Of a stretch of 44,627 bases of DNA, positions 1 through 44,627 are shown piece after piece. The stretch spans positions 1-44,627 of the forward strand of contig JAKBUF010000004.1 of the NCBI GenBank assembly GCA_021844025.1, written 5' to 3'. The translations under genes and the position numbers were made by a program. The notes under the pieces are model-generated. The model saw nothing but the letters and a program-made list of their open reading frames with translations, did not search any database and had not been told where the DNA came from. This stretch comes from a bacterium (lineage in GTDB: Bacteria; Patescibacteriota; Minisyncoccia; UBA6257; JAGOQP01). Within the stretch, counting starts at the first letter, position 1. Every line of letters starts with the position of its first letter.

Positions 1-82
1 GACCGCTATATCCTTTTTTCACTAAGTATTCTATCTCCTGACGTTCAACGTAGGAGAGATTTGTGGTGTGTATCTGACGCAT
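1..82 (-). CDS. N-terminal fragment of an IS30-family-like transposase (HTH), truncated by window start
   Basis: Minus-strand translation from ATG at 82: MRQIHTTNLSYVERQEIEYLVKKGYSG..., resembling the HTH_38-type N-terminus of IS30 transposases. Not in the ORF track. Confidence 0.6.
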   Translation of the reverse strand, partial: MRQIHTTNLSYVERQEIEYLVKKGYSG

Positions 83-236
83 ACTTCTATGCTAGCAGAG
101 TGTCCGTAGATATTCCGGAATTGGCGACAACGCTTAATTTAGCAGCAAAAATATAGAACAAGATCTATCACTGGTTAGTCTGATGTTTCTGAAATGTAGT
201 AAGAAACGATGGGCGACCACAACATAGGAGGCACTT

Positions 237-926
237 ATGCCACGTACAAAAAAATCTGCATTCGCACTAACTTCTGCGTTTATGTTATTTACTGCTTGGG
301 CGGCCGACCTCTTCAAAGAAGTAAAAGAACTCGGAGGTAATGAACAACTGATCTATGATTTCTTTGCAAAAAAATCAAACATTAAAGAACTTGCGCAATC
401 AATCATTGGTTCGGTTGAAAAAGTTGTAAAAAAACTTTTCCCCGGTAACGAGTACTTGAAACTTATCTCGGGTGAGAAAGAAATCATTATTGATGTTTGT
501 GACGGTACCGAACTTCTTTCCGAGGCCACTGATACTTTCGTATCAATTGATCCCGATTTTAGAAATTACGATGCGAATGAAAAAGGTAATACAACCGAAG
601 CAACAAAAGTTGGGGTGTATGAGTTAATTAAAGACTCACAATTTACCGATTTCTTTAATTCTGTCGGTGTGGGTTTAGATAAATTATGCTTTACTCACCA
701 TCAGATCAAAAAGTTTGTTAATTCACACCGGAATTGGTTACGGGCTAACGGGTACGCAACGTTCTTTCTCTTTAAATCAGAAGGAAAGTTCTTCGTTTCC
801 AACGTGCACGTCAACGTTGTTGGTACGCTCAGCGTGAGCGTGTACCGACTTGAGCTCGGCCTTCTGTGGAGTGCGCAGGGCCGTCCTCGGGTGGTTATTC
901 CGCAACTGGATATTACTGCCCTTTAG
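237..926 (+). CDS. DGR target (variable) protein with N-terminal hydrophobic segment and C-terminal variable region
   Basis: 229-aa ORF with upstream AGGAGG. The C-terminal FFVSNVHVNVVGTLSVSVYRLELGLLWSAQGRPRVVIP is encoded by a near-copy of the template repeat at 1261-1374. Confidence 0.9.
   Translation: MPRTKKSAFALTSAFMLFTAWAADLFKEVKELGGNEQLIYDFFAKKSNIKELAQSIIGSVEKVVKKLFPGNEYLKLISGEKEIIIDVCDGTELLSEATDTFVSIDPDFRNYDANEKGNTTEATKVGVYELIKDSQFTDFFNSVGVGLDKLCFTHHQIKKFVNSHRNWLRANGYATFFLFKSEGKFFVSNVHVNVVGTLSVSVYRLELGLLWSAQGRPRVVIPQLDITAL
789..902 (+). repeat. DGR variable repeat (VR)
   Basis: Ungapped 114-bp alignment to 1261-1374 (offset 472). 16 mismatches, 14 at TR adenines (807, 817, 820, 832, 843, 855, 856, 859, 861, 862, 871, 879, 880, 886), plus G to T at 798 and C to T at 818. 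The 3' end TCGGGTGGTTATTCCG is invariant. Confidence 0.95.
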
Positions 927-946
927 ATCTTTTTCTCTTTTTTCTT

Positions 947-998
947 TATCCCTTTAGTCCTTTGGTACTTTGTACCTTGAGATTAAGGGGATATTTTT
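947..998 (+). terminator. Long hairpin plus T-run just after the VR/target stop
   Basis: TATCCCTTTAG...GGTACtttGTACC...ATTAAGGGGATA followed by TTTTT. Outer stem about 11 bp with G-U pairs, inner 5-bp stem. Confidence 0.55.
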
Positions 999-1090
999 AT
1001 ATGCTGTACGTGTAATTCTATATTGCCATGCGATTACGGTTGCAGGGCTAGGGTTATGAAATACTATGCTTGAGAGTTTTGTGGGATACG

Positions 1091-1110
1091 CCTGCCTGCC
1101 GGTAGGCAGG
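1091..1110. repeat. Small GC-rich intergenic palindrome CCTGCCTGCCGGTAGGCAGG
   Basis: Inverted repeat CCTGCC/GGCAGG in the otherwise noncoding TR upstream region. Confidence 0.5.
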
Positions 1111-1260
1111 TCTTACAAAAGAGTGGGTATACTATTTCAAACAAAAAATATCCAGTTAGTGCGCTGTGCTAAAGAGCTTCTATGCTCTGCATGAGATTCA
1201 ATTCCAAGATATTGTCTTATATGAATCAAGGAATGGTGGTGGGGAAGGCACGGTGTATAT

Positions 1261-1374
1261 TTCTTCGTTGCCAACGTGAACGTCAACGACGATGGTACGC
1301 TCAACGTGAGCGTGAACCGACTTGAGAACGACAATCTGTGGAATGCGCAGAACCGTCATCGGGTGGTTATTCCG
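1261..1374 (+). repeat. DGR template repeat (TR)
   Basis: Noncoding near-copy of the VR. Its reading frame is rich in AAC/AAT codons (ANVNVNDDGTLNVSVNRLENDNLWNAQNRHRVVIP), typical of DGR templates. Confidence 0.95.
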
Positions 1375-1387
1375 AAACCTGGTATTT

Positions 1388-1419
1388 CTCCCGTCAGTTT
1401 TTGGCGGGAGTTTTCTTTT
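1388..1419 (+). terminator. Rho-independent terminator immediately 3' of TR
   Basis: CTCCCGTCA GTTTT TGGCGGGAG then TTTTCTTTT: 9-bp stem (one G-U) with a T-rich tail on the + strand. Confidence 0.75.
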
Positions 1420-1738
1420 CTAGTCCTTGTTTCCATCCATATAGTATCCGTCCCATTTCAGCGAGTAATTCTGAAAGTTGGATATACTGTGTTTGAGAAA
1501 TGCATTTATTTTCCCACGCAAGTTGCAAAAAGAATTTGATTCCTTCAAGTTTAGAAACAGCAAGAATGAGTTTGGGTATTTTCTGCTCACAAGAAAGATA
1601 AAGTGAGATAAAAATTAGCTCAAGTAGATCGAGAAAATAACTTTCTATTTTTCCGCCCAAGGTATAGCGATGTGTTTTGGGAAATTGAGCATATAGAGAA
1701 AACCAAAGTGCGTACGTTATCTTTCCTTTCACAAGCAC
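1394..1738 (-). CDS. avd: Avd-like four-helix-bundle DGR accessory protein
   Basis: C-terminal part of ORF 1394..1903(-): VLVKGKITYALWFSLYAQFPKTHRYTLGGKIESYFLDLLELIFISLYLSCEQKIPKLILAVSKLEGIKFFLQLAWENKCISQTQYIQLSELLAEMGRILYGWKQ, matching the Avd / 23S IVP-like pattern. Start set at GTG 1738; the exact start is uncertain. Confidence 0.8.
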   Translation of the reverse strand: MLVKGKITYALWFSLYAQFPKTHRYTLGGKIESYFLDLLELIFISLYLSCEQKIPKLILAVSKLEGIKFFLQLAWENKCISQTQYIQLSELLAEMGRILYGWKQGLEKKTPAKN

Positions 1739-1750
1739 CGAAGGTGCTGT

Positions 1751-1760
1751 GGGGGGGGGG
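1751..1760. repeat. Homopolymer G(10) tract between divergent avd and RT starts
   Basis: Seen directly: gctgtGGGGGGGGGGtgaaac. Confidence 0.9.
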
Positions 1761-1787
1761 TGAAACGTGTTTTTGCATATTTGTTGT

Positions 1788-2762
1788 ATGTTTGAAAAAA
1801 TAATTTCTTTGGAAAATCTATATAGTGCGTGGGAAGAGTTCCTGCGTGGCAAACGAAATAAAGCAGATGTGCAGGTATTTTCTTTACGACTCTCTGATGG
1901 CATTCTCTCACTTCATAAGGATCTCGTCAATAAATCCTATACCCATGGAGGATATTCTGCCTTCAAAGTTTCCGATCCAAAACCTCGTCAAATCCACAAA
2001 GCTCCCGTACGTGATCGGCTTTTACATCATGCGATGTATAGAGTTTTATATCCCTATTTTGATACAAAGTTTATCGCAGATTCTTTTTCCTGTCGGAATG
2101 ATAAAGGGTCGCATCGTGCGTTATATCGTTTTCAGCACTATGTGCAGATAGTCAGTAAAAATAACACCAAACAGTGTTGGATATTGAAATGCGATATACG
2201 GAAGTTTTTTGCAAATATCAACCACGAGGTATTACTCGCCATACTACACAGACATATTACTGATACAAATGTCTTATGGTTGTGTGAACGAATTGTTAGA
2301 AGTTTTGAGAGTTCTTCGGGGAAAGGGTTACCATTGGGGAATCTTACCTCACAATTATTTGCAAATGTGTACCTGAATGAACTAGATCAATTTGTAAAAC
2401 ACAAATTACAAGTAAAATACTATATCAGATATGCGGATGATTTTGTGTTGTTTTCTTCTTGTAAAAATGAACTAGAGGGTTATTTGCTAAAGATGAAGAA
2501 CTTTCTAGAAGAAAACCTAAAAATGTCGCTTCATAAAGATAAAGTTTCTATACAAAGCATTGGATCGGGAGTGGACTTCCTTGGATGGGTACATTTTCCT
2601 GATCATCGGATATTGCGAAAAGCAACAAGAAAAAGAATGTTCCGACGTTTACAGATGCATCGTGCCCCAGAGACTCTAAATTCGTATAAGGGATTACTAA
2701 AACATGGGAATGCACACAAAATTAAAGAACAAATTGACTCAAACTTTTTATCAAGTTTGTAG
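1788..2762 (+). CDS. DGR-type reverse transcriptase
   Basis: Starts MFEKIISLENLYSAWEEFLRGKR. RT motifs KCDIRKFFANINH, GLPLGNLTSQLFANVYLNELD (DGR-type SQ motif), YYIRYADDFVLF and VDFLGW. Confidence 0.93.
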   Translation: MFEKIISLENLYSAWEEFLRGKRNKADVQVFSLRLSDGILSLHKDLVNKSYTHGGYSAFKVSDPKPRQIHKAPVRDRLLHHAMYRVLYPYFDTKFIADSFSCRNDKGSHRALYRFQHYVQIVSKNNTKQCWILKCDIRKFFANINHEVLLAILHRHITDTNVLWLCERIVRSFESSSGKGLPLGNLTSQLFANVYLNELDQFVKHKLQVKYYIRYADDFVLFSSCKNELEGYLLKMKNFLEENLKMSLHKDKVSIQSIGSGVDFLGWVHFPDHRILRKATRKRMFRRLQMHRAPETLNSYKGLLKHGNAHKIKEQIDSNFLSSL

Positions 2763-2765
2763 TTT

Positions 2766-5327
2766 TTATTCCCAATGTATTTGTTTTTCAAAGAGTTTTA
2801 TATAAGTAGCTAGGAGTGGGTGATCGTGCAACTGAGGATCTCTTTGCATAAGATGTTGCACTGATTCATACACATCTTTTACCATGGTTGGGTTTTGCAG
2901 TGCTTCCATTGCTAAATCAGGAAGTCCTGTTTGTTCGGTTCCCAGAAATTGCCCCGGTCCACGGAATTTTAAATCCATCTCCGCAAGCTCAAATCCATTT
3001 TTTGCAGATATAAGCGCCTTGAGTCGATCAAGAGTTATTTTTGAGTGGCTGTCGGTAAATAAAAAACAGTATGATTGATGCTGTGCCCTACCCACTCGTC
3101 CGCGGAATTGATACAACTGTGAAAGCCCAAAATGTTCAGATCCTTCAATAATCATGAGTGTGGCGTTGGGCACATCTACCCCCACTTCAATCACTGAAGT
3201 GGCAACTAGAATGTCTAGTTCATGATCTTTAAATTTTTTCATTACCGTGTTTTTTTCTATTGCCTTTAGTTGCCCATGCAACATACCAACTCGTAACTGG
3301 GGAAATACAGTTTTTGATAATTTTTTATACTCATCTTCAACATTTTTAACATCTAGTTGTGCAAGTTGCCGCGGGGTGAGTTTTTGTTCCGGATCTGCGG
3401 GTTGAATGCGTGGGCAAATTACAAATACTTGTCGTCCTTCTTTTATCTGTGAGCGCACAAATGCGTATGCGGTTGCTCGGTGTTGTGCGGGGACAATACG
3501 GGTGTCTATTTTTTTACGATTTTTAGGTAATTCGTTAATGGTGGAAAGTTCTAAATCTCCCAGTAGGGTGAGTGCGAGCGTGCGGGGAATAGGAGTGGCA
3601 CTCATGCTGAGTAAATGTGGACTGTAGTTCCGATGCGAACGATGCAAATTAGATTCGAATAACACGAACGAAGAGTTTAAAATTCGTTTTGCTTTTAGAT
3701 ATTTTTGTTGGAAATCAATAAGAAGCCCAAGCTTTAAATTTTTTGATTTTAGATACCTCATGGTTTGCGCATAATCTTCTTTCGTGAAAAATGGTTTTGC
3801 TTTAACTTCGATAAGTATTTTCCCATCTATAATAAAATCAGCAAAGTTTGATTTTCTTCCACCCACCTCTATAGCGGATTCTCTTTCATACGGAATCTTT
3901 TTTTCTTTTAGTTGTTGTTCTAATTCATCTGCATATTGACGTTCTCGTGCAAATCGCCCTAATTTATCTTGTACGTTAAAGAAAATACCCTGCAATGTAT
4001 AAGACAATTCCTTTTCTACAATTTTTTCATCATCCGTATTTTGTTCGCCAAATTCGAGTAAATTCGCATTGTTTGCATCGAATAATAAAGCTCTCTGGGC
4101 TACGCCGAATCGATGTTGTTCGTCAATAATAACCAACCCTACTTCATTAAATGAAATATTTTTTTGTATAACCGCGTGAGTTCCAATGATGATTTTTATT
4201 TTCCCCGAAGCAATGTACGCACGCAATTCTTTTTTGGTAATTTCTCGTTCCAACCCTTTTCCTAAAAACAACACGGTACGCGATGCGGTTAGTAGCCCCA
4301 CCCCACCTTCAAACTCCTCAAAAAAATTGGTGAATGTGTGATAGTGCTGTTGTGCCAAAACTTCAGTTGGGGCCATAAATACTGCTTGTTTACCGTGTGA
4401 CGCAGTTACTAATGCTGCTAGTGCTGCCACCACGGTTTTTCCTGACCCTACATCTCCTTGTAGTAATCGATGTGTGGCATGTGGTAGGGCAATATCTTGT
4501 AATATGTCTTGCAACGCGTGTTGTTGCCCCTCGGTTAGTTCAAATGGTATATAGGAAAGATATTTCGATATTTGTTTGGAGGTGTGGGGGAGTGCATATG
4601 ATACACGACGAGTAATTTCGTTTTTTTGATTTGTTTTTATAAGTTGAAGTAAAAATAAATCTTGATACATAAATCGTTTCCGTGCCTGTTGTGTTTGCAA
4701 TAATGATTCGGGTTTGTGCATTTGTACAAACGCCTCAGCAAGTATGGGGAATGTATGCTGCTGCATGATGCTCTCGGGAAGAAACTCCTTAGATGTTTTG
4801 GCAATGGGTAGTACTTTTTCCATAACAAATCGGATTCCCTTAGAGGTAATTCCTTTTGTTTCTGAATATATAGGAACTAACCTACCGGTGTGTCGAGGAA
4901 TATATGAATCTCTTGAAATAATCTCAAATTCGGGAGACTGAAATTGAGCGCGTTTACCCGTAAATGAAACCTTGCCTGCAATGTTAATTGCAAGGCCTTC
5001 TTTTAATTGATTCAGTAAAAATCGTTGATTAAACCACACCGCTTCTGCTTTCCCGCTCTCATCAACAATACGAGCGGTAATAACTAGATATTTTTTCCAT
5101 TTAGTTTTTGATACGGAGAGTTTTTCAATGGTGCCGTGTATGGTGGCAATTTCATTTGGCTGTAGTTGCGCAATTGGTTTTATAGCAGAAAAATCTTGGT
5201 ATCGAAATGGAAAATAATATAAAAGATCTTTTACGGTTTTTAGTTGTAATTTTTCAAGTTTAGCGGCAAATAGAGGTCCAATGCCTTTTATATGTGTGAG
5301 TGGAGTTGATAAAGATGCCAAGTCCAT
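2766..5327 (-). CDS. recG: ATP-dependent DNA helicase RecG with an about 150-aa in-frame insertion
   Basis: LTHIKGIGPLFAAKL, LLQGDVGSGKTVVA, DEQHRFGVAQR, SMSATPIPRTLALT, QLYQFRGRVGRAQHQSYCFLF. Confidence 0.95.
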   Translation of the reverse strand: MDLASLSTPLTHIKGIGPLFAAKLEKLQLKTVKDLLYYFPFRYQDFSAIKPIAQLQPNEIATIHGTIEKLSVSKTKWKKYLVITARIVDESGKAEAVWFNQRFLLNQLKEGLAINIAGKVSFTGKRAQFQSPEFEIISRDSYIPRHTGRLVPIYSETKGITSKGIRFVMEKVLPIAKTSKEFLPESIMQQHTFPILAEAFVQMHKPESLLQTQQARKRFMYQDLFLLQLIKTNQKNEITRRVSYALPHTSKQISKYLSYIPFELTEGQQHALQDILQDIALPHATHRLLQGDVGSGKTVVAALAALVTASHGKQAVFMAPTEVLAQQHYHTFTNFFEEFEGGVGLLTASRTVLFLGKGLEREITKKELRAYIASGKIKIIIGTHAVIQKNISFNEVGLVIIDEQHRFGVAQRALLFDANNANLLEFGEQNTDDEKIVEKELSYTLQGIFFNVQDKLGRFARERQYADELEQQLKEKKIPYERESAIEVGGRKSNFADFIIDGKILIEVKAKPFFTKEDYAQTMRYLKSKNLKLGLLIDFQQKYLKAKRILNSSFVLFESNLHRSHRNYSPHLLSMSATPIPRTLALTLLGDLELSTINELPKNRKKIDTRIVPAQHRATAYAFVRSQIKEGRQVFVICPRIQPADPEQKLTPRQLAQLDVKNVEDEYKKLSKTVFPQLRVGMLHGQLKAIEKNTVMKKFKDHELDILVATSVIEVGVDVPNATLMIIEGSEHFGLSQLYQFRGRVGRAQHQSYCFLFTDSHSKITLDRLKALISAKNGFELAEMDLKFRGPGQFLGTEQTGLPDLAMEALQNPTMVKDVYESVQHLMQRDPQLHDHPLLATYIKLFEKQIHWE
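3624..4073 (-). other. In-frame insertion inside recG encoding a GxxExxY / PD-(D/E)xK-like domain
   Basis: Residues about 419-568: LSYTLQGIFFNVQDKLGRFARERQYADELEQQLKEKKIPYERESAIEVGGRKSNFADFIIDGKILIEVKAKPFFTKEDYAQTMRYLKSKNLKLGLLIDFQQKYLKAKRIL, with D..(x9)..EVK. Confidence 0.8.
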
Positions 5328-5430
5328 ATATTACAGTATAGCATATGAAAGGGTTGATTTTGTTTGGGGTTAGTATATATACTGCAATCAGCAACTAATC
5401 CAATTACTAATACTAACCGAAGGAGTTATT

Positions 5431-5691
5431 ATGGCTGCTCTAATAATATACGGAGACCCAGACTTTTTTCTCCCAACTATTCTTATGGGAGGATATATAA
5501 CCGATGCGGCGCAGGACGATCCTGTGCGTAGAAAAGTTTTCATCCCCCCTGCCTTTCAAATGTTTATGGATCGGCATGGGAGTGGGCAATCGGGTATGTT
5601 CGGTCCGGGTTCTCGTAAGGGAAGGGTGAACATTATTAAGGGGCAGGAATTTGTTCAAACCCTCCATAATTCACTTGTGTCAAATTTTTAA
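5431..5691 (+). CDS. Hypothetical 86-aa protein
   Basis: RBS GAAGGAG upstream of ATG; followed by a terminator hairpin. Confidence 0.6.
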   Translation: MAALIIYGDPDFFLPTILMGGYITDAAQDDPVRRKVFIPPAFQMFMDRHGSGQSGMFGPGSRKGRVNIIKGQEFVQTLHNSLVSNF

Positions 5692-5697
5692 GGGTAT

Positions 5698-5725
5698 GCC
5701 GCTTCGTGCGGCTACTTTTTTTATT
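5698..5725 (+). terminator. Rho-independent terminator
   Basis: GCCGC TTCGT GCGGC ta CTTTTTTT. Confidence 0.6.
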
Positions 5726-5747
5726 TATTTTAATGTATACTTACGGT

Positions 5748-6263
5748 ATGGAAAATAAAGATACCCAGGTAAAACTAGATGAGAATCAAGAAGCTAGTAG
5801 CTTGTTTTCGTGGAGTATTCCCAGTCACGAACACCAAGAGCGTAGCTTTGGTTTTTTTGTTTGGATTATTTCAGTGATGGTTATTTTGCTTTTGTTTTCT
5901 GTTTGGCAAAAAAACTTTCTTTTTGGGATCTTTATTCTCATGGCATCGGGGACTGTTCTCTTTTTGTCTTTACAGCATCCCGAAACACATGAATTTGCTC
6001 TCACGGATAAATTTATTGTATTTGGTAATTATCAAGACACTCATACCTATAGCGAATTTTCTCATTTTGATGTGCAGGAGTTTTCTGATATTGATACAGA
6101 GATATTCCTTGCGTTTAAAGATAAGAAGCGTGCCCCCATTCATATGCGTATTTATCGGGGAGATGAACAAAAAATTGTTGCTATTTTAAAGGAGAAGAAA
6201 TTAGTAGAAAAAGAAATTGATGTTTCATTGTTTGAATCTATCTCTAAATTGTTGGGGGTATAG
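5748..6263 (+). CDS. Small two-TM membrane protein, conserved hypothetical type
   Basis: MENKDTQVKLDENQEASSLFSWSIPSHEHQERSFGFFVWIISVMVILLLFSVWQKNFLFGIFILMASGTVLFLSL... Start chosen at the internal ATG 5748. Confidence 0.7.
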   Translation: MENKDTQVKLDENQEASSLFSWSIPSHEHQERSFGFFVWIISVMVILLLFSVWQKNFLFGIFILMASGTVLFLSLQHPETHEFALTDKFIVFGNYQDTHTYSEFSHFDVQEFSDIDTEIFLAFKDKKRAPIHMRIYRGDEQKIVAILKEKKLVEKEIDVSLFESISKLLGV

Positions 6264-6338
6264 ATTCATTGCAATACTCTACGTTTTTTGGTATGGTTTT
6301 TTTACCCCGTATTCAGACAACGTAATTCATTTTTAAGA

Positions 6339-6390
6339 GCACCCGTTGTTCAACGGACCCCGAAGGATACTTCGTATCCAACGGGGTAAG
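6339..6390 (+). ncRNA. Structured leader element upstream of tRNA-Arg(GCG), copy 1
   Basis: GCACCCGTTGTTCAACGGA CCCCG AA GGATAC TTC GTATCC AA CGGGG TAAG. Same architecture as 21292-21343 with compensatory changes. Confidence 0.6.
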
Positions 6391-6423
6391 GTAGGACGAC
6401 AAGATTGTTTATCCCGTCTAAAT

Positions 6424-6498
6424 GCGCCCATCGTTCAATGGATAGGACGCGGGATTGCGGATCCCGTAATCGAGGTTCGACTCCTCGTGGGCGCACCA
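6424..6498 (+). tRNA. tRNA-Arg (anticodon GCG), CCA encoded
   Basis: GCGCCCA TC GTTC AATGGATA GGAC G CGGGA TTGCGGA TCCCG TAAT CGAGG TTCGACT CCTCG TGGGCGC ACCA folds as a cloverleaf. Confidence 0.93.
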
Positions 6499-6575
6499 GA
6501 ATCTGACTTTTTGATTTTTTTGACGCCATTTCGTGGGCGGCTCGCAGAGCCGCCCATTGATTTTGCCCCGACGAA

Positions 6576-6986
6576 TCAAGGCCGCTCGGCCCGGATGATC
6601 TCATCTCGTATCTCATCGTATAAGACCAACTGGTTCGGCCGGGACATGAACATCCTACACAAATCATTGAGTTGATCTCGCATCGGGATTACTGATCCCT
6701 TAAAACGGATCGTGCCGTCGGAATATGTCGCCAGGCCATTGATCTCCATCTCCTGCTTAAGTTGTTGGACTATCAAGTTGCAAGGTGTGTGTTCAGCAAT
6801 TCGTTTCTGGCTTTTTACACCATTGTCGTGCAACTCAGCGATTTCCTGACGGAGCGTTTTTATTTCGGATATAAGCAGGCGCAAAAGAATTTCGATCGGG
6901 ATTTCTCTGATCGAAAAACAATAAACTATTTTGATACTTACAATGGAATATCGGGTTGTCATTTTCATAGTCATTTTTTCTAACAC
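6576..6986 (-). CDS. Hypothetical protein, coiled-coil plus possible winged-helix C-terminus
   Basis: 136-aa ORF: ISEIKTLRQEIAELHDNG... and SDGTIRFKGSVIPMRDQLNDLCRMFMSRPNQLVLYDEIRDEI. Confidence 0.45.
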   Translation of the reverse strand: MLEKMTMKMTTRYSIVSIKIVYCFSIREIPIEILLRLLISEIKTLRQEIAELHDNGVKSQKRIAEHTPCNLIVQQLKQEMEINGLATYSDGTIRFKGSVIPMRDQLNDLCRMFMSRPNQLVLYDEIRDEIIRAERP

Positions 6987-6995
6987 CTAAACGAA

Positions 6996-7044
6996 ACGAG
7001 CTCGTAACCCAACTATCAAAATCGATAGTGGATTACGAGCTCGT
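6996..7044. repeat. Long inverted repeat / hairpin
   Basis: ACGAGCTCGTAA cccaactatcaaaatcgatagtgga TTACGAGCTCGT: perfect 12-bp arms plus partial inner pairing ACTATC/GATAGT. Confidence 0.75.
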
Positions 7045-7157
7045 GGGCAAGGAATACCGTTCAGGTCGCCCCGTGAGGCGAAGTTATTTAGTTGTTGAAT
7101 TTATTATAGCACTTTTTAGCAAACCTACCCAAAATCACTGACTTTTCCACAGGGCAG

Positions 7158-7189
7158 TTGACATATAGGATATAGGGGTATATCCTATA
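7158..7189 (+). promoter_or_regulatory. Promoter with embedded CsoR-type operator
   Basis: TTGACA (7158-7163), 17 bp, TATCCT (7181-7186). Perfect palindrome TATAGGATATA-GGGG-TATATCCTATA spans 7164-7189. Confidence 0.8.
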
Positions 7190-7235
7190 CTGTAAGGACT
7201 GTAAGGTCGATGCCAAATTAAGTAATTCCACAAAT

Positions 7236-7508
7236 ATGGTAAATCAAGAACTAAAAAACAAAGCTTTGCATCGTGCGAAAATCATTCGTGGTCAGATGGA
7301 CGGCCTAATTAAGGCCATCGAGGCAGAGGTATACTGCCCTGATTTATTGGGACAGTCTCTTTCAATTCAAAGGTCGCTCAAAAGCCTTGATGCTTTTCTC
7401 CTTGAGAATCATTTGCGCACGCATGTAAAAGATCAGATGCAGAAAAAGGAGGATACAGAAAAAGCAGTCAAGGAGTTGATCAGGGTTTATACTCTATCCA
7501 ATAAGTAA
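7236..7508 (+). CDS. csoR: CsoR/RcnR/FrmR-family metal-sensing repressor
   Basis: RAKIIRGQMDGLIKAIEAEVYCPDLLGQSLSIQRSLKSLDAFLLENHLRTHV, with the Cys...His pattern of the family. Confidence 0.88.
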   Translation: MVNQELKNKALHRAKIIRGQMDGLIKAIEAEVYCPDLLGQSLSIQRSLKSLDAFLLENHLRTHVKDQMQKKEDTEKAVKELIRVYTLSNK

Positions 7509-7530
7509 TTAATTATAATTAAAAATTAAA

Positions 7531-8127
7531 ATGAGTATGAAAAAAATAATTTTAGGTCTCTTTATTTTTGGTGCTTTCAGTCTGGCAGGAGTCGCATCTG
7601 CGCAGGTCGGCATGATGGGCGGATATTGGCAGGGTGGAAGTCAGGCACAGCCAGTGCAGAGCGGAGAATTGAATAGCGTTTTGCAGAACATCTACTCGAG
7701 CCAAAATGTTTCAAGTCAGGCTCAAGTTGACTGCAGCAAAGTAACCGATGACCAGTTCGACAAACTCGGAGACGCCTACATGGGTGTTATGTTGCCTAAT
7801 CAACAACAGCACGAGGCAATGGACAACATGATGGGCGGCGAAGGATCGGCCAGCTTAAAACAAGCGCACATCAATATGGGGCGGTCGTATCTCGGCTGTT
7901 GGTCAAATTACAATTCCGGACCGGTTATGATGGGTGGGTACGGAATGATGAACGGGTACAACGGTGCTTATGGTAATTATTATCCAAGCGGAATGATGGG
8001 TGGGTACGGATCAGGCTGGAACATGATGGGTAATTGGGGCTTTGGCGGCTGGGTTACAACCGTTCTCATTTGGGCACTTCTTATTCTCGGCATTGTTGTG
8101 GCTGTGAAGTGGCTTCGGAAAAAATAA
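7531..8127 (+). CDS. Exported Met/Gly-rich protein with C-terminal TM, putative Cu-binding
   Basis: Signal peptide ...SLAGVASAQVGMMGGYW; many MMGGYG motifs; C-terminal TM VLIWALLILGIVVAVKWLRKK. Confidence 0.75.
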   Translation: MSMKKIILGLFIFGAFSLAGVASAQVGMMGGYWQGGSQAQPVQSGELNSVLQNIYSSQNVSSQAQVDCSKVTDDQFDKLGDAYMGVMLPNQQQHEAMDNMMGGEGSASLKQAHINMGRSYLGCWSNYNSGPVMMGGYGMMNGYNGAYGNYYPSGMMGGYGSGWNMMGNWGFGGWVTTVLIWALLILGIVVAVKWLRKK

Positions 8128-8160
8128 TGCAAAAAATTAATAATTTAATTTGATAAAAAT

Positions 8161-8421
8161 ATGGACAAACTTTCACTAAAATCATACGGCTGGAAATGTG
8201 TTCTTGGTCTTGAAGTCTTGTATGTCATCTGCCTGGGATATGGCGCTGTTCTTTCGGAAAGCGCAAAGCAATTGCACAGCGCTTTATTTGGAGTGCTGAT
8301 TCCCGGATTTAACTGGGGAATAGGAAGCATTGTTTGGGGCGCAGTCTACTTGTTCGTTCTGGCTTGGATATTTGCCTGGTACTACGTCTGGATGCATAAC
8401 TCAAGCATAATCAGAAAATAA
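8161..8421 (+). CDS. Small 2-TM membrane protein in the Cu island (DUF5676-like topology)
   Basis: MDKLSLKSYGWKCVLGLEVLYVICLGYG...FNWGIGSIVWGAVYLFVLAWIFAWYYVWM. Confidence 0.6.
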   Translation: MDKLSLKSYGWKCVLGLEVLYVICLGYGAVLSESAKQLHSALFGVLIPGFNWGIGSIVWGAVYLFVLAWIFAWYYVWMHNSSIIRK

Positions 8422-8425
8422 GAAT

Positions 8426-8602
8426 ATGACTAACATAATATTAGTAATCATCTTGCTCGGCGGTTGTTTCCTTATGCACTATTTCATGATGCGAAAAGGA
8501 GGCCACTCCGGCCGTAGCGAGTCAGATGGTGAGAACAAAAAGCCGGAAGCCGACAGCCAGAACAAGCATTCTGATCATTCCGGTCATGGTTGTTGCCACT
8601 AA
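8426..8602 (+). CDS. 58-aa single-TM microprotein with His/Cys-rich tail
   Basis: ATG at 8426: MTNIILVIILLGGCFLMHYFMMRKGGHSGRSESDGENKKPEADSQNKHSDHSGHGCCH*. Below the ORF-track cutoff. Confidence 0.75.
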   Translation: MTNIILVIILLGGCFLMHYFMMRKGGHSGRSESDGENKKPEADSQNKHSDHSGHGCCH

Positions 8603-8610
8603 ATAAATCC

Positions 8611-8796
8611 ATGTTCCAATCATTCTTCAACAAATTCAAAAAAGATCCGGCCAAGAAGCCACCTCGAGATCCAGTTTGTGGCATGCAAGCAAGCGAGGGC
8701 ATCACTTTATCCTATAAGGGACAAATGTATTCTTTTTGCTCGGATCATTGCCGAAGTGAATTTGAGAAAAATCCGGAAAGCTATATCAAGAAATAA
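8611..8796 (+). CDS. YHS-domain protein (TRASH-like metal binding)
   Basis: MFQSFFNKFKKDPAKKPPRDPVCGMQASEGITLSYKGQMYSFCSDHCRSEFEKNPESYIKK. Confidence 0.85.
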   Translation: MFQSFFNKFKKDPAKKPPRDPVCGMQASEGITLSYKGQMYSFCSDHCRSEFEKNPESYIKK

Positions 8797-8798
8797 TC

Positions 8799-9239
8799 AT
8801 GACAAACACCGCGGCAAAACCAGTTTTGTATGGGGTACTCGCAAGCGCGATTCTGCTTGGTGTGTACTTTGCGGTGCTCACGCTTGTATCCGGGTGGGGC
8901 TTTACTCTGGAGCAATTCGGCAATTATTGGTATTTCATAACAAGCTTGGCGGCGGGCTTCGGAATTCAGATTGGTTTGTATCAGTACCTCAAAGCCTTAG
9001 TTCATGGAGGCCAAGGCATGGGCAAGGTGGTTGGTGTGTCAGGAACAACTTCCACGGCTTCTATGATCTCCTGCTGTGCGCACTATCTCGTAAATCTGGT
9101 TCCCATTCTTGGGGTCACCGGGCTCGCCACGTTTGTAGCTCAATATCAGATCAAGATCTTCTGGGTCGGCCTTGCTTTTAATATTTTCGGCATTCTCTTT
9201 ATCAGCAACAAAATCACCAAATTCAAAAAACACATATGA
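8799..9239 (+). CDS. Four-TM membrane protein with SCCAH motif (putative metal-related transporter)
   Basis: TSTASMISCCAHYLVNLVPILGVTGLATFVAQYQIKIFWVGLAFNIFGILFI. Confidence 0.6.
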   Translation: MTNTAAKPVLYGVLASAILLGVYFAVLTLVSGWGFTLEQFGNYWYFITSLAAGFGIQIGLYQYLKALVHGGQGMGKVVGVSGTTSTASMISCCAHYLVNLVPILGVTGLATFVAQYQIKIFWVGLAFNIFGILFISNKITKFKKHI

Positions 9240-9694
9240 AAAAAGTAGTCATTACAATTTTATCAATAGCTGCCTTTGTTGCTGGGTTTATAATCATTTA
9301 TCAAAGCCGCCCTGCAGTGCAGACTCCGGCATCTAATGAAAGTCAGCAGTCAGGCAATTCCCAAAAATGGGAAACGAAAACCGATGATCAAGCAAGCGTC
9401 AATGTAGTGATCACCCCGCTTGATCTGTCAGAGCAGTCTTCGGAATGGAAATTTGATGTCGGCATGAACACACATTCAGTCGAGTTGGATCAAGATATGA
9501 CGAAGTCTACCGTACTTATCGATGACCAAGGCAAAGAGTACACGCCGACAAAATGGGACGGACCTGTCGGTGGCCATCACAGAGAAGGCACACTGAGTTT
9601 TGCGCCCATCACACCCTATCCGCAGCATTTGACCATGAAAATAAAAGGTATAGGCGGAGTAGATCGATCGTTTTCGTGGACGCTAAACGAATAA
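9236..9694 (+). CDS. Exported hypothetical protein in the Cu island
   Basis: N-terminal TM/signal MKKVVITILSIAAFVAGFIIIY; overlaps the upstream stop (coupled). Confidence 0.6.
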   Translation: MKKVVITILSIAAFVAGFIIIYQSRPAVQTPASNESQQSGNSQKWETKTDDQASVNVVITPLDLSEQSSEWKFDVGMNTHSVELDQDMTKSTVLIDDQGKEYTPTKWDGPVGGHHREGTLSFAPITPYPQHLTMKIKGIGGVDRSFSWTLNE

Positions 9695-9695
9695 T

Positions 9696-10403
9696 ATGCA
9701 ATACATTTGGCTAATTTGGAGCTTAATATTGATTGTAATCTGGCTGGTCATTTACTGGTCTCTTAGTTCGAATAAGGAGAAAAAAGAGATGCTCGTGGTA
9801 AGTTTGTGGACGTCACTTCTAGGATTGACTGAACCCTTGTTCGTACCGGTATATTGGTCGCCGCCGTCATTATTTAATTTGGCTTTGCGGACCGGTTTTG
9901 ATATTGAAAGTTTAATATTTTCTTTTGGCATAGGTGGCATTGCTATTATTTTGTATCAGAGAATTTTTCGAGGCCATGAAACGAGAATGACTGCCAGAGA
10001 ACATAACTCATCCCGGCATAAATTTCATACATGGGCGCTTCTATCCGCACCCGCAATTCTCATCATTCTCTTGACTGTTACCAATCTGAATCCTCTACAC
10101 TCTTCGATCATTGCCATGATTATAGGAGGATTGACCACTTGGTATTGTCGGCCGGATTTAAAGAAAAAAATGATCACGAGTGCTTTTCTTTTTCTAGCCC
10201 TTTATTTTGTGTACTTCTTGACCCTTATCGCCATATCGCCGGGCTATGTCGAGAAGGTTTGGAATCTTAAGGCAATCTCAGGAATTCTGATTATAGGAAT
10301 ACCGCTTGAAGAACTGCTATTTGCCTTAAGCTTCGGATTCATCTGGTCAAGTATCTACGAACATCTTACTTGGAATAAATTAAAATTAATGAAACAAGAA
10401 TAA
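9696..10403 (+). CDS. Lycopene-cyclase-domain-like membrane protein
   Basis: Polytopic; C-terminal WNLKAISGILIIGIPLEELLFALSFGFIWSSIYE resembles the lycopene cyclase CrtYc/d signature (IPLEEL). Confidence 0.6.
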   Translation: MQYIWLIWSLILIVIWLVIYWSLSSNKEKKEMLVVSLWTSLLGLTEPLFVPVYWSPPSLFNLALRTGFDIESLIFSFGIGGIAIILYQRIFRGHETRMTAREHNSSRHKFHTWALLSAPAILIILLTVTNLNPLHSSIIAMIIGGLTTWYCRPDLKKKMITSAFLFLALYFVYFLTLIAISPGYVEKVWNLKAISGILIIGIPLEELLFALSFGFIWSSIYEHLTWNKLKLMKQE

Positions 10404-10407
10404 ATTT

Positions 10408-12603
10408 ATGGATCACGAAAATCACAATCACAATCACGATTCGATGCAGGAAAAAATAATCTATACCTGCCCTATGCATCCGGAAGTTCGGAAAACCGAA
10501 CCGGGCAAATGTCCGGGCTGTGGCATGGATTTGATTCCGGAGAAGAAATCAGCCATCCGTGATGAACGCGATATGCAAAAAATGAGCCATATGGATCATG
10601 AGGTAGCAATGACAAGTCCGCAGATGGCAAAGAAGATGGAAAGAGACATGCGTCGCAGATTTTTTGTGTCATTTATTCTTTCAATCCCAATATTTTTGCT
10701 TTCGCCGGTTGGAGCAAACTTTTTAGGCATTAATCTTACAAGTCCGGAAATAACAAACTGGCTACTTCTTGTGCTAACCACTCCAATTGTATTCTGGACG
10801 GGTTCTATTTTTATTACGGGCACATACTATTCGCTCAAGGCTAAGAAGCTCAATATGGCCGTGCTTATCGCCACTGGCGTATTGGCAGCCTATCTTTTTA
10901 GTGTACTGCTTACAGTTGTTCGTCCTGGATCGGAAACTTTTTACGAAGCAGCGGCGCTCCTCGTGACGTTTGTTTTGTTTGGCCATTGGATGGAGATGCG
11001 ATCTCGCCGGGGCACATCAGATGCGCTTCGGGCATTATTTGATCTTGTCCCGCCTCAGGCAAGAGTGATTCGAGACGGCAAAGAAATAACTATCCCCAGT
11101 GCTGAAATTATTCACGACGACATCGTTGTTCTCCGGCCGGGTGATAAGGTGCCAGTCGATGGAGAAATTATCGAGGGCGAAACTTCTATAGATGAATCGT
11201 TGGTAACTGGGGAATCAATGCCGGTGACTAAAACTGTTGGCGGAAAAGTTGTTGGCGGCTCAGTGAATCAGACAGGAATAGTAAAATTCAAGGCTACGCA
11301 GGTTGGATCGGAAACAGTGCTTGCGCAGATCATCAAGATGGTTGAGACAGCACAAAATTCTAAGGCTCCTGGGCAGCGCCTTGCTGATAGAGCTGCTGGG
11401 TGGCTTGTTGTCGTCGCCATCGGATCTGGACTCGCGGCATTTCTCGGCTGGTATTTTGGAGCCGGAGTAGGACTTTTAACCGCACTCACGTTTGCGGTTT
11501 CAACCGTCGTGATTGCCTGTCCGGATGCTCTGGGATTGGCCACGCCGGCGGCTGTAGCTGTAGGGACTGGTATTGGCGCAAAGCACGGCATTCTTATAAA
11601 AGATGCCGCAACGCTTGAAAATACCTCGCGATTAAATGCTATTGTACTCGATAAAACTGGGACGCTTACCGAGGGAAAACCGAAGGTTACTGATGTGGTT
11701 ACTTTCAACGGCTTCAGCGAACAGGAGGTTCTGCTTTATGAAGCCAGTGTTGAATCTGGTTCTAATCACCCCCTCGCAAAGGCAATTATGGAAGAAGCGG
11801 AGAAACGTAGAGCTACGCCGCTTGAATCAATCGAAAAATTTGAATCCATCGCCGGTCATGGACTCAAAGCGATAATCAGAGGAAAAGAGGTGTTTACCGG
11901 TAAAGAGAAACTTCTTACTGATAAAGGAATCTCTGTCAGTGTGGGACGATCTATTCTCGACCAATTGGCAGCCGAAGGAAAAACTCTGAGTTTGCTTGCT
12001 GTGGACGGAAAACTTGCAGGTGTTATTGCGGCTGCCGATATGATCAAACCAAGTGCCAAAAAAGCAATATCCGCGCTTCAGGGACTCGGCTTAGAAGTCG
12101 CCATGATAACCGGCGATAATAAGAAAGTAGCAGAAGCTGTCGGGAATGAGCTTGGTATTGATAGAGTTTTCGCTGAGGTGCTTCCGGAAGATAAAGCCAA
12201 GTATGTAAGAAAACTTCAAGACGAAAAGAAATTTGTCGCTATGGTTGGTGACGGTATAAACGATGCACCAGCACTAGCACAGTCAGATATTGGTATCGCT
12301 ATTGGTGCCGGTACGGACGTCGCTATTGAGACTGGAAACATTGTCCTTATGAAATCCGATCCGTACGACATTGTGTCCGCGATTCGCTTGAGCAAGGCAA
12401 CTGTCGTAAAGATGAAACAAAATCTTTTCTGGGCTGCTATTTACAACCTGCTCTCTATTCCAGTGGCAGCCGGTGTATTTTACACAAGTTTTGGCTGGTC
12501 GCTTCGTCCAGAAATTGCAGCGCTCCTGATGTCCGCCTCATCAATCATTGTTGCAACAAACGCCGTCCTCCTTAAAAGAATCGAATCAAAATTAGCCGCT
12601 TAA
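10408..12603 (+). CDS. copA/copB-like: Heavy-metal (Cu-type) P1B-type ATPase with N-terminal YTCPMHPEV metal-binding domain and CPD motif
   Basis: YTCPMHPEVRKTEPGKCPGCGMDLIP, VIACPDALGLATPAA, DKTGTLTEG, MVGDGINDAPALAQSDIG, YNLLSIPVAAG, MSASSIIVATNA. Confidence 0.93.
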   Translation: MDHENHNHNHDSMQEKIIYTCPMHPEVRKTEPGKCPGCGMDLIPEKKSAIRDERDMQKMSHMDHEVAMTSPQMAKKMERDMRRRFFVSFILSIPIFLLSPVGANFLGINLTSPEITNWLLLVLTTPIVFWTGSIFITGTYYSLKAKKLNMAVLIATGVLAAYLFSVLLTVVRPGSETFYEAAALLVTFVLFGHWMEMRSRRGTSDALRALFDLVPPQARVIRDGKEITIPSAEIIHDDIVVLRPGDKVPVDGEIIEGETSIDESLVTGESMPVTKTVGGKVVGGSVNQTGIVKFKATQVGSETVLAQIIKMVETAQNSKAPGQRLADRAAGWLVVVAIGSGLAAFLGWYFGAGVGLLTALTFAVSTVVIACPDALGLATPAAVAVGTGIGAKHGILIKDAATLENTSRLNAIVLDKTGTLTEGKPKVTDVVTFNGFSEQEVLLYEASVESGSNHPLAKAIMEEAEKRRATPLESIEKFESIAGHGLKAIIRGKEVFTGKEKLLTDKGISVSVGRSILDQLAAEGKTLSLLAVDGKLAGVIAAADMIKPSAKKAISALQGLGLEVAMITGDNKKVAEAVGNELGIDRVFAEVLPEDKAKYVRKLQDEKKFVAMVGDGINDAPALAQSDIGIAIGAGTDVAIETGNIVLMKSDPYDIVSAIRLSKATVVKMKQNLFWAAIYNLLSIPVAAGVFYTSFGWSLRPEIAALLMSASSIIVATNAVLLKRIESKLAA

Positions 12604-12615
12604 CATTAATAATTT

Positions 12616-13263
12616 ATGGAATCATCATATGGAATGTGGGGATTGGTAATATTGAACACGGCAATCTTTCTCATCTTTGCCTTCAGCTTTACCCATCCCA
12701 AAACTAAACGCGAATGGAGATCCCTCGGAGCCTTTTCGGCTTTTATGGTCGCCCTCTTTACAGAGATGTATGGATTCCCACTCACGATTTATTTCTTGTA
12801 TCCACTGATCTCAAAACTTCTGCCCGGGACTGATTTTCTAAACCACAATTCCGGACATTTGCTCGAGGACTTCTTTGGCTGGGGCGGCGATCCACATTTT
12901 GGACCCTTTCATATTGCGAGCTATATCCTGATATTTTATGGTTTTGTTTTGCTCGCCAATTCTTGGAGAGTTCTGTATAAAGCTCAGCAAGAACATGTGC
13001 TTGCTACCTCGGGGCCCTATGCGCGAATCCGTCATCCGCAATACATCGGATTTATAATCATCATGCTCGGGTTCCTTTTACAGTGGCCGACAATCCTGAC
13101 TGTATTAATGTTCCCGATCCTTGTTTGGATGTATACACGCCTTGCTAAAAGCGAAGAAAGAGAAGCCAAGAAAGAATTCGGTGAAATCTGGGATGAATAC
13201 GCAAGTAAAACCCCTGCATTTATTCCTCGACTTGCTAGTCAAAAAATGGTATCCTCTGAATAA
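12616..13263 (+). CDS. Isoprenylcysteine methyltransferase-like (ICMT/PEMT) integral membrane methyltransferase
   Basis: ATSGPYARIRHPQYIGFIIIMLGFLLQWPT...KSEEREAKKEFGEIWDEYASKTPAFIP. Confidence 0.8.
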   Translation: MESSYGMWGLVILNTAIFLIFAFSFTHPKTKREWRSLGAFSAFMVALFTEMYGFPLTIYFLYPLISKLLPGTDFLNHNSGHLLEDFFGWGGDPHFGPFHIASYILIFYGFVLLANSWRVLYKAQQEHVLATSGPYARIRHPQYIGFIIIMLGFLLQWPTILTVLMFPILVWMYTRLAKSEEREAKKEFGEIWDEYASKTPAFIPRLASQKMVSSE

Positions 13264-13268
13264 GCATT

Positions 13269-13670
13269 ATGAAACGATTTCTTCCAATACTTATTATATT
13301 GAGTTTCATCGGAATAGCCGCTTTTGGCGCATCGTTTTTTGATATGGGCATGGGTCATTCAGGTGGTTGTGTCGCTACGGCTATAGACGGAAGAGCATGT
13401 CCGACTGATATTATGGGAATTGCGGTGCATCACGTGTCGGCATTGCAGACTCTTTTGACGGCGGTACCACCGAGCTCCGGGTGGATTTTATTACTCGCAT
13501 CTCTGATCCTTGCTTCTGTTGGAATATTTCTACTCTACAAAGATTTACTGCTTCCAAAACTAGAACTTCTGCCCCAACGTCTGAGGGACCTGTCTTTTAA
13601 TCATTTACGTAGTCAGCAAAAAATTATCTCTTGGCTCTCTCTCTTTGAGCTTAGCCCTGCGATCAACTAA
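13269..13670 (+). CDS. Hypothetical membrane protein with Met/His/Cys-rich loop
   Basis: FFDMGMGHSGGCVATAIDGRACPTDIMGIAVHHVSALQTL plus 2 TM segments. Confidence 0.6.
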   Translation: MKRFLPILIILSFIGIAAFGASFFDMGMGHSGGCVATAIDGRACPTDIMGIAVHHVSALQTLLTAVPPSSGWILLLASLILASVGIFLLYKDLLLPKLELLPQRLRDLSFNHLRSQQKIISWLSLFELSPAIN

Positions 13671-13736
13671 CAGCACGCTTTAAGGCAAAGCCTTATTTCG
13701 TGCTGTCTGAATATCCTTAGTCGAAGGATATTTTTG
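13671..13736 (+). terminator. Two consecutive hairpins, the second a Rho-independent terminator
   Basis: CAGCACG...CGTGCTG (13671-13705), then ATATCCTT AGTC(G) AAGGATAT TTTTG (13711-13736). Confidence 0.75.
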
Positions 13737-13780
13737 TTATTGACTAAAATAGATTAAACGAAATCTATGAGAAAAATTAT

Positions 13781-14647
13781 ATGGAAACACTCGTAGGAAC
13801 ATCACTTATAGCAGCATTCACAGCCGGAGTGGCGGCACTCTTTGCGCCGTGCTGCATTACCGTGCTGCTTCCGTCCTATCTCGGAAATATCTTCAGAGAA
13901 AAATACAAAATATTCTTTATGACTTTTGTGTTTTTCTTGGGGGTAGCGACAGTCTTTCTGCCGATTGGCTTAGGAATGTCCTTTCTGGCGCAGCTCTTTA
14001 GCCGATACCACAACATCATTTTTACGATTGGAGGCATATTCCTCATCGTGCTCGGTGTATCGATGTTATTCGGTAAAAAGTTCGTCACTCCGGCATCAGT
14101 GCGGAACGATTTAAGGAAACATGTAGGCTCAATCTACGTTCTCGGCATTTTCTCGGCGATTGCAACTACCTGCTGTGCACCGGTATTGGCCGGAGTTCTG
14201 ACGCTCTCGGTTGCAAGCGGCACTATCCTGTGGGGCGCACTGTACACTTTGGCCTATGTGGTCGGCATGACTTTGCCACTTTTTATCATTGCTGCCTTCC
14301 TCGATAAGGTGAATCTCACTGAAAAATTCACTGGTGCAAAGAAAATGGTTGCAATGAGAATTGGCGGTTGGAAATGGAGAATCACGGTATCAGAGCTTGT
14401 CTCAAGCTTGATCTTCATCTTGATGGGAGGATACATAACTTATCTGGCTTTCGTGAACAAATTGTCGATGCGTTCCGATTACCAGCTGGAGATGAATCTC
14501 TACAATGCAAAATTCCTGAATGCCATCAAGGGCCTTATGGGACTCATCCCTGAATATATCTGGGCGTTCCTGTTCATTGGGATAGTCGCCTGGATATCGT
14601 ATGTGTTTATTAAACAGTATAAGAATCAAAATCATGAGCAAAAATAA
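13781..14647 (+). CDS. ccdA: CcdA/DsbD-type cytochrome c biogenesis transmembrane protein
   Basis: ALFAPCCITVLLPSYLGNIF and TTCCAPVLAGVLTLSVASG, 6+ TM segments. Confidence 0.85.
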   Translation: METLVGTSLIAAFTAGVAALFAPCCITVLLPSYLGNIFREKYKIFFMTFVFFLGVATVFLPIGLGMSFLAQLFSRYHNIIFTIGGIFLIVLGVSMLFGKKFVTPASVRNDLRKHVGSIYVLGIFSAIATTCCAPVLAGVLTLSVASGTILWGALYTLAYVVGMTLPLFIIAAFLDKVNLTEKFTGAKKMVAMRIGGWKWRITVSELVSSLIFILMGGYITYLAFVNKLSMRSDYQLEMNLYNAKFLNAIKGLMGLIPEYIWAFLFIGIVAWISYVFIKQYKNQNHEQK

Positions 14648-15281
14648 TTACAACAAAAAAACGCCTTGGCTCACGATCACAATAATCGTGGTCGTAGTTC
14701 TGGGCTTGGGATACTGGATAGTCAAAAGTTCGCCTAATGGTGCGAATCAAACCGCAGCGACCGACAACATGCATGGATCGCCAGGCGCACCCAATACTGC
14801 ACAGTTGAATGCTTTGGTTGACAAAGCGCTTCCGGACATCCAGCTTACAGATAAAGACGGCAAAACATTCACCAATGCCGACTTGAAGGGTAAATACACC
14901 GTTCTGTTCTTCAATGAAGGCCTTATGTGCTATCCGGCCTGCTGGAATCAGATGGCATCATTCGGCAGTGATCAGAGGTTTAACAGTGACCAAATTCAGG
15001 CAATATCGGTTGTGACTGACTCTGCGAGAGACTGGCAAATGGCGATCGCTAAGATGCCGGAACTCGCAAAAGCAACCACAATGTTTGATTCGGGAGCCAA
15101 TGCTTCTCGACAGCTTGGGATGCTGACCACAAACTCTTCGATGCATCGCGGCTCACTCCCCGGTCATACATATGTCGTGGTCGATAAAGACGGGGTTGTG
15201 AAGTATGTGTTTGATGATCCGAATATGGCGATCGCGAACGATATGCTTTACAACAAAATTCAGGAATTAAGCAAACAATAA
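14634..15281 (+). CDS. Membrane-anchored thioredoxin-fold / peroxiredoxin-like protein
   Basis: Overlaps ccdA end. LPDIQLTDKDGKTFTNADLKGKYTVLFFNEGLMCYPACWNQMASFGSDQRF...TYVVVDKDGVVKYVFDDPNMAIAND. Confidence 0.82.
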   Translation: MSKNNYNKKTPWLTITIIVVVVLGLGYWIVKSSPNGANQTAATDNMHGSPGAPNTAQLNALVDKALPDIQLTDKDGKTFTNADLKGKYTVLFFNEGLMCYPACWNQMASFGSDQRFNSDQIQAISVVTDSARDWQMAIAKMPELAKATTMFDSGANASRQLGMLTTNSSMHRGSLPGHTYVVVDKDGVVKYVFDDPNMAIANDMLYNKIQELSKQ

Positions 15282-15283
15282 TT

Positions 15284-15811
15284 ATGGACAAGAAACCGAC
15301 AATGGAAGAGCTGATTGAGAAAGTTAATAAGCTCAAAGCTACCGGCGAACTCGATCTTTCGATGGAGGAAGACTTGAGCATTGCTGTCATGAACCTAATC
15401 AGTCTTGAGGAACACTTCTATTTTACTGCCGAAAAGACCGGCAAAAACGATTACTTCGATCTGTTGAACCAGACGCGCGAGATCAGAAAACAGCTTCTGG
15501 CCAAGATGATCGATAAGCACGAAGGCGAAACGTGGTGTATCACGAAGCACCTTCTGGCCGCTACCATGCGCTTGATTGAGGTCGGCACGAAGCTTCACTC
15601 ATCAGGAAAAAAAGATGAGGCATTGGATACATTCAAAAAAGCATATGAAGTTTATTCGCTCTTTTGGGCATTACGGCTCAAATTGATTGATGTCTCCGGT
15701 GTGAAAAAGATTGGTGATAATCAGATAAATATTCACGATAAATCAAAAGGTGAAAAACTGATGACCAAAGAGGACCTAATTAGCAAATTAGTCGATTGCT
15801 GTAAGGAATAA
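15284..15811 (+). CDS. Hypothetical helical protein
   Basis: 175-aa ORF MDKKPTMEELIEKVNKLKATGELDLSMEEDLSIAVMNLISLEEHFYFT...LVDCCKE. Confidence 0.6.
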   Translation: MDKKPTMEELIEKVNKLKATGELDLSMEEDLSIAVMNLISLEEHFYFTAEKTGKNDYFDLLNQTREIRKQLLAKMIDKHEGETWCITKHLLAATMRLIEVGTKLHSSGKKDEALDTFKKAYEVYSLFWALRLKLIDVSGVKKIGDNQINIHDKSKGEKLMTKEDLISKLVDCCKE

Positions 15812-15831
15812 TAAAACCAAATAAATTAAAC

Positions 15832-16737
15832 ATGGAAAACGAACCAGAATATGAAATACAGGAAGAGCCGACTCCTGAAGAACCGAAGAAAACCGATAAT
15901 AAATATATGCTTCCGATTGCGATTGTAATCGCCGGAGTCATGGTTGCTGGGGCTGTAGTTTATTCCTTCGGAAAAAGTGCGTTGCAAACGGGTGCCGTTA
16001 AGAATGCTTCGCAAACTGGTCAAGCAACCCTGGTAGATGGTGGAAAAATTCTGCCTCTGGAAACGGAAAAGAAAATGCTTGTTACGCTCACGACTAACGG
16101 CACAATTGACACGAGTAAGCTTTCCCAAGTGACAGAACTCAATTTGCTCTGGGCGTATGGCTTAGCCAATAAGAATCAGGTCTTAGAGAACGGGCCTATT
16201 ATGGACGCTCGCTATGGCGGACCGACAAACATGGCATCAGTTGGCGGCTGGACTGTTACTACCGGGTCAGTAATGGATCATTACGACAAGCACGCTTTAG
16301 CCACTCTGACGCCTGACCAGCAGACACTTGTTGAAAAAATTGCTAAAGGAATTTATAGACCATGTTGCAATAACTCCACTTACTTCCCGGATTGCAATCA
16401 CGGCATGGCCATGCTCGGACTTCTTGAATATCTGGCATCAACCGGAGCGACAGAAGATCAGATGTGGAACGCCGCTATAACGGCCAATATGAGCTGGTTT
16501 CCGGATCAATACCAGACAATTGCCCAATACCTTAAGATAAAAGGTACCGATATGAAAACCGTAACTCCGCAAATGCTTCTTGGCGCAGACTATTCAAGCG
16601 GTTCAGGTTTTGCAAGAATTGCAGCACAAGTTCCTCAAAATCAGCAGCAAAGAAGCAGCGGTGGCGGATGCGGTGTCGATTCAGGCGGAGCCTCGGCCGC
16701 ACCCCAAAAACAGCAAGGTAGCGGATGCGGAATATAG
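15832..16737 (+). CDS. Membrane-anchored exported protein with PCCNN...DCNHGMAMLG motif and Cys-rich tail
   Basis: N-terminal TM MLPIAIVIAGVMVAGAVVYSF; GIYRPCCNNSTYFPDCNHGMAMLGLLEYLAS; tail GGGCGVDSGG...QGSGCGI. Confidence 0.7.
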   Translation: MENEPEYEIQEEPTPEEPKKTDNKYMLPIAIVIAGVMVAGAVVYSFGKSALQTGAVKNASQTGQATLVDGGKILPLETEKKMLVTLTTNGTIDTSKLSQVTELNLLWAYGLANKNQVLENGPIMDARYGGPTNMASVGGWTVTTGSVMDHYDKHALATLTPDQQTLVEKIAKGIYRPCCNNSTYFPDCNHGMAMLGLLEYLASTGATEDQMWNAAITANMSWFPDQYQTIAQYLKIKGTDMKTVTPQMLLGADYSSGSGFARIAAQVPQNQQQRSSGGGCGVDSGGASAAPQKQQGSGCGI

Positions 16738-16741
16738 ATTT

Positions 16742-16770
16742 AAACCACCGGCATACACCGGTGGTTTTAC
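16742..16770 (+). terminator. Strong hairpin, island operon terminator
   Basis: AAACCACCGG CATACA CCGGTGGTTTT. Confidence 0.7.
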
Positions 16771-16852
16771 TTGTCCCCCTTCGAGAGGAAAACTCTGGGC
16801 TTTCAGCCCACGACTTCCAGTATGGATTCTCCGTATATAACAGTGCTAGAAT

Positions 16853-17299
16853 ATGCACATGGCACCGCAATATCGTCGTACGTCTCACACCCTATACGAC
16901 AATAAATATCATATCGTTTGGATTACCAAATATCGTAAAAAGATATTGGTAGACGATATTGCGGTGAGACTGCGTGATATCATACGTCAGATATGTGCCC
17001 AGGAGAAGATAGATATTCTCAAGGGCGCCATTGGTCCTGACCATGTGCATATCTTGCTTGATATCCCACCCTATATTGCCGTGAGTAGAATTGTGCAACA
17101 TCTGAAAGGAGAATCCTCCCGTAAGTTACAAATGGAATTTCCCAAACTCGGCAAGGTCTTCTGGGGACAACACCTCTGGCAGATAGGTTATTTTTGTGTG
17201 ACTACCGGAACCATTACCGAACAAACTATCAAACAGTATATTGCCGAACAAGGTAAAAAAGAAGAAGAGGAAGATAAAACCTTCATTCTCTTAAGTTGA
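16853..17299 (+). CDS. tnpA: IS200/IS605 family Y1 (HUH) transposase TnpA
   Basis: HIVWITKYRKKIL, GPDHVHILLDIPPYIAVSRIVQHLKGESSRKL, FWGQHLWQIGYFCVTTG, IKQYIAEQ. Confidence 0.93.
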   Translation: MHMAPQYRRTSHTLYDNKYHIVWITKYRKKILVDDIAVRLRDIIRQICAQEKIDILKGAIGPDHVHILLDIPPYIAVSRIVQHLKGESSRKLQMEFPKLGKVFWGQHLWQIGYFCVTTGTITEQTIKQYIAEQGKKEEEEDKTFILLS

Positions 17300-17311
17300 C
17301 TTACAGTCAAT

Positions 17312-17341
17312 GAAACAGTCCCGATACATCGGGACTGTTTC
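17312..17341 (+). terminator. Hairpin after tnpA
   Basis: GAAACAGTCCCGA TACA TCGGGACTGTTTC. Confidence 0.6.
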
Positions 17342-17453
17342 TCATACTCCGCACTTTCAGTGCGGAGTGGTTGATTTCAGGCTGATTTCTGTCTACGACA
17401 AATCCTGCCACTTTTGACGGGCGAATTTTATGAAGGTATAATGACATTACTTT

Positions 17454-17735
17454 ATGGATAATAAAAATTGCGAGATACAATTTCAAAAAATTTCAACCGG
17501 CAACGGATATCAGAATGATCTGATTGCTACAGTTAATAACCGGTTGGAGATCACTGTAGTTGAGATTTGTAAATTACAAAAGGCCATTTCTAAGCTTGAA
17601 TCCACGATTATTTCCCTCGACGAGAAAAACGGAAAACTTCAGAGACGCATATTCTGGCTTACCGTAATCGGCGCGATATTTGCAGGTACTCAAATTGTAC
17701 AAGTTGTAGATATTTTAATCAGGTGGATCAAATAA
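17454..17735 (+). CDS. Hypothetical coiled-coil protein with C-terminal TM
   Basis: 93-aa ORF, ...ICKLQKAISKLESTIISLDEKNGKLQRRIFWLTVIGAIFAGTQIVQVVDILIRWIK. Confidence 0.55.
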   Translation: MDNKNCEIQFQKISTGNGYQNDLIATVNNRLEITVVEICKLQKAISKLESTIISLDEKNGKLQRRIFWLTVIGAIFAGTQIVQVVDILIRWIK

Positions 17736-17736
17736 T

Positions 17737-17931
17737 ATGAGTAAGCCGATAGAGAAATTATTTACTATTGAAGAAGTTGCGGAAATTTTACGCGTCAGTA
17801 CCAGATCGGTAACTCGGTATATTGAATCAGGAAAGCTTAAAGCCTCAAAGATTGGAATGTGGCGGATTAAGCAATCAGATCTTGATTCATTTCTTGAAAA
17901 GACAAGCAATATAAAACGAAAAAAGAAATAG
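17737..17931 (+). CDS. Excisionase/MerR-like HTH DNA-binding protein
   Basis: KLFTIEEVAEILRVSTRSVTRYIESGKLKASKIGMWRIKQSDLDSFLEK (HTH_17 type). Confidence 0.85.
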   Translation: MSKPIEKLFTIEEVAEILRVSTRSVTRYIESGKLKASKIGMWRIKQSDLDSFLEKTSNIKRKKK

Positions 17932-17934
17932 TTT

Positions 17935-20031
17935 ATGTCTCATTTCATTACATCATTACTCCCAACGTTTCAACATCTCGGTGTATTCGGCTATTGGCTG
18001 GTCTTGCTTATAGCACTTGTCGAATCGCTGGCATTTGTCGGTTCAGTCGTTCCTGGTGCGACATTTGTAGTTTTAGCCGGTTTTTTGTCTGCCCAAGGAT
18101 ATCTTGATCTTGGCGATTTGATATGGTTTGCAGCTATAGGCGCCATACTTGGCGACGGGATAAGCTATTGGCTTGGCACGAAAGGGACAAGATTTTTTAA
18201 AGAAGAAAGCAGATGGCTAAAGCGCGCACATCTGGAAAAAGGAGAACAATTTTTCAAAAAGCACGGTGGCAAGGGTGTTTTCTTTGGCAGGTTCATCGGA
18301 CCGCTTCGGCCGATCATCCCGTTCATTGCCGGTATTTCCAAGATGAACAAATGGCAATTTTTCCTTTGGAATGTCGCTAGTGCTTTTCTCTGGGCGATCT
18401 TACATCTCTTACTCGGTTATTTCTTTGGCGGTGCGTTAAACGTCATTGAGGCGTGGTCGACGAGAACTGGCATTTTTATCGGCGCGGTTGTTGTCATGGT
18501 CATCCTTATAAGATTGATCGTCAAATACTCCCGTCCGTTTTTCACTTTTTTGAAATCAATTTCAATTTCTATAAAAGATGCGATCGTTGCCAATCCTGAT
18601 ATCCAGAAATTCGTCCGCAAGCATCCGACATTCTTCGGCTTTCTTAAGAAACGGCTGGATACCAGTAAGTTCTCCGGCTTGCCCCTCACGCTTTTACTTA
18701 TCGCTTTTGTATACATTCTTTCGGTCTTTGTCGGCACAATTCAGGACGTCGTCACGGCCGAACCGTTAGTCGCGGCTGATATAAGAGTTGCAAATTTGCT
18801 TTATGTTTTTCGTGACGCCGAACTCATTAAAGTTTTCTTATGGATCACCTTGCTTGCCAAATGGCAGATGGTTGTCAGCTTTGCAATCATTACATCTGTT
18901 CTTTTGTGGTTCTGGAGGAAGCGATCATATATCCTGCCGTTCTTGGTCACTATCAACGGTTCATATCTTTTTTATACCTTAAGCAAAATCATTATCCATC
19001 GCCCTCGGCCGGAGATTGCATATTACCTTGAGAGCGGATATTCTTTTCCGAGCGGTCACGCGACAATGGCGGTTGCCCTTTATGGTTTTCTCATTTACAT
19101 CCTATTTTGGGAGCTCAAACATTGGAAAACTAAAGCCAATATTTTATTCGCAGGGCTCACGATTATTTTGGGAGTCGGATTGAGTCGTCTTTATCTCGGT
19201 GTTCACTATTTAAGCGATGTCTGGGGCGGTTATCTTTTGGGTGCCTTATGGCTCATAATCGGCATAAGCATTGCCGAATGGCTAAAGCGCCGTCGTCCAG
19301 TCGAGACTGTTACGATATCTCGCCCACTAAAGACAGTGTCCGTGATCCTGCCCATCCTAGGCATCATTTTTTATGTTGGCTTTGCCTTGCAATATAATCC
19401 GCCTCTGAATACAAAAATTACTGCGCCAGCAACTATTGTCGAGAGCAACATTCAGAATCTTTTTCAGGATAATAATCTACCCAAGTTCACCGAAACTCTG
19501 ATTGGTGACAATCAAGAACCGATTAGTTTGGTTGTGGTTGCCCGAAACGATCAGGAGTTTGTTAGTGATATGCAGAACACCGGCTGGACGCTGGCCAGTC
19601 AGCCGGATGTCGGTTCAATGTTAAATCTCGCTAAGACAGCCCTGTTAAATCAGAACTATCCTACAGCACCGATGACTCCATCTTTCTGGAATGCAAAAGT
19701 CCATGATTTCGGCTTTGAAAAGCCTACGGAAGAGCAAAGCGTCCGGCGACGTCATCATGCCCGATTCTGGAAGACAAATGTTGAAATGCCGGACGGCCAG
19801 CATGTTTATGTCGGGACCGTCAGTTTAGATACCGGTATCAAGTGGCTGATCACGCACAAGATTGCGCCTGATATTGATAGCGAGAGAGAACTGCTATTCA
19901 CTGACCTTGGAAAAGCTGGCTTGATTACAAGTTTTCAAAAAATCCAGTCGGTTACTTCTGTCCTCGGACAAAATTTCACCGGCGATCAGTTTTTTACGGA
20001 CGGCAAACTATATATAATCAATTTGAAATAA
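17935..20031 (+). CDS. DedA/VTT - PAP2 phosphatase - LssY_C-like fusion membrane protein
   Basis: DedA: VVPGATFVVLAGFLSAQGYLDLGD...FGRFIGPLRPIIPFIAGISKM. PAP2: KIIIHRPRP...SGYSFPSGHATMAVA...SRLYLGVHYLSDVWGG. C-terminus ...VRRRHHARFWKTNVEMPDGQHVYVGTVSLDTG. Confidence 0.85.
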   Translation: MSHFITSLLPTFQHLGVFGYWLVLLIALVESLAFVGSVVPGATFVVLAGFLSAQGYLDLGDLIWFAAIGAILGDGISYWLGTKGTRFFKEESRWLKRAHLEKGEQFFKKHGGKGVFFGRFIGPLRPIIPFIAGISKMNKWQFFLWNVASAFLWAILHLLLGYFFGGALNVIEAWSTRTGIFIGAVVVMVILIRLIVKYSRPFFTFLKSISISIKDAIVANPDIQKFVRKHPTFFGFLKKRLDTSKFSGLPLTLLLIAFVYILSVFVGTIQDVVTAEPLVAADIRVANLLYVFRDAELIKVFLWITLLAKWQMVVSFAIITSVLLWFWRKRSYILPFLVTINGSYLFYTLSKIIIHRPRPEIAYYLESGYSFPSGHATMAVALYGFLIYILFWELKHWKTKANILFAGLTIILGVGLSRLYLGVHYLSDVWGGYLLGALWLIIGISIAEWLKRRRPVETVTISRPLKTVSVILPILGIIFYVGFALQYNPPLNTKITAPATIVESNIQNLFQDNNLPKFTETLIGDNQEPISLVVVARNDQEFVSDMQNTGWTLASQPDVGSMLNLAKTALLNQNYPTAPMTPSFWNAKVHDFGFEKPTEEQSVRRRHHARFWKTNVEMPDGQHVYVGTVSLDTGIKWLITHKIAPDIDSERELLFTDLGKAGLITSFQKIQSVTSVLGQNFTGDQFFTDGKLYIINLK

Positions 20032-20035
20032 CCCT

Positions 20036-20518
20036 GTGACATTCATCGATTACATTTTTATTTTCGGCGCAAAATATCTTTTTATATTGGCCGGCATTAT
20101 TGCATTGATCTGGTTTTGGAAACTGCCGAAAGAAAAGAAAAAAGAAGCAGTTATCTTTGGCATAATCGCTTTGCCAATAATCTACATTGTTTCAAAAATC
20201 GGCGCTTGGTTATACTTCGATCCTCGGCCGTTTGTAGCTGGCCATTTCACACCGCTCATACCTCATGATCCGGACAATGGCTTTCCGTCTGATCACGTTT
20301 TGCTCGTGTCCGCAATCGCGTCAATAATTTATCCTTTCAGCAAAAAGGCCTCCGCTATGGTTTGGGCTATAGCGGTGTTGGTGGGCGTATCAAGAGTCTA
20401 TGTCGGTATCCATCACCCGATTGATGTTATCGGAAGCGTGGGAATTTCGATCGTTATTTCTTGGTTCGTGTTTCTCATTCTTAACAAATTTATTCAGCGT
20501 AGTCCTCAATCAGTTTAA
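20036..20518 (+). CDS. PAP2 family phosphatase (BcrC/undecaprenyl-pyrophosphatase-like)
   Basis: GTG start; KIGAWLYFDPRPF...DNGFPSDHVLLVSAIASIIYPFSK...GVSRVYVGIHHPIDVIGSVGI. Confidence 0.82.
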   Translation: MTFIDYIFIFGAKYLFILAGIIALIWFWKLPKEKKKEAVIFGIIALPIIYIVSKIGAWLYFDPRPFVAGHFTPLIPHDPDNGFPSDHVLLVSAIASIIYPFSKKASAMVWAIAVLVGVSRVYVGIHHPIDVIGSVGISIVISWFVFLILNKFIQRSPQSV

Positions 20519-20806
20519 ATTGATTCATTTCCTCAATTGCTGTTTCCATGTCCTCGAGAACTTTCAGGTAGATAGTTTTGGTTTTTCGGAGTCAGGATTC
20601 TCGCTTGCGAACCTGGCATCGTTATCGTCCACGAAGCCGGCCAGTGAGATATAAGCACCGGCCAAAAGCTTGATGCGATCCTTGATCACTTGTCTAATTT
20701 TAGCTTTAGGTTCCGGAAGTAAGGATAGCGGATTCATTGATCCGCGCTGATGTGGCAATCGTACATTTTTTGCGTCCCGAAGGACGGCTTCCTCGTCCAT
20801 AGGCAA
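20490..20806 (-). pseudogene. Frameshifted small hypothetical ORF
   Basis: 20806->: ...LLAGAYISLAGFVDDNDARFASENPDSEK, then a frame change near 20580 gives TKTIYLKVLEDMETAIEEMNQFKLIEDYAE* (stop at 20490-20492), overlapping the 3' end of the PAP2 gene. Confidence 0.45.
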
Positions 20807-20852
20807 GCAAGACCATACGCTTGCCCTCGGAACAAGTCCAGCGAGGATTCAT

Positions 20853-20873
20853 ATTTGCTTAAGTTAAGCAAAT
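20853..20873. repeat. Perfect 21-bp palindrome
   Basis: ATTTGCTTAA G TTAAGCAAAT. Confidence 0.85.
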
Positions 20874-21236
20874 CGTTTTAGGCTCTCAATTTTGGTCAAA
20901 CCTGTGGGCTATGTTCGAGGAAGGTATCAAACGTCTACTCTCGGTACAAAGCTCGCCCCAGGGGCAAACACGTGGCAGAAATCGGGGTGTTTATTTGGGA
21001 GCCGATCAGGTCTGGAATAATCTCGATTTTTCTGATAAAATTCCAGTTGTAAAAGGTGGGTTCCATGTCTTTAGGCAAAAACGGTTGAAAAGTCCGGAAT
21101 TATGCCTGCCTCCGGGAGAACGAGCTGTAAAAGGTCTTTAATCTCTCGGATATTTCTGAGAATTGAGTTCCAATTCAATTCCCCGTAGGGCACAAAATAC
21201 ATCGGAATAATAGGGGTTTGATTCCCTTCGGGTGCA

Positions 21237-21274
21237 CAAAACAAAACACCCCTCTTGTGGGGTGTTTTGTTTTG
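21237..21274. terminator. Bidirectional terminator, 16-bp perfect stem
   Basis: CAAAACAAAACACCCC TCTTGT GGGGTGTTTTGTTTTG. Confidence 0.85.
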
Positions 21275-21291
21275 CCGTAGTATACACACAT

Positions 21292-21343
21292 GTTCTCGTT
21301 GTTCAACGGACCCCATAACACTCTTCGGGTGTAATGGGGCAAG
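21292..21343 (+). ncRNA. Structured leader element upstream of tRNA-Arg(CCG), copy 2
   Basis: GTTCTCGTTGTTCAACGGA CCCCA TA ACACTC TTC GGGTGT AA TGGGG CAAG. Confidence 0.6.
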
Positions 21344-21390
21344 TAAAATATGGTTATCAGTAGATAAAATAGTTTTTCTAACCTCTACAT

Positions 21391-21462
21391 GTCCTCATAG
21401 CTCAATGGATCGAGCGCGGCCCTCCGAAGGCTGAGATCGGGGTTCAACTCCTCGTGGGGACA
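21391..21462 (+). tRNA. tRNA-Arg (anticodon CCG), CCA not encoded
   Basis: GTCCTCA TA GCTC AATGGATC GAGC G CGGCC CTCCGAA GGCTG AGAT CGGGG TTCAACT CCTCG TGGGGAC A. Confidence 0.92.
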
Positions 21463-21474
21463 CAAAGTAAAAAT

Positions 21475-23226
21475 TTACATTTTCTCTTGCACCTCTATTC
21501 CTAGTAATGAGAGTCCATATTGTATAACGTGTGCGGTGTGGTTGATTAAATATAGCCGCGCAACCTTTGTTTTTTTATTTTGATCGGTAAGAATTGGAGA
21601 CTGCTCATAAAGGGTATTGAGTGTATTTGCAAGTGCAAATAGATAGTCGGTTATATGGTGTAATGAGCGTGCGCGTATAGAGGTGTCTACTGCGTGCTCA
21701 AAATTACTGATTGCATGAATGAGTTTTGTATCTGCTGGGGTAAGTTTTTCGGTTTGAGTAAATGAAGCGCGACGGGACGCTTTTTTTAATATGCTTTGTA
21801 TGCGTGCGTAGGTATATTGTAAGTAGGGGAAACTATTTCCCGAAAGTGAAAACAGGGAATCAAAATCAAACGAAATAGTAGACATACGATTGCTTTTGAG
21901 TATGCCATATTTTATAACTCCGGTTGCCAGTGTATTAATAATGACTTCTTGATTATCTAATGACTGGCCTGTTTTTTTGCTTTGTATTTCTCTTGTTCGT
22001 GTGGTGACCTGATCCAATACTTCATCGGCGGTTATAATGTCTCCAGTTCTTGTTGAAAACTTTTTTCCCAGTGCGTTTAATACCAGTCCAAATGCAATAT
22101 GTTCAAAGGGAACACTGGTTGCGTGTATAATGCGGTTTACTTCTTGTAGTTGTTGAAAGTGTAATGCTTGTTCGTTTCCCACAATATATAATATGCGGGA
22201 TGGTTTTATTTTTTGCGCGCGGTATTTCAAACTCACCAGGTCACGGGTTAGGTATAATGTTGCTCCGTCCGATTTTTGAATAAGCGCGGGTGGCAATGAG
22301 GGATCAGGCAGGGGAATTACTAATGCCCCCTGGCTTTCTTGTACTATATTTTTCTTTTTAAGCCACGCAATAAATGGTTGCAAGCGTGATTCATAAAAAC
22401 TTTCGCCAATAATATAATCAAACGTTACTCGTAACATTCCATATATACGGTTAAACTCTTTGAGTGATTGATCAACAATATAGCGCCATATATGACGGTT
22501 TTGATGGTCGCCCGTTTCCAGTTTATGAAACTCCTTACGTGCCTCGTCTTCTAATGAAGCGTCTTTATCTGCTTTTTGGTGGAATTCTACATATAACTTT
22601 TGTAATTCGGTAATAGGGTCCTTTTCTATGGTTTTTTGGTCTCCCCATCGTTTGTAAGCAACTAGTAGTTTGCCAAATTGAGTTCCCCAGTCTCCCAAAT
22701 GATTCCACGTGACTGGTTTTAGTCCATAGTGGGTGTATGTTTTCGCAAGCGCGTCTCCGAGTATGGTGGCGCGCAAGTGCCCCACGCTCATGGGTTTTGC
22801 TATGTTGGGAGAGGAAAATTCAATAATAATCTTTTCTCTAAAAAATTTTTTTCGTGGTTTGGGGTACGATAAATTTTTTGCGATTAAATTCCATCCGTGA
22901 AGAGTAATGAAAAAGTTTAAAAATCCATTTGCGGCAATTTCAATATGCGCAATTGACGCGGGAATATTTTTTTCTAGCGCGGTTTGCAATTCCTGTGCAA
23001 TAACTTGCGGAGATTTTTTTACGAGAGGCGCGTACACAAATGCTATATTTGTGGAATAATCTCCAAATGAGTCAATTTGTTTTGATTCAAATTCAAAATC
23101 AGACACCAAAATACCATAGAGTGTTTCTCCTGTTTGTTGTACCAGCTTATAGAGTTGTTGCCGCGGGTGTTTTGAAAATGACGAAATCTGAAATGATGGT
23201 TTTGGCATGCTATTATCATACGGCAT
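21475..23226 (-). CDS. argS: Arginyl-tRNA synthetase
   Basis: IIEFSSPNIAKPMSVGHLRATILGDALAKTYTHYG, WNHLGDWGTQFGKL, LYLTRDLVSLKYR, FSTRTGDIITADEVLDQ. Confidence 0.95.
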   Translation of the reverse strand: MPYDNSMPKPSFQISSFSKHPRQQLYKLVQQTGETLYGILVSDFEFESKQIDSFGDYSTNIAFVYAPLVKKSPQVIAQELQTALEKNIPASIAHIEIAANGFLNFFITLHGWNLIAKNLSYPKPRKKFFREKIIIEFSSPNIAKPMSVGHLRATILGDALAKTYTHYGLKPVTWNHLGDWGTQFGKLLVAYKRWGDQKTIEKDPITELQKLYVEFHQKADKDASLEDEARKEFHKLETGDHQNRHIWRYIVDQSLKEFNRIYGMLRVTFDYIIGESFYESRLQPFIAWLKKKNIVQESQGALVIPLPDPSLPPALIQKSDGATLYLTRDLVSLKYRAQKIKPSRILYIVGNEQALHFQQLQEVNRIIHATSVPFEHIAFGLVLNALGKKFSTRTGDIITADEVLDQVTTRTREIQSKKTGQSLDNQEVIINTLATGVIKYGILKSNRMSTISFDFDSLFSLSGNSFPYLQYTYARIQSILKKASRRASFTQTEKLTPADTKLIHAISNFEHAVDTSIRARSLHHITDYLFALANTLNTLYEQSPILTDQNKKTKVARLYLINHTAHVIQYGLSLLGIEVQEKM

Positions 23227-23441
23227 ATATAGAATTAATTCAAAATATTCGGATAGTAGAAATTCACGCGCTTCACGATAGTTGTTTTACCACAAGTGAA
23301 TTTCACTCCCGGACACGTATTAAAAAAGTTATACACATGTCAATCCGAGTAGTAAAAACTTGCACGTATTCTGTGTTGTTTAATATAAAAGCAAGTTTTA
23401 CTACTGGACTTCGCTTGACGCTACTTATCCACATGTCAATA

Positions 23442-23470
23442 TTGACAATTCTTTTTAGTTAAACTACTAT
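23442..23470 (+). promoter_or_regulatory. Sigma70-type promoter upstream of rpoB
   Basis: TTGACA - 17 bp - TACTAT. Confidence 0.7.
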
Positions 23471-23626
23471 ACACCTAATGCAATTCTTTATAGGTTTTTG
23501 GAGCCTTTTTTGGGTTCCCACTATCCGACGCATGGAATTGCGCCTATTAATTAATTAATATGCACAATATGGACGCCCCTAAGACATGAGGGGAGTTCTT
23601 TTTGTCGTTATACATACCCACGCTAT

Positions 23627-26600
23627 ATGCATACGTTACGTGTAAAATCGTTTTCTAAGCACGCGGGCGACCTTACTAAACTTCCTTATTTGGGAGAAAT
23701 CCAAAATCATTCTTGGAAATGGTTTGTGGAACACGGTATTAAAGAATTATTTGCCGAAGTTTCTCCTATTAAGGACTATACCGGAAAAGAGTACGAATTA
23801 TTCTTTGAAGGATATTCATTTGATGAACCAAAGTTTTCCGAAGAGGAATCATGGCAGCGAGGTTCAACTTTTGAAGCCGCTTTGCGGGCAAAGGTTCGGT
23901 TGGTACATATTCCTTCCAAACGAGAAGTAACACAAGATGTATATTTGGGTGATTATCCGGTCATGACTGATCGGGGCACGTTTGTGTTAAATGGCGTGGA
24001 GCGTGTGGTTGTTTCTCAGTTTATTCGCAGCGCGGGGGTAAACTTTACTGCGCGCGGAATTAAAGGAAGAAAATATTTTGGCGCAAAAATTATTCCCGAT
24101 CGAGGAAGCTGGATGGAATTTGAAACTGAAATTAGTGGATCTATTGAAGTAAAAATAGACAAACATCGTAAAGTGCCGGTTACCTCGTTGTTACGTGTGT
24201 TTGGGCTTGCTACCGATGAAGAAATAAAAAAGGCATTTGCGGGTGTTGATACCGGTGTGGTCAAATATATTGAGGCTACGCTCAAAAAAGATGTGGCGCA
24301 CGATGTGGATGCTTCTTATATTGAAATTTATAAACGATTACGACCGGGAGATTTAGCGAGCGTAGAAAATGCAAAAGGATTGATTGATAGCATGTTCCAG
24401 CGATTGGACCGCTTTAGCTTGTCTGAAGTAGGAAGATATAAATTTAATCAACGACTACAGATTTCAGAAAAGGTTTCTACACAATTGGTACGTTTGGAAG
24501 ATTTAATTTTAATTGTAAAAGAAATTATTCGTTTAAATAATGACCCTAAGTCAGTGCCCGACGATATTGATAGTTTGTCTAATCGTCGTGTTCGTAGTGT
24601 GGGAGAATTGTTACAGGGTCGTATGCGGGTAGGATTCGCGCGTATGCGTCGTATTATTCAAGATCGCATGTCTACCACTGAAGAGGCCATGCTTACCCCG
24701 ACGCAATTAATTAACCCTAAACCGCTTTCTTCGGTAGTTCGTGAATTTTTGGTGTCGTCACAGCTTTCACAGTTTATGGATCAAATTAATCCACTTGCCG
24801 AATTGGAACACAAACGCCGTCTCTCAGCACTAGGACCCGGAGGATTAACTCGTGAACGTGCTGGATTTGAAGTACGCGATGTACACGTTTCTCATTACGG
24901 ACGCGTGTGTCCTATTGAAACACCTGAAGGACAAAACATTGGATTGATTACCCACTTAGCAACTTTTGCTCGTGTGAATCGACTTGGATTTTTGGAAACT
25001 CCGTATGCTCGAGTAAAGAACGGAGTTATTACCGATGAAATTATATACATGGATGCGGGCGAGGAAATAAAATATAAAATTGCTGAAGGAGGAACCGAGT
25101 TTGATCCACAAAGTCATAAAATAAAACATGACACCGTAGAAGCTCGTATCAATGGAGAGCCGGGAATTTGTACTCGCCAAGAAGTTGATTTTATAGACGT
25201 GTCTCCGCGACAGGTAGTCAGCTCAGCAACTAATATTATTCCGTTTTTGGAACATGATGACGCAAACCGTGCACTTATGGGTTCAAACATGCAACGTCAG
25301 GCAGTACCGCCGGTACGTCCGCAAATGCCTTTGGTGGGAACCGGTTTTGAAGACGTGGTTGCTAAAGATTCAGGACGCGTTATTTTAGCTCCCGAAGATG
25401 GTGAAGTAACCAAAGCCGATGCGAAAGAAATTACGCTTAAAGGAAAAAGCGGTACGGTACATATATATGAACTTAAAAAATTCCGTCGCTCAAACCAGTA
25501 CACCACTATTAACCAAAGAACCATTGTTACTCCGGGGCAAAAGGTAAAGAAAGGAGATGTGCTTGCTGATGGGCCTTCTACTGACCATGGAACGCTCGCG
25601 TTAGGGCAAAACTTATTAGTAGCATTCATTCCATTTTTTGGAGGAAACTTTGAAGATGCAATTGTGCTTTCTGAACGGGTAGTACAAGAAGATCGTTTGA
25701 CTTCGGTATATATAGAAGATTTTTCATGCGACGTACGAGATACAAAATTGGGACCAGAGGTTACCACTGCCGATATTCCGAATGTGTCTGAAGACAAACT
25801 GCGTAATTTAGATGAAGAGGGAATTATTCGTATTGGCGCCGAAGTTCATGCCGGAGATATTCTCGTTGGTAAAATTTCTCCTAAAGGAGAAACCGAATTA
25901 ACCGCAGAAGAAAAATTGCTTCGTTCTATTTTTGGAGAAAAAGCACGCGATGTAAAAGATACTTCTTTATATGTACCCCATGGAAAATCAGGGCGTGTGG
26001 TGGGAATTAAAGTATTTTCACGTGAACGAGGAGATAAATTAGAACCGGGTATTATTAAACGTATTCAAGTAGAAATGGCTCAGTTACGTAAAGTACGCGC
26101 CGGTGACAAATTAGCGGGACGCCATGGAAACAAAGGAGTTATTTCTCGTATTCGTCCATTGGAAGATATGCCGTATCTTGCTGATGGAACTCCGGTTGAT
26201 ATTGTATTAAACCCGTTGGGAGTTGCCTCTCGTATGAACTTGGGACAGGTGCTCGAAACCCATTTGGGACTTGCGGCAAATAAATTAGGATACCGGGTAG
26301 TTACCCCTGTATTTGCGGGAGCAACGGAGGATGATATTTCACATGAATTAAAAGAAGCTGGGTATCCGCAAAATGGAAAAATGGTGGTATATGATGGTCA
26401 AACGGGTAAACGATTCGACCAAGAAGTTACCGTGGGATACATTTATATGCTGAAACTGAACCACTTAGTTGAAGATAAAATTCACATGCGTTCCATTGGG
26501 CCATATTCCTTAGTTACCCAACAGCCGTTGGGAGGAAAAGCACAATTTGGAGGACAACGGTTTGGAGAAATGGAGGTGTGGGCGTTAGAAGGATATGGAA

Positions 26601-26797
26601 GTGCGCATACACTACAAGAAATGCTTACTATTAAATCGGACGACGTGCTTGGACGCGCCGCCGCGTTTGAGTCTATTGTAAAGGGCGAGTCGATTAAAAC
26701 CTCAAATAATCCGTCTGCGTTTAGCGTGCTCACCAACGAAATCAACGCGCTCGGATTTAAAATTGAGCCTATTAAAAAAGAAGATGTTAACGAATAA
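23627..26797 (+). CDS. rpoB: DNA-directed RNA polymerase subunit beta
   Basis: [87 protein letters not shown]. Confidence 0.98.
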
Positions 26798-26808
26798 CCA
26801 CCACCTCT

Positions 26809-29800
26809 ATGTCTATGTTTTTTGATTTTGATTATTTGCGTCTTAAAATTCCTTCACCTGAAGAAATTACTGCTTCTTCATTTGGTGAGGTGACCAAACC
26901 AGAAACTATTAATTATCGTACTCAACGTCCAGAAAAGGATGGATTGTTTTCTGAGCGTATATTCGGTCCTAGCAAAGACTATAAATGTTACTGCGGAAAG
27001 TTTAAGGGATTACGATATAAAGGAACCACGTGTGACAAATGCGGTGTGGAAGTCACTCGTGCTATCGTGCGTCGAGAACGTATGGGGCACATTAAATTAG
27101 TGTCTCCGGTTGCGCATATTTGGTTTTTAAAAACCGGAAATTCAAAAATTGGTATATTCTTTGACGCGCCTATCAGCAAGATTGAAAAGGTGGTGTATTA
27201 TGCAGCATACATGGTAACTTCGGTGCACGAGGAGCGGCGTCAGGAAGCATTAGAAGCATTAAAAACCGAATTTAAAAATAAGAAGAAAGAAGTTTCAGAA
27301 ACAGAATTAGAAACCGTGGAAGCTTCATTTATAAAATTACGAGACTTTCTTTCAAATTTGAAAGTGGGAAGCATTATTAATGAGTTAGAATATTTTGATT
27401 TTTCTCGCAAGTTTGGTGATGTGTTTGAAGCTGGCACCGGAGCGGAAGCTATTCGTAAAATTTTGGAAAAAGTAAATTTGAAAAGAGAAATTGCGGAGAC
27501 TGAAAAAGTTTTGGAGCGGGTAAGCAGACGCTCTGATAGTATTATAGAAAAGAAGTTATTACATAAATTACGCGTATTACATTCATTTTTGAAGAATGGT
27601 ATTCGTCCTGAATGGATGGTAATGACAGTGCTTCCGGTATTGCCGCCTGATTTGCGTCCTATGGTGGCGTTAGATGGAAATCGGTTTGCCAGCTCTGATT
27701 TAAACGACTTGTATCGCCGAGTTATTAACCGTAATAACCGATTAGAAAAATTAATTGAACTACGCGCACCTGAAATTATTGTGACCAACGAGAAACGTAT
27801 GTTACAAGAAGCAGTTGATGCGTTGATTGATAACACTATTCGTTTTGGACGTCAGCAGATGTCTTCACAGAATCGTCCCTTAAAATCATTAGCGGATATT
27901 CTAAAAGGAAAACAAGGACGTTTTCGTCAGAACTTGTTGGGAAAACGTGTTGACTATTCCGGACGTTCGGTAATTGTGGTTGGTCCTGAGTTAAAATTAA
28001 ACGAATGCGGACTCCCTAAAAAAATGGCGTTGGAATTGTTTAAGCCATTTATTATTAATCAGATTTTAGATCGGGGTATGGCACACAACATTAAAAATGC
28101 CAACCGATTAATTGAACAAGGAATCCCGGAAGTATGGGAAATTCTAGAAGAAGTAATTCAAAACAAAGCAGTACTACTAAACCGTGCGCCAACATTGCAC
28201 CGATTGGGTATTCAGGCATTTAAGCCTGTACTCATTGAAGATTTGGCAATTCGTATTCCGCCGATGGTATGTAGCGCGTTTAACGCGGACTTTGACGGAG
28301 ATCAAATGGCAGTACATGTGCCGCTTTCCCAGGAAGCGCAGGCTGAGGCGTGGGATCGCATGCTTTCTTCTAAAAATATTATTCGTCCGGCAAACGGAGA
28401 ACCAATCGCAACTCCCTCACTAGATATTGTGCTTGGGTGTTATTATTTGACTAAATTAGTGGGAGCAACTGAGCCAGCGGAACAATTGCATCGTATGAGT
28501 GATAGTGCCGAAGCTCTTATGGCGCTTGAATTTGGGGTGGTGCGTATTAATGAACCAATCTTAATTCCTTCATTGTGCGCAGAACCGACCTCAGTAGGAC
28601 GATTGATCTTTAATACCATTGTGCCACAAGAATTGGGATACATTAATGATCTCATGAACAAAAAGAACTTACAGAAGCTGGTGGCTCGATATGTAGATGT
28701 GTTAGGATTAGACACTGCATGGGAATTTTTGGACGCTATTAAGGTGTTAGGTTTTCGGTATGCGGCACTTTCTGGAATGACCTGGAGCACATTTGATTTG
28801 CGTGTGCCTACTCAAAAAGAAGATATTATTAAAAAAGCGCGGGAACAAGTACATGGTATTGAACAACAGTATGAAGAAGGATTCTTTGATGCTGACGAAA
28901 AGAAAGCGCGCGCTATTCAAGTGTGGAGTGCTGCTAAAGAAGAAGTAGCAAAGGTAGTTCCGGGAGCGCTTACTACTGAGGGAGAAAATCCTATCTTTAA
29001 CATTATTGATTCTGGATCTCGTGGATCATGGGCACAGGCAAACCAAATGATTGGAATGAAAGGGCTCCTTACCAATCCACAAGGAGAAACTATTGAATTG
29101 CCGGTTATTTCATCATATAAAGAAGGACTTTCGGTGCTTGAATTCTTTATTAATACGCACGGAGCTCGTAAGGGGTTAACCGACACCGCATTAAAAACTG
29201 CGGAAGCCGGATATTTAACTCGTAAAATGGTTGATGTGTGTCAGGATATCACTATCAACAAAGACGATTGTCATACGATAGATGGTATTACGATTGATCG
29301 CGCGGTGGGAGCCGAATATGGATTTTCGTTTGGGGTGCGACTCTTTGGTCGTCGGTTAGCAAAAGATGTAAAAGAAGGAAATAAAATTATTGCTCGCGCA
29401 GGACAAATTGTTGATCGGGCTCTGGGTGAGGTTATTCAAAAATCAGAAGTACAGCAGGTAGTAGTTCGTTCTCCGATCACGTGTCGTTCGTTGTATGGAG
29501 TTTGCTCGGCGTGCTACGGACTAGACCTAGGACGTTTGCACCCCATTGAAAAAGGGGAGGCAATTGGTATTATTGCCGCTCAATCAATTGGAGAACCGGG
29601 AACTCAGCTTACCTTGCGTACGTTCCACTCAGGAGGAGTCGCGGAAAAAGATATTACTTCAGGATTGCCGCGTATTCAAGAAATTCTTGAAGCACGTTCT
29701 CCCAAAGGACGTAGTGCGTTAGCAAAAGAAGGAGGAATAGTTGAAGAGATTGAAGACCGTCAAACTGCTCGGGTAATTAAAATTAAGAGCCGGATTCGTA

Positions 29801-30438
29801 GTGCTAAGGGCAAAAAAGCACACGATAAAGTAATTGAATACCAGGCGCCATGGAATGCTTCTATTTTTGTGGCGGTGGGAGATTCGGTTGAGAAAGGGGT
29901 TCAATTGCATGAAGGAAGTATTGATCTTAAAGAACTATTTGTCTTAAAAGGAAAAGAAGCAGTTGAAAAATATGTTATTAATGAAGTGCAAAAGATTTAT
30001 GTTTCAAACGGAAGCATTATCAGCGACAAACATATTGAAATTATTGTAAAGCAAATGTTTTCTCGTGTTATAATTAAAGACTCAGGAGATAGTTTGCTCG
30101 TAAGGGGGCAGGTAATTGAAAAATCGCGATTTCTAGAAATTAATCGCCGTTTACGTGCACGTGGAAAAGTTCCTGCGAAAGCTCGTCAATTATTATTGGG
30201 TATTACTCGTGCTGCACTTACTACCGAAAGTTTCCTCTCAGCCGCTTCATTCCAAGAAACTGCTCGTGTGTTAGTGAATGCCGCCGCGGAATGTAAGGTA
30301 GACAAACTCCATGGACTTAAAGAAAATGTTATTATTGGGCGCTTTATTCCCGCGGGAACTGGTTTGGCTTCCCGTGAAAAAAGTGGCATTACTCCCGAAT
30401 CATCCAAGGCCGATTCTAATCAGGCAGATGAAGAGTAA
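26809..30438 (+). CDS. rpoC: DNA-directed RNA polymerase subunit beta'
   Basis: [74 protein letters not shown]. Confidence 0.98.
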
Positions 30439-30559
30439 CTTGAATTAAGGTCTATTTTGTGGTACCTTCCTAAAGCCTACGCCAGTTTAAAGTATCTACA
30501 TTATTACTAAATAGTGCGGGATGTATACGAGATTTGTATATAGCACCTGCGATTATGGT

Positions 30560-30979
30560 ATGGAACAATCAGAAAAAAAAGAATACGAATTATCATTTTT
30601 ACTGAGAAGTGAAGAGGGAATTAGCGCTTTGCAAAGCGTGCTATCTCACTTTGGTTATGAGGTAACCTCACAAAGCGAAATTAAGCGCATGGTGTTGGCG
30701 TACCCCATTAAAAAAGAAACGAGTGCGTTGTTTGGATACGTATATTTTATGGCAGCACCCGAGACCGTGCATAACTTTATGCGCGAGCTTCGTTTGGAGC
30801 CAATGGTTTTACGCGTGCTTCTTATTAATGAGCCGATCAAGCGAACACTTCAGTATGGAGTGGAGGGGGCTACTCCCCGCGACATGACCGGCAAAGAAGA
30901 ACAGCAATCAACCGAGAAACCGGCAGATGCAGTTACGAATGAAGATCTTGAAAAGAAATTAGAGGAGATATTAAACTAG
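30560..30979 (+). CDS. rpsF: 30S ribosomal protein S6
   Basis: KKEYELSFLLRSEEGISALQSVLSHFG...KRMVLAYPIKKETSALFGYVYFMAAPETV; position upstream of ssb and rpsR. Confidence 0.88.
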   Translation: MEQSEKKEYELSFLLRSEEGISALQSVLSHFGYEVTSQSEIKRMVLAYPIKKETSALFGYVYFMAAPETVHNFMRELRLEPMVLRVLLINEPIKRTLQYGVEGATPRDMTGKEEQQSTEKPADAVTNEDLEKKLEEILN

Positions 30980-31069
30980 TTATCAAGTTTAAAGTTCAAA
31001 GTTATAAAGTATTTATTTTAACAACTTGATAACTTGAAAACTTGATAACTTTATAACTAATTTTTAACT

Positions 31070-31561
31070 ATGAATCTAAACAAAGTGATCATTATTGGTA
31101 ATGTGGCCTCCGAAGTAACTCTCAAGGCAACTGCTAGCAATCAGCCGGTGTGCAATTTTTCAGTAGCAACCAACCGAGTGTGGACTGATAAAAGTGGCGC
31201 AAAACAGGAAGCTGCGGAATTTCATCGGGTAGTTGCATGGGGAAGACAAGCTGAAATCGCCAGCCAGTTTCTCTCGAAAGGGGGATTGGTTATGATTGAG
31301 GGGCGTTTACAAACACGCAGCTGGAAAGGCACCGATGGACAGAATCATTACACTACTGAAATTGTGTGTGAAAATATGCAATTAGGGCCTCGTTCGGGAG
31401 GAGCCGCAAAAGGAAGTTATGCTCCACGAGGAAATGCTTCTGCAAAACCAGCGCAGCCAACGGCGCATGACGCCTTAGATACCATGGGAGATTTAGAAGA
31501 ATCATTACCAGAGGTTTCGTTAGATGATGCGGAGATTAAAGCGGAAGACCTTCCGTTCTAG
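31070..31561 (+). CDS. ssb: Single-stranded DNA-binding protein
   Basis: MNLNKVIIIGNVASEVTLKATASNQPVCNFSVATNRVWTDKSG..EFHRVVAWGRQAEIASQFLSKGGLVMIEGRLQTRSWKG. Confidence 0.95.
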   Translation: MNLNKVIIIGNVASEVTLKATASNQPVCNFSVATNRVWTDKSGAKQEAAEFHRVVAWGRQAEIASQFLSKGGLVMIEGRLQTRSWKGTDGQNHYTTEIVCENMQLGPRSGGAAKGSYAPRGNASAKPAQPTAHDALDTMGDLEESLPEVSLDDAEIKAEDLPF

Positions 31562-31569
31562 GAATTCTC

Positions 31570-31604
31570 AATTTTCAGTTACCAATAATCAATGAATTTT
31601 CAAT
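31570..31604. repeat. 35-bp dispersed intergenic repeat, copy 1
   Basis: AATTTTCAGTTACCAATAATCAATGAATTTTCAAT; identical to 34656-34690. Confidence 0.9.
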
Positions 31605-31742
31605 TGTAAAATTTTAGAATTGATATTTGAATGAAAATTGGAAATTGCTGTGCCCCGTAGAGAATTTATTCTTCTGCTGGGGATAAATGAAAATTAATTT
31701 ATTATTTCTACATTTTATAATTTTTAACTTGATAACTGACAT

Positions 31743-31976
31743 ATGGCTTTTACTAAAAATTCAAAAAATAGTTCGGTTAAACAGTGTTTTTTCTGTTCAC
31801 AGAACTTAAAAGAAATTGACTATAAAGACCCGTTGCTTTTAAAACGGTTTGTTTCGGGACAGGGAAAAATCGTTGATCCGCAACACACCGCAACTTGTTC
31901 TAAGCATCAGCGTCGCCTCGCTCAATCAATCAAACGAGCGCGATATATGGGGCTTCTGTCATTTGTAAAAAAATAA
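31743..31976 (+). CDS. rpsR: 30S ribosomal protein S18
   Basis: CFFCSQNLKEIDYKDPLLLKRFVSGQGKIVDPQHTATCSKHQRRLAQSIKRARYMGLLSF. Confidence 0.95.
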   Translation: MAFTKNSKNSSVKQCFFCSQNLKEIDYKDPLLLKRFVSGQGKIVDPQHTATCSKHQRRLAQSIKRARYMGLLSFVKK

Positions 31977-32093
31977 CCCAGATAGTAGAACTTTTGCTTG
32001 CTTTGCAATGGAACTTTGTATCAAAAGTTCACTACTGGGCAGGATATAATGCAAAAGAGTGAATAACAAACCGCCCGAAAGGGCGGTTTTGCA

Positions 32094-32666
32094 TTACAAT
32101 TTTTCTATAATCTCCAAAACTTCTGGAAGCTCTCGTACATTATCTTCTCCTCCTATGTGTCCATAGTTGTGCAACATGAGAGTTTCTGCTCCTAATTTGT
32201 TTTTGAATGTTAATTCATTTTCTATTGGAACGTACGGGTCATTATCCGATCCCATATAGTAGAATTCTTGCGCGTGTGTTTTCGCCTTTTCAAAATCAAT
32301 TGGTTTGTTAAGCCATTCATGAGCTACCTCTTTATCTTCTTCTGTTTCAAACGATTCGTCTGCGTTGAGCGTAAACCACCCCGCCACACAAATAACCGCT
32401 CGAATTTTCGTGTTGGTGGGAAGCGTTTCTAAATATCGTAAAATAGTTTGGCACCCCACGCTGTGTCCTACTAAAATAGTATTAGGATCCGGTTTGATTT
32501 TGTGCTGTAGAACCGACACCCATTCGCGTATGGAAGGGGCATCTGGATTGGGCATTTCTAATATATCTGCCGTGTATCCCTTTTTTTCTAACTTTTGTTT
32601 TAGCCACGGAAACCAGCTGCCTTCGGGTGAATCACCCCATCCGTGAATAATATAGATATGGTTCAT
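32094..32666 (-). CDS. RBBP9/YdeN-family alpha/beta hydrolase
   Basis: YIIHGWGDSPEGSWFPWLKQKLEKKG...TILVGHSVGCQTILRYLE...GHIGGEDNVRELPEV. Confidence 0.88.
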   Translation of the reverse strand: MNHIYIIHGWGDSPEGSWFPWLKQKLEKKGYTADILEMPNPDAPSIREWVSVLQHKIKPDPNTILVGHSVGCQTILRYLETLPTNTKIRAVICVAGWFTLNADESFETEEDKEVAHEWLNKPIDFEKAKTHAQEFYYMGSDNDPYVPIENELTFKNKLGAETLMLHNYGHIGGEDNVRELPEVLEIIEKL

Positions 32667-32676
32667 AAAGCAATGT

Positions 32677-32757
32677 GCTCAGGGAGGGACTTGAACCCTC
32701 ATGGGAGACCCCACACGATTTTGAGTCGTGCGCGTATACCAATTCCGCCACCTGAGC
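32677..32757 (-). tRNA. tRNA-Leu (anticodon CAA)
   Basis: Reverse complement GCTCAGGTGGCGGAATTGGTATACGCGCACGACTCAAAATCGTGTGGGGTCTCCCATGAGGGTTCAAGTCCCTCCCTGAGC; long variable arm; loop CTCAAAA. Confidence 0.93.
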
Positions 32758-32923
32758 TTTTATCTCGTTGATGTTATCAATTTTTTAAGGTAAAATCAAT
32801 GCGAAGCAATTATCAATTATCAATTGCCAATTAATTATTTAATTAAGTAATGAATCAATTTGGAAATTGTAATATTAAAAATTTACTGAAAATTGCAAAA
32901 TTGTAAATTGAAAATTCTTAAAC

Positions 32924-33859
32924 ATGGCTCGTGTTATTGCAATTACCAATCAGAAACATAATATTTATACACCTCATAATAAAGGAGTTACGAAATTTAA
33001 ATCCCATCCATGTTTATGTGGTTGTGGCGAGATGGTCGTGGTCCATAAATATCCGAAAAAAGATGGTCGTGGATATGGTTATTTAGTAAATAGTTTTATT
33101 AGAGGACATGGAAAACGTGGAGTAGATGGGTATGATAAAGAAATTCATAGTCCTCGTCTTTGCGCGTGTGGCTGTGGAAATATTACAAATAAAAATGGTG
33201 GGAGATTTTATAGATTTTTAAAGGGGCATGAAAATGTAGGAAGAGTTCCTTGGAACAAGGGCAGACACTTGAGTGAGAGTTCTCGTGCTAAAATGAGCTT
33301 AGCTAAGAGGGGGATAGAACCCAAAAATAAGGTTAAGGTTGATTTGAGTGTATTATATAATTTATATGTTGATAAAAAACTAAATATATCTGAGGTTAGT
33401 AGATTAATAAATGTATCCGAGGATGTGATAAAAAATAGACTGAGAAAATTTGGTTGGTCTAGAACCACAAAAGAATCTTGTTCTCTACCTCGTTTTAAAA
33501 ATAAAATGAGACACATACGAGTGAAAGTTTTATCTTCAAATCCTGTTGTAGAATCACCAAATAAGCTCGAAAAATTGGTGTACGACGAATTATCAAATAG
33601 AAAGATTTATTACGAAAAGCAGGTTCCACTCTTTGATAAATTTGTTGTTGATGTTTTGTTCCCACGAAAAAAGGTCGTGTTAGAAATTTTTGGAAAATAT
33701 TGGCATAATAATCCTAAAATAAAGAAAAAAGATTTTTCAAAGAAAAAATATCTTGAGAAGTGCGGATACAGGGTTGAAGAACTGTGGGACTATCAAATTA
33801 AAAGTCTTGGTGTAGTTTCAGCCATTGGAAATGTTCTTAATAAATATAATCTAGTTTAA
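32924..33859 (+). CDS. Homing endonuclease-like protein: parA-derived N-terminus, CxCGCG repeats, NUMOD3-like motif, C-terminal Vsr-like (EDxHD/PD-(D/E)xK) nuclease
   Basis: MARVIAITNQK then CLCGCGEMV...SFIRGHG, CACGCGNIT...FLKGHE, VPWNKGRHLSESSRAKMSLAKRG, and KLEKLVYDELSNRKIYYEKQVPLFDKFVVDVLFPRKKVVLEIFGKYWHNNP...YLEKCGYRVEELWDYQIK. Confidence 0.85.
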   Translation: MARVIAITNQKHNIYTPHNKGVTKFKSHPCLCGCGEMVVVHKYPKKDGRGYGYLVNSFIRGHGKRGVDGYDKEIHSPRLCACGCGNITNKNGGRFYRFLKGHENVGRVPWNKGRHLSESSRAKMSLAKRGIEPKNKVKVDLSVLYNLYVDKKLNISEVSRLINVSEDVIKNRLRKFGWSRTTKESCSLPRFKNKMRHIRVKVLSSNPVVESPNKLEKLVYDELSNRKIYYEKQVPLFDKFVVDVLFPRKKVVLEIFGKYWHNNPKIKKKDFSKKKYLEKCGYRVEELWDYQIKSLGVVSAIGNVLNKYNLV

Positions 33860-33861
33860 CT

Positions 33862-34638
33862 ATGGCAAGAGTAATAGCGATCACAAATGCCAAGGGCGGA
33901 GTCGGAAAAACTACCACGTCTGTTAATCTGGCGGCGTATTTGGCGTCTATGGGGCGTCGCGTGCTTTTAATTGATTTTGACCCACAAGGAAACGCGTCTT
34001 CCGGGTTTGGAATTCCGGTCCATTTAATACATGAGAGTGTGTACGATGTACTTATGGGACGCATGCCCTATGATCAAGTGGTTCGCCGCACCGCTCTTTC
34101 GTATGTGCATATTATTCCCGCAAATAAAGATTTGGCTGGTGCGCTCGTTGAGTTAATGCAACTACCCGATCGTGAGTCAATGCTCAAACAGGTAATTACT
34201 CGTCTGCGGCATCAGTATCATTATATTATTATTGATTTGCCCCCCAGTTTGAGTTTATTAACCATTAATGGCTTAGTGGCAGCAGACGAAGTACTTATTC
34301 CTATTCAAGCGGAATATTATAGTTTGGAAGGACTGGGGCAACTATTACAGACCATTGATCTTATTAATAAAAATTTAAACGCTCGTGTAAAAGTATGTGG
34401 CGCTCTTTTAACCATGTACAACAAGCGAGAAACATTAAGCAGAGAAGTGGCAAAAGAAGTACGACGGCATTTTCCATATCATGTATTTGAAACCGAAATC
34501 CCTCGTTCTATTGCGCTTGCGGAAGCGCCTAGTTTTGCGCAATCGGTGTTGCAATATGATCCGCATTCACCGGGAGCTCACGCGTATGAATTATTGGCAC
34601 GAGAAATTATTGCACAGGAACAACGGACCACAATGTAG
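33862..34638 (+). CDS. parA: ParA/Soj-family chromosome partitioning ATPase
   Basis: MARVIAITNAKGGVGKTTTSVNLAAYLASMGRRVLLIDFDPQGNASSGFG...IIDLPPSLSLLTINGLVAADEVLIPIQAEYYSLEGL. Confidence 0.95.
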   Translation: MARVIAITNAKGGVGKTTTSVNLAAYLASMGRRVLLIDFDPQGNASSGFGIPVHLIHESVYDVLMGRMPYDQVVRRTALSYVHIIPANKDLAGALVELMQLPDRESMLKQVITRLRHQYHYIIIDLPPSLSLLTINGLVAADEVLIPIQAEYYSLEGLGQLLQTIDLINKNLNARVKVCGALLTMYNKRETLSREVAKEVRRHFPYHVFETEIPRSIALAEAPSFAQSVLQYDPHSPGAHAYELLAREIIAQEQRTTM

Positions 34639-34655
34639 AAATTGTGGTAGTTTTT

Positions 34656-34690
34656 AATTTTCAGTTACCAATAATCAATGAATTTTCAAT
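34656..34690. repeat. 35-bp dispersed intergenic repeat, copy 2
   Basis: Identical to 31570-31604. Confidence 0.9.
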
Positions 34691-34774
34691 GAGATAATTT
34701 TAAAATTGGTAATTGAATCGAAATTGGCTATTGGAAATTGAAAGCTATTGTGTATATAATACACACAATATCTC

Positions 34775-36079
34775 ATGGGCTTAGAATCACTTATTCCTAA
34801 TAAAAACAATCAACAACCGCAAGGAAACGGCGGTTATATTCCCAATGATCGTGATGACATTGAAGAAATAGATGTTGAAGAAACACGCTACACCATGCGG
34901 CGTGAGCGTGACAACTTAGGAGTGCTTAGTTCGTTGCTTGCGGGCACTTCACATCCACAGCGAGACCAGTCTCCGTTTCAACAACCGCAGTCTCCGTATG
35001 CGGCGCCACAGCAGGGAACACCTGGCATGGAACGTGGAGCATGGAACGTGGAACGGGGAGTAGTACATAATAGACAGCCACAGCCATATCAAGAACCACG
35101 ACAAGTACCACGCGAAACATATTACAAGGAAGAGCTATTTACTGAAAATAATGTGTGGCAAGAACCAGTTGCTTCGCGACCACAAAGAGCACCCGAATAT
35201 CAGCGGGAATCTTTTGTGCATTCAAAACCAAAAGAACGCCGTGAAACTCCCATGCTCTCGGGTCCTATTTTTCAAGTTGAGGTGGGTAAAATTTTTGAAA
35301 ATCCATATCAGCCGCGTAAAGAGTTTGATGAAACCGCGCTTGATGAGCTTGCCGCTTCTATTCGAGAATTTGGTGTTATGCAACCACTCGTGGTAACGCG
35401 CATGAATGAGGAAACAGAAGATGGTATGCGTACTACCTATCAATTAATTGCAGGACATCGACGTTTACTTGCGTCAAAAAAAGTTGGATTAAAAACCGTT
35501 CCGGTGGTTATTCGTACCGATCTCAAGCGCGCCGATGCGCTTGAAATGGCAATTGTAGAAAATATTCAGCGTCAAGATTTGAATGTGGTAGAAACTGCTC
35601 GCGCGTATGCGCGACTTTCTGATGAGTTTGGTCTTACCCAACGAGAAATTGCGGCTCGATTAGGTAAAAGCAGAGAATCAATTGCCAATACACTACGATT
35701 GTTGTCGTTACCCACCTATGTTCAAGATGCTATTTCCGCGGGAACTATTAATGAAAGCCACGCGCGTATTTTAATGCAAATTACCGATCCGGCGCGCCAG
35801 CAGTCTATGTTTGATCAAATTGTGAAAGATGGTTTAAGTGTGCGCGATACCAAACGCATGCTTTCGCGTGAGACTCCTTCTTCTACACATGTTCGCGGAG
35901 TGGCGCATCATGCTTCCAATCCCGAACTAAAATCATTAGAGCAAGATATTTCTGATGTGGTAGGAGCTCCCGTACATATTGAACTTTCCGACAAAGGAGG
36001 GAAAATTGTAATTCATTTTTACTCCCCTGAAGAAGTACAGGGAATTGCGCAACGCATCAAAAAGGATCAACAATATTAG
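34775..36079 (+). CDS. parB: ParB/Spo0J-family chromosome partitioning protein with long disordered N-terminus
   Basis: VGKIFENPYQPRKEFDETALDELAASIREFGVMQPLVVTR, IAGHRRLLASKKVGLKTVPVVI, ALEMAIVENIQRQDLNVVETARAYARL, GLTQREIAARLGKSRESIANTLRLLSLP. Confidence 0.95.
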   Translation: MGLESLIPNKNNQQPQGNGGYIPNDRDDIEEIDVEETRYTMRRERDNLGVLSSLLAGTSHPQRDQSPFQQPQSPYAAPQQGTPGMERGAWNVERGVVHNRQPQPYQEPRQVPRETYYKEELFTENNVWQEPVASRPQRAPEYQRESFVHSKPKERRETPMLSGPIFQVEVGKIFENPYQPRKEFDETALDELAASIREFGVMQPLVVTRMNEETEDGMRTTYQLIAGHRRLLASKKVGLKTVPVVIRTDLKRADALEMAIVENIQRQDLNVVETARAYARLSDEFGLTQREIAARLGKSRESIANTLRLLSLPTYVQDAISAGTINESHARILMQITDPARQQSMFDQIVKDGLSVRDTKRMLSRETPSSTHVRGVAHHASNPELKSLEQDISDVVGAPVHIELSDKGGKIVIHFYSPEEVQGIAQRIKKDQQY

Positions 36080-36194
36080 AATTAGTGATTAGGGTCTAGT
36101 GGCTAGTGATCAGTGATGAGTTCTCCTGTAATATATAGGATGTGTTTCTATAATATGAAGTAAATATAAAAACACAAAATAGTAAAATTTATTT

Positions 36195-36584
36195 ATGAAA
36201 GATTTTGATCAATGGGATGAATTAAAAAAGAAAATTGAGATTGATAAAGATAGTCCTGAAAAATTTCCTAAAGAAAGAGAGGTTTGGATGAGTAATATTG
36301 GTAGAAATATTGGTTTTGAACAAAATGGAAGTGGGGATAATTTTTCTCGCCCCGTCCTAATTATAAAGAAGTTTAATAATCATATGTTCTGGACCGTCCC
36401 TCTTTCTACTAAACAAAAAGATTTTGATTTTTATTTTAATTTTATTGATTTAAATAATCAAAAAGTTTCTATCATCTTGGCCCAAATGAAATTAACAAGT
36501 GTCAAAAGATTAAAAAGAAAACTTTACGATATTCCCAATGAAATCTTTAATACAATAAAGCAAAAGATGCGGTCTTTCCTCTGA
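36195..36584 (+). CDS. PemK/MazF-family toxin-like protein
   Basis: EREVWMSNIGRNIGFEQNGSGDNFSRPVLIIKKFNNHMFWTVPLSTKQK...NLILAQMKLTSVKRLKRKL-type pattern. Confidence 0.8.
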   Translation: MKDFDQWDELKKKIEIDKDSPEKFPKEREVWMSNIGRNIGFEQNGSGDNFSRPVLIIKKFNNHMFWTVPLSTKQKDFDFYFNFIDLNNQKVSIILAQMKLTSVKRLKRKLYDIPNEIFNTIKQKMRSFL

Positions 36585-36590
36585 AAACTC

Positions 36591-36616
36591 GAAACCCCGC
36601 TTTTGGCGGGGTTTCT
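36591..36616 (+). terminator. Rho-independent terminator-like hairpin
   Basis: GAAACCCCGC TTTT GGCGGGGTTTC. Confidence 0.75.
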
Positions 36617-36709
36617 CGGAGCCTTGCGGCACTTTGTATGCCCAGTATAGCAAAATGAATACATAAGTCAATATATGTGGATAACTCATTATGGTACATT
36701 ATTATTGAT

Positions 36710-37228
36710 ATGATCATTCTTCTAGGTACGACCAGTGAACAAAAAATAAATATTGCCAAGCGATTTTTTAAAGACAAGAACATCACTGTTAATTTTGTGC
36801 CTACTGAGGTTAATTCGGATATATCTGACCAACCTTTTGGAGAAGACCTTATTATACAAGGTTCCATTAATCGGGCGCGTAATGCTGTGCAAGATACCAA
36901 TAATTACGACCTTTCTATTGGATTTGAGGGTGGTATTGGTAAAACAGATACAACGGGGTATTATCTATGTGTCGCCTCTATACTAGATGCTCAGAAAAAT
37001 ATATATACTGGAGTGAGTAGAAAAAATCCTATTCCTGATCAAGTTATGCAGCAAGTGAAAAACGGAGCATACTTCGCTACCGTTATTAGAGAATTTGAGA
37101 AGGATATTTCAAACGAGAGTGCAGAATTACAAAGATTAGTTTCTGAACTTATTCATCGCACCGAGAGTTTTTTAGAGGCGCTTGATCTTGCGTGGGTGCA
37201 ATATAAAAATAGCCCTTATTTTAAATAA
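36710..37228 (+). CDS. DUF84/YjjX-like inosine/xanthosine triphosphatase
   Basis: MIILLGTTSEQKINIAKRFF...SINRARNAVQDTNNYDLSIGFEGGI. Confidence 0.75.
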   Translation: MIILLGTTSEQKINIAKRFFKDKNITVNFVPTEVNSDISDQPFGEDLIIQGSINRARNAVQDTNNYDLSIGFEGGIGKTDTTGYYLCVASILDAQKNIYTGVSRKNPIPDQVMQQVKNGAYFATVIREFEKDISNESAELQRLVSELIHRTESFLEALDLAWVQYKNSPYFK

Positions 37229-37234
37229 ATAGTT

Positions 37235-37819
37235 ATGATTCAAGAACACAAAGGGAAACGGCTATTTATTACTGGAATTCCCGCATCGGGAAAGTCTTAC
37301 TTAGCAAAAACTTTGGCAGAAAAAACAGATGGTATTGCGGTCGCGCTTGATGGTTTGCGGATGAATTTTTTAAAAGATGATCGCTATAAACAATGGATAC
37401 TTTTTTATTTTAATCAGGATGAAGCAAAATATCTTACCCAAACCCCTCCGGACGAGTTATGGAATAATGTAGTAAGGCAGTCCGAAGAATTATGGCCTAT
37501 TTTTCTTAATGGTATAGAACAGCACAAAAACGAAACCCGCCCGGTTATTTTTGAGTGTGTGAATTTATTACCACATATTGCAAAACGAGAACTGTATTTT
37601 CCGGGTTTGGTTATGTTGGGGGATTCGTTTGAGACTATTTTAGACCGGAATAAAAAAGATCCTCGGTGGGGGAAAACGGAAGAACTACAAGAACTAGAGG
37701 TTAAAGAATTTTTTTATGTACAACGCCCGCGATATAAATTAGAAGCGGAAAAATATGGGTATCTGACTTTTGAACACTACCAAGATGCTTTGCAAGAGGG
37801 ATCAAGATTACTTGTTTAG
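37235..37819 (+). CDS. P-loop kinase/ATPase-like protein
   Basis: GKRLFITGIPASGKSYLAKTLAEKTDGIAVALDGLRMNFL (Walker A GIPASGKS). Confidence 0.7.
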   Translation: MIQEHKGKRLFITGIPASGKSYLAKTLAEKTDGIAVALDGLRMNFLKDDRYKQWILFYFNQDEAKYLTQTPPDELWNNVVRQSEELWPIFLNGIEQHKNETRPVIFECVNLLPHIAKRELYFPGLVMLGDSFETILDRNKKDPRWGKTEELQELEVKEFFYVQRPRYKLEAEKYGYLTFEHYQDALQEGSRLLV

Positions 37820-37831
37820 TCTATAATTGAA

Positions 37832-38536
37832 TTATACTTTCCATTCAGCGTGCTCGTGTGGGTTTTCTTTCATGTATATACACGCTTTTTCACAGGTTAT
37901 TTTAAAATCATTTGTTTCTGTATACCATTCTCATATTTTTGCGCGAAGATTTTTGTGTTCTTGATATCCGAAATCGGTATCAATAAGCAGATCTTTGAAC
38001 CACGTATTAAGCAGAGTAGTGAATGCTTCTTTAATGTCCCATATATAATTCTCTTCAACGCCCTGTTTTTTACAGAAATCCCACCATTGTTCATGAAAAA
38101 AGATATGCATGATTTCGTGCATAGCAGTCGCGGTATTTCTAAAGGTGCTTGCGTGCGTGCTGGTAGCAAACCATTTCTCTTTATTATTATATCCGCATCC
38201 GTAGCGAATGCTTAAAAATGAATTGATGGTTTCTACGTCATACCACGATTCTAATTGCATTTTTGAATACAATTTTTCAAAGAAACTTTCTTCAATAGAA
38301 TTCCAATATGACTGTAGGGGAGTGAGAATAAGGGGTTTTATATGCTCTTTCTGTTTCCACTACCCGTCTATATACGCAATGAGTTGTTCATCGGTTGGGT
38401 TATTTCCAATCTCTCGTATAATTTTGTTTATCTCTCCGTCCGAATCTCTTCCCTTATGTGCTATCTCAAGGCCTATTCTAATATTTTCGATATCTTTTTT
38501 AATATCATATTGAAATTGTACGTGGGGGTAATTCAT
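37832..38536 (-). pseudogene. HExxH metallopeptidase-like gene interrupted by in-frame TAG and TGA
   Basis: One frame from ATG 38536 to TAA 37832-37834: MNYPHVQFQYDIKKDIENIRIGLEIAHKG...IAYIDG[TAG 38360-38362]WKQKEHIKPLILTPLQSYWNSIEESFF...TAMHEIMHIFFHEQWW...YQEHKNLRAKI[TGA 37931-37933]EWYTETNDFKITCEKACIYMKENPHEHAEWKV*. Confidence 0.75.
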
Positions 38537-38742
38537 GGTCTAATTATAGCTTGATATATACAAAAAATAAATTTCTTGGATACAGAGAAAATAACAATAT
38601 AAAATATCTCGTTACAGTGAGGTATCTTGCGCGTCTCTCCCAGACTGTCCGGTATTGACATAATTGCTTGTATATTTTCTGTATGTGCTATATACTTGAG
38701 AGTAGTTATTTTAAAATTGAAAATTTATTAGTGGAGGTATTT

Positions 38743-39723
38743 GTGAATTGGATATTATTTATTACTAATAGTCTTGATGTGCACGCTGATGTCGTGCAAA
38801 AGCTTCTTTTAGAGAGGGGTGAGGATGTTATTCGTTTAAACACAGACTCTTTTTCTTCCGATAGGTTTAGATTGGTTTTTAATATTCATCAAGGAGAAAA
38901 CTCTCTTTCTTTTCTTGGGAAAAGGGTGAATCTTGCTGAAATTAAAAGTGTTTGGTATAGAAGACCTGAGTCCTTACAAACTAATATTTCTCACTCTGGT
39001 CAGAATGAGTTTGCTCAAAGAGAACTTAAGGAATTATTATTTCAGCTTTATTTTAATCTTCCGAACTCTTTTTGGGTTAGTGATTATATCTCACTAGAGA
39101 AATCGAGACGCAAATACTCTCAGTTATTAACTGCTCATAGCTGTGGCTTCTTTATTCCGAAAACCTGTATAACTAATGATCCCGATGAAGCTAAACGGTT
39201 CTTTGCGGAGTGTAATGAAAACATGATATATAAAACATTACACTTACCAATCATCCAACCGGATAAAAGTAATGAGAAGACGTTAGGAGTTCCAACTAGT
39301 CTTGTTACTAATAATCTTATAAACCAAATAAGTTTAATAACCGCAACCGGGGGGATATTTCAGGAATATGTTGAGAAGGATTATGAAATTAGAGTTACGG
39401 TTATAGGTAATCAGATTTTTTCTGCGAGAATTGATTCTCAAAATGATCTATCATCTAAGGTTGATTGGAGAGACGGAGTTTTCTACGGGAAGACCGACGT
39501 CTATGCTCATAAACTTCCAGCGGAAGTAGAGCAACGCTGTTTTGATGTTACAAAAAAGATGGGATTAAATTTCGGGGCGTTGGATCTTATAAAAACCCCC
39601 GATGGTGAATATTTTTTTCTAGAAATAAACCCAAATGGCCAATGGTTATGGATAGAGGAGTTAACAGGGCAACCGCTGGTTTGTACTATGGCGGATTTGC
39701 TTTCTAAACCACCATCAAAATAA
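38743..39723 (+). CDS. MvdD/graspetide-type ATP-grasp ligase
   Basis: GTG start after GGAGG. ILFITNSLDVHADVVQKLLLERGEDVIRLNTDSF, SVWYRRPESL, FQEYVEKDYEIRVTVIGNQIFSARIDSQ, YFFLEINPNGQWLWIEELTGQP. Confidence 0.9.
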   Translation: MNWILFITNSLDVHADVVQKLLLERGEDVIRLNTDSFSSDRFRLVFNIHQGENSLSFLGKRVNLAEIKSVWYRRPESLQTNISHSGQNEFAQRELKELLFQLYFNLPNSFWVSDYISLEKSRRKYSQLLTAHSCGFFIPKTCITNDPDEAKRFFAECNENMIYKTLHLPIIQPDKSNEKTLGVPTSLVTNNLINQISLITATGGIFQEYVEKDYEIRVTVIGNQIFSARIDSQNDLSSKVDWRDGVFYGKTDVYAHKLPAEVEQRCFDVTKKMGLNFGALDLIKTPDGEYFFLEINPNGQWLWIEELTGQPLVCTMADLLSKPPSK

Positions 39724-39741
39724 ATAGAAAGGAGTGTAGAT

Positions 39742-39879
39742 ATGGAAAAAGAACAAATAATTGAGGTCTTTGCTCTATTGGTAGCAAAAGAGGATCCTCA
39801 AGATCTTTCTCCCAAAGATGTCCACGGATCGTATTCCAAGTCGACATACAAGGGTACCGACAGAGATGATTCTGACTAA
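39742..39879 (+). CDS. Putative graspetide precursor peptide (45 aa)
   Basis: RBS AAAGGAG, then MEKEQIIEVFALLVAKEDPQDLSPKDVHGSYSKSTYKGTDRDDSD*. S/T/K- and D-rich C-terminal core, directly after the ATP-grasp gene. Not in the ORF track. Confidence 0.8.
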   Translation: MEKEQIIEVFALLVAKEDPQDLSPKDVHGSYSKSTYKGTDRDDSD

Positions 39880-39907
39880 AGAATAGTTAGTTTCTTGCCT
39901 CTTTGAT

Positions 39908-39940
39908 AGTGCACCAGAGAAATTTGGTGCATTTTTTTAG
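39908..39940 (+). terminator. Rho-independent terminator after precursor gene
   Basis: TGCACCA GAGAAATT TGGTGCA TTTTTTT. Confidence 0.75.
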
Positions 39941-39961
39941 GTAGTGGGGTATTATATACCT

Positions 39962-40621
39962 ATGTTATTGTTAACTAAAAAACAGAGAAATAACTTTTCA
40001 AAAATACAACTATTTATTGTTGGAGAAATGCATGGCGCGAAAGAGAATATAAGAATTATTAAGGAACTTGTTAATATTCTCGATATTAATATTATCTGTT
40101 TTGAATTAGAAACAAAGTGGAACAAAGAATTTGCTCATTTTAATCGTAATAATTTTTTGTATAAATTAAAAAAGGAGCAGTGGATTTTGGATTCAGGTCT
40201 TTTTTCTTTGTCTCATGTTAACTTAGTCTCTTGGCTTTTAAGGCGCAAGAAGAGTGTGTGTGCTGTTCGTAAAGAGAAGAAAGATTGGAATGTATCGGAA
40301 AAAGAAACGGCATTGTATATTAATTCTCTTGCGCGGAAAAATCGGCCAGAGAGAATACTTGTTATTGTTGGTAATTCGCATGCTAGGAAAGGAACGTTTA
40401 CTTCAAAAGATGAATTTGGTAAAAAATATATTTATAAACCAATGCGTCTTTTTTTAAAAGATAAGGCTGTTAGTTTTTTGGTACGATATAGTAACTCTGT
40501 GGCCTATAATTTTGGAGCGATAGATCTTAAGGATGATGTTGCTTACAAAAAACTAGAAGGTTTATCTATGAGAGTAATTCCCTCGTCTAATAGTAGTTTC
40601 GAATATGATATTCTCGTATAA
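39962..40621 (+). CDS. ChaN/TraB-like (GExHG) protein, possible metal-dependent hydrolase
   Basis: LFIVGEMHGAKENIRIIKELVNILDINIICFELETKWNKE...RPERILVIVGNSHARKGTF. Confidence 0.5.
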   Translation: MLLLTKKQRNNFSKIQLFIVGEMHGAKENIRIIKELVNILDINIICFELETKWNKEFAHFNRNNFLYKLKKEQWILDSGLFSLSHVNLVSWLLRRKKSVCAVRKEKKDWNVSEKETALYINSLARKNRPERILVIVGNSHARKGTFTSKDEFGKKYIYKPMRLFLKDKAVSFLVRYSNSVAYNFGAIDLKDDVAYKKLEGLSMRVIPSSNSSFEYDILV

Positions 40622-40648
40622 TATTTGGTTTACCTTGGGTTACACAAT

Positions 40649-41494
40649 ATGATAAACCGAGAGCTTGAAAAAATATATAACAAGATTGTTGATGTTTATC
40701 CATTTCTCAGTGAAAAGGAACGTATTGATTTTGAGAAAAAGGCAAAAAATCTTATAAAGAAAACTCTGTTTAGTAAGAAGGGTGTTGGTTTCCTGTTAAA
40801 CCTTTTAAAAAATCCGCACGCATATTTATGGGTATGGAAAAAACCATCACTAGCCAAAATAAGAAAAAAAAGAAAGGTTTTATCTAAAATAGAAAATAGA
40901 ACTCTCAGCCTTACCATACCTTCGTGGTCTGGAGAGTTAGGAGTTTTAGATAAGAAATTAATAGATATATGTGTAAAAAATATTGAGAGATATGATGGCA
41001 TACTTATTGATGTCCGCAATAATCAAGGGGGGAATTCCCGCATAGCTCATAGCTTTGCCAGTATCTTTTTTAAGACCCCGTGTGTCTATGGGAAATTTAT
41101 AAAAAGAAAAGAGGGGGGTAAATTATTTTCTGTTACGGCGGTGCTTCAACCAAACAGTGAAATTTATCTTGATAAGCCAATAGTTATTCTTACTTCGAAT
41201 AAATGTTTTAGTTCCAACGAGTTATTTTTGGCTCCATTCAAAGTTTCGGGTAGAGCAATTCTAATAGGAGAAAAAACACGGGGAGGGAGTGGAAATCCGA
41301 TGCAAGAAGAAGTGAATCTAGGACATAAAAAGATTATTGTTCTGATTCCAACCTGGAGATTCTTTTTGGCGCGAAACAATGATCCTATAGAAAAAACAAA
41401 AATTAATCCAGATATTATATATAAAAAAAAGAATATACTTAATTTTGCTGTGAAATATTTGCAGGAAAAATCCAGTCACAGCAAGTCTTCTTAA
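40649..41494 (+). CDS. S41-family (C-terminal processing) peptidase-like protein
   Basis: YDGILIDVRNNQGGNSRIAHSFASIFF, IVILTSNKCFSSNELFLAPFKVSGRAILIGEKTRGGSGNP (Ser/Lys motifs). Confidence 0.82.
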   Translation: MINRELEKIYNKIVDVYPFLSEKERIDFEKKAKNLIKKTLFSKKGVGFLLNLLKNPHAYLWVWKKPSLAKIRKKRKVLSKIENRTLSLTIPSWSGELGVLDKKLIDICVKNIERYDGILIDVRNNQGGNSRIAHSFASIFFKTPCVYGKFIKRKEGGKLFSVTAVLQPNSEIYLDKPIVILTSNKCFSSNELFLAPFKVSGRAILIGEKTRGGSGNPMQEEVNLGHKKIIVLIPTWRFFLARNNDPIEKTKINPDIIYKKKNILNFAVKYLQEKSSHSKSS

Positions 41495-41566
41495 ATGGTA
41501 ATGTATCAATTTTATTAGGTGAGTTAGTGATATTATGTAAGGTATTAGAAGTAACACAAAAATAAT

Positions 41567-41848
41567 ATGGAAAATGTTGAGAAAAAGAACTTATCCATAG
41601 ATATAGATGCCTATTACGAAAAAAATGCAAAACAAGAAGGGTGGAATAAAGAAGATTTCACAAAAATAGTTTTAGAACTCCAATCAATGGATCGAGAACA
41701 ACTCGTATTCCTCTGCAAACAACCCAATATCAAATTAACTTTCACATCAAGTAATTGGGAGAATACGGTCCCCGAAGAAGAGATGATTCTTGCTCTTATT
41801 GCTGATTGTAATCCGCAAATATTAAAGGACACTGTAGAAAAATTATAG
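41567..41848 (+). CDS. Hypothetical 93-aa protein
   Basis: ORF MENVEKKNLSIDIDAYYEKNAKQEGWNKEDFTKIVLELQSMDREQLVFLCKQPNIKLTFTSSNWENTVPEEEMILALIADCNPQILKDTVEKL. Confidence 0.55.
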   Translation: MENVEKKNLSIDIDAYYEKNAKQEGWNKEDFTKIVLELQSMDREQLVFLCKQPNIKLTFTSSNWENTVPEEEMILALIADCNPQILKDTVEKL

Positions 41849-41950
41849 TAGTGAAGAAGGTATTTGATGCCGTTTTGGGTGGGGATTTTGTTGTAAAATT
41901 AAATCTTGACTCACTCTATTTTATCTGTGCATAAGTTTTGGTAAAAGTTC

Positions 41951-41978
41951 AAAAACTCCCTATAAATAGGGAGTTTTT
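41951..41978 (+). terminator. Rho-independent terminator
   Basis: AAAAACTCCCTAT AAAT AGGGAGTTTTT. Confidence 0.8.
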
Positions 41979-42275
41979 GTGTGCCGAAGGGGTCTTGACA
42001 AATATACTTGCGTATTTTTGGTAGATGGTGTATAATATAGGTAGTAAATTATAAAACTTCGCGCGTCTGTTCTCTCAAGAATAATGTGCGTTGTATAGGG
42101 AAAATTGCCTTGCCCCGTTTCTTGAGTGCTATATACTTCTTAGTGGGTGTTAAGGTAAACAAGATAGGCTCCCTTTGATATGAAGTTATATGCTTCATAA
42201 TCAAGTAATGGGGTTTATTTTCTGTATTCCTGTGAAAAATTAAATTTGAAAAAGAAAAATAAATAGGAGTATAAA

Positions 42276-43196
42276 ATGAAAACAACAAAATTGTTTTTTG
42301 TTTTGGCTTCTGTCTTGATTTTTATTGTGTTGTTGCCAAGTCTTGTTTTTTCTCAAACCACCCAAAGTACTGCGGATCCGCAGAACGACTGGGTAGACAC
42401 CAATTCGTGGGTTGCATCTATTCCTCGGGCTCCATTCTATCAACAGAAGGTATATCTTTATAACGATGCTAGGAAGCATTATCCGGTGCTCGTATTTGAG
42501 CAGATGGACAGTAGTGTGACTATTGACGGAGCTACTTATTCTCAATACTACTACACCAGGACCAATTTCAATACCCCGAGCTCAATGCCTGCATATGTTG
42601 AAGTTGAGGGATGTATAGAAAATATCTCAACAAACCCCGATATTCAGATACGTCTGTCCGTTTATTTTGCTAATAGTAAAACGGGAGAATGGTCTGAGTC
42701 TGGAACACAGGTCATTTCAACCGATTGGAAAAAATATATATTTGATTTTAACAGACCGAGTGTTATGAAAAAATATAATATTTTTTCAATTACTGTTGGG
42801 ATGTATCCTGCGAATGGTAGGAGGGTGTTTTCGAAGGTGGGGTTGTATCAAATTAATTACTATGATCCCTCTATGAATCTCACGTGGAACTATAATCTTA
42901 TCACCGATGTTCCACGTGGAACCTCAACTCCAACCGAGTTTAAACTTGAACAAAACTACCCCAATCCATTTAATCCGGTAACAATTATAAAGTTCAAAGT
43001 TCCAAGTTCTCAAGTGGTGACTTTGAAAATCTATGACTTACTGGGCAGAGAAGTTGCTACTCTGGTGAATGAAGAAAAAGCTCCGGGTAGCTACGAAGTT
43101 AAATTTGACGGAAGCAATCTTGCAAGTGGGATGTATATCTACCAATTGCAAGCGGGCAATATGGTCATCAGCAAGAAGATGATGTTGATGAAGTAA
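42276..43196 (+). CDS. Secreted protein with C-terminal T9SS type A-like sorting domain
   Basis: Signal peptide ...LIFIVLLPSLVFSQ. C-terminus FKLEQNYPNPFNPVTIIKFKVPSSQVVTLKIYDLLGREVATLVNEEKAPGSYEVKFDGSNLASGMYIYQLQAGNMVISKKMMLMK. Confidence 0.9.
   Translation: MKTTKLFFVLASVLIFIVLLPSLVFSQTTQSTADPQNDWVDTNSWVASIPRAPFYQQKVYLYNDARKHYPVLVFEQMDSSVTIDGATYSQYYYTRTNFNTPSSMPAYVEVEGCIENISTNPDIQIRLSVYFANSKTGEWSESGTQVISTDWKKYIFDFNRPSVMKKYNIFSITVGMYPANGRRVFSKVGLYQINYYDPSMNLTWNYNLITDVPRGTSTPTEFKLEQNYPNPFNPVTIIKFKVPSSQVVTLKIYDLLGREVATLVNEEKAPGSYEVKFDGSNLASGMYIYQLQAGNMVISKKMMLMK
42908..42923. promoter_or_regulatory. parS-like ParB-binding palindrome
   Basis: TGTTCCACGTGGAACC; perfect 14-bp palindrome GTTCCACGTGGAAC, close to the parS consensus TGTTTCACGTGAAACA / TGTTCCACGTGGAACA. 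Confidence 0.65.
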
Positions 43197-43268
43197 TTAA
43201 TTTGCAGTTTTCCCTTGTGGTGCGAGATGTGAATCTCATGCCACAAATGTTCTTTGGTTTTACAAAAT

Positions 43269-43296
43269 ATCCCTATCATTTGGTAGGGATTTTTTG
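43269..43296 (+). terminator. Rho-independent terminator
   Basis: ATCCCTA TCATTTGG TAGGGAT TTTTTG. Confidence 0.75.
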
Positions 43297-43396
43297 TTTG
43301 TTGTATTTTTTGTTGTATGTTGTATGATATAAGTACGGTTATCGCGCGATAATCGAAGTAAATAATTGTTCTTTAACTTTCATGGAGGAACATATC

Positions 43397-43597
43397 ATGA
43401 AATCTCAGGGTTCTTCTGCCGTAACCGAAGAACAAACCTTGAAGGGTAAGGTAAATATCATCAAGCCGTTTCCATTGCTTTTTGCGGAGCACATGGAATC
43501 CAAAGGAATTCTTCGTCGGGGATTTGAGATTTATGACGATCCCACTACAGTTTCCACAACCGATGATCACGAAGATGCGGAAAGTGACGAATCTTGA
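43397..43597 (+). CDS. Putative graspetide precursor peptide (66 aa)
   Basis: MKSQGSSAVTEEQTLKGKVNIIKPFPLLFAEHMESKGILRRGFEIYDDPTTVSTTDDHEDAESDES. Microviridin-leader-like PFPLLFAEHME and a TT/ST plus D/E-rich C-terminal core; GGAGG upstream. Confidence 0.8.
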   Translation: MKSQGSSAVTEEQTLKGKVNIIKPFPLLFAEHMESKGILRRGFEIYDDPTTVSTTDDHEDAESDES

Positions 43598-43618
43598 TCT
43601 CGTGTCCTTGTGCAGTTT

Positions 43619-43645
43619 GAGGCGACCTAAGATCGCCTCTTTTTT
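43619..43645 (+). terminator. Rho-independent terminator after precursor
   Basis: GAGGCGA CCTAAGA TCGCCTC TTTTTT. Confidence 0.8.
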
Positions 43646-44322
43646 ATGAGAGGCAATGGACTTTCTGAATTAGCAAATAGTTCCCGGACCTTTTTTCCCC
43701 AAGGAGTTTTTTTGAATGATGCGGTGGTATCTTTTTGAAATAATCTCATTCCGATTGGTGCATACCTTCTCGATTTTTTAAATTGATTGGTTAGCCGATA
43801 AAAGTTCACTATATTTACGTATACTCCCCAATTTTTTTCATCCTCTCTAAGTCCTTTTTTTAACCACTGCTCTGCCTTCTTATATTCTCTTAACGATTCA
43901 TATACCAAGCCAACATTTTGAGTATATATTCCTTTTTTCCCCCGTTTTTGTGCAAACTTATATGCCTGCTGTACATAGAAAATTGCCCGTTTATTTTTTC
44001 TGTGCCACCAAACTCTTCCAATTCCCCATAATGCTTTATGTGAATGTGGATATTTTTTGAGAACCAGATGATAGATTTTTAATGCTTTTCTTTCAAGATC
44101 ACGTCGCGCCTTTTGATTTTTCATTTGTAGCGCATAATGGTCGTATAGTAATCCGAATTTGCACATCAATTCTTCATCAAAAACAGTAAGATGCTTTGAA
44201 AAATATTTCTCGAATTTTTTTACTCCATCCGCATATTTATATGTGTTCGTATAACTATCAAACACCCCTTTTAAATATTTATGATCTTTTTTTGAGATGA
44301 GTGTATTGACTATTTTTTCCAT
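43627..44322 (-). CDS. TPR-repeat-like protein
   Basis: KALKIYHLVLKKYPHSHKALWGIGRVWWHRKNKRAIFYVQQAYKFAQKRGKKGIYTQNVGLVYESLREYKKAEQWLKKGLREDEKNWGVYVNIVNFYRL. Confidence 0.8.
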   Translation of the reverse strand: MEKIVNTLISKKDHKYLKGVFDSYTNTYKYADGVKKFEKYFSKHLTVFDEELMCKFGLLYDHYALQMKNQKARRDLERKALKIYHLVLKKYPHSHKALWGIGRVWWHRKNKRAIFYVQQAYKFAQKRGKKGIYTQNVGLVYESLREYKKAEQWLKKGLREDEKNWGVYVNIVNFYRLTNQFKKSRRYAPIGMRLFQKDTTASFKKTPWGKKVRELFANSESPLPLIKKRRS

Positions 44323-44372
44323 ACGGTTTATTATATTTATAGCTATTTAAAACAAACTTATAGGAGCATGAA

Positions 44373-44627
44373 ATGAAAAATATTATCTTAATCGTTACTA
44401 GTTCTGAGGAACCTAACATTAAAAATGTTACTCCATTTCTTGAAAAAATGGAAGCGAAAATTGTTAGAGTAAACAACGATCTACTTTTTCACGATTATGA
44501 TCCCGTAACCTTTGGTCTTGTTAAAAATAATTGGATGTTATCTATCGGAGACGAGAGCATTTATCCATCTGATGTGAAGAGTATTTGGTATAGGAGACCC
44601 CATTTGCCAAAAATCAACGAATCGGTT
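44373..44627 (+). CDS. Second graspetide-type ATP-grasp ligase, N-terminal part (runs off window)
   Basis: RBS TAGGAG; MKNIILIVTSSEEPNIKNVTPFLEKMEAKIVRVNNDLLFHDYDPVTFGLVKNNWMLSIGDESIYPSDVKSIWYRRPHLPKINESV... Shares the S(V/I)WYRRP signature with the first ligase. Not in the ORF track. Confidence 0.85.
   Translation, partial: MKNIILIVTSSEEPNIKNVTPFLEKMEAKIVRVNNDLLFHDYDPVTFGLVKNNWMLSIGDESIYPSDVKSIWYRRPHLPKINESV

What the first reader, a model, noticed from the sequence alone, without database searches (positions are those of the whole stretch)
237..2762. Complete diversity-generating retroelement with adenine-directed hypermutation visible in the sequence
The 3' end of the 237-926 gene (789-902) aligns without gaps to noncoding 1261-1374. 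14 of 16 differences fall on adenines of the noncoding copy: 14 of 28 TR adenines are changed against 2 of 86 other bases. No VR adenine replaces a TR non-adenine. Nearly all hits lie in AAY/GAY/CAT codons at first or second positions (N to H/S/Y/L/G, D to V/G, H to P). The 3' 16 bp (TCGGGTGGTTATTCCG) are invariant, as expected for an IMH-like segment. A reverse transcriptase with the DGR-type LPLGNLTSQ motif and YADD lies downstream. DGRs are an established system common in CPR genomes; this copy and its target appear intact and recently active.
Basis: partly seen in the sequence, partly recalled or inferred. Interest (0 to 1): 0.95.

Follow-up and report, generated by a model that had tools for sequence, protein, structure and literature searches.

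The report
Hypermutator with retron-like template RNA
This bacterial element deliberately scrambles one of its own genes; it belongs to a lineage in which the RNA used as the mutation template appears to be built back-to-front compared with the textbook system, and in which a slippery run of G's may switch the mutator on and off.

Summary
It is a diversity-generating retroelement (DGR). It is not the textbook layout. An avd gene lies antisense between TR and RT. In 75/75 related Patescibacteria loci with avd in view it is inverted, against 0/65 in viral DGRs, and the RT tree separates the two arrangements with support 100. About 10 nt after TR is a terminator-like hairpin, so there is no BPP-1-type 3' spacer. 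A covarying structured RNA lies upstream of TR instead. P2 (12 bp, closing at TR's 5' edge; z=20.9) and P1 (upstream strand pairing with TR's 3' edge; z=16.3) frame the template exactly. This is retron topology. RNA alone found 29 further loci; 27 carry a TR next to it. About 19% of sampled Patescibacteria genomes have it. Second, a C7-12 tract sits at avd's 5' end in 70/104 loci (0/55 canonical). In this genome G>=9 occurs only at its three DGRs, consistent with phase-variable control. Priming site, cDNA and switching are inferred, not shown. Two key surveys (Paul 2017, Wu 2018) could not be read, so the novelty claim is provisional.

The parts
237..926 (+). DGR target gene (229 aa, N-terminal region of unknown family, variable C-terminus)
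   Evidence: ORF; homologues L011, L012, L032 at 29-42%; no family hit
789..902 (+). variable repeat VR (homology to ~906)
977..1005 (+). candidate sigma-70 promoter of the DGR RNA (TTGAGA-17-TATGCT)
   Evidence: single-locus scan not above chance; -10-like hexamers show a local peak 220-260 nt before TR in relatives, but a second peak lies 40-100 nt before TR
1011..1421 (+). predicted stand-alone DGR RNA: 5' hairpins, P1, P2 domain, TR, tail, terminator
   Evidence: unconstrained MFE fold contains P1, P2, P3 and terminator, -141.7 kcal/mol; CM R1 81.5 bits at 1138-1263
1146..1155 (+). P1 5' strand (proposed primer strand), AAAUAUCCAG
   Evidence: pairs with 1379-1387; cognate-vs-permuted z=16.3 over 56 loci, z=6.9 out of sample, confined to this place
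1154..1161 (+). conserved A[C/G]UUGGUG motif between P1 and P2 (AGUUAGUG here); proposed priming junction
1159..1170 (+). P2 5' strand, GUGCGCUGUGCU
   Evidence: 12-bp helix, 11 of 12 pairs with compensatory changes, z=20.9
1247..1258 (+). P2 3' strand, GGCACGGUGUAU, ending 2 nt before TR
1261..1374 (+). template repeat TR (homology to ~1378)
1379..1387 (+). P1 3' strand at the TR 3' edge, CUGGUAUUU
1388..1420 (+). intrinsic-terminator-like hairpin plus T-run ending the TR RNA
   Evidence: hairpin within 60 nt of TR with z>2 in 53/67 loci
1394..1730 (-). avd (bAvd), antisense to TR RNA and RT
   Evidence: PF22296 8e-14, NCBIfam DivGenRetAVD 1e-13, below that model's cut-off, PHROG Avd 1e-14; inverted in all related loci with avd in view
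1751..1760 (.). G10/C10 tract at the 5' end of avd, candidate phase-variation tract
   Evidence: one of only three G>=9 tracts in the genome
1776..1778 (-). candidate upstream avd start ATG, out of frame with the Avd core at C10, in frame at C9
1788..2762 (+). DGR reverse transcriptase

Best explanation
This is a DGR of a Patescibacteria-centred lineage with a re-wired template RNA. SHOWN by sequence: adenine-specific TR-to-VR divergence; avd on the opposite strand between TR and RT; a terminator-like hairpin right after TR; a conserved structured RNA upstream of TR with two covarying long-range helices, P2 ending at the TR 5' edge and P1 joining the upstream strand to the TR 3' edge. INFERRED: the RNA is transcribed from its own promoter and ends at the hairpin. 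P1 puts the upstream strand, in primer polarity, against the 3' end of TR. RT-Avd binds the P2 domain and starts cDNA at the P1/P2 junction, probably from a 2'-OH as in BPP-1 and retrons. It copies TR with errors at A, stops at P2, and the cDNA replaces VR. The topology is that of a retron ncRNA (complement - structured domain - template - complement), whereas BPP-1 carries structure and primer 3' of TR. A poly-C tract in avd's 5' end probably makes Avd, and in subgroup B also the RT, switch on and off by slippage.
For: DGR identity. Inverted avd: 75/75 related loci with avd in view, plus 26/26 RNA-found loci that have avd; viral DGRs 65 same-strand, 0 opposite; RT tree separates 78 inverted from 57 same-strand rows by one branch, SH-aLRT 100. 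Terminator. P2: 11 of 12 pairs with two-sided changes; covariation for the whole structure 0.831 against 0.319 shuffled and at most 0.216 slid; independent in subgroup B, 10/12. P1: z=16.3, controls 0.1-0.9, confined to the TR 3' junction, out of sample z=6.9. RNA model finds 54/287 genomes, 0 hits in 78 viral DGR loci, none in the canonical DGRs L007/L008 of the same genus. RNA-only hits: 27/29 directly followed by TR. RT-less RNA+TR+VR cassettes with changed VRs. Retron topology: PMC6868368; BPP-1 topology: PMC12875486.
Against: No RNA-seq, cDNA or branch point; the priming nucleotide is not fixed by conservation. The window's own terminator and promoter are not above chance taken alone. P1 in the window is 9 bp with a bulge. 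P1a also matches the VR 3' junction (z=10.7), not analysed further, so part of the P1 signal could serve target pairing. Some loci (L043, L045, L061, L062, L067, L078, L089) show no hairpin above shuffles after TR. Avd of the window is out of frame from its upstream ATG at C10, though in-frame GTGs follow the tract.
Confidence: 0.82

Rival explanations
1. An ordinary BPP-1-type DGR: priming from RNA 3' of TR, with avd flipped by chance and no mechanistic change.
For: RT and Avd are clear homologues of canonical ones; TR/VR bias is standard.
Against: Terminator-like hairpin right after TR; downstream sequence is antisense avd; P1 and P2 place the pairing partner upstream; flipped avd is universal in the lineage.
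Confidence: 0.07
2. The upstream RNA binds or protects the transcript and P1/P2 hold its ends together, but cDNA is primed from the free 3'-OH of the terminated RNA or from a nick in VR DNA.
For: The RNA 3' end lies next to P1b; the closing helices would stabilise any short RNA; P1a also matches VR.
Against: P1 has exactly the polarity and register of a primer duplex; the closest systems (BPP-1, retrons) prime from an internal nucleotide.
Confidence: 0.15
3. The poly-C/poly-G tract is not a switch but a transcriptional-slippage or ribosome-binding feature, with avd starting downstream of it.
For: In-frame GTG/TTG exist after the tract in many loci; the window copy has GTG codons and C6 has an ATG behind a purine-rich AAAGGA; related loci L004/L005 keep one tract length.
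Against: Only 7/70 have an in-frame ATG after the tract and 10 have no start at all in the assembled frame; in subgroup B both ATGs lie across the tract, embedded as antisense of in-frame His codons, with matching frame offsets.
Confidence: 0.3

Closest known systems
Bordetella phage BPP-1 DGR (mtd/avd/TR/brt)
   Same: TR/VR adenine mutagenesis, homologous RT and Avd, target gene upstream
   Different: BPP-1: avd same strand and 5' of TR, structured spacer 3' of TR with the priming adenine, stem-loop just after VR (PMC12875486, PMC3240598). Here: avd antisense, terminator-like hairpin after TR, structured RNA 5' of TR, no hairpin enrichment within 45 nt after VR.
Patescibacteria/CPR-restricted DGR clade 2 (Roux et al. 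2021, PMC8144416)
   Same: Patescibacterial, cell-encoded, target without recognisable domains; very likely the same lineage
   Different: That paper's main text contains no mention of Avd, accessory gene, strand or orientation; membership in clade 2 was not tested here against its reference RTs.
Retron msr-msd ncRNA
   Same: 5' complement, conserved priming junction, structured domain, template, 3' complement in that order (PMC6868368)
   Different: RT is of the DGR type, template is mutated at A and homes to a gene; no evidence of msDNA; works like, is not a member.
Simple-sequence contingency loci (poly-C/G phase variation, e.g. Neisseria, Campylobacter)
   Same: C/G tract of 8-12 close behind a start codon, frames spread over all three values
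   Different: Here it sits in a mutator's accessory gene and, in subgroup B, in two overlapping divergent genes; length variation within a population not yet seen.

Membership tests
Diversity-generating retroelement | TR/VR pair differing mainly at TR adenines | tested here: met
   p=1e-8; pooled 1217/2198 vs 55/5969
Diversity-generating retroelement | DGR-type reverse transcriptase | tested here: met
   PHROG RT 3e-110, PDB 8ub7 1e-41 (identification of that entry as the BPP-1 RT is own knowledge), forms one tree with viral DGR RTs
Diversity-generating retroelement | Avd-type accessory protein | tested here: met
   PF22296 8e-14 above cut-off; NCBIfam hit below its cut-off
Diversity-generating retroelement | mutagenic retrohoming observed | not testable with these tools
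   needs reads or an assay
BPP-1-type DGR architecture | avd on the RT strand upstream of TR | tested here: not met
BPP-1-type DGR architecture | structured spacer between TR and RT that primes cDNA | tested here: not met
   terminator-like hairpin then antisense avd; P1 partner is upstream
BPP-1-type DGR architecture | inverted repeat within ~35 nt after VR | tested here: not met
   9/67 loci vs 7/67 control in the first 45 nt after VR
Retron | 5'/3' complementary ends flanking msr-msd with structured RNA 5' of the template | tested here: met
   P1 and P2; same topology only
Retron | retron-type RT | tested here: not met
   retron St85 RT NCBIfam model 55.9 bits against a 235-bit cut-off; RT is nearest to 8ub7
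Retron | conserved priming guanosine and 2'-5' branched msDNA | not testable with these tools
   needs biochemistry
Phase-variable contingency locus | homopolymer tract inside the 5' coding region | tested here: inconclusive
   tract conserved at that place, start codon not proven
Phase-variable contingency locus | tract length varies within a population | not tested
   no reads available; the related pair L004/L005 kept one length

The most novel reading that the evidence does not exclude
A DGR lineage in which the template RNA was topologically permuted into retron form (primer and RT-binding domain 5' of the template, P2 as the stop), and in which one slippery homopolymer between head-to-head avd and RT genes switches the hypermutator on and off, the RNA cassette also being served in trans by RTs elsewhere in the genome.
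Probability: 0.5. Interest if true: 0.92.

Novelty: new variant of a known kind. Interest (0 to 1): 0.82.

Why it matters
If right, the way a DGR starts and stops cDNA synthesis is not fixed: one lineage uses a BPP-1-like 3' spacer, another a retron-like 5' domain, which links two RT systems thought to be distinct and offers a compact, self-contained (~400 nt) mutagenesis template that may work in trans. A homopolymer switch on Avd/RT would mean hypermutation itself is under reversible, heritable on/off control. Patescibacteria are rich in DGRs of unknown purpose, and the covariance model makes their RNA findable without the RT.

Tried and rejected
Whole-leader duplex energies between leader and tail gave only a weak signal (z=-2.7) because the terminator and G/C-rich stems dominate; restricting to the junction resolved it. 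A P1-like test up- and downstream of TR in 49 distinct viral DGRs gave nothing (|z|<=1.0), so it does not by itself locate the BPP-1 primer. Rfam: no family at gathering threshold; a sub-threshold anti-hemB match over the terminator (21.7 of 49.5 bits) was set aside. Target fold: AlphaFold2 on 4 sequences gave pLDDT 39, unusable, so no fold search was made and a C-type lectin fold is not claimed. L093/L127 first looked RT-less, but that stretch is masked (N). The C6 avd first looked in frame from its upstream ATG; counting showed it is not at C10. I considered that P1 might be an antiterminator and rejected it: P1b and the terminator stem do not overlap. Paul 2017 and Wu 2018 were not held.

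Full report
OBSERVATION. The repeat pair is real and as described: VR 789-902 against TR 1261-1374, no gaps, 14 of 16 differences at TR adenines, 14/28 A against 2/86 other bases (Fisher p=1.2e-8). There is no third copy in the 528-kb genome. The RT 1788-2762 is a DGR-type enzyme: PF00078 6e-25, PHROG RT 3e-110, best solved relative 8ub7 at 1e-41 (that this is the BPP-1 DGR RT series is own knowledge). The genome holds three DGR RTs: the window, contig C6 (72% identical) and contig C1 (51%); each has its own TR/VR.

An avd gene is encoded on the minus strand, 1394 to about 1730, between TR and RT (PF22296 8e-14; NCBIfam DivGenRetAVD 1e-13, below that model's cut-off; PHROG Avd 1e-14). In the canonical BPP-1 element avd is on the RT strand 5' of TR, and a structured spacer 3' of TR recruits RT-Avd and supplies the priming adenine (PMC12875486). 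I fetched 80 related loci, almost all Patescibacteria. In 75 of them avd is in view and it is inverted every time; in the other five the contig begins near the RT. Two other genomes of the same genus carry, beside an inverted copy, a canonical DGR (L007, L008). In 78 viral and phage DGR loci avd is same-strand 65 times, never opposite. A 150-row RT tree separates 78 inverted from 57 same-strand rows by a single branch, SH-aLRT 100.

THE RNA. In the inverted lineage the order is target-VR, mostly 240-430 nt of non-coding DNA, TR, a few nt, hairpin plus T-run, antisense avd, RT. The post-TR hairpin exceeds shuffles (z>2) in 53 of 67 loci, although its sequence changes freely; in the window it is CTCCCGTCAGTTTTTGGCGGGAG-TTTTCTTTTC at 1388-1420 (on its own the scan is at chance level). 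So a BPP-1-like spacer transcript is unlikely. The leader upstream of TR is conserved instead: two 5' hairpins, an A-rich strand, the motif A[C/G]UUGGUG (subgroup A) or ACUxCUUG (subgroup B), then a domain closed by a 12-bp helix P2 that ends at the TR 5' edge. In subgroup A (33 loci) 20 of 21 predicted pairs, 11 of 12 in P2, show two-sided changes; the covariation score of the structure is 0.831 against 0.319 in shuffles and at most 0.216 for slid partners. Subgroup B shows P2 independently, 10/12 pairs.

P1. The strand just 5' of the motif is complementary to the sequence at the TR 3' edge. Cognate pairs beat permuted pairs (56 loci, z=16.3; P2 z=20.9; crossed controls z 0.1-0.9). Sliding windows show that the complementarity exists only between anchor -10..0 and the TR 3' junction (z 13-14; elsewhere at most 2.2). 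The unconstrained minimum-energy fold of window 1011-1421 already contains P1 (1146-1155/1379-1387), P2 (1159-1170/1247-1258), P3 and the terminator, with the same energy as when they are imposed. P1a also resembles the VR junction complement (z=10.7), in part expected because VR shares the TR 3' end; I did not take this further.

INDEPENDENT CHECK. A covariance model (R1) built from subgroup A finds subgroup B loci not used to build it, and loci where no TR had been detected; it does not find the canonical L007/L008 and has no hit in 78 viral DGR loci. In 287 Patescibacteria genomes it hits 54. Of 29 best hits, fetched by RNA alone, 27 are followed directly by a TR with adenine changes and 26 have avd, always antisense; P1 holds out of sample (27 loci, z=6.9). 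Two (L113/L122 in G076, L120/L123 in G185) carry RNA, TR and a heavily changed VR (26/37 and 21/31 adenines) with no RT or avd within the 12 kb fetched, while an RT lies elsewhere in the genome: the RNA cassette seems to work in trans.

MECHANISM (inferred). The RNA order complement - junction motif - structured domain - template - complement is the order of a retron ncRNA, in which the 5' complement ends at the priming guanosine and the 3' complement follows the template (PMC6868368). By analogy RT-Avd would prime at the P1/P2 junction, copy TR with errors at A and stop at P2. The priming nucleotide is unknown, no branch has been seen, and the free RNA 3' end or VR DNA remain possible primers. 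It works like a retron RNA; it is not a retron, since its RT is of the DGR type.

THE TRACT. A run of 7-12 C on the avd strand sits at avd's 5' end in 70 of 104 inverted loci, against 0 of 55 canonical ones (longest C5) and about 1.4% of background windows. In this genome G>=9 occurs only three times, at the three DGRs. In 11 other genomes 17 of 37 distinct G>=9 sites, by my count from the lists for the remaining RTs and RNAs, are DGR avd/RT junctions. The conserved Avd N-terminus begins right after the tract; only 7 of 70 have an in-frame ATG after it, and an ATG before it is in frame in 21 of 70, about what free slippage would give. In subgroup B the RT start also lies across the tract, as the antisense of an Avd His codon exactly six codons before the core (17/19), and the Avd start is the antisense of an in-frame RT His codon (20/22 CAT triplets; subgroup A 9/50 for the Avd His); their frame offsets match, so one slip would switch both genes. 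Within-population length variation was not tested, and the related pair L004/L005 kept its length, so phase variation is a hypothesis (about 0.65). The window avd is out of frame from its upstream ATG at C10 and would be in frame at C9; GTG codons after the tract could also start it.

RELATION TO KNOWN WORK. Roux 2021 (PMC8144416) describes a Patescibacteria-restricted DGR clade 2 with unrecognisable targets, very probably this lineage; its main text has no mention of Avd or orientation. Yan 2019 (PMC6642488) classifies cassettes by TR, VR and RT only. Searches for inverted or antisense avd and for phase-variable DGRs found nothing relevant. Paul 2017 and Wu 2018 could not be read, so the novelty claim is provisional.

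VERDICT. DGR membership is firm. The layout and RNA topology are a well-supported new variant; the priming route and the switch are testable inferences.

Noticed in passing
L113/L122 (G076:C4 ~129 kb), L120/L123 (G185:C22 ~4.3 kb): RNA+TR+VR cassettes without RT or avd in the 12 kb fetched, with heavily changed VRs; an RT lies elsewhere in the same genome, suggesting the template RNA works in trans.
   Followed up: partly
window 1091-1110 +: A 20-nt palindrome CCTGCCTGCCGGTAGGCAGG is inserted in the second 5' hairpin of the DGR RNA, absent from the C6 copy; it occurs nowhere else in this genome.
   Followed up: partly
window 2766-5327 -: RecG helicase carries an in-frame PDDEXK_3 domain (residues 440-545, PF13366 3e-18) between its DEAD and Helicase_C domains, an unusual insertion.
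   Followed up: no
L125 5465-5869 and window 1394-1750 -: The avd N-terminal two thirds are nearly identical between the C7 and C6 DGRs while the 3' third and the RTs (72%) have diverged, suggesting gene conversion or strong constraint.
   Followed up: partly
G259:C10:76364-76475: Second copy of the DGR RNA in a genome with one RT match (C10:71103); not examined for TR/VR.
   Followed up: no
L100/L124 (G286:C7 ~106 kb): A strong RNA-model hit (102 bits) followed by coding sequence, no TR/VR found and no RT match in that genome: a possibly co-opted or relic RNA.
   Followed up: partly
window 7531-12603 +: Cluster that looks like heavy-metal (copper) handling, including a P-type ATPase-like ORF at 10408-12603 (judged from ORF sequences only).
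   Followed up: no

Follow-up and report, generated by a model that had tools for sequence, protein, structure and literature searches.

Relationship to described graspetide systems

Graspetide loci of CPR bacteria have been reported previously; those of ATP-grasp branch 1 include TPR genes, the role of which was called unclear (Biol Direct 2022, PMC8939145). The parts of that report drawn on here describe, for branches 1 and 2, CPR hosts, short precursors with cores rich in Thr and Asp behind a Pro-hydrophobic leader motif, and TPR genes within the loci, all of which recur in the locus considered here; a TPR gene lying antisense between precursor and ligase does not feature in them. Because CPR graspetide loci with TPR genes have thus been published, the present locus is not a new type, but joins an existing one. 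What is new is the conserved antisense layout, an extended precursor family, the rarity and charge of the TPR family, and a role for the TPR protein that can be tested.

The microviridins, made by MdnC/MvdD ligases, share with the relatives of the locus the combination of PF21068 with a RimK-type ATP-grasp domain and a leader helix of the PF.xRF type. By contrast with the microviridins, the core encoded here is without a TxKYPSDWE(D/E)-type sequence, there is a single ligase accompanied by a TPR gene, and the host is a CPR bacterium; further, the full-length orthologues of the ligase score only ∼220–260 bits against the MvdC and MvdD equivalog models, the cut-offs of which are 425 and 475.

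A third point of comparison is rosaritide, a group 21 graspetide, where the synthetase MirB needs a partner protein, MirC (PMC13097080). The MirA/MirB/MirC system resembles the present subgroup in that a synthetase co-occurs with a non-catalytic protein, strictly so for rosaritide. MirC, however, is SurA/PpiC-like rather than a TPR protein, and partner dependence, which has been shown for rosaritide, is only proposed for the TPR loci (PMC13097080).

Organization of the locus

The window, i.e. the whole stretch of DNA analysed (44,627 nucleotides), is the complete contig C7 (44,627/44,627 bases) of a CPR/Patescibacteria genome assembly of 528 kb in 25 contigs, which is 90% complete. The following features lie at its 3′ end.

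43336–43355, no strand: candidate operator upstream of the precursor gene, a perfect palindrome TTATCGCGCGATAA (43339–43352) within a 2 × 10-nt inverted repeat
43384–43389, + strand: ribosome-binding site GGAGGA, serving the precursor start at 43397
43397–43597, + strand: putative graspetide precursor gene, 66 aa, ATG at 43397, with homologues (E 6e-9) and under purifying selection
43466–43489, + strand: leader motif PFPLLFAE, its PF unchanged across 10 precursors from TPR-linked loci
43544–43594, + strand: predicted core TTVSTTDDHEDAESDES, in which Thr/Ser would be the donors and Asp/Glu the acceptors; TTVDTTGQYEDVRTDE in relatives
43619–43649, + strand: strong intrinsic terminator 3′ of the precursor gene (GAGGCGA-CCTAAGA-TCGCCTC, then TTTTTT), overlapping the 3′ end of the TPR gene
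43627–44322, − strand: gene for a basic TPR protein, 231 aa, net charge +34, pI 10.1, a proposed partner, whose family adjoins a ligase in 10 loci
44362–44366, + strand: ribosome-binding site AGGAG of the ligase gene
44373–44627, + strand: putative graspetide ligase gene, incomplete at the contig end; the 85 aa encoded are N-terminal and include the pre-ATP-grasp domain with its SIWYRRP motif

The TPR and ligase genes are divergent and separated by 50 bp (44323–44372). The row of three genes is not due to chance, because the genes recur together in other genomes. With an adjacent precursor, a conserved leader and a core of Thr/Ser/Lys and Asp/Glu residues, the row can be assigned with high confidence as a graspetide (omega-ester/amide-linked RiPP) gene cluster. 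The preliminary description had read it likewise, and that reading is strengthened by the MvdD-type ligase fragment, the conserved precursor and the orthologous full-length ligases described below.

The precursor peptide

The ORF ends at 43597 in ...YDDPTTVSTTDDHEDAESDES. An in-frame ATG at 43382 is unlikely to be the start, because that codon overlaps the GGAGGA ribosome-binding site. Although the peptide had no match in a family profile search, a six-frame search of 244 genomes of the same order gave two homologues (E 6e-9), in G038 (a Wolfebacteria MAG) and G226 (MAG DBS2-4.bin65), in each of which a single TPR gene separates the precursor gene from a full-length ligase gene; both have a PF..FAE leader and a YDDPTTV-TT-ED-DE core. 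The cores of the three closest precursors are YDDPTTVSTTDDHEDAESDES, YDDPTTVDTTGQYEDVRTDE and YDDSTTVDTTGQYEDTRTDE.

The likeness seen in the preliminary description between PFPLLFAE and the microviridin PFFARFLE helix is borne out by the relatives (PFPVRFAE, PFLTRFAK, PFALRFAE, PFAARFAQ), the leaders of the homologues following a PF[PLAT].[LR]FA[EK]-like pattern. The leader motif given for branch 1, Phhx(1,2)h within ∼30 residues, is likewise present, as P26-L-L-F-A30 in the window peptide and as PFLTRF, PFALRF and PFAARF in relatives. The branch-1 core, TxxxTx(6-10)Dx(1-4)D, is approached but not matched: the peptides of the window, G038 and G226 read TxxxTx5Dx3D, one residue short. In the parts of the branch-1 account drawn on here that core is typical of most members, with exceptions given, and is not defining (PMC8939145).

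That the 66-aa frame is a chance acidic ORF might be suggested by its shortness and by the lack of a family match. However, its homologues (E 6e-9) stand in the same gene order, it is equipped with a ribosome-binding site and a terminator, and a comparison of the G038 and G226 precursors gives dN ∼0.06 and dS ∼1.3, i.e. dN/dS ∼0.05, a rough value from 66 codons. A chance origin, already refuted for the homologues by conserved order and dN/dS, was therefore rejected and is exceedingly improbable. Between the same two genomes dN is 0.11 or so against a dS of 0.49 for the TPR gene, and 0.05 against 0.62 for the ligase; thus precursor, TPR protein and ligase are all constrained, the precursor strongly so, dN being well under dS in each case. 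A strong, GGAGG-type ribosome-binding site is found at the equivalent position in most of the relatives' precursors, and terminator-like sequence lies immediately 3′ of several of them, as in the window. In the orthologous loci the conservation of the peptide together with the ligase, a point raised in the preliminary description, holds.

The ligase fragment and its orthologues

The ligase had been reported as truncated by the window, and it is: 85 aa can be read and the frame is open at the contig end. Since the window is the entire contig C7, the truncation is that of the assembly. The fragment matches the MvdD pre-ATP-grasp domain PF21068 (4e-7, 30.6 bits, cut-off 27). SIWYRRP, previously taken as a ligase signature, is present, but belongs to the pre-ATP-grasp rather than the catalytic domain and by itself says nothing on catalysis. 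When the 85-aa fragment alone was compared with the PDB, the best match, CdnC, was not significant (E 0.13). A phylogeny of 27 ligases places the fragment, which occupies only a quarter of the alignment columns, with the ligases of G038, G226, G421 and L045 (support 99/97), all of them TPR-linked. Over the whole tree TPR linkage is clustered, requiring four changes versus 8.3 in shuffles.

The ATP-grasp residues, on which the preliminary description made its reading depend, could be checked in the orthologues: FLEVNPSGQ and DxR are retained in the full-length members of the clade, and the ligases of the six further loci with the antisense layout are full length with intact FLExNP and DxR, except that of L045, which is split into two ORFs. 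The DFR-type motif has been named as critical for activity (PMC13097080). Full-length clade members match TIGR04187/TIGR04185 and the MvdC/MvdD models at ∼1e-70, below the equivalog cut-offs, and the clade profile matches microviridin-type ligase structures (5ig8, 5ig9, CdnC 7mgv, AMdnB 7m4s) at 1e-78 to 1e-82. Thus the orthologues are MvdC/MvdD-type ATP-grasp ligases, and the window fragment displays the pre-ATP-grasp domain only.

It may be that the system is decaying in the source organism, and that the ligase gene is incomplete in the genome itself and not only in the assembly. Consistent with this, the remainder of the ligase, including its C-terminal half, was not found on the other contigs of the assembly at the thresholds used, two genus mates are without ligases, and there is the split ligase of L045. 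On the other hand, the open frame reaches the exact contig end, is preceded by a ribosome-binding site and scores above the PF21068 cut-off, and the precursor is intact; decay is accordingly considered improbable.

Conservation of gene order

A precursor is present in all ten loci in which the TPR gene adjoins a ligase. Seven of these have the layout seen in the window, i.e. precursor and ligase on one strand with the TPR gene antisense between them (window, G038, G226, G026, G243, L045 and G421); the six beyond the window belong to other families and one other order. Among them, G026 is MAG WY2.bin82, G243 has two tandem precursors, and G421 is from the same class as the source genome but a different order. 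The antisense arrangement, called atypical in the preliminary description, is therefore the conserved layout of a subgroup. In the other three loci all genes are on one strand, in the order precursor–ligase–TPR (G040, Brennerbacteria, and G361) or precursor–TPR–ligase (G172).

In L045, a Vogelbacteria contig, two ligases flank one TPR gene and one precursor (3286–6765), and it is the first ligase that is split (3840–4280 and 3286–3816, minus strand). L093 (G149) carries, at 5105–6301, a precursor-like ORF (MNTEELKPLASLFEE...TTTVSSDGCAWSDPWKG) beside an antisense TPR gene; the expected position of the ligase, at the contig end, is taken by a GNAT-like ORF. GNAT-like proteins with a YWTDxEFLxEL motif recur in four genomes in the vicinity of graspetide ligase or TPR genes (L031:4293–4763, L043:5495–5941, L045:2071–2532, L103:4138–4596), and are possibly a further accessory component.

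The TPR protein

Pfam TPR matches to the 231-aa protein are weak. Its predicted structure is a confident all-helical superhelix of five repeats (pLDDT 91). A fold search with this model returned only generic and designed TPR superhelices, and so gave no hint as to function.

The TPR family is rare, being found at E <1e-14 in 12 of 244 genomes of the same order and, similarly, in 8 of 384 genomes sampled class-wide. It is concentrated where the ligase is: 9 of the 12 genomes have a ligase, compared with 22 of the 244 overall (hypergeometric p 1e-8, phylogeny being ignored). Exceptions exist in both directions, with intact TPR genes lacking a nearby ligase in L043 and G100, and no TPR gene detected for G119, the ligase of which sits in a neighbouring clade. 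Distances in the TPR and ligase trees are not significantly correlated (r 0.26, Mantel p 0.18); groupings common to both trees include the sister pair G038/G226, G421 with L045, and G026 with G243.

Strong basicity is common to the whole family (net +14 to +37, pI 9.6–10.3). Per 100 residues the family carries +7 to +17, versus −3 to +6 for other TPR-containing frames of related genomes, these controls being a handful of frames and in part large membrane proteins. Such a charge is also compatible with nucleic acid binding. Fourteen columns are invariant in the family; in a register set by hand from the G8/Y11 consensus, D61 and H62 of repeat 2 fall at TPR positions 12 and 13, respectively, and R103 of repeat 3 at position 9. 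Positions 9, 12 and 13 are among those that are normally variable and contact ligands (PMC1261162). The invariance of D61, H62 and R103 thus points to one conserved ligand, for which the acidic precursor or the ligase would be the obvious candidates.

Three roles can be considered for such a protein. RRNPP receptors bind peptides via TPR grooves, and the TPR protein might be a peptide-sensing regulator of this kind with the precursor as its signal, a view with which the candidate operator upstream of the precursor gene, found once in the 528-kb assembly even when one mismatch is allowed, is consistent. By contrast, the protein consists of five repeats only, without an HTH or effector domain, no Rap or NprR was among the 50 best fold matches, and the precursor accompanies every ligase-adjoining TPR gene; the RRNPP reading was rejected, and we regard it as very improbable.

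The second role is immunity or sequestration, in which the TPR protein would bind the acidic mature or premature peptide and so protect the producer. The pairing of a strongly basic protein with an acidic peptide would suit this, as would the occurrence of the TPR gene in some loci only, antisense and with its start divergent from that of the ligase gene; the orphan genes of L043 and G100 could represent immunity alone. Against it, G005 has a broken TPR gene (L092, 6304–6963) and G015 a fragment of one (L095, 4498–4806), in neither case with an adjacent ligase, as would fit a need lost once the ligase was lost, and we know of no bioactivity for any CPR graspetide. This reading appears unlikely, though it is the main rival to the third, in which the TPR family supplies a partner protein. 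The partner reading leads, and we give it about an even chance. The co-occurrence of TPR protein and ligase is observed, and a requirement for the TPR protein in ring formation is proposed by analogy with rosaritide. More tentatively, the basic TPR family may be a new class of obligatory partner for CPR graspetide synthetases, its groove holding the acidic core or the leader for ring closure.

Proposed pathway

Our preferred explanation is that of a graspetide cluster with a dedicated TPR component, a proposed partner. The precursor would be expressed from a separate transcription unit, and its PF-leader would dock onto the ATP-grasp synthetase encoded at 44373. The synthetase, by the chemistry of its family, would phosphorylate Asp/Glu side chains in the acidic C-terminal core and close ester bonds to Thr/Ser of TTVSTT. 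The antisense TPR gene would encode a dedicated component of the subgroup, the basic concave groove of which may hold the acidic precursor and/or steady the synthetase, a dependence like that of MirB on MirC in rosaritide biosynthesis. Macrocyclisation, the ring pattern, the TPR role and the completeness of the ligase in the source organism are what we infer from these comparisons. In favour of the explanation are the PF21068 fragment, the TPR-linked ligase clade, the conserved layout, purifying selection, the concentration of TPR genes with ligases and the basic TPR charge; against it count the cut at 85 residues, the orphan TPR genes, the G119 ligase without one, the Mantel result and, through its compatibility with nucleic acid binding, the charge. 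On balance we are only slightly less confident in the explanation as a whole than in the cluster assignment.

The locus and its relatives offer a compact three-gene set for direct tests of the unexplained TPR association, with natural variants available in different families, in the two precursors of G243 and in the two other gene orders.

A neighbouring graspetide system and other genes

The window encodes another, different graspetide system at 38668–41494, with a full ligase (TIGR04187, E 1.6e-67), the true start of which is probably near 38740–38752. Its 45-aa precursor at 39742 is conserved beside related ligases in G017 (L034:4670–4819) and G010 (L036). Also part of this system are a GEMHGAKEN protein (39944–40621), a look-alike of which in L031 matches ChaN/Tiki PF04187, and an S41 peptidase (40625–41494). 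CPR bacteria are regarded as living on other microbes. That a genome of half a megabase accommodates two distinct graspetide systems within 6 kb suggests that the peptides are worth their cost. Two secreted proteins of the same genome, encoded at 42276–43196 of the window and at G000:C24:12807–13034, carry a C-terminal sorting domain of the Bacteroidetes T9SS type (TIGR04183, scores above cut-off).
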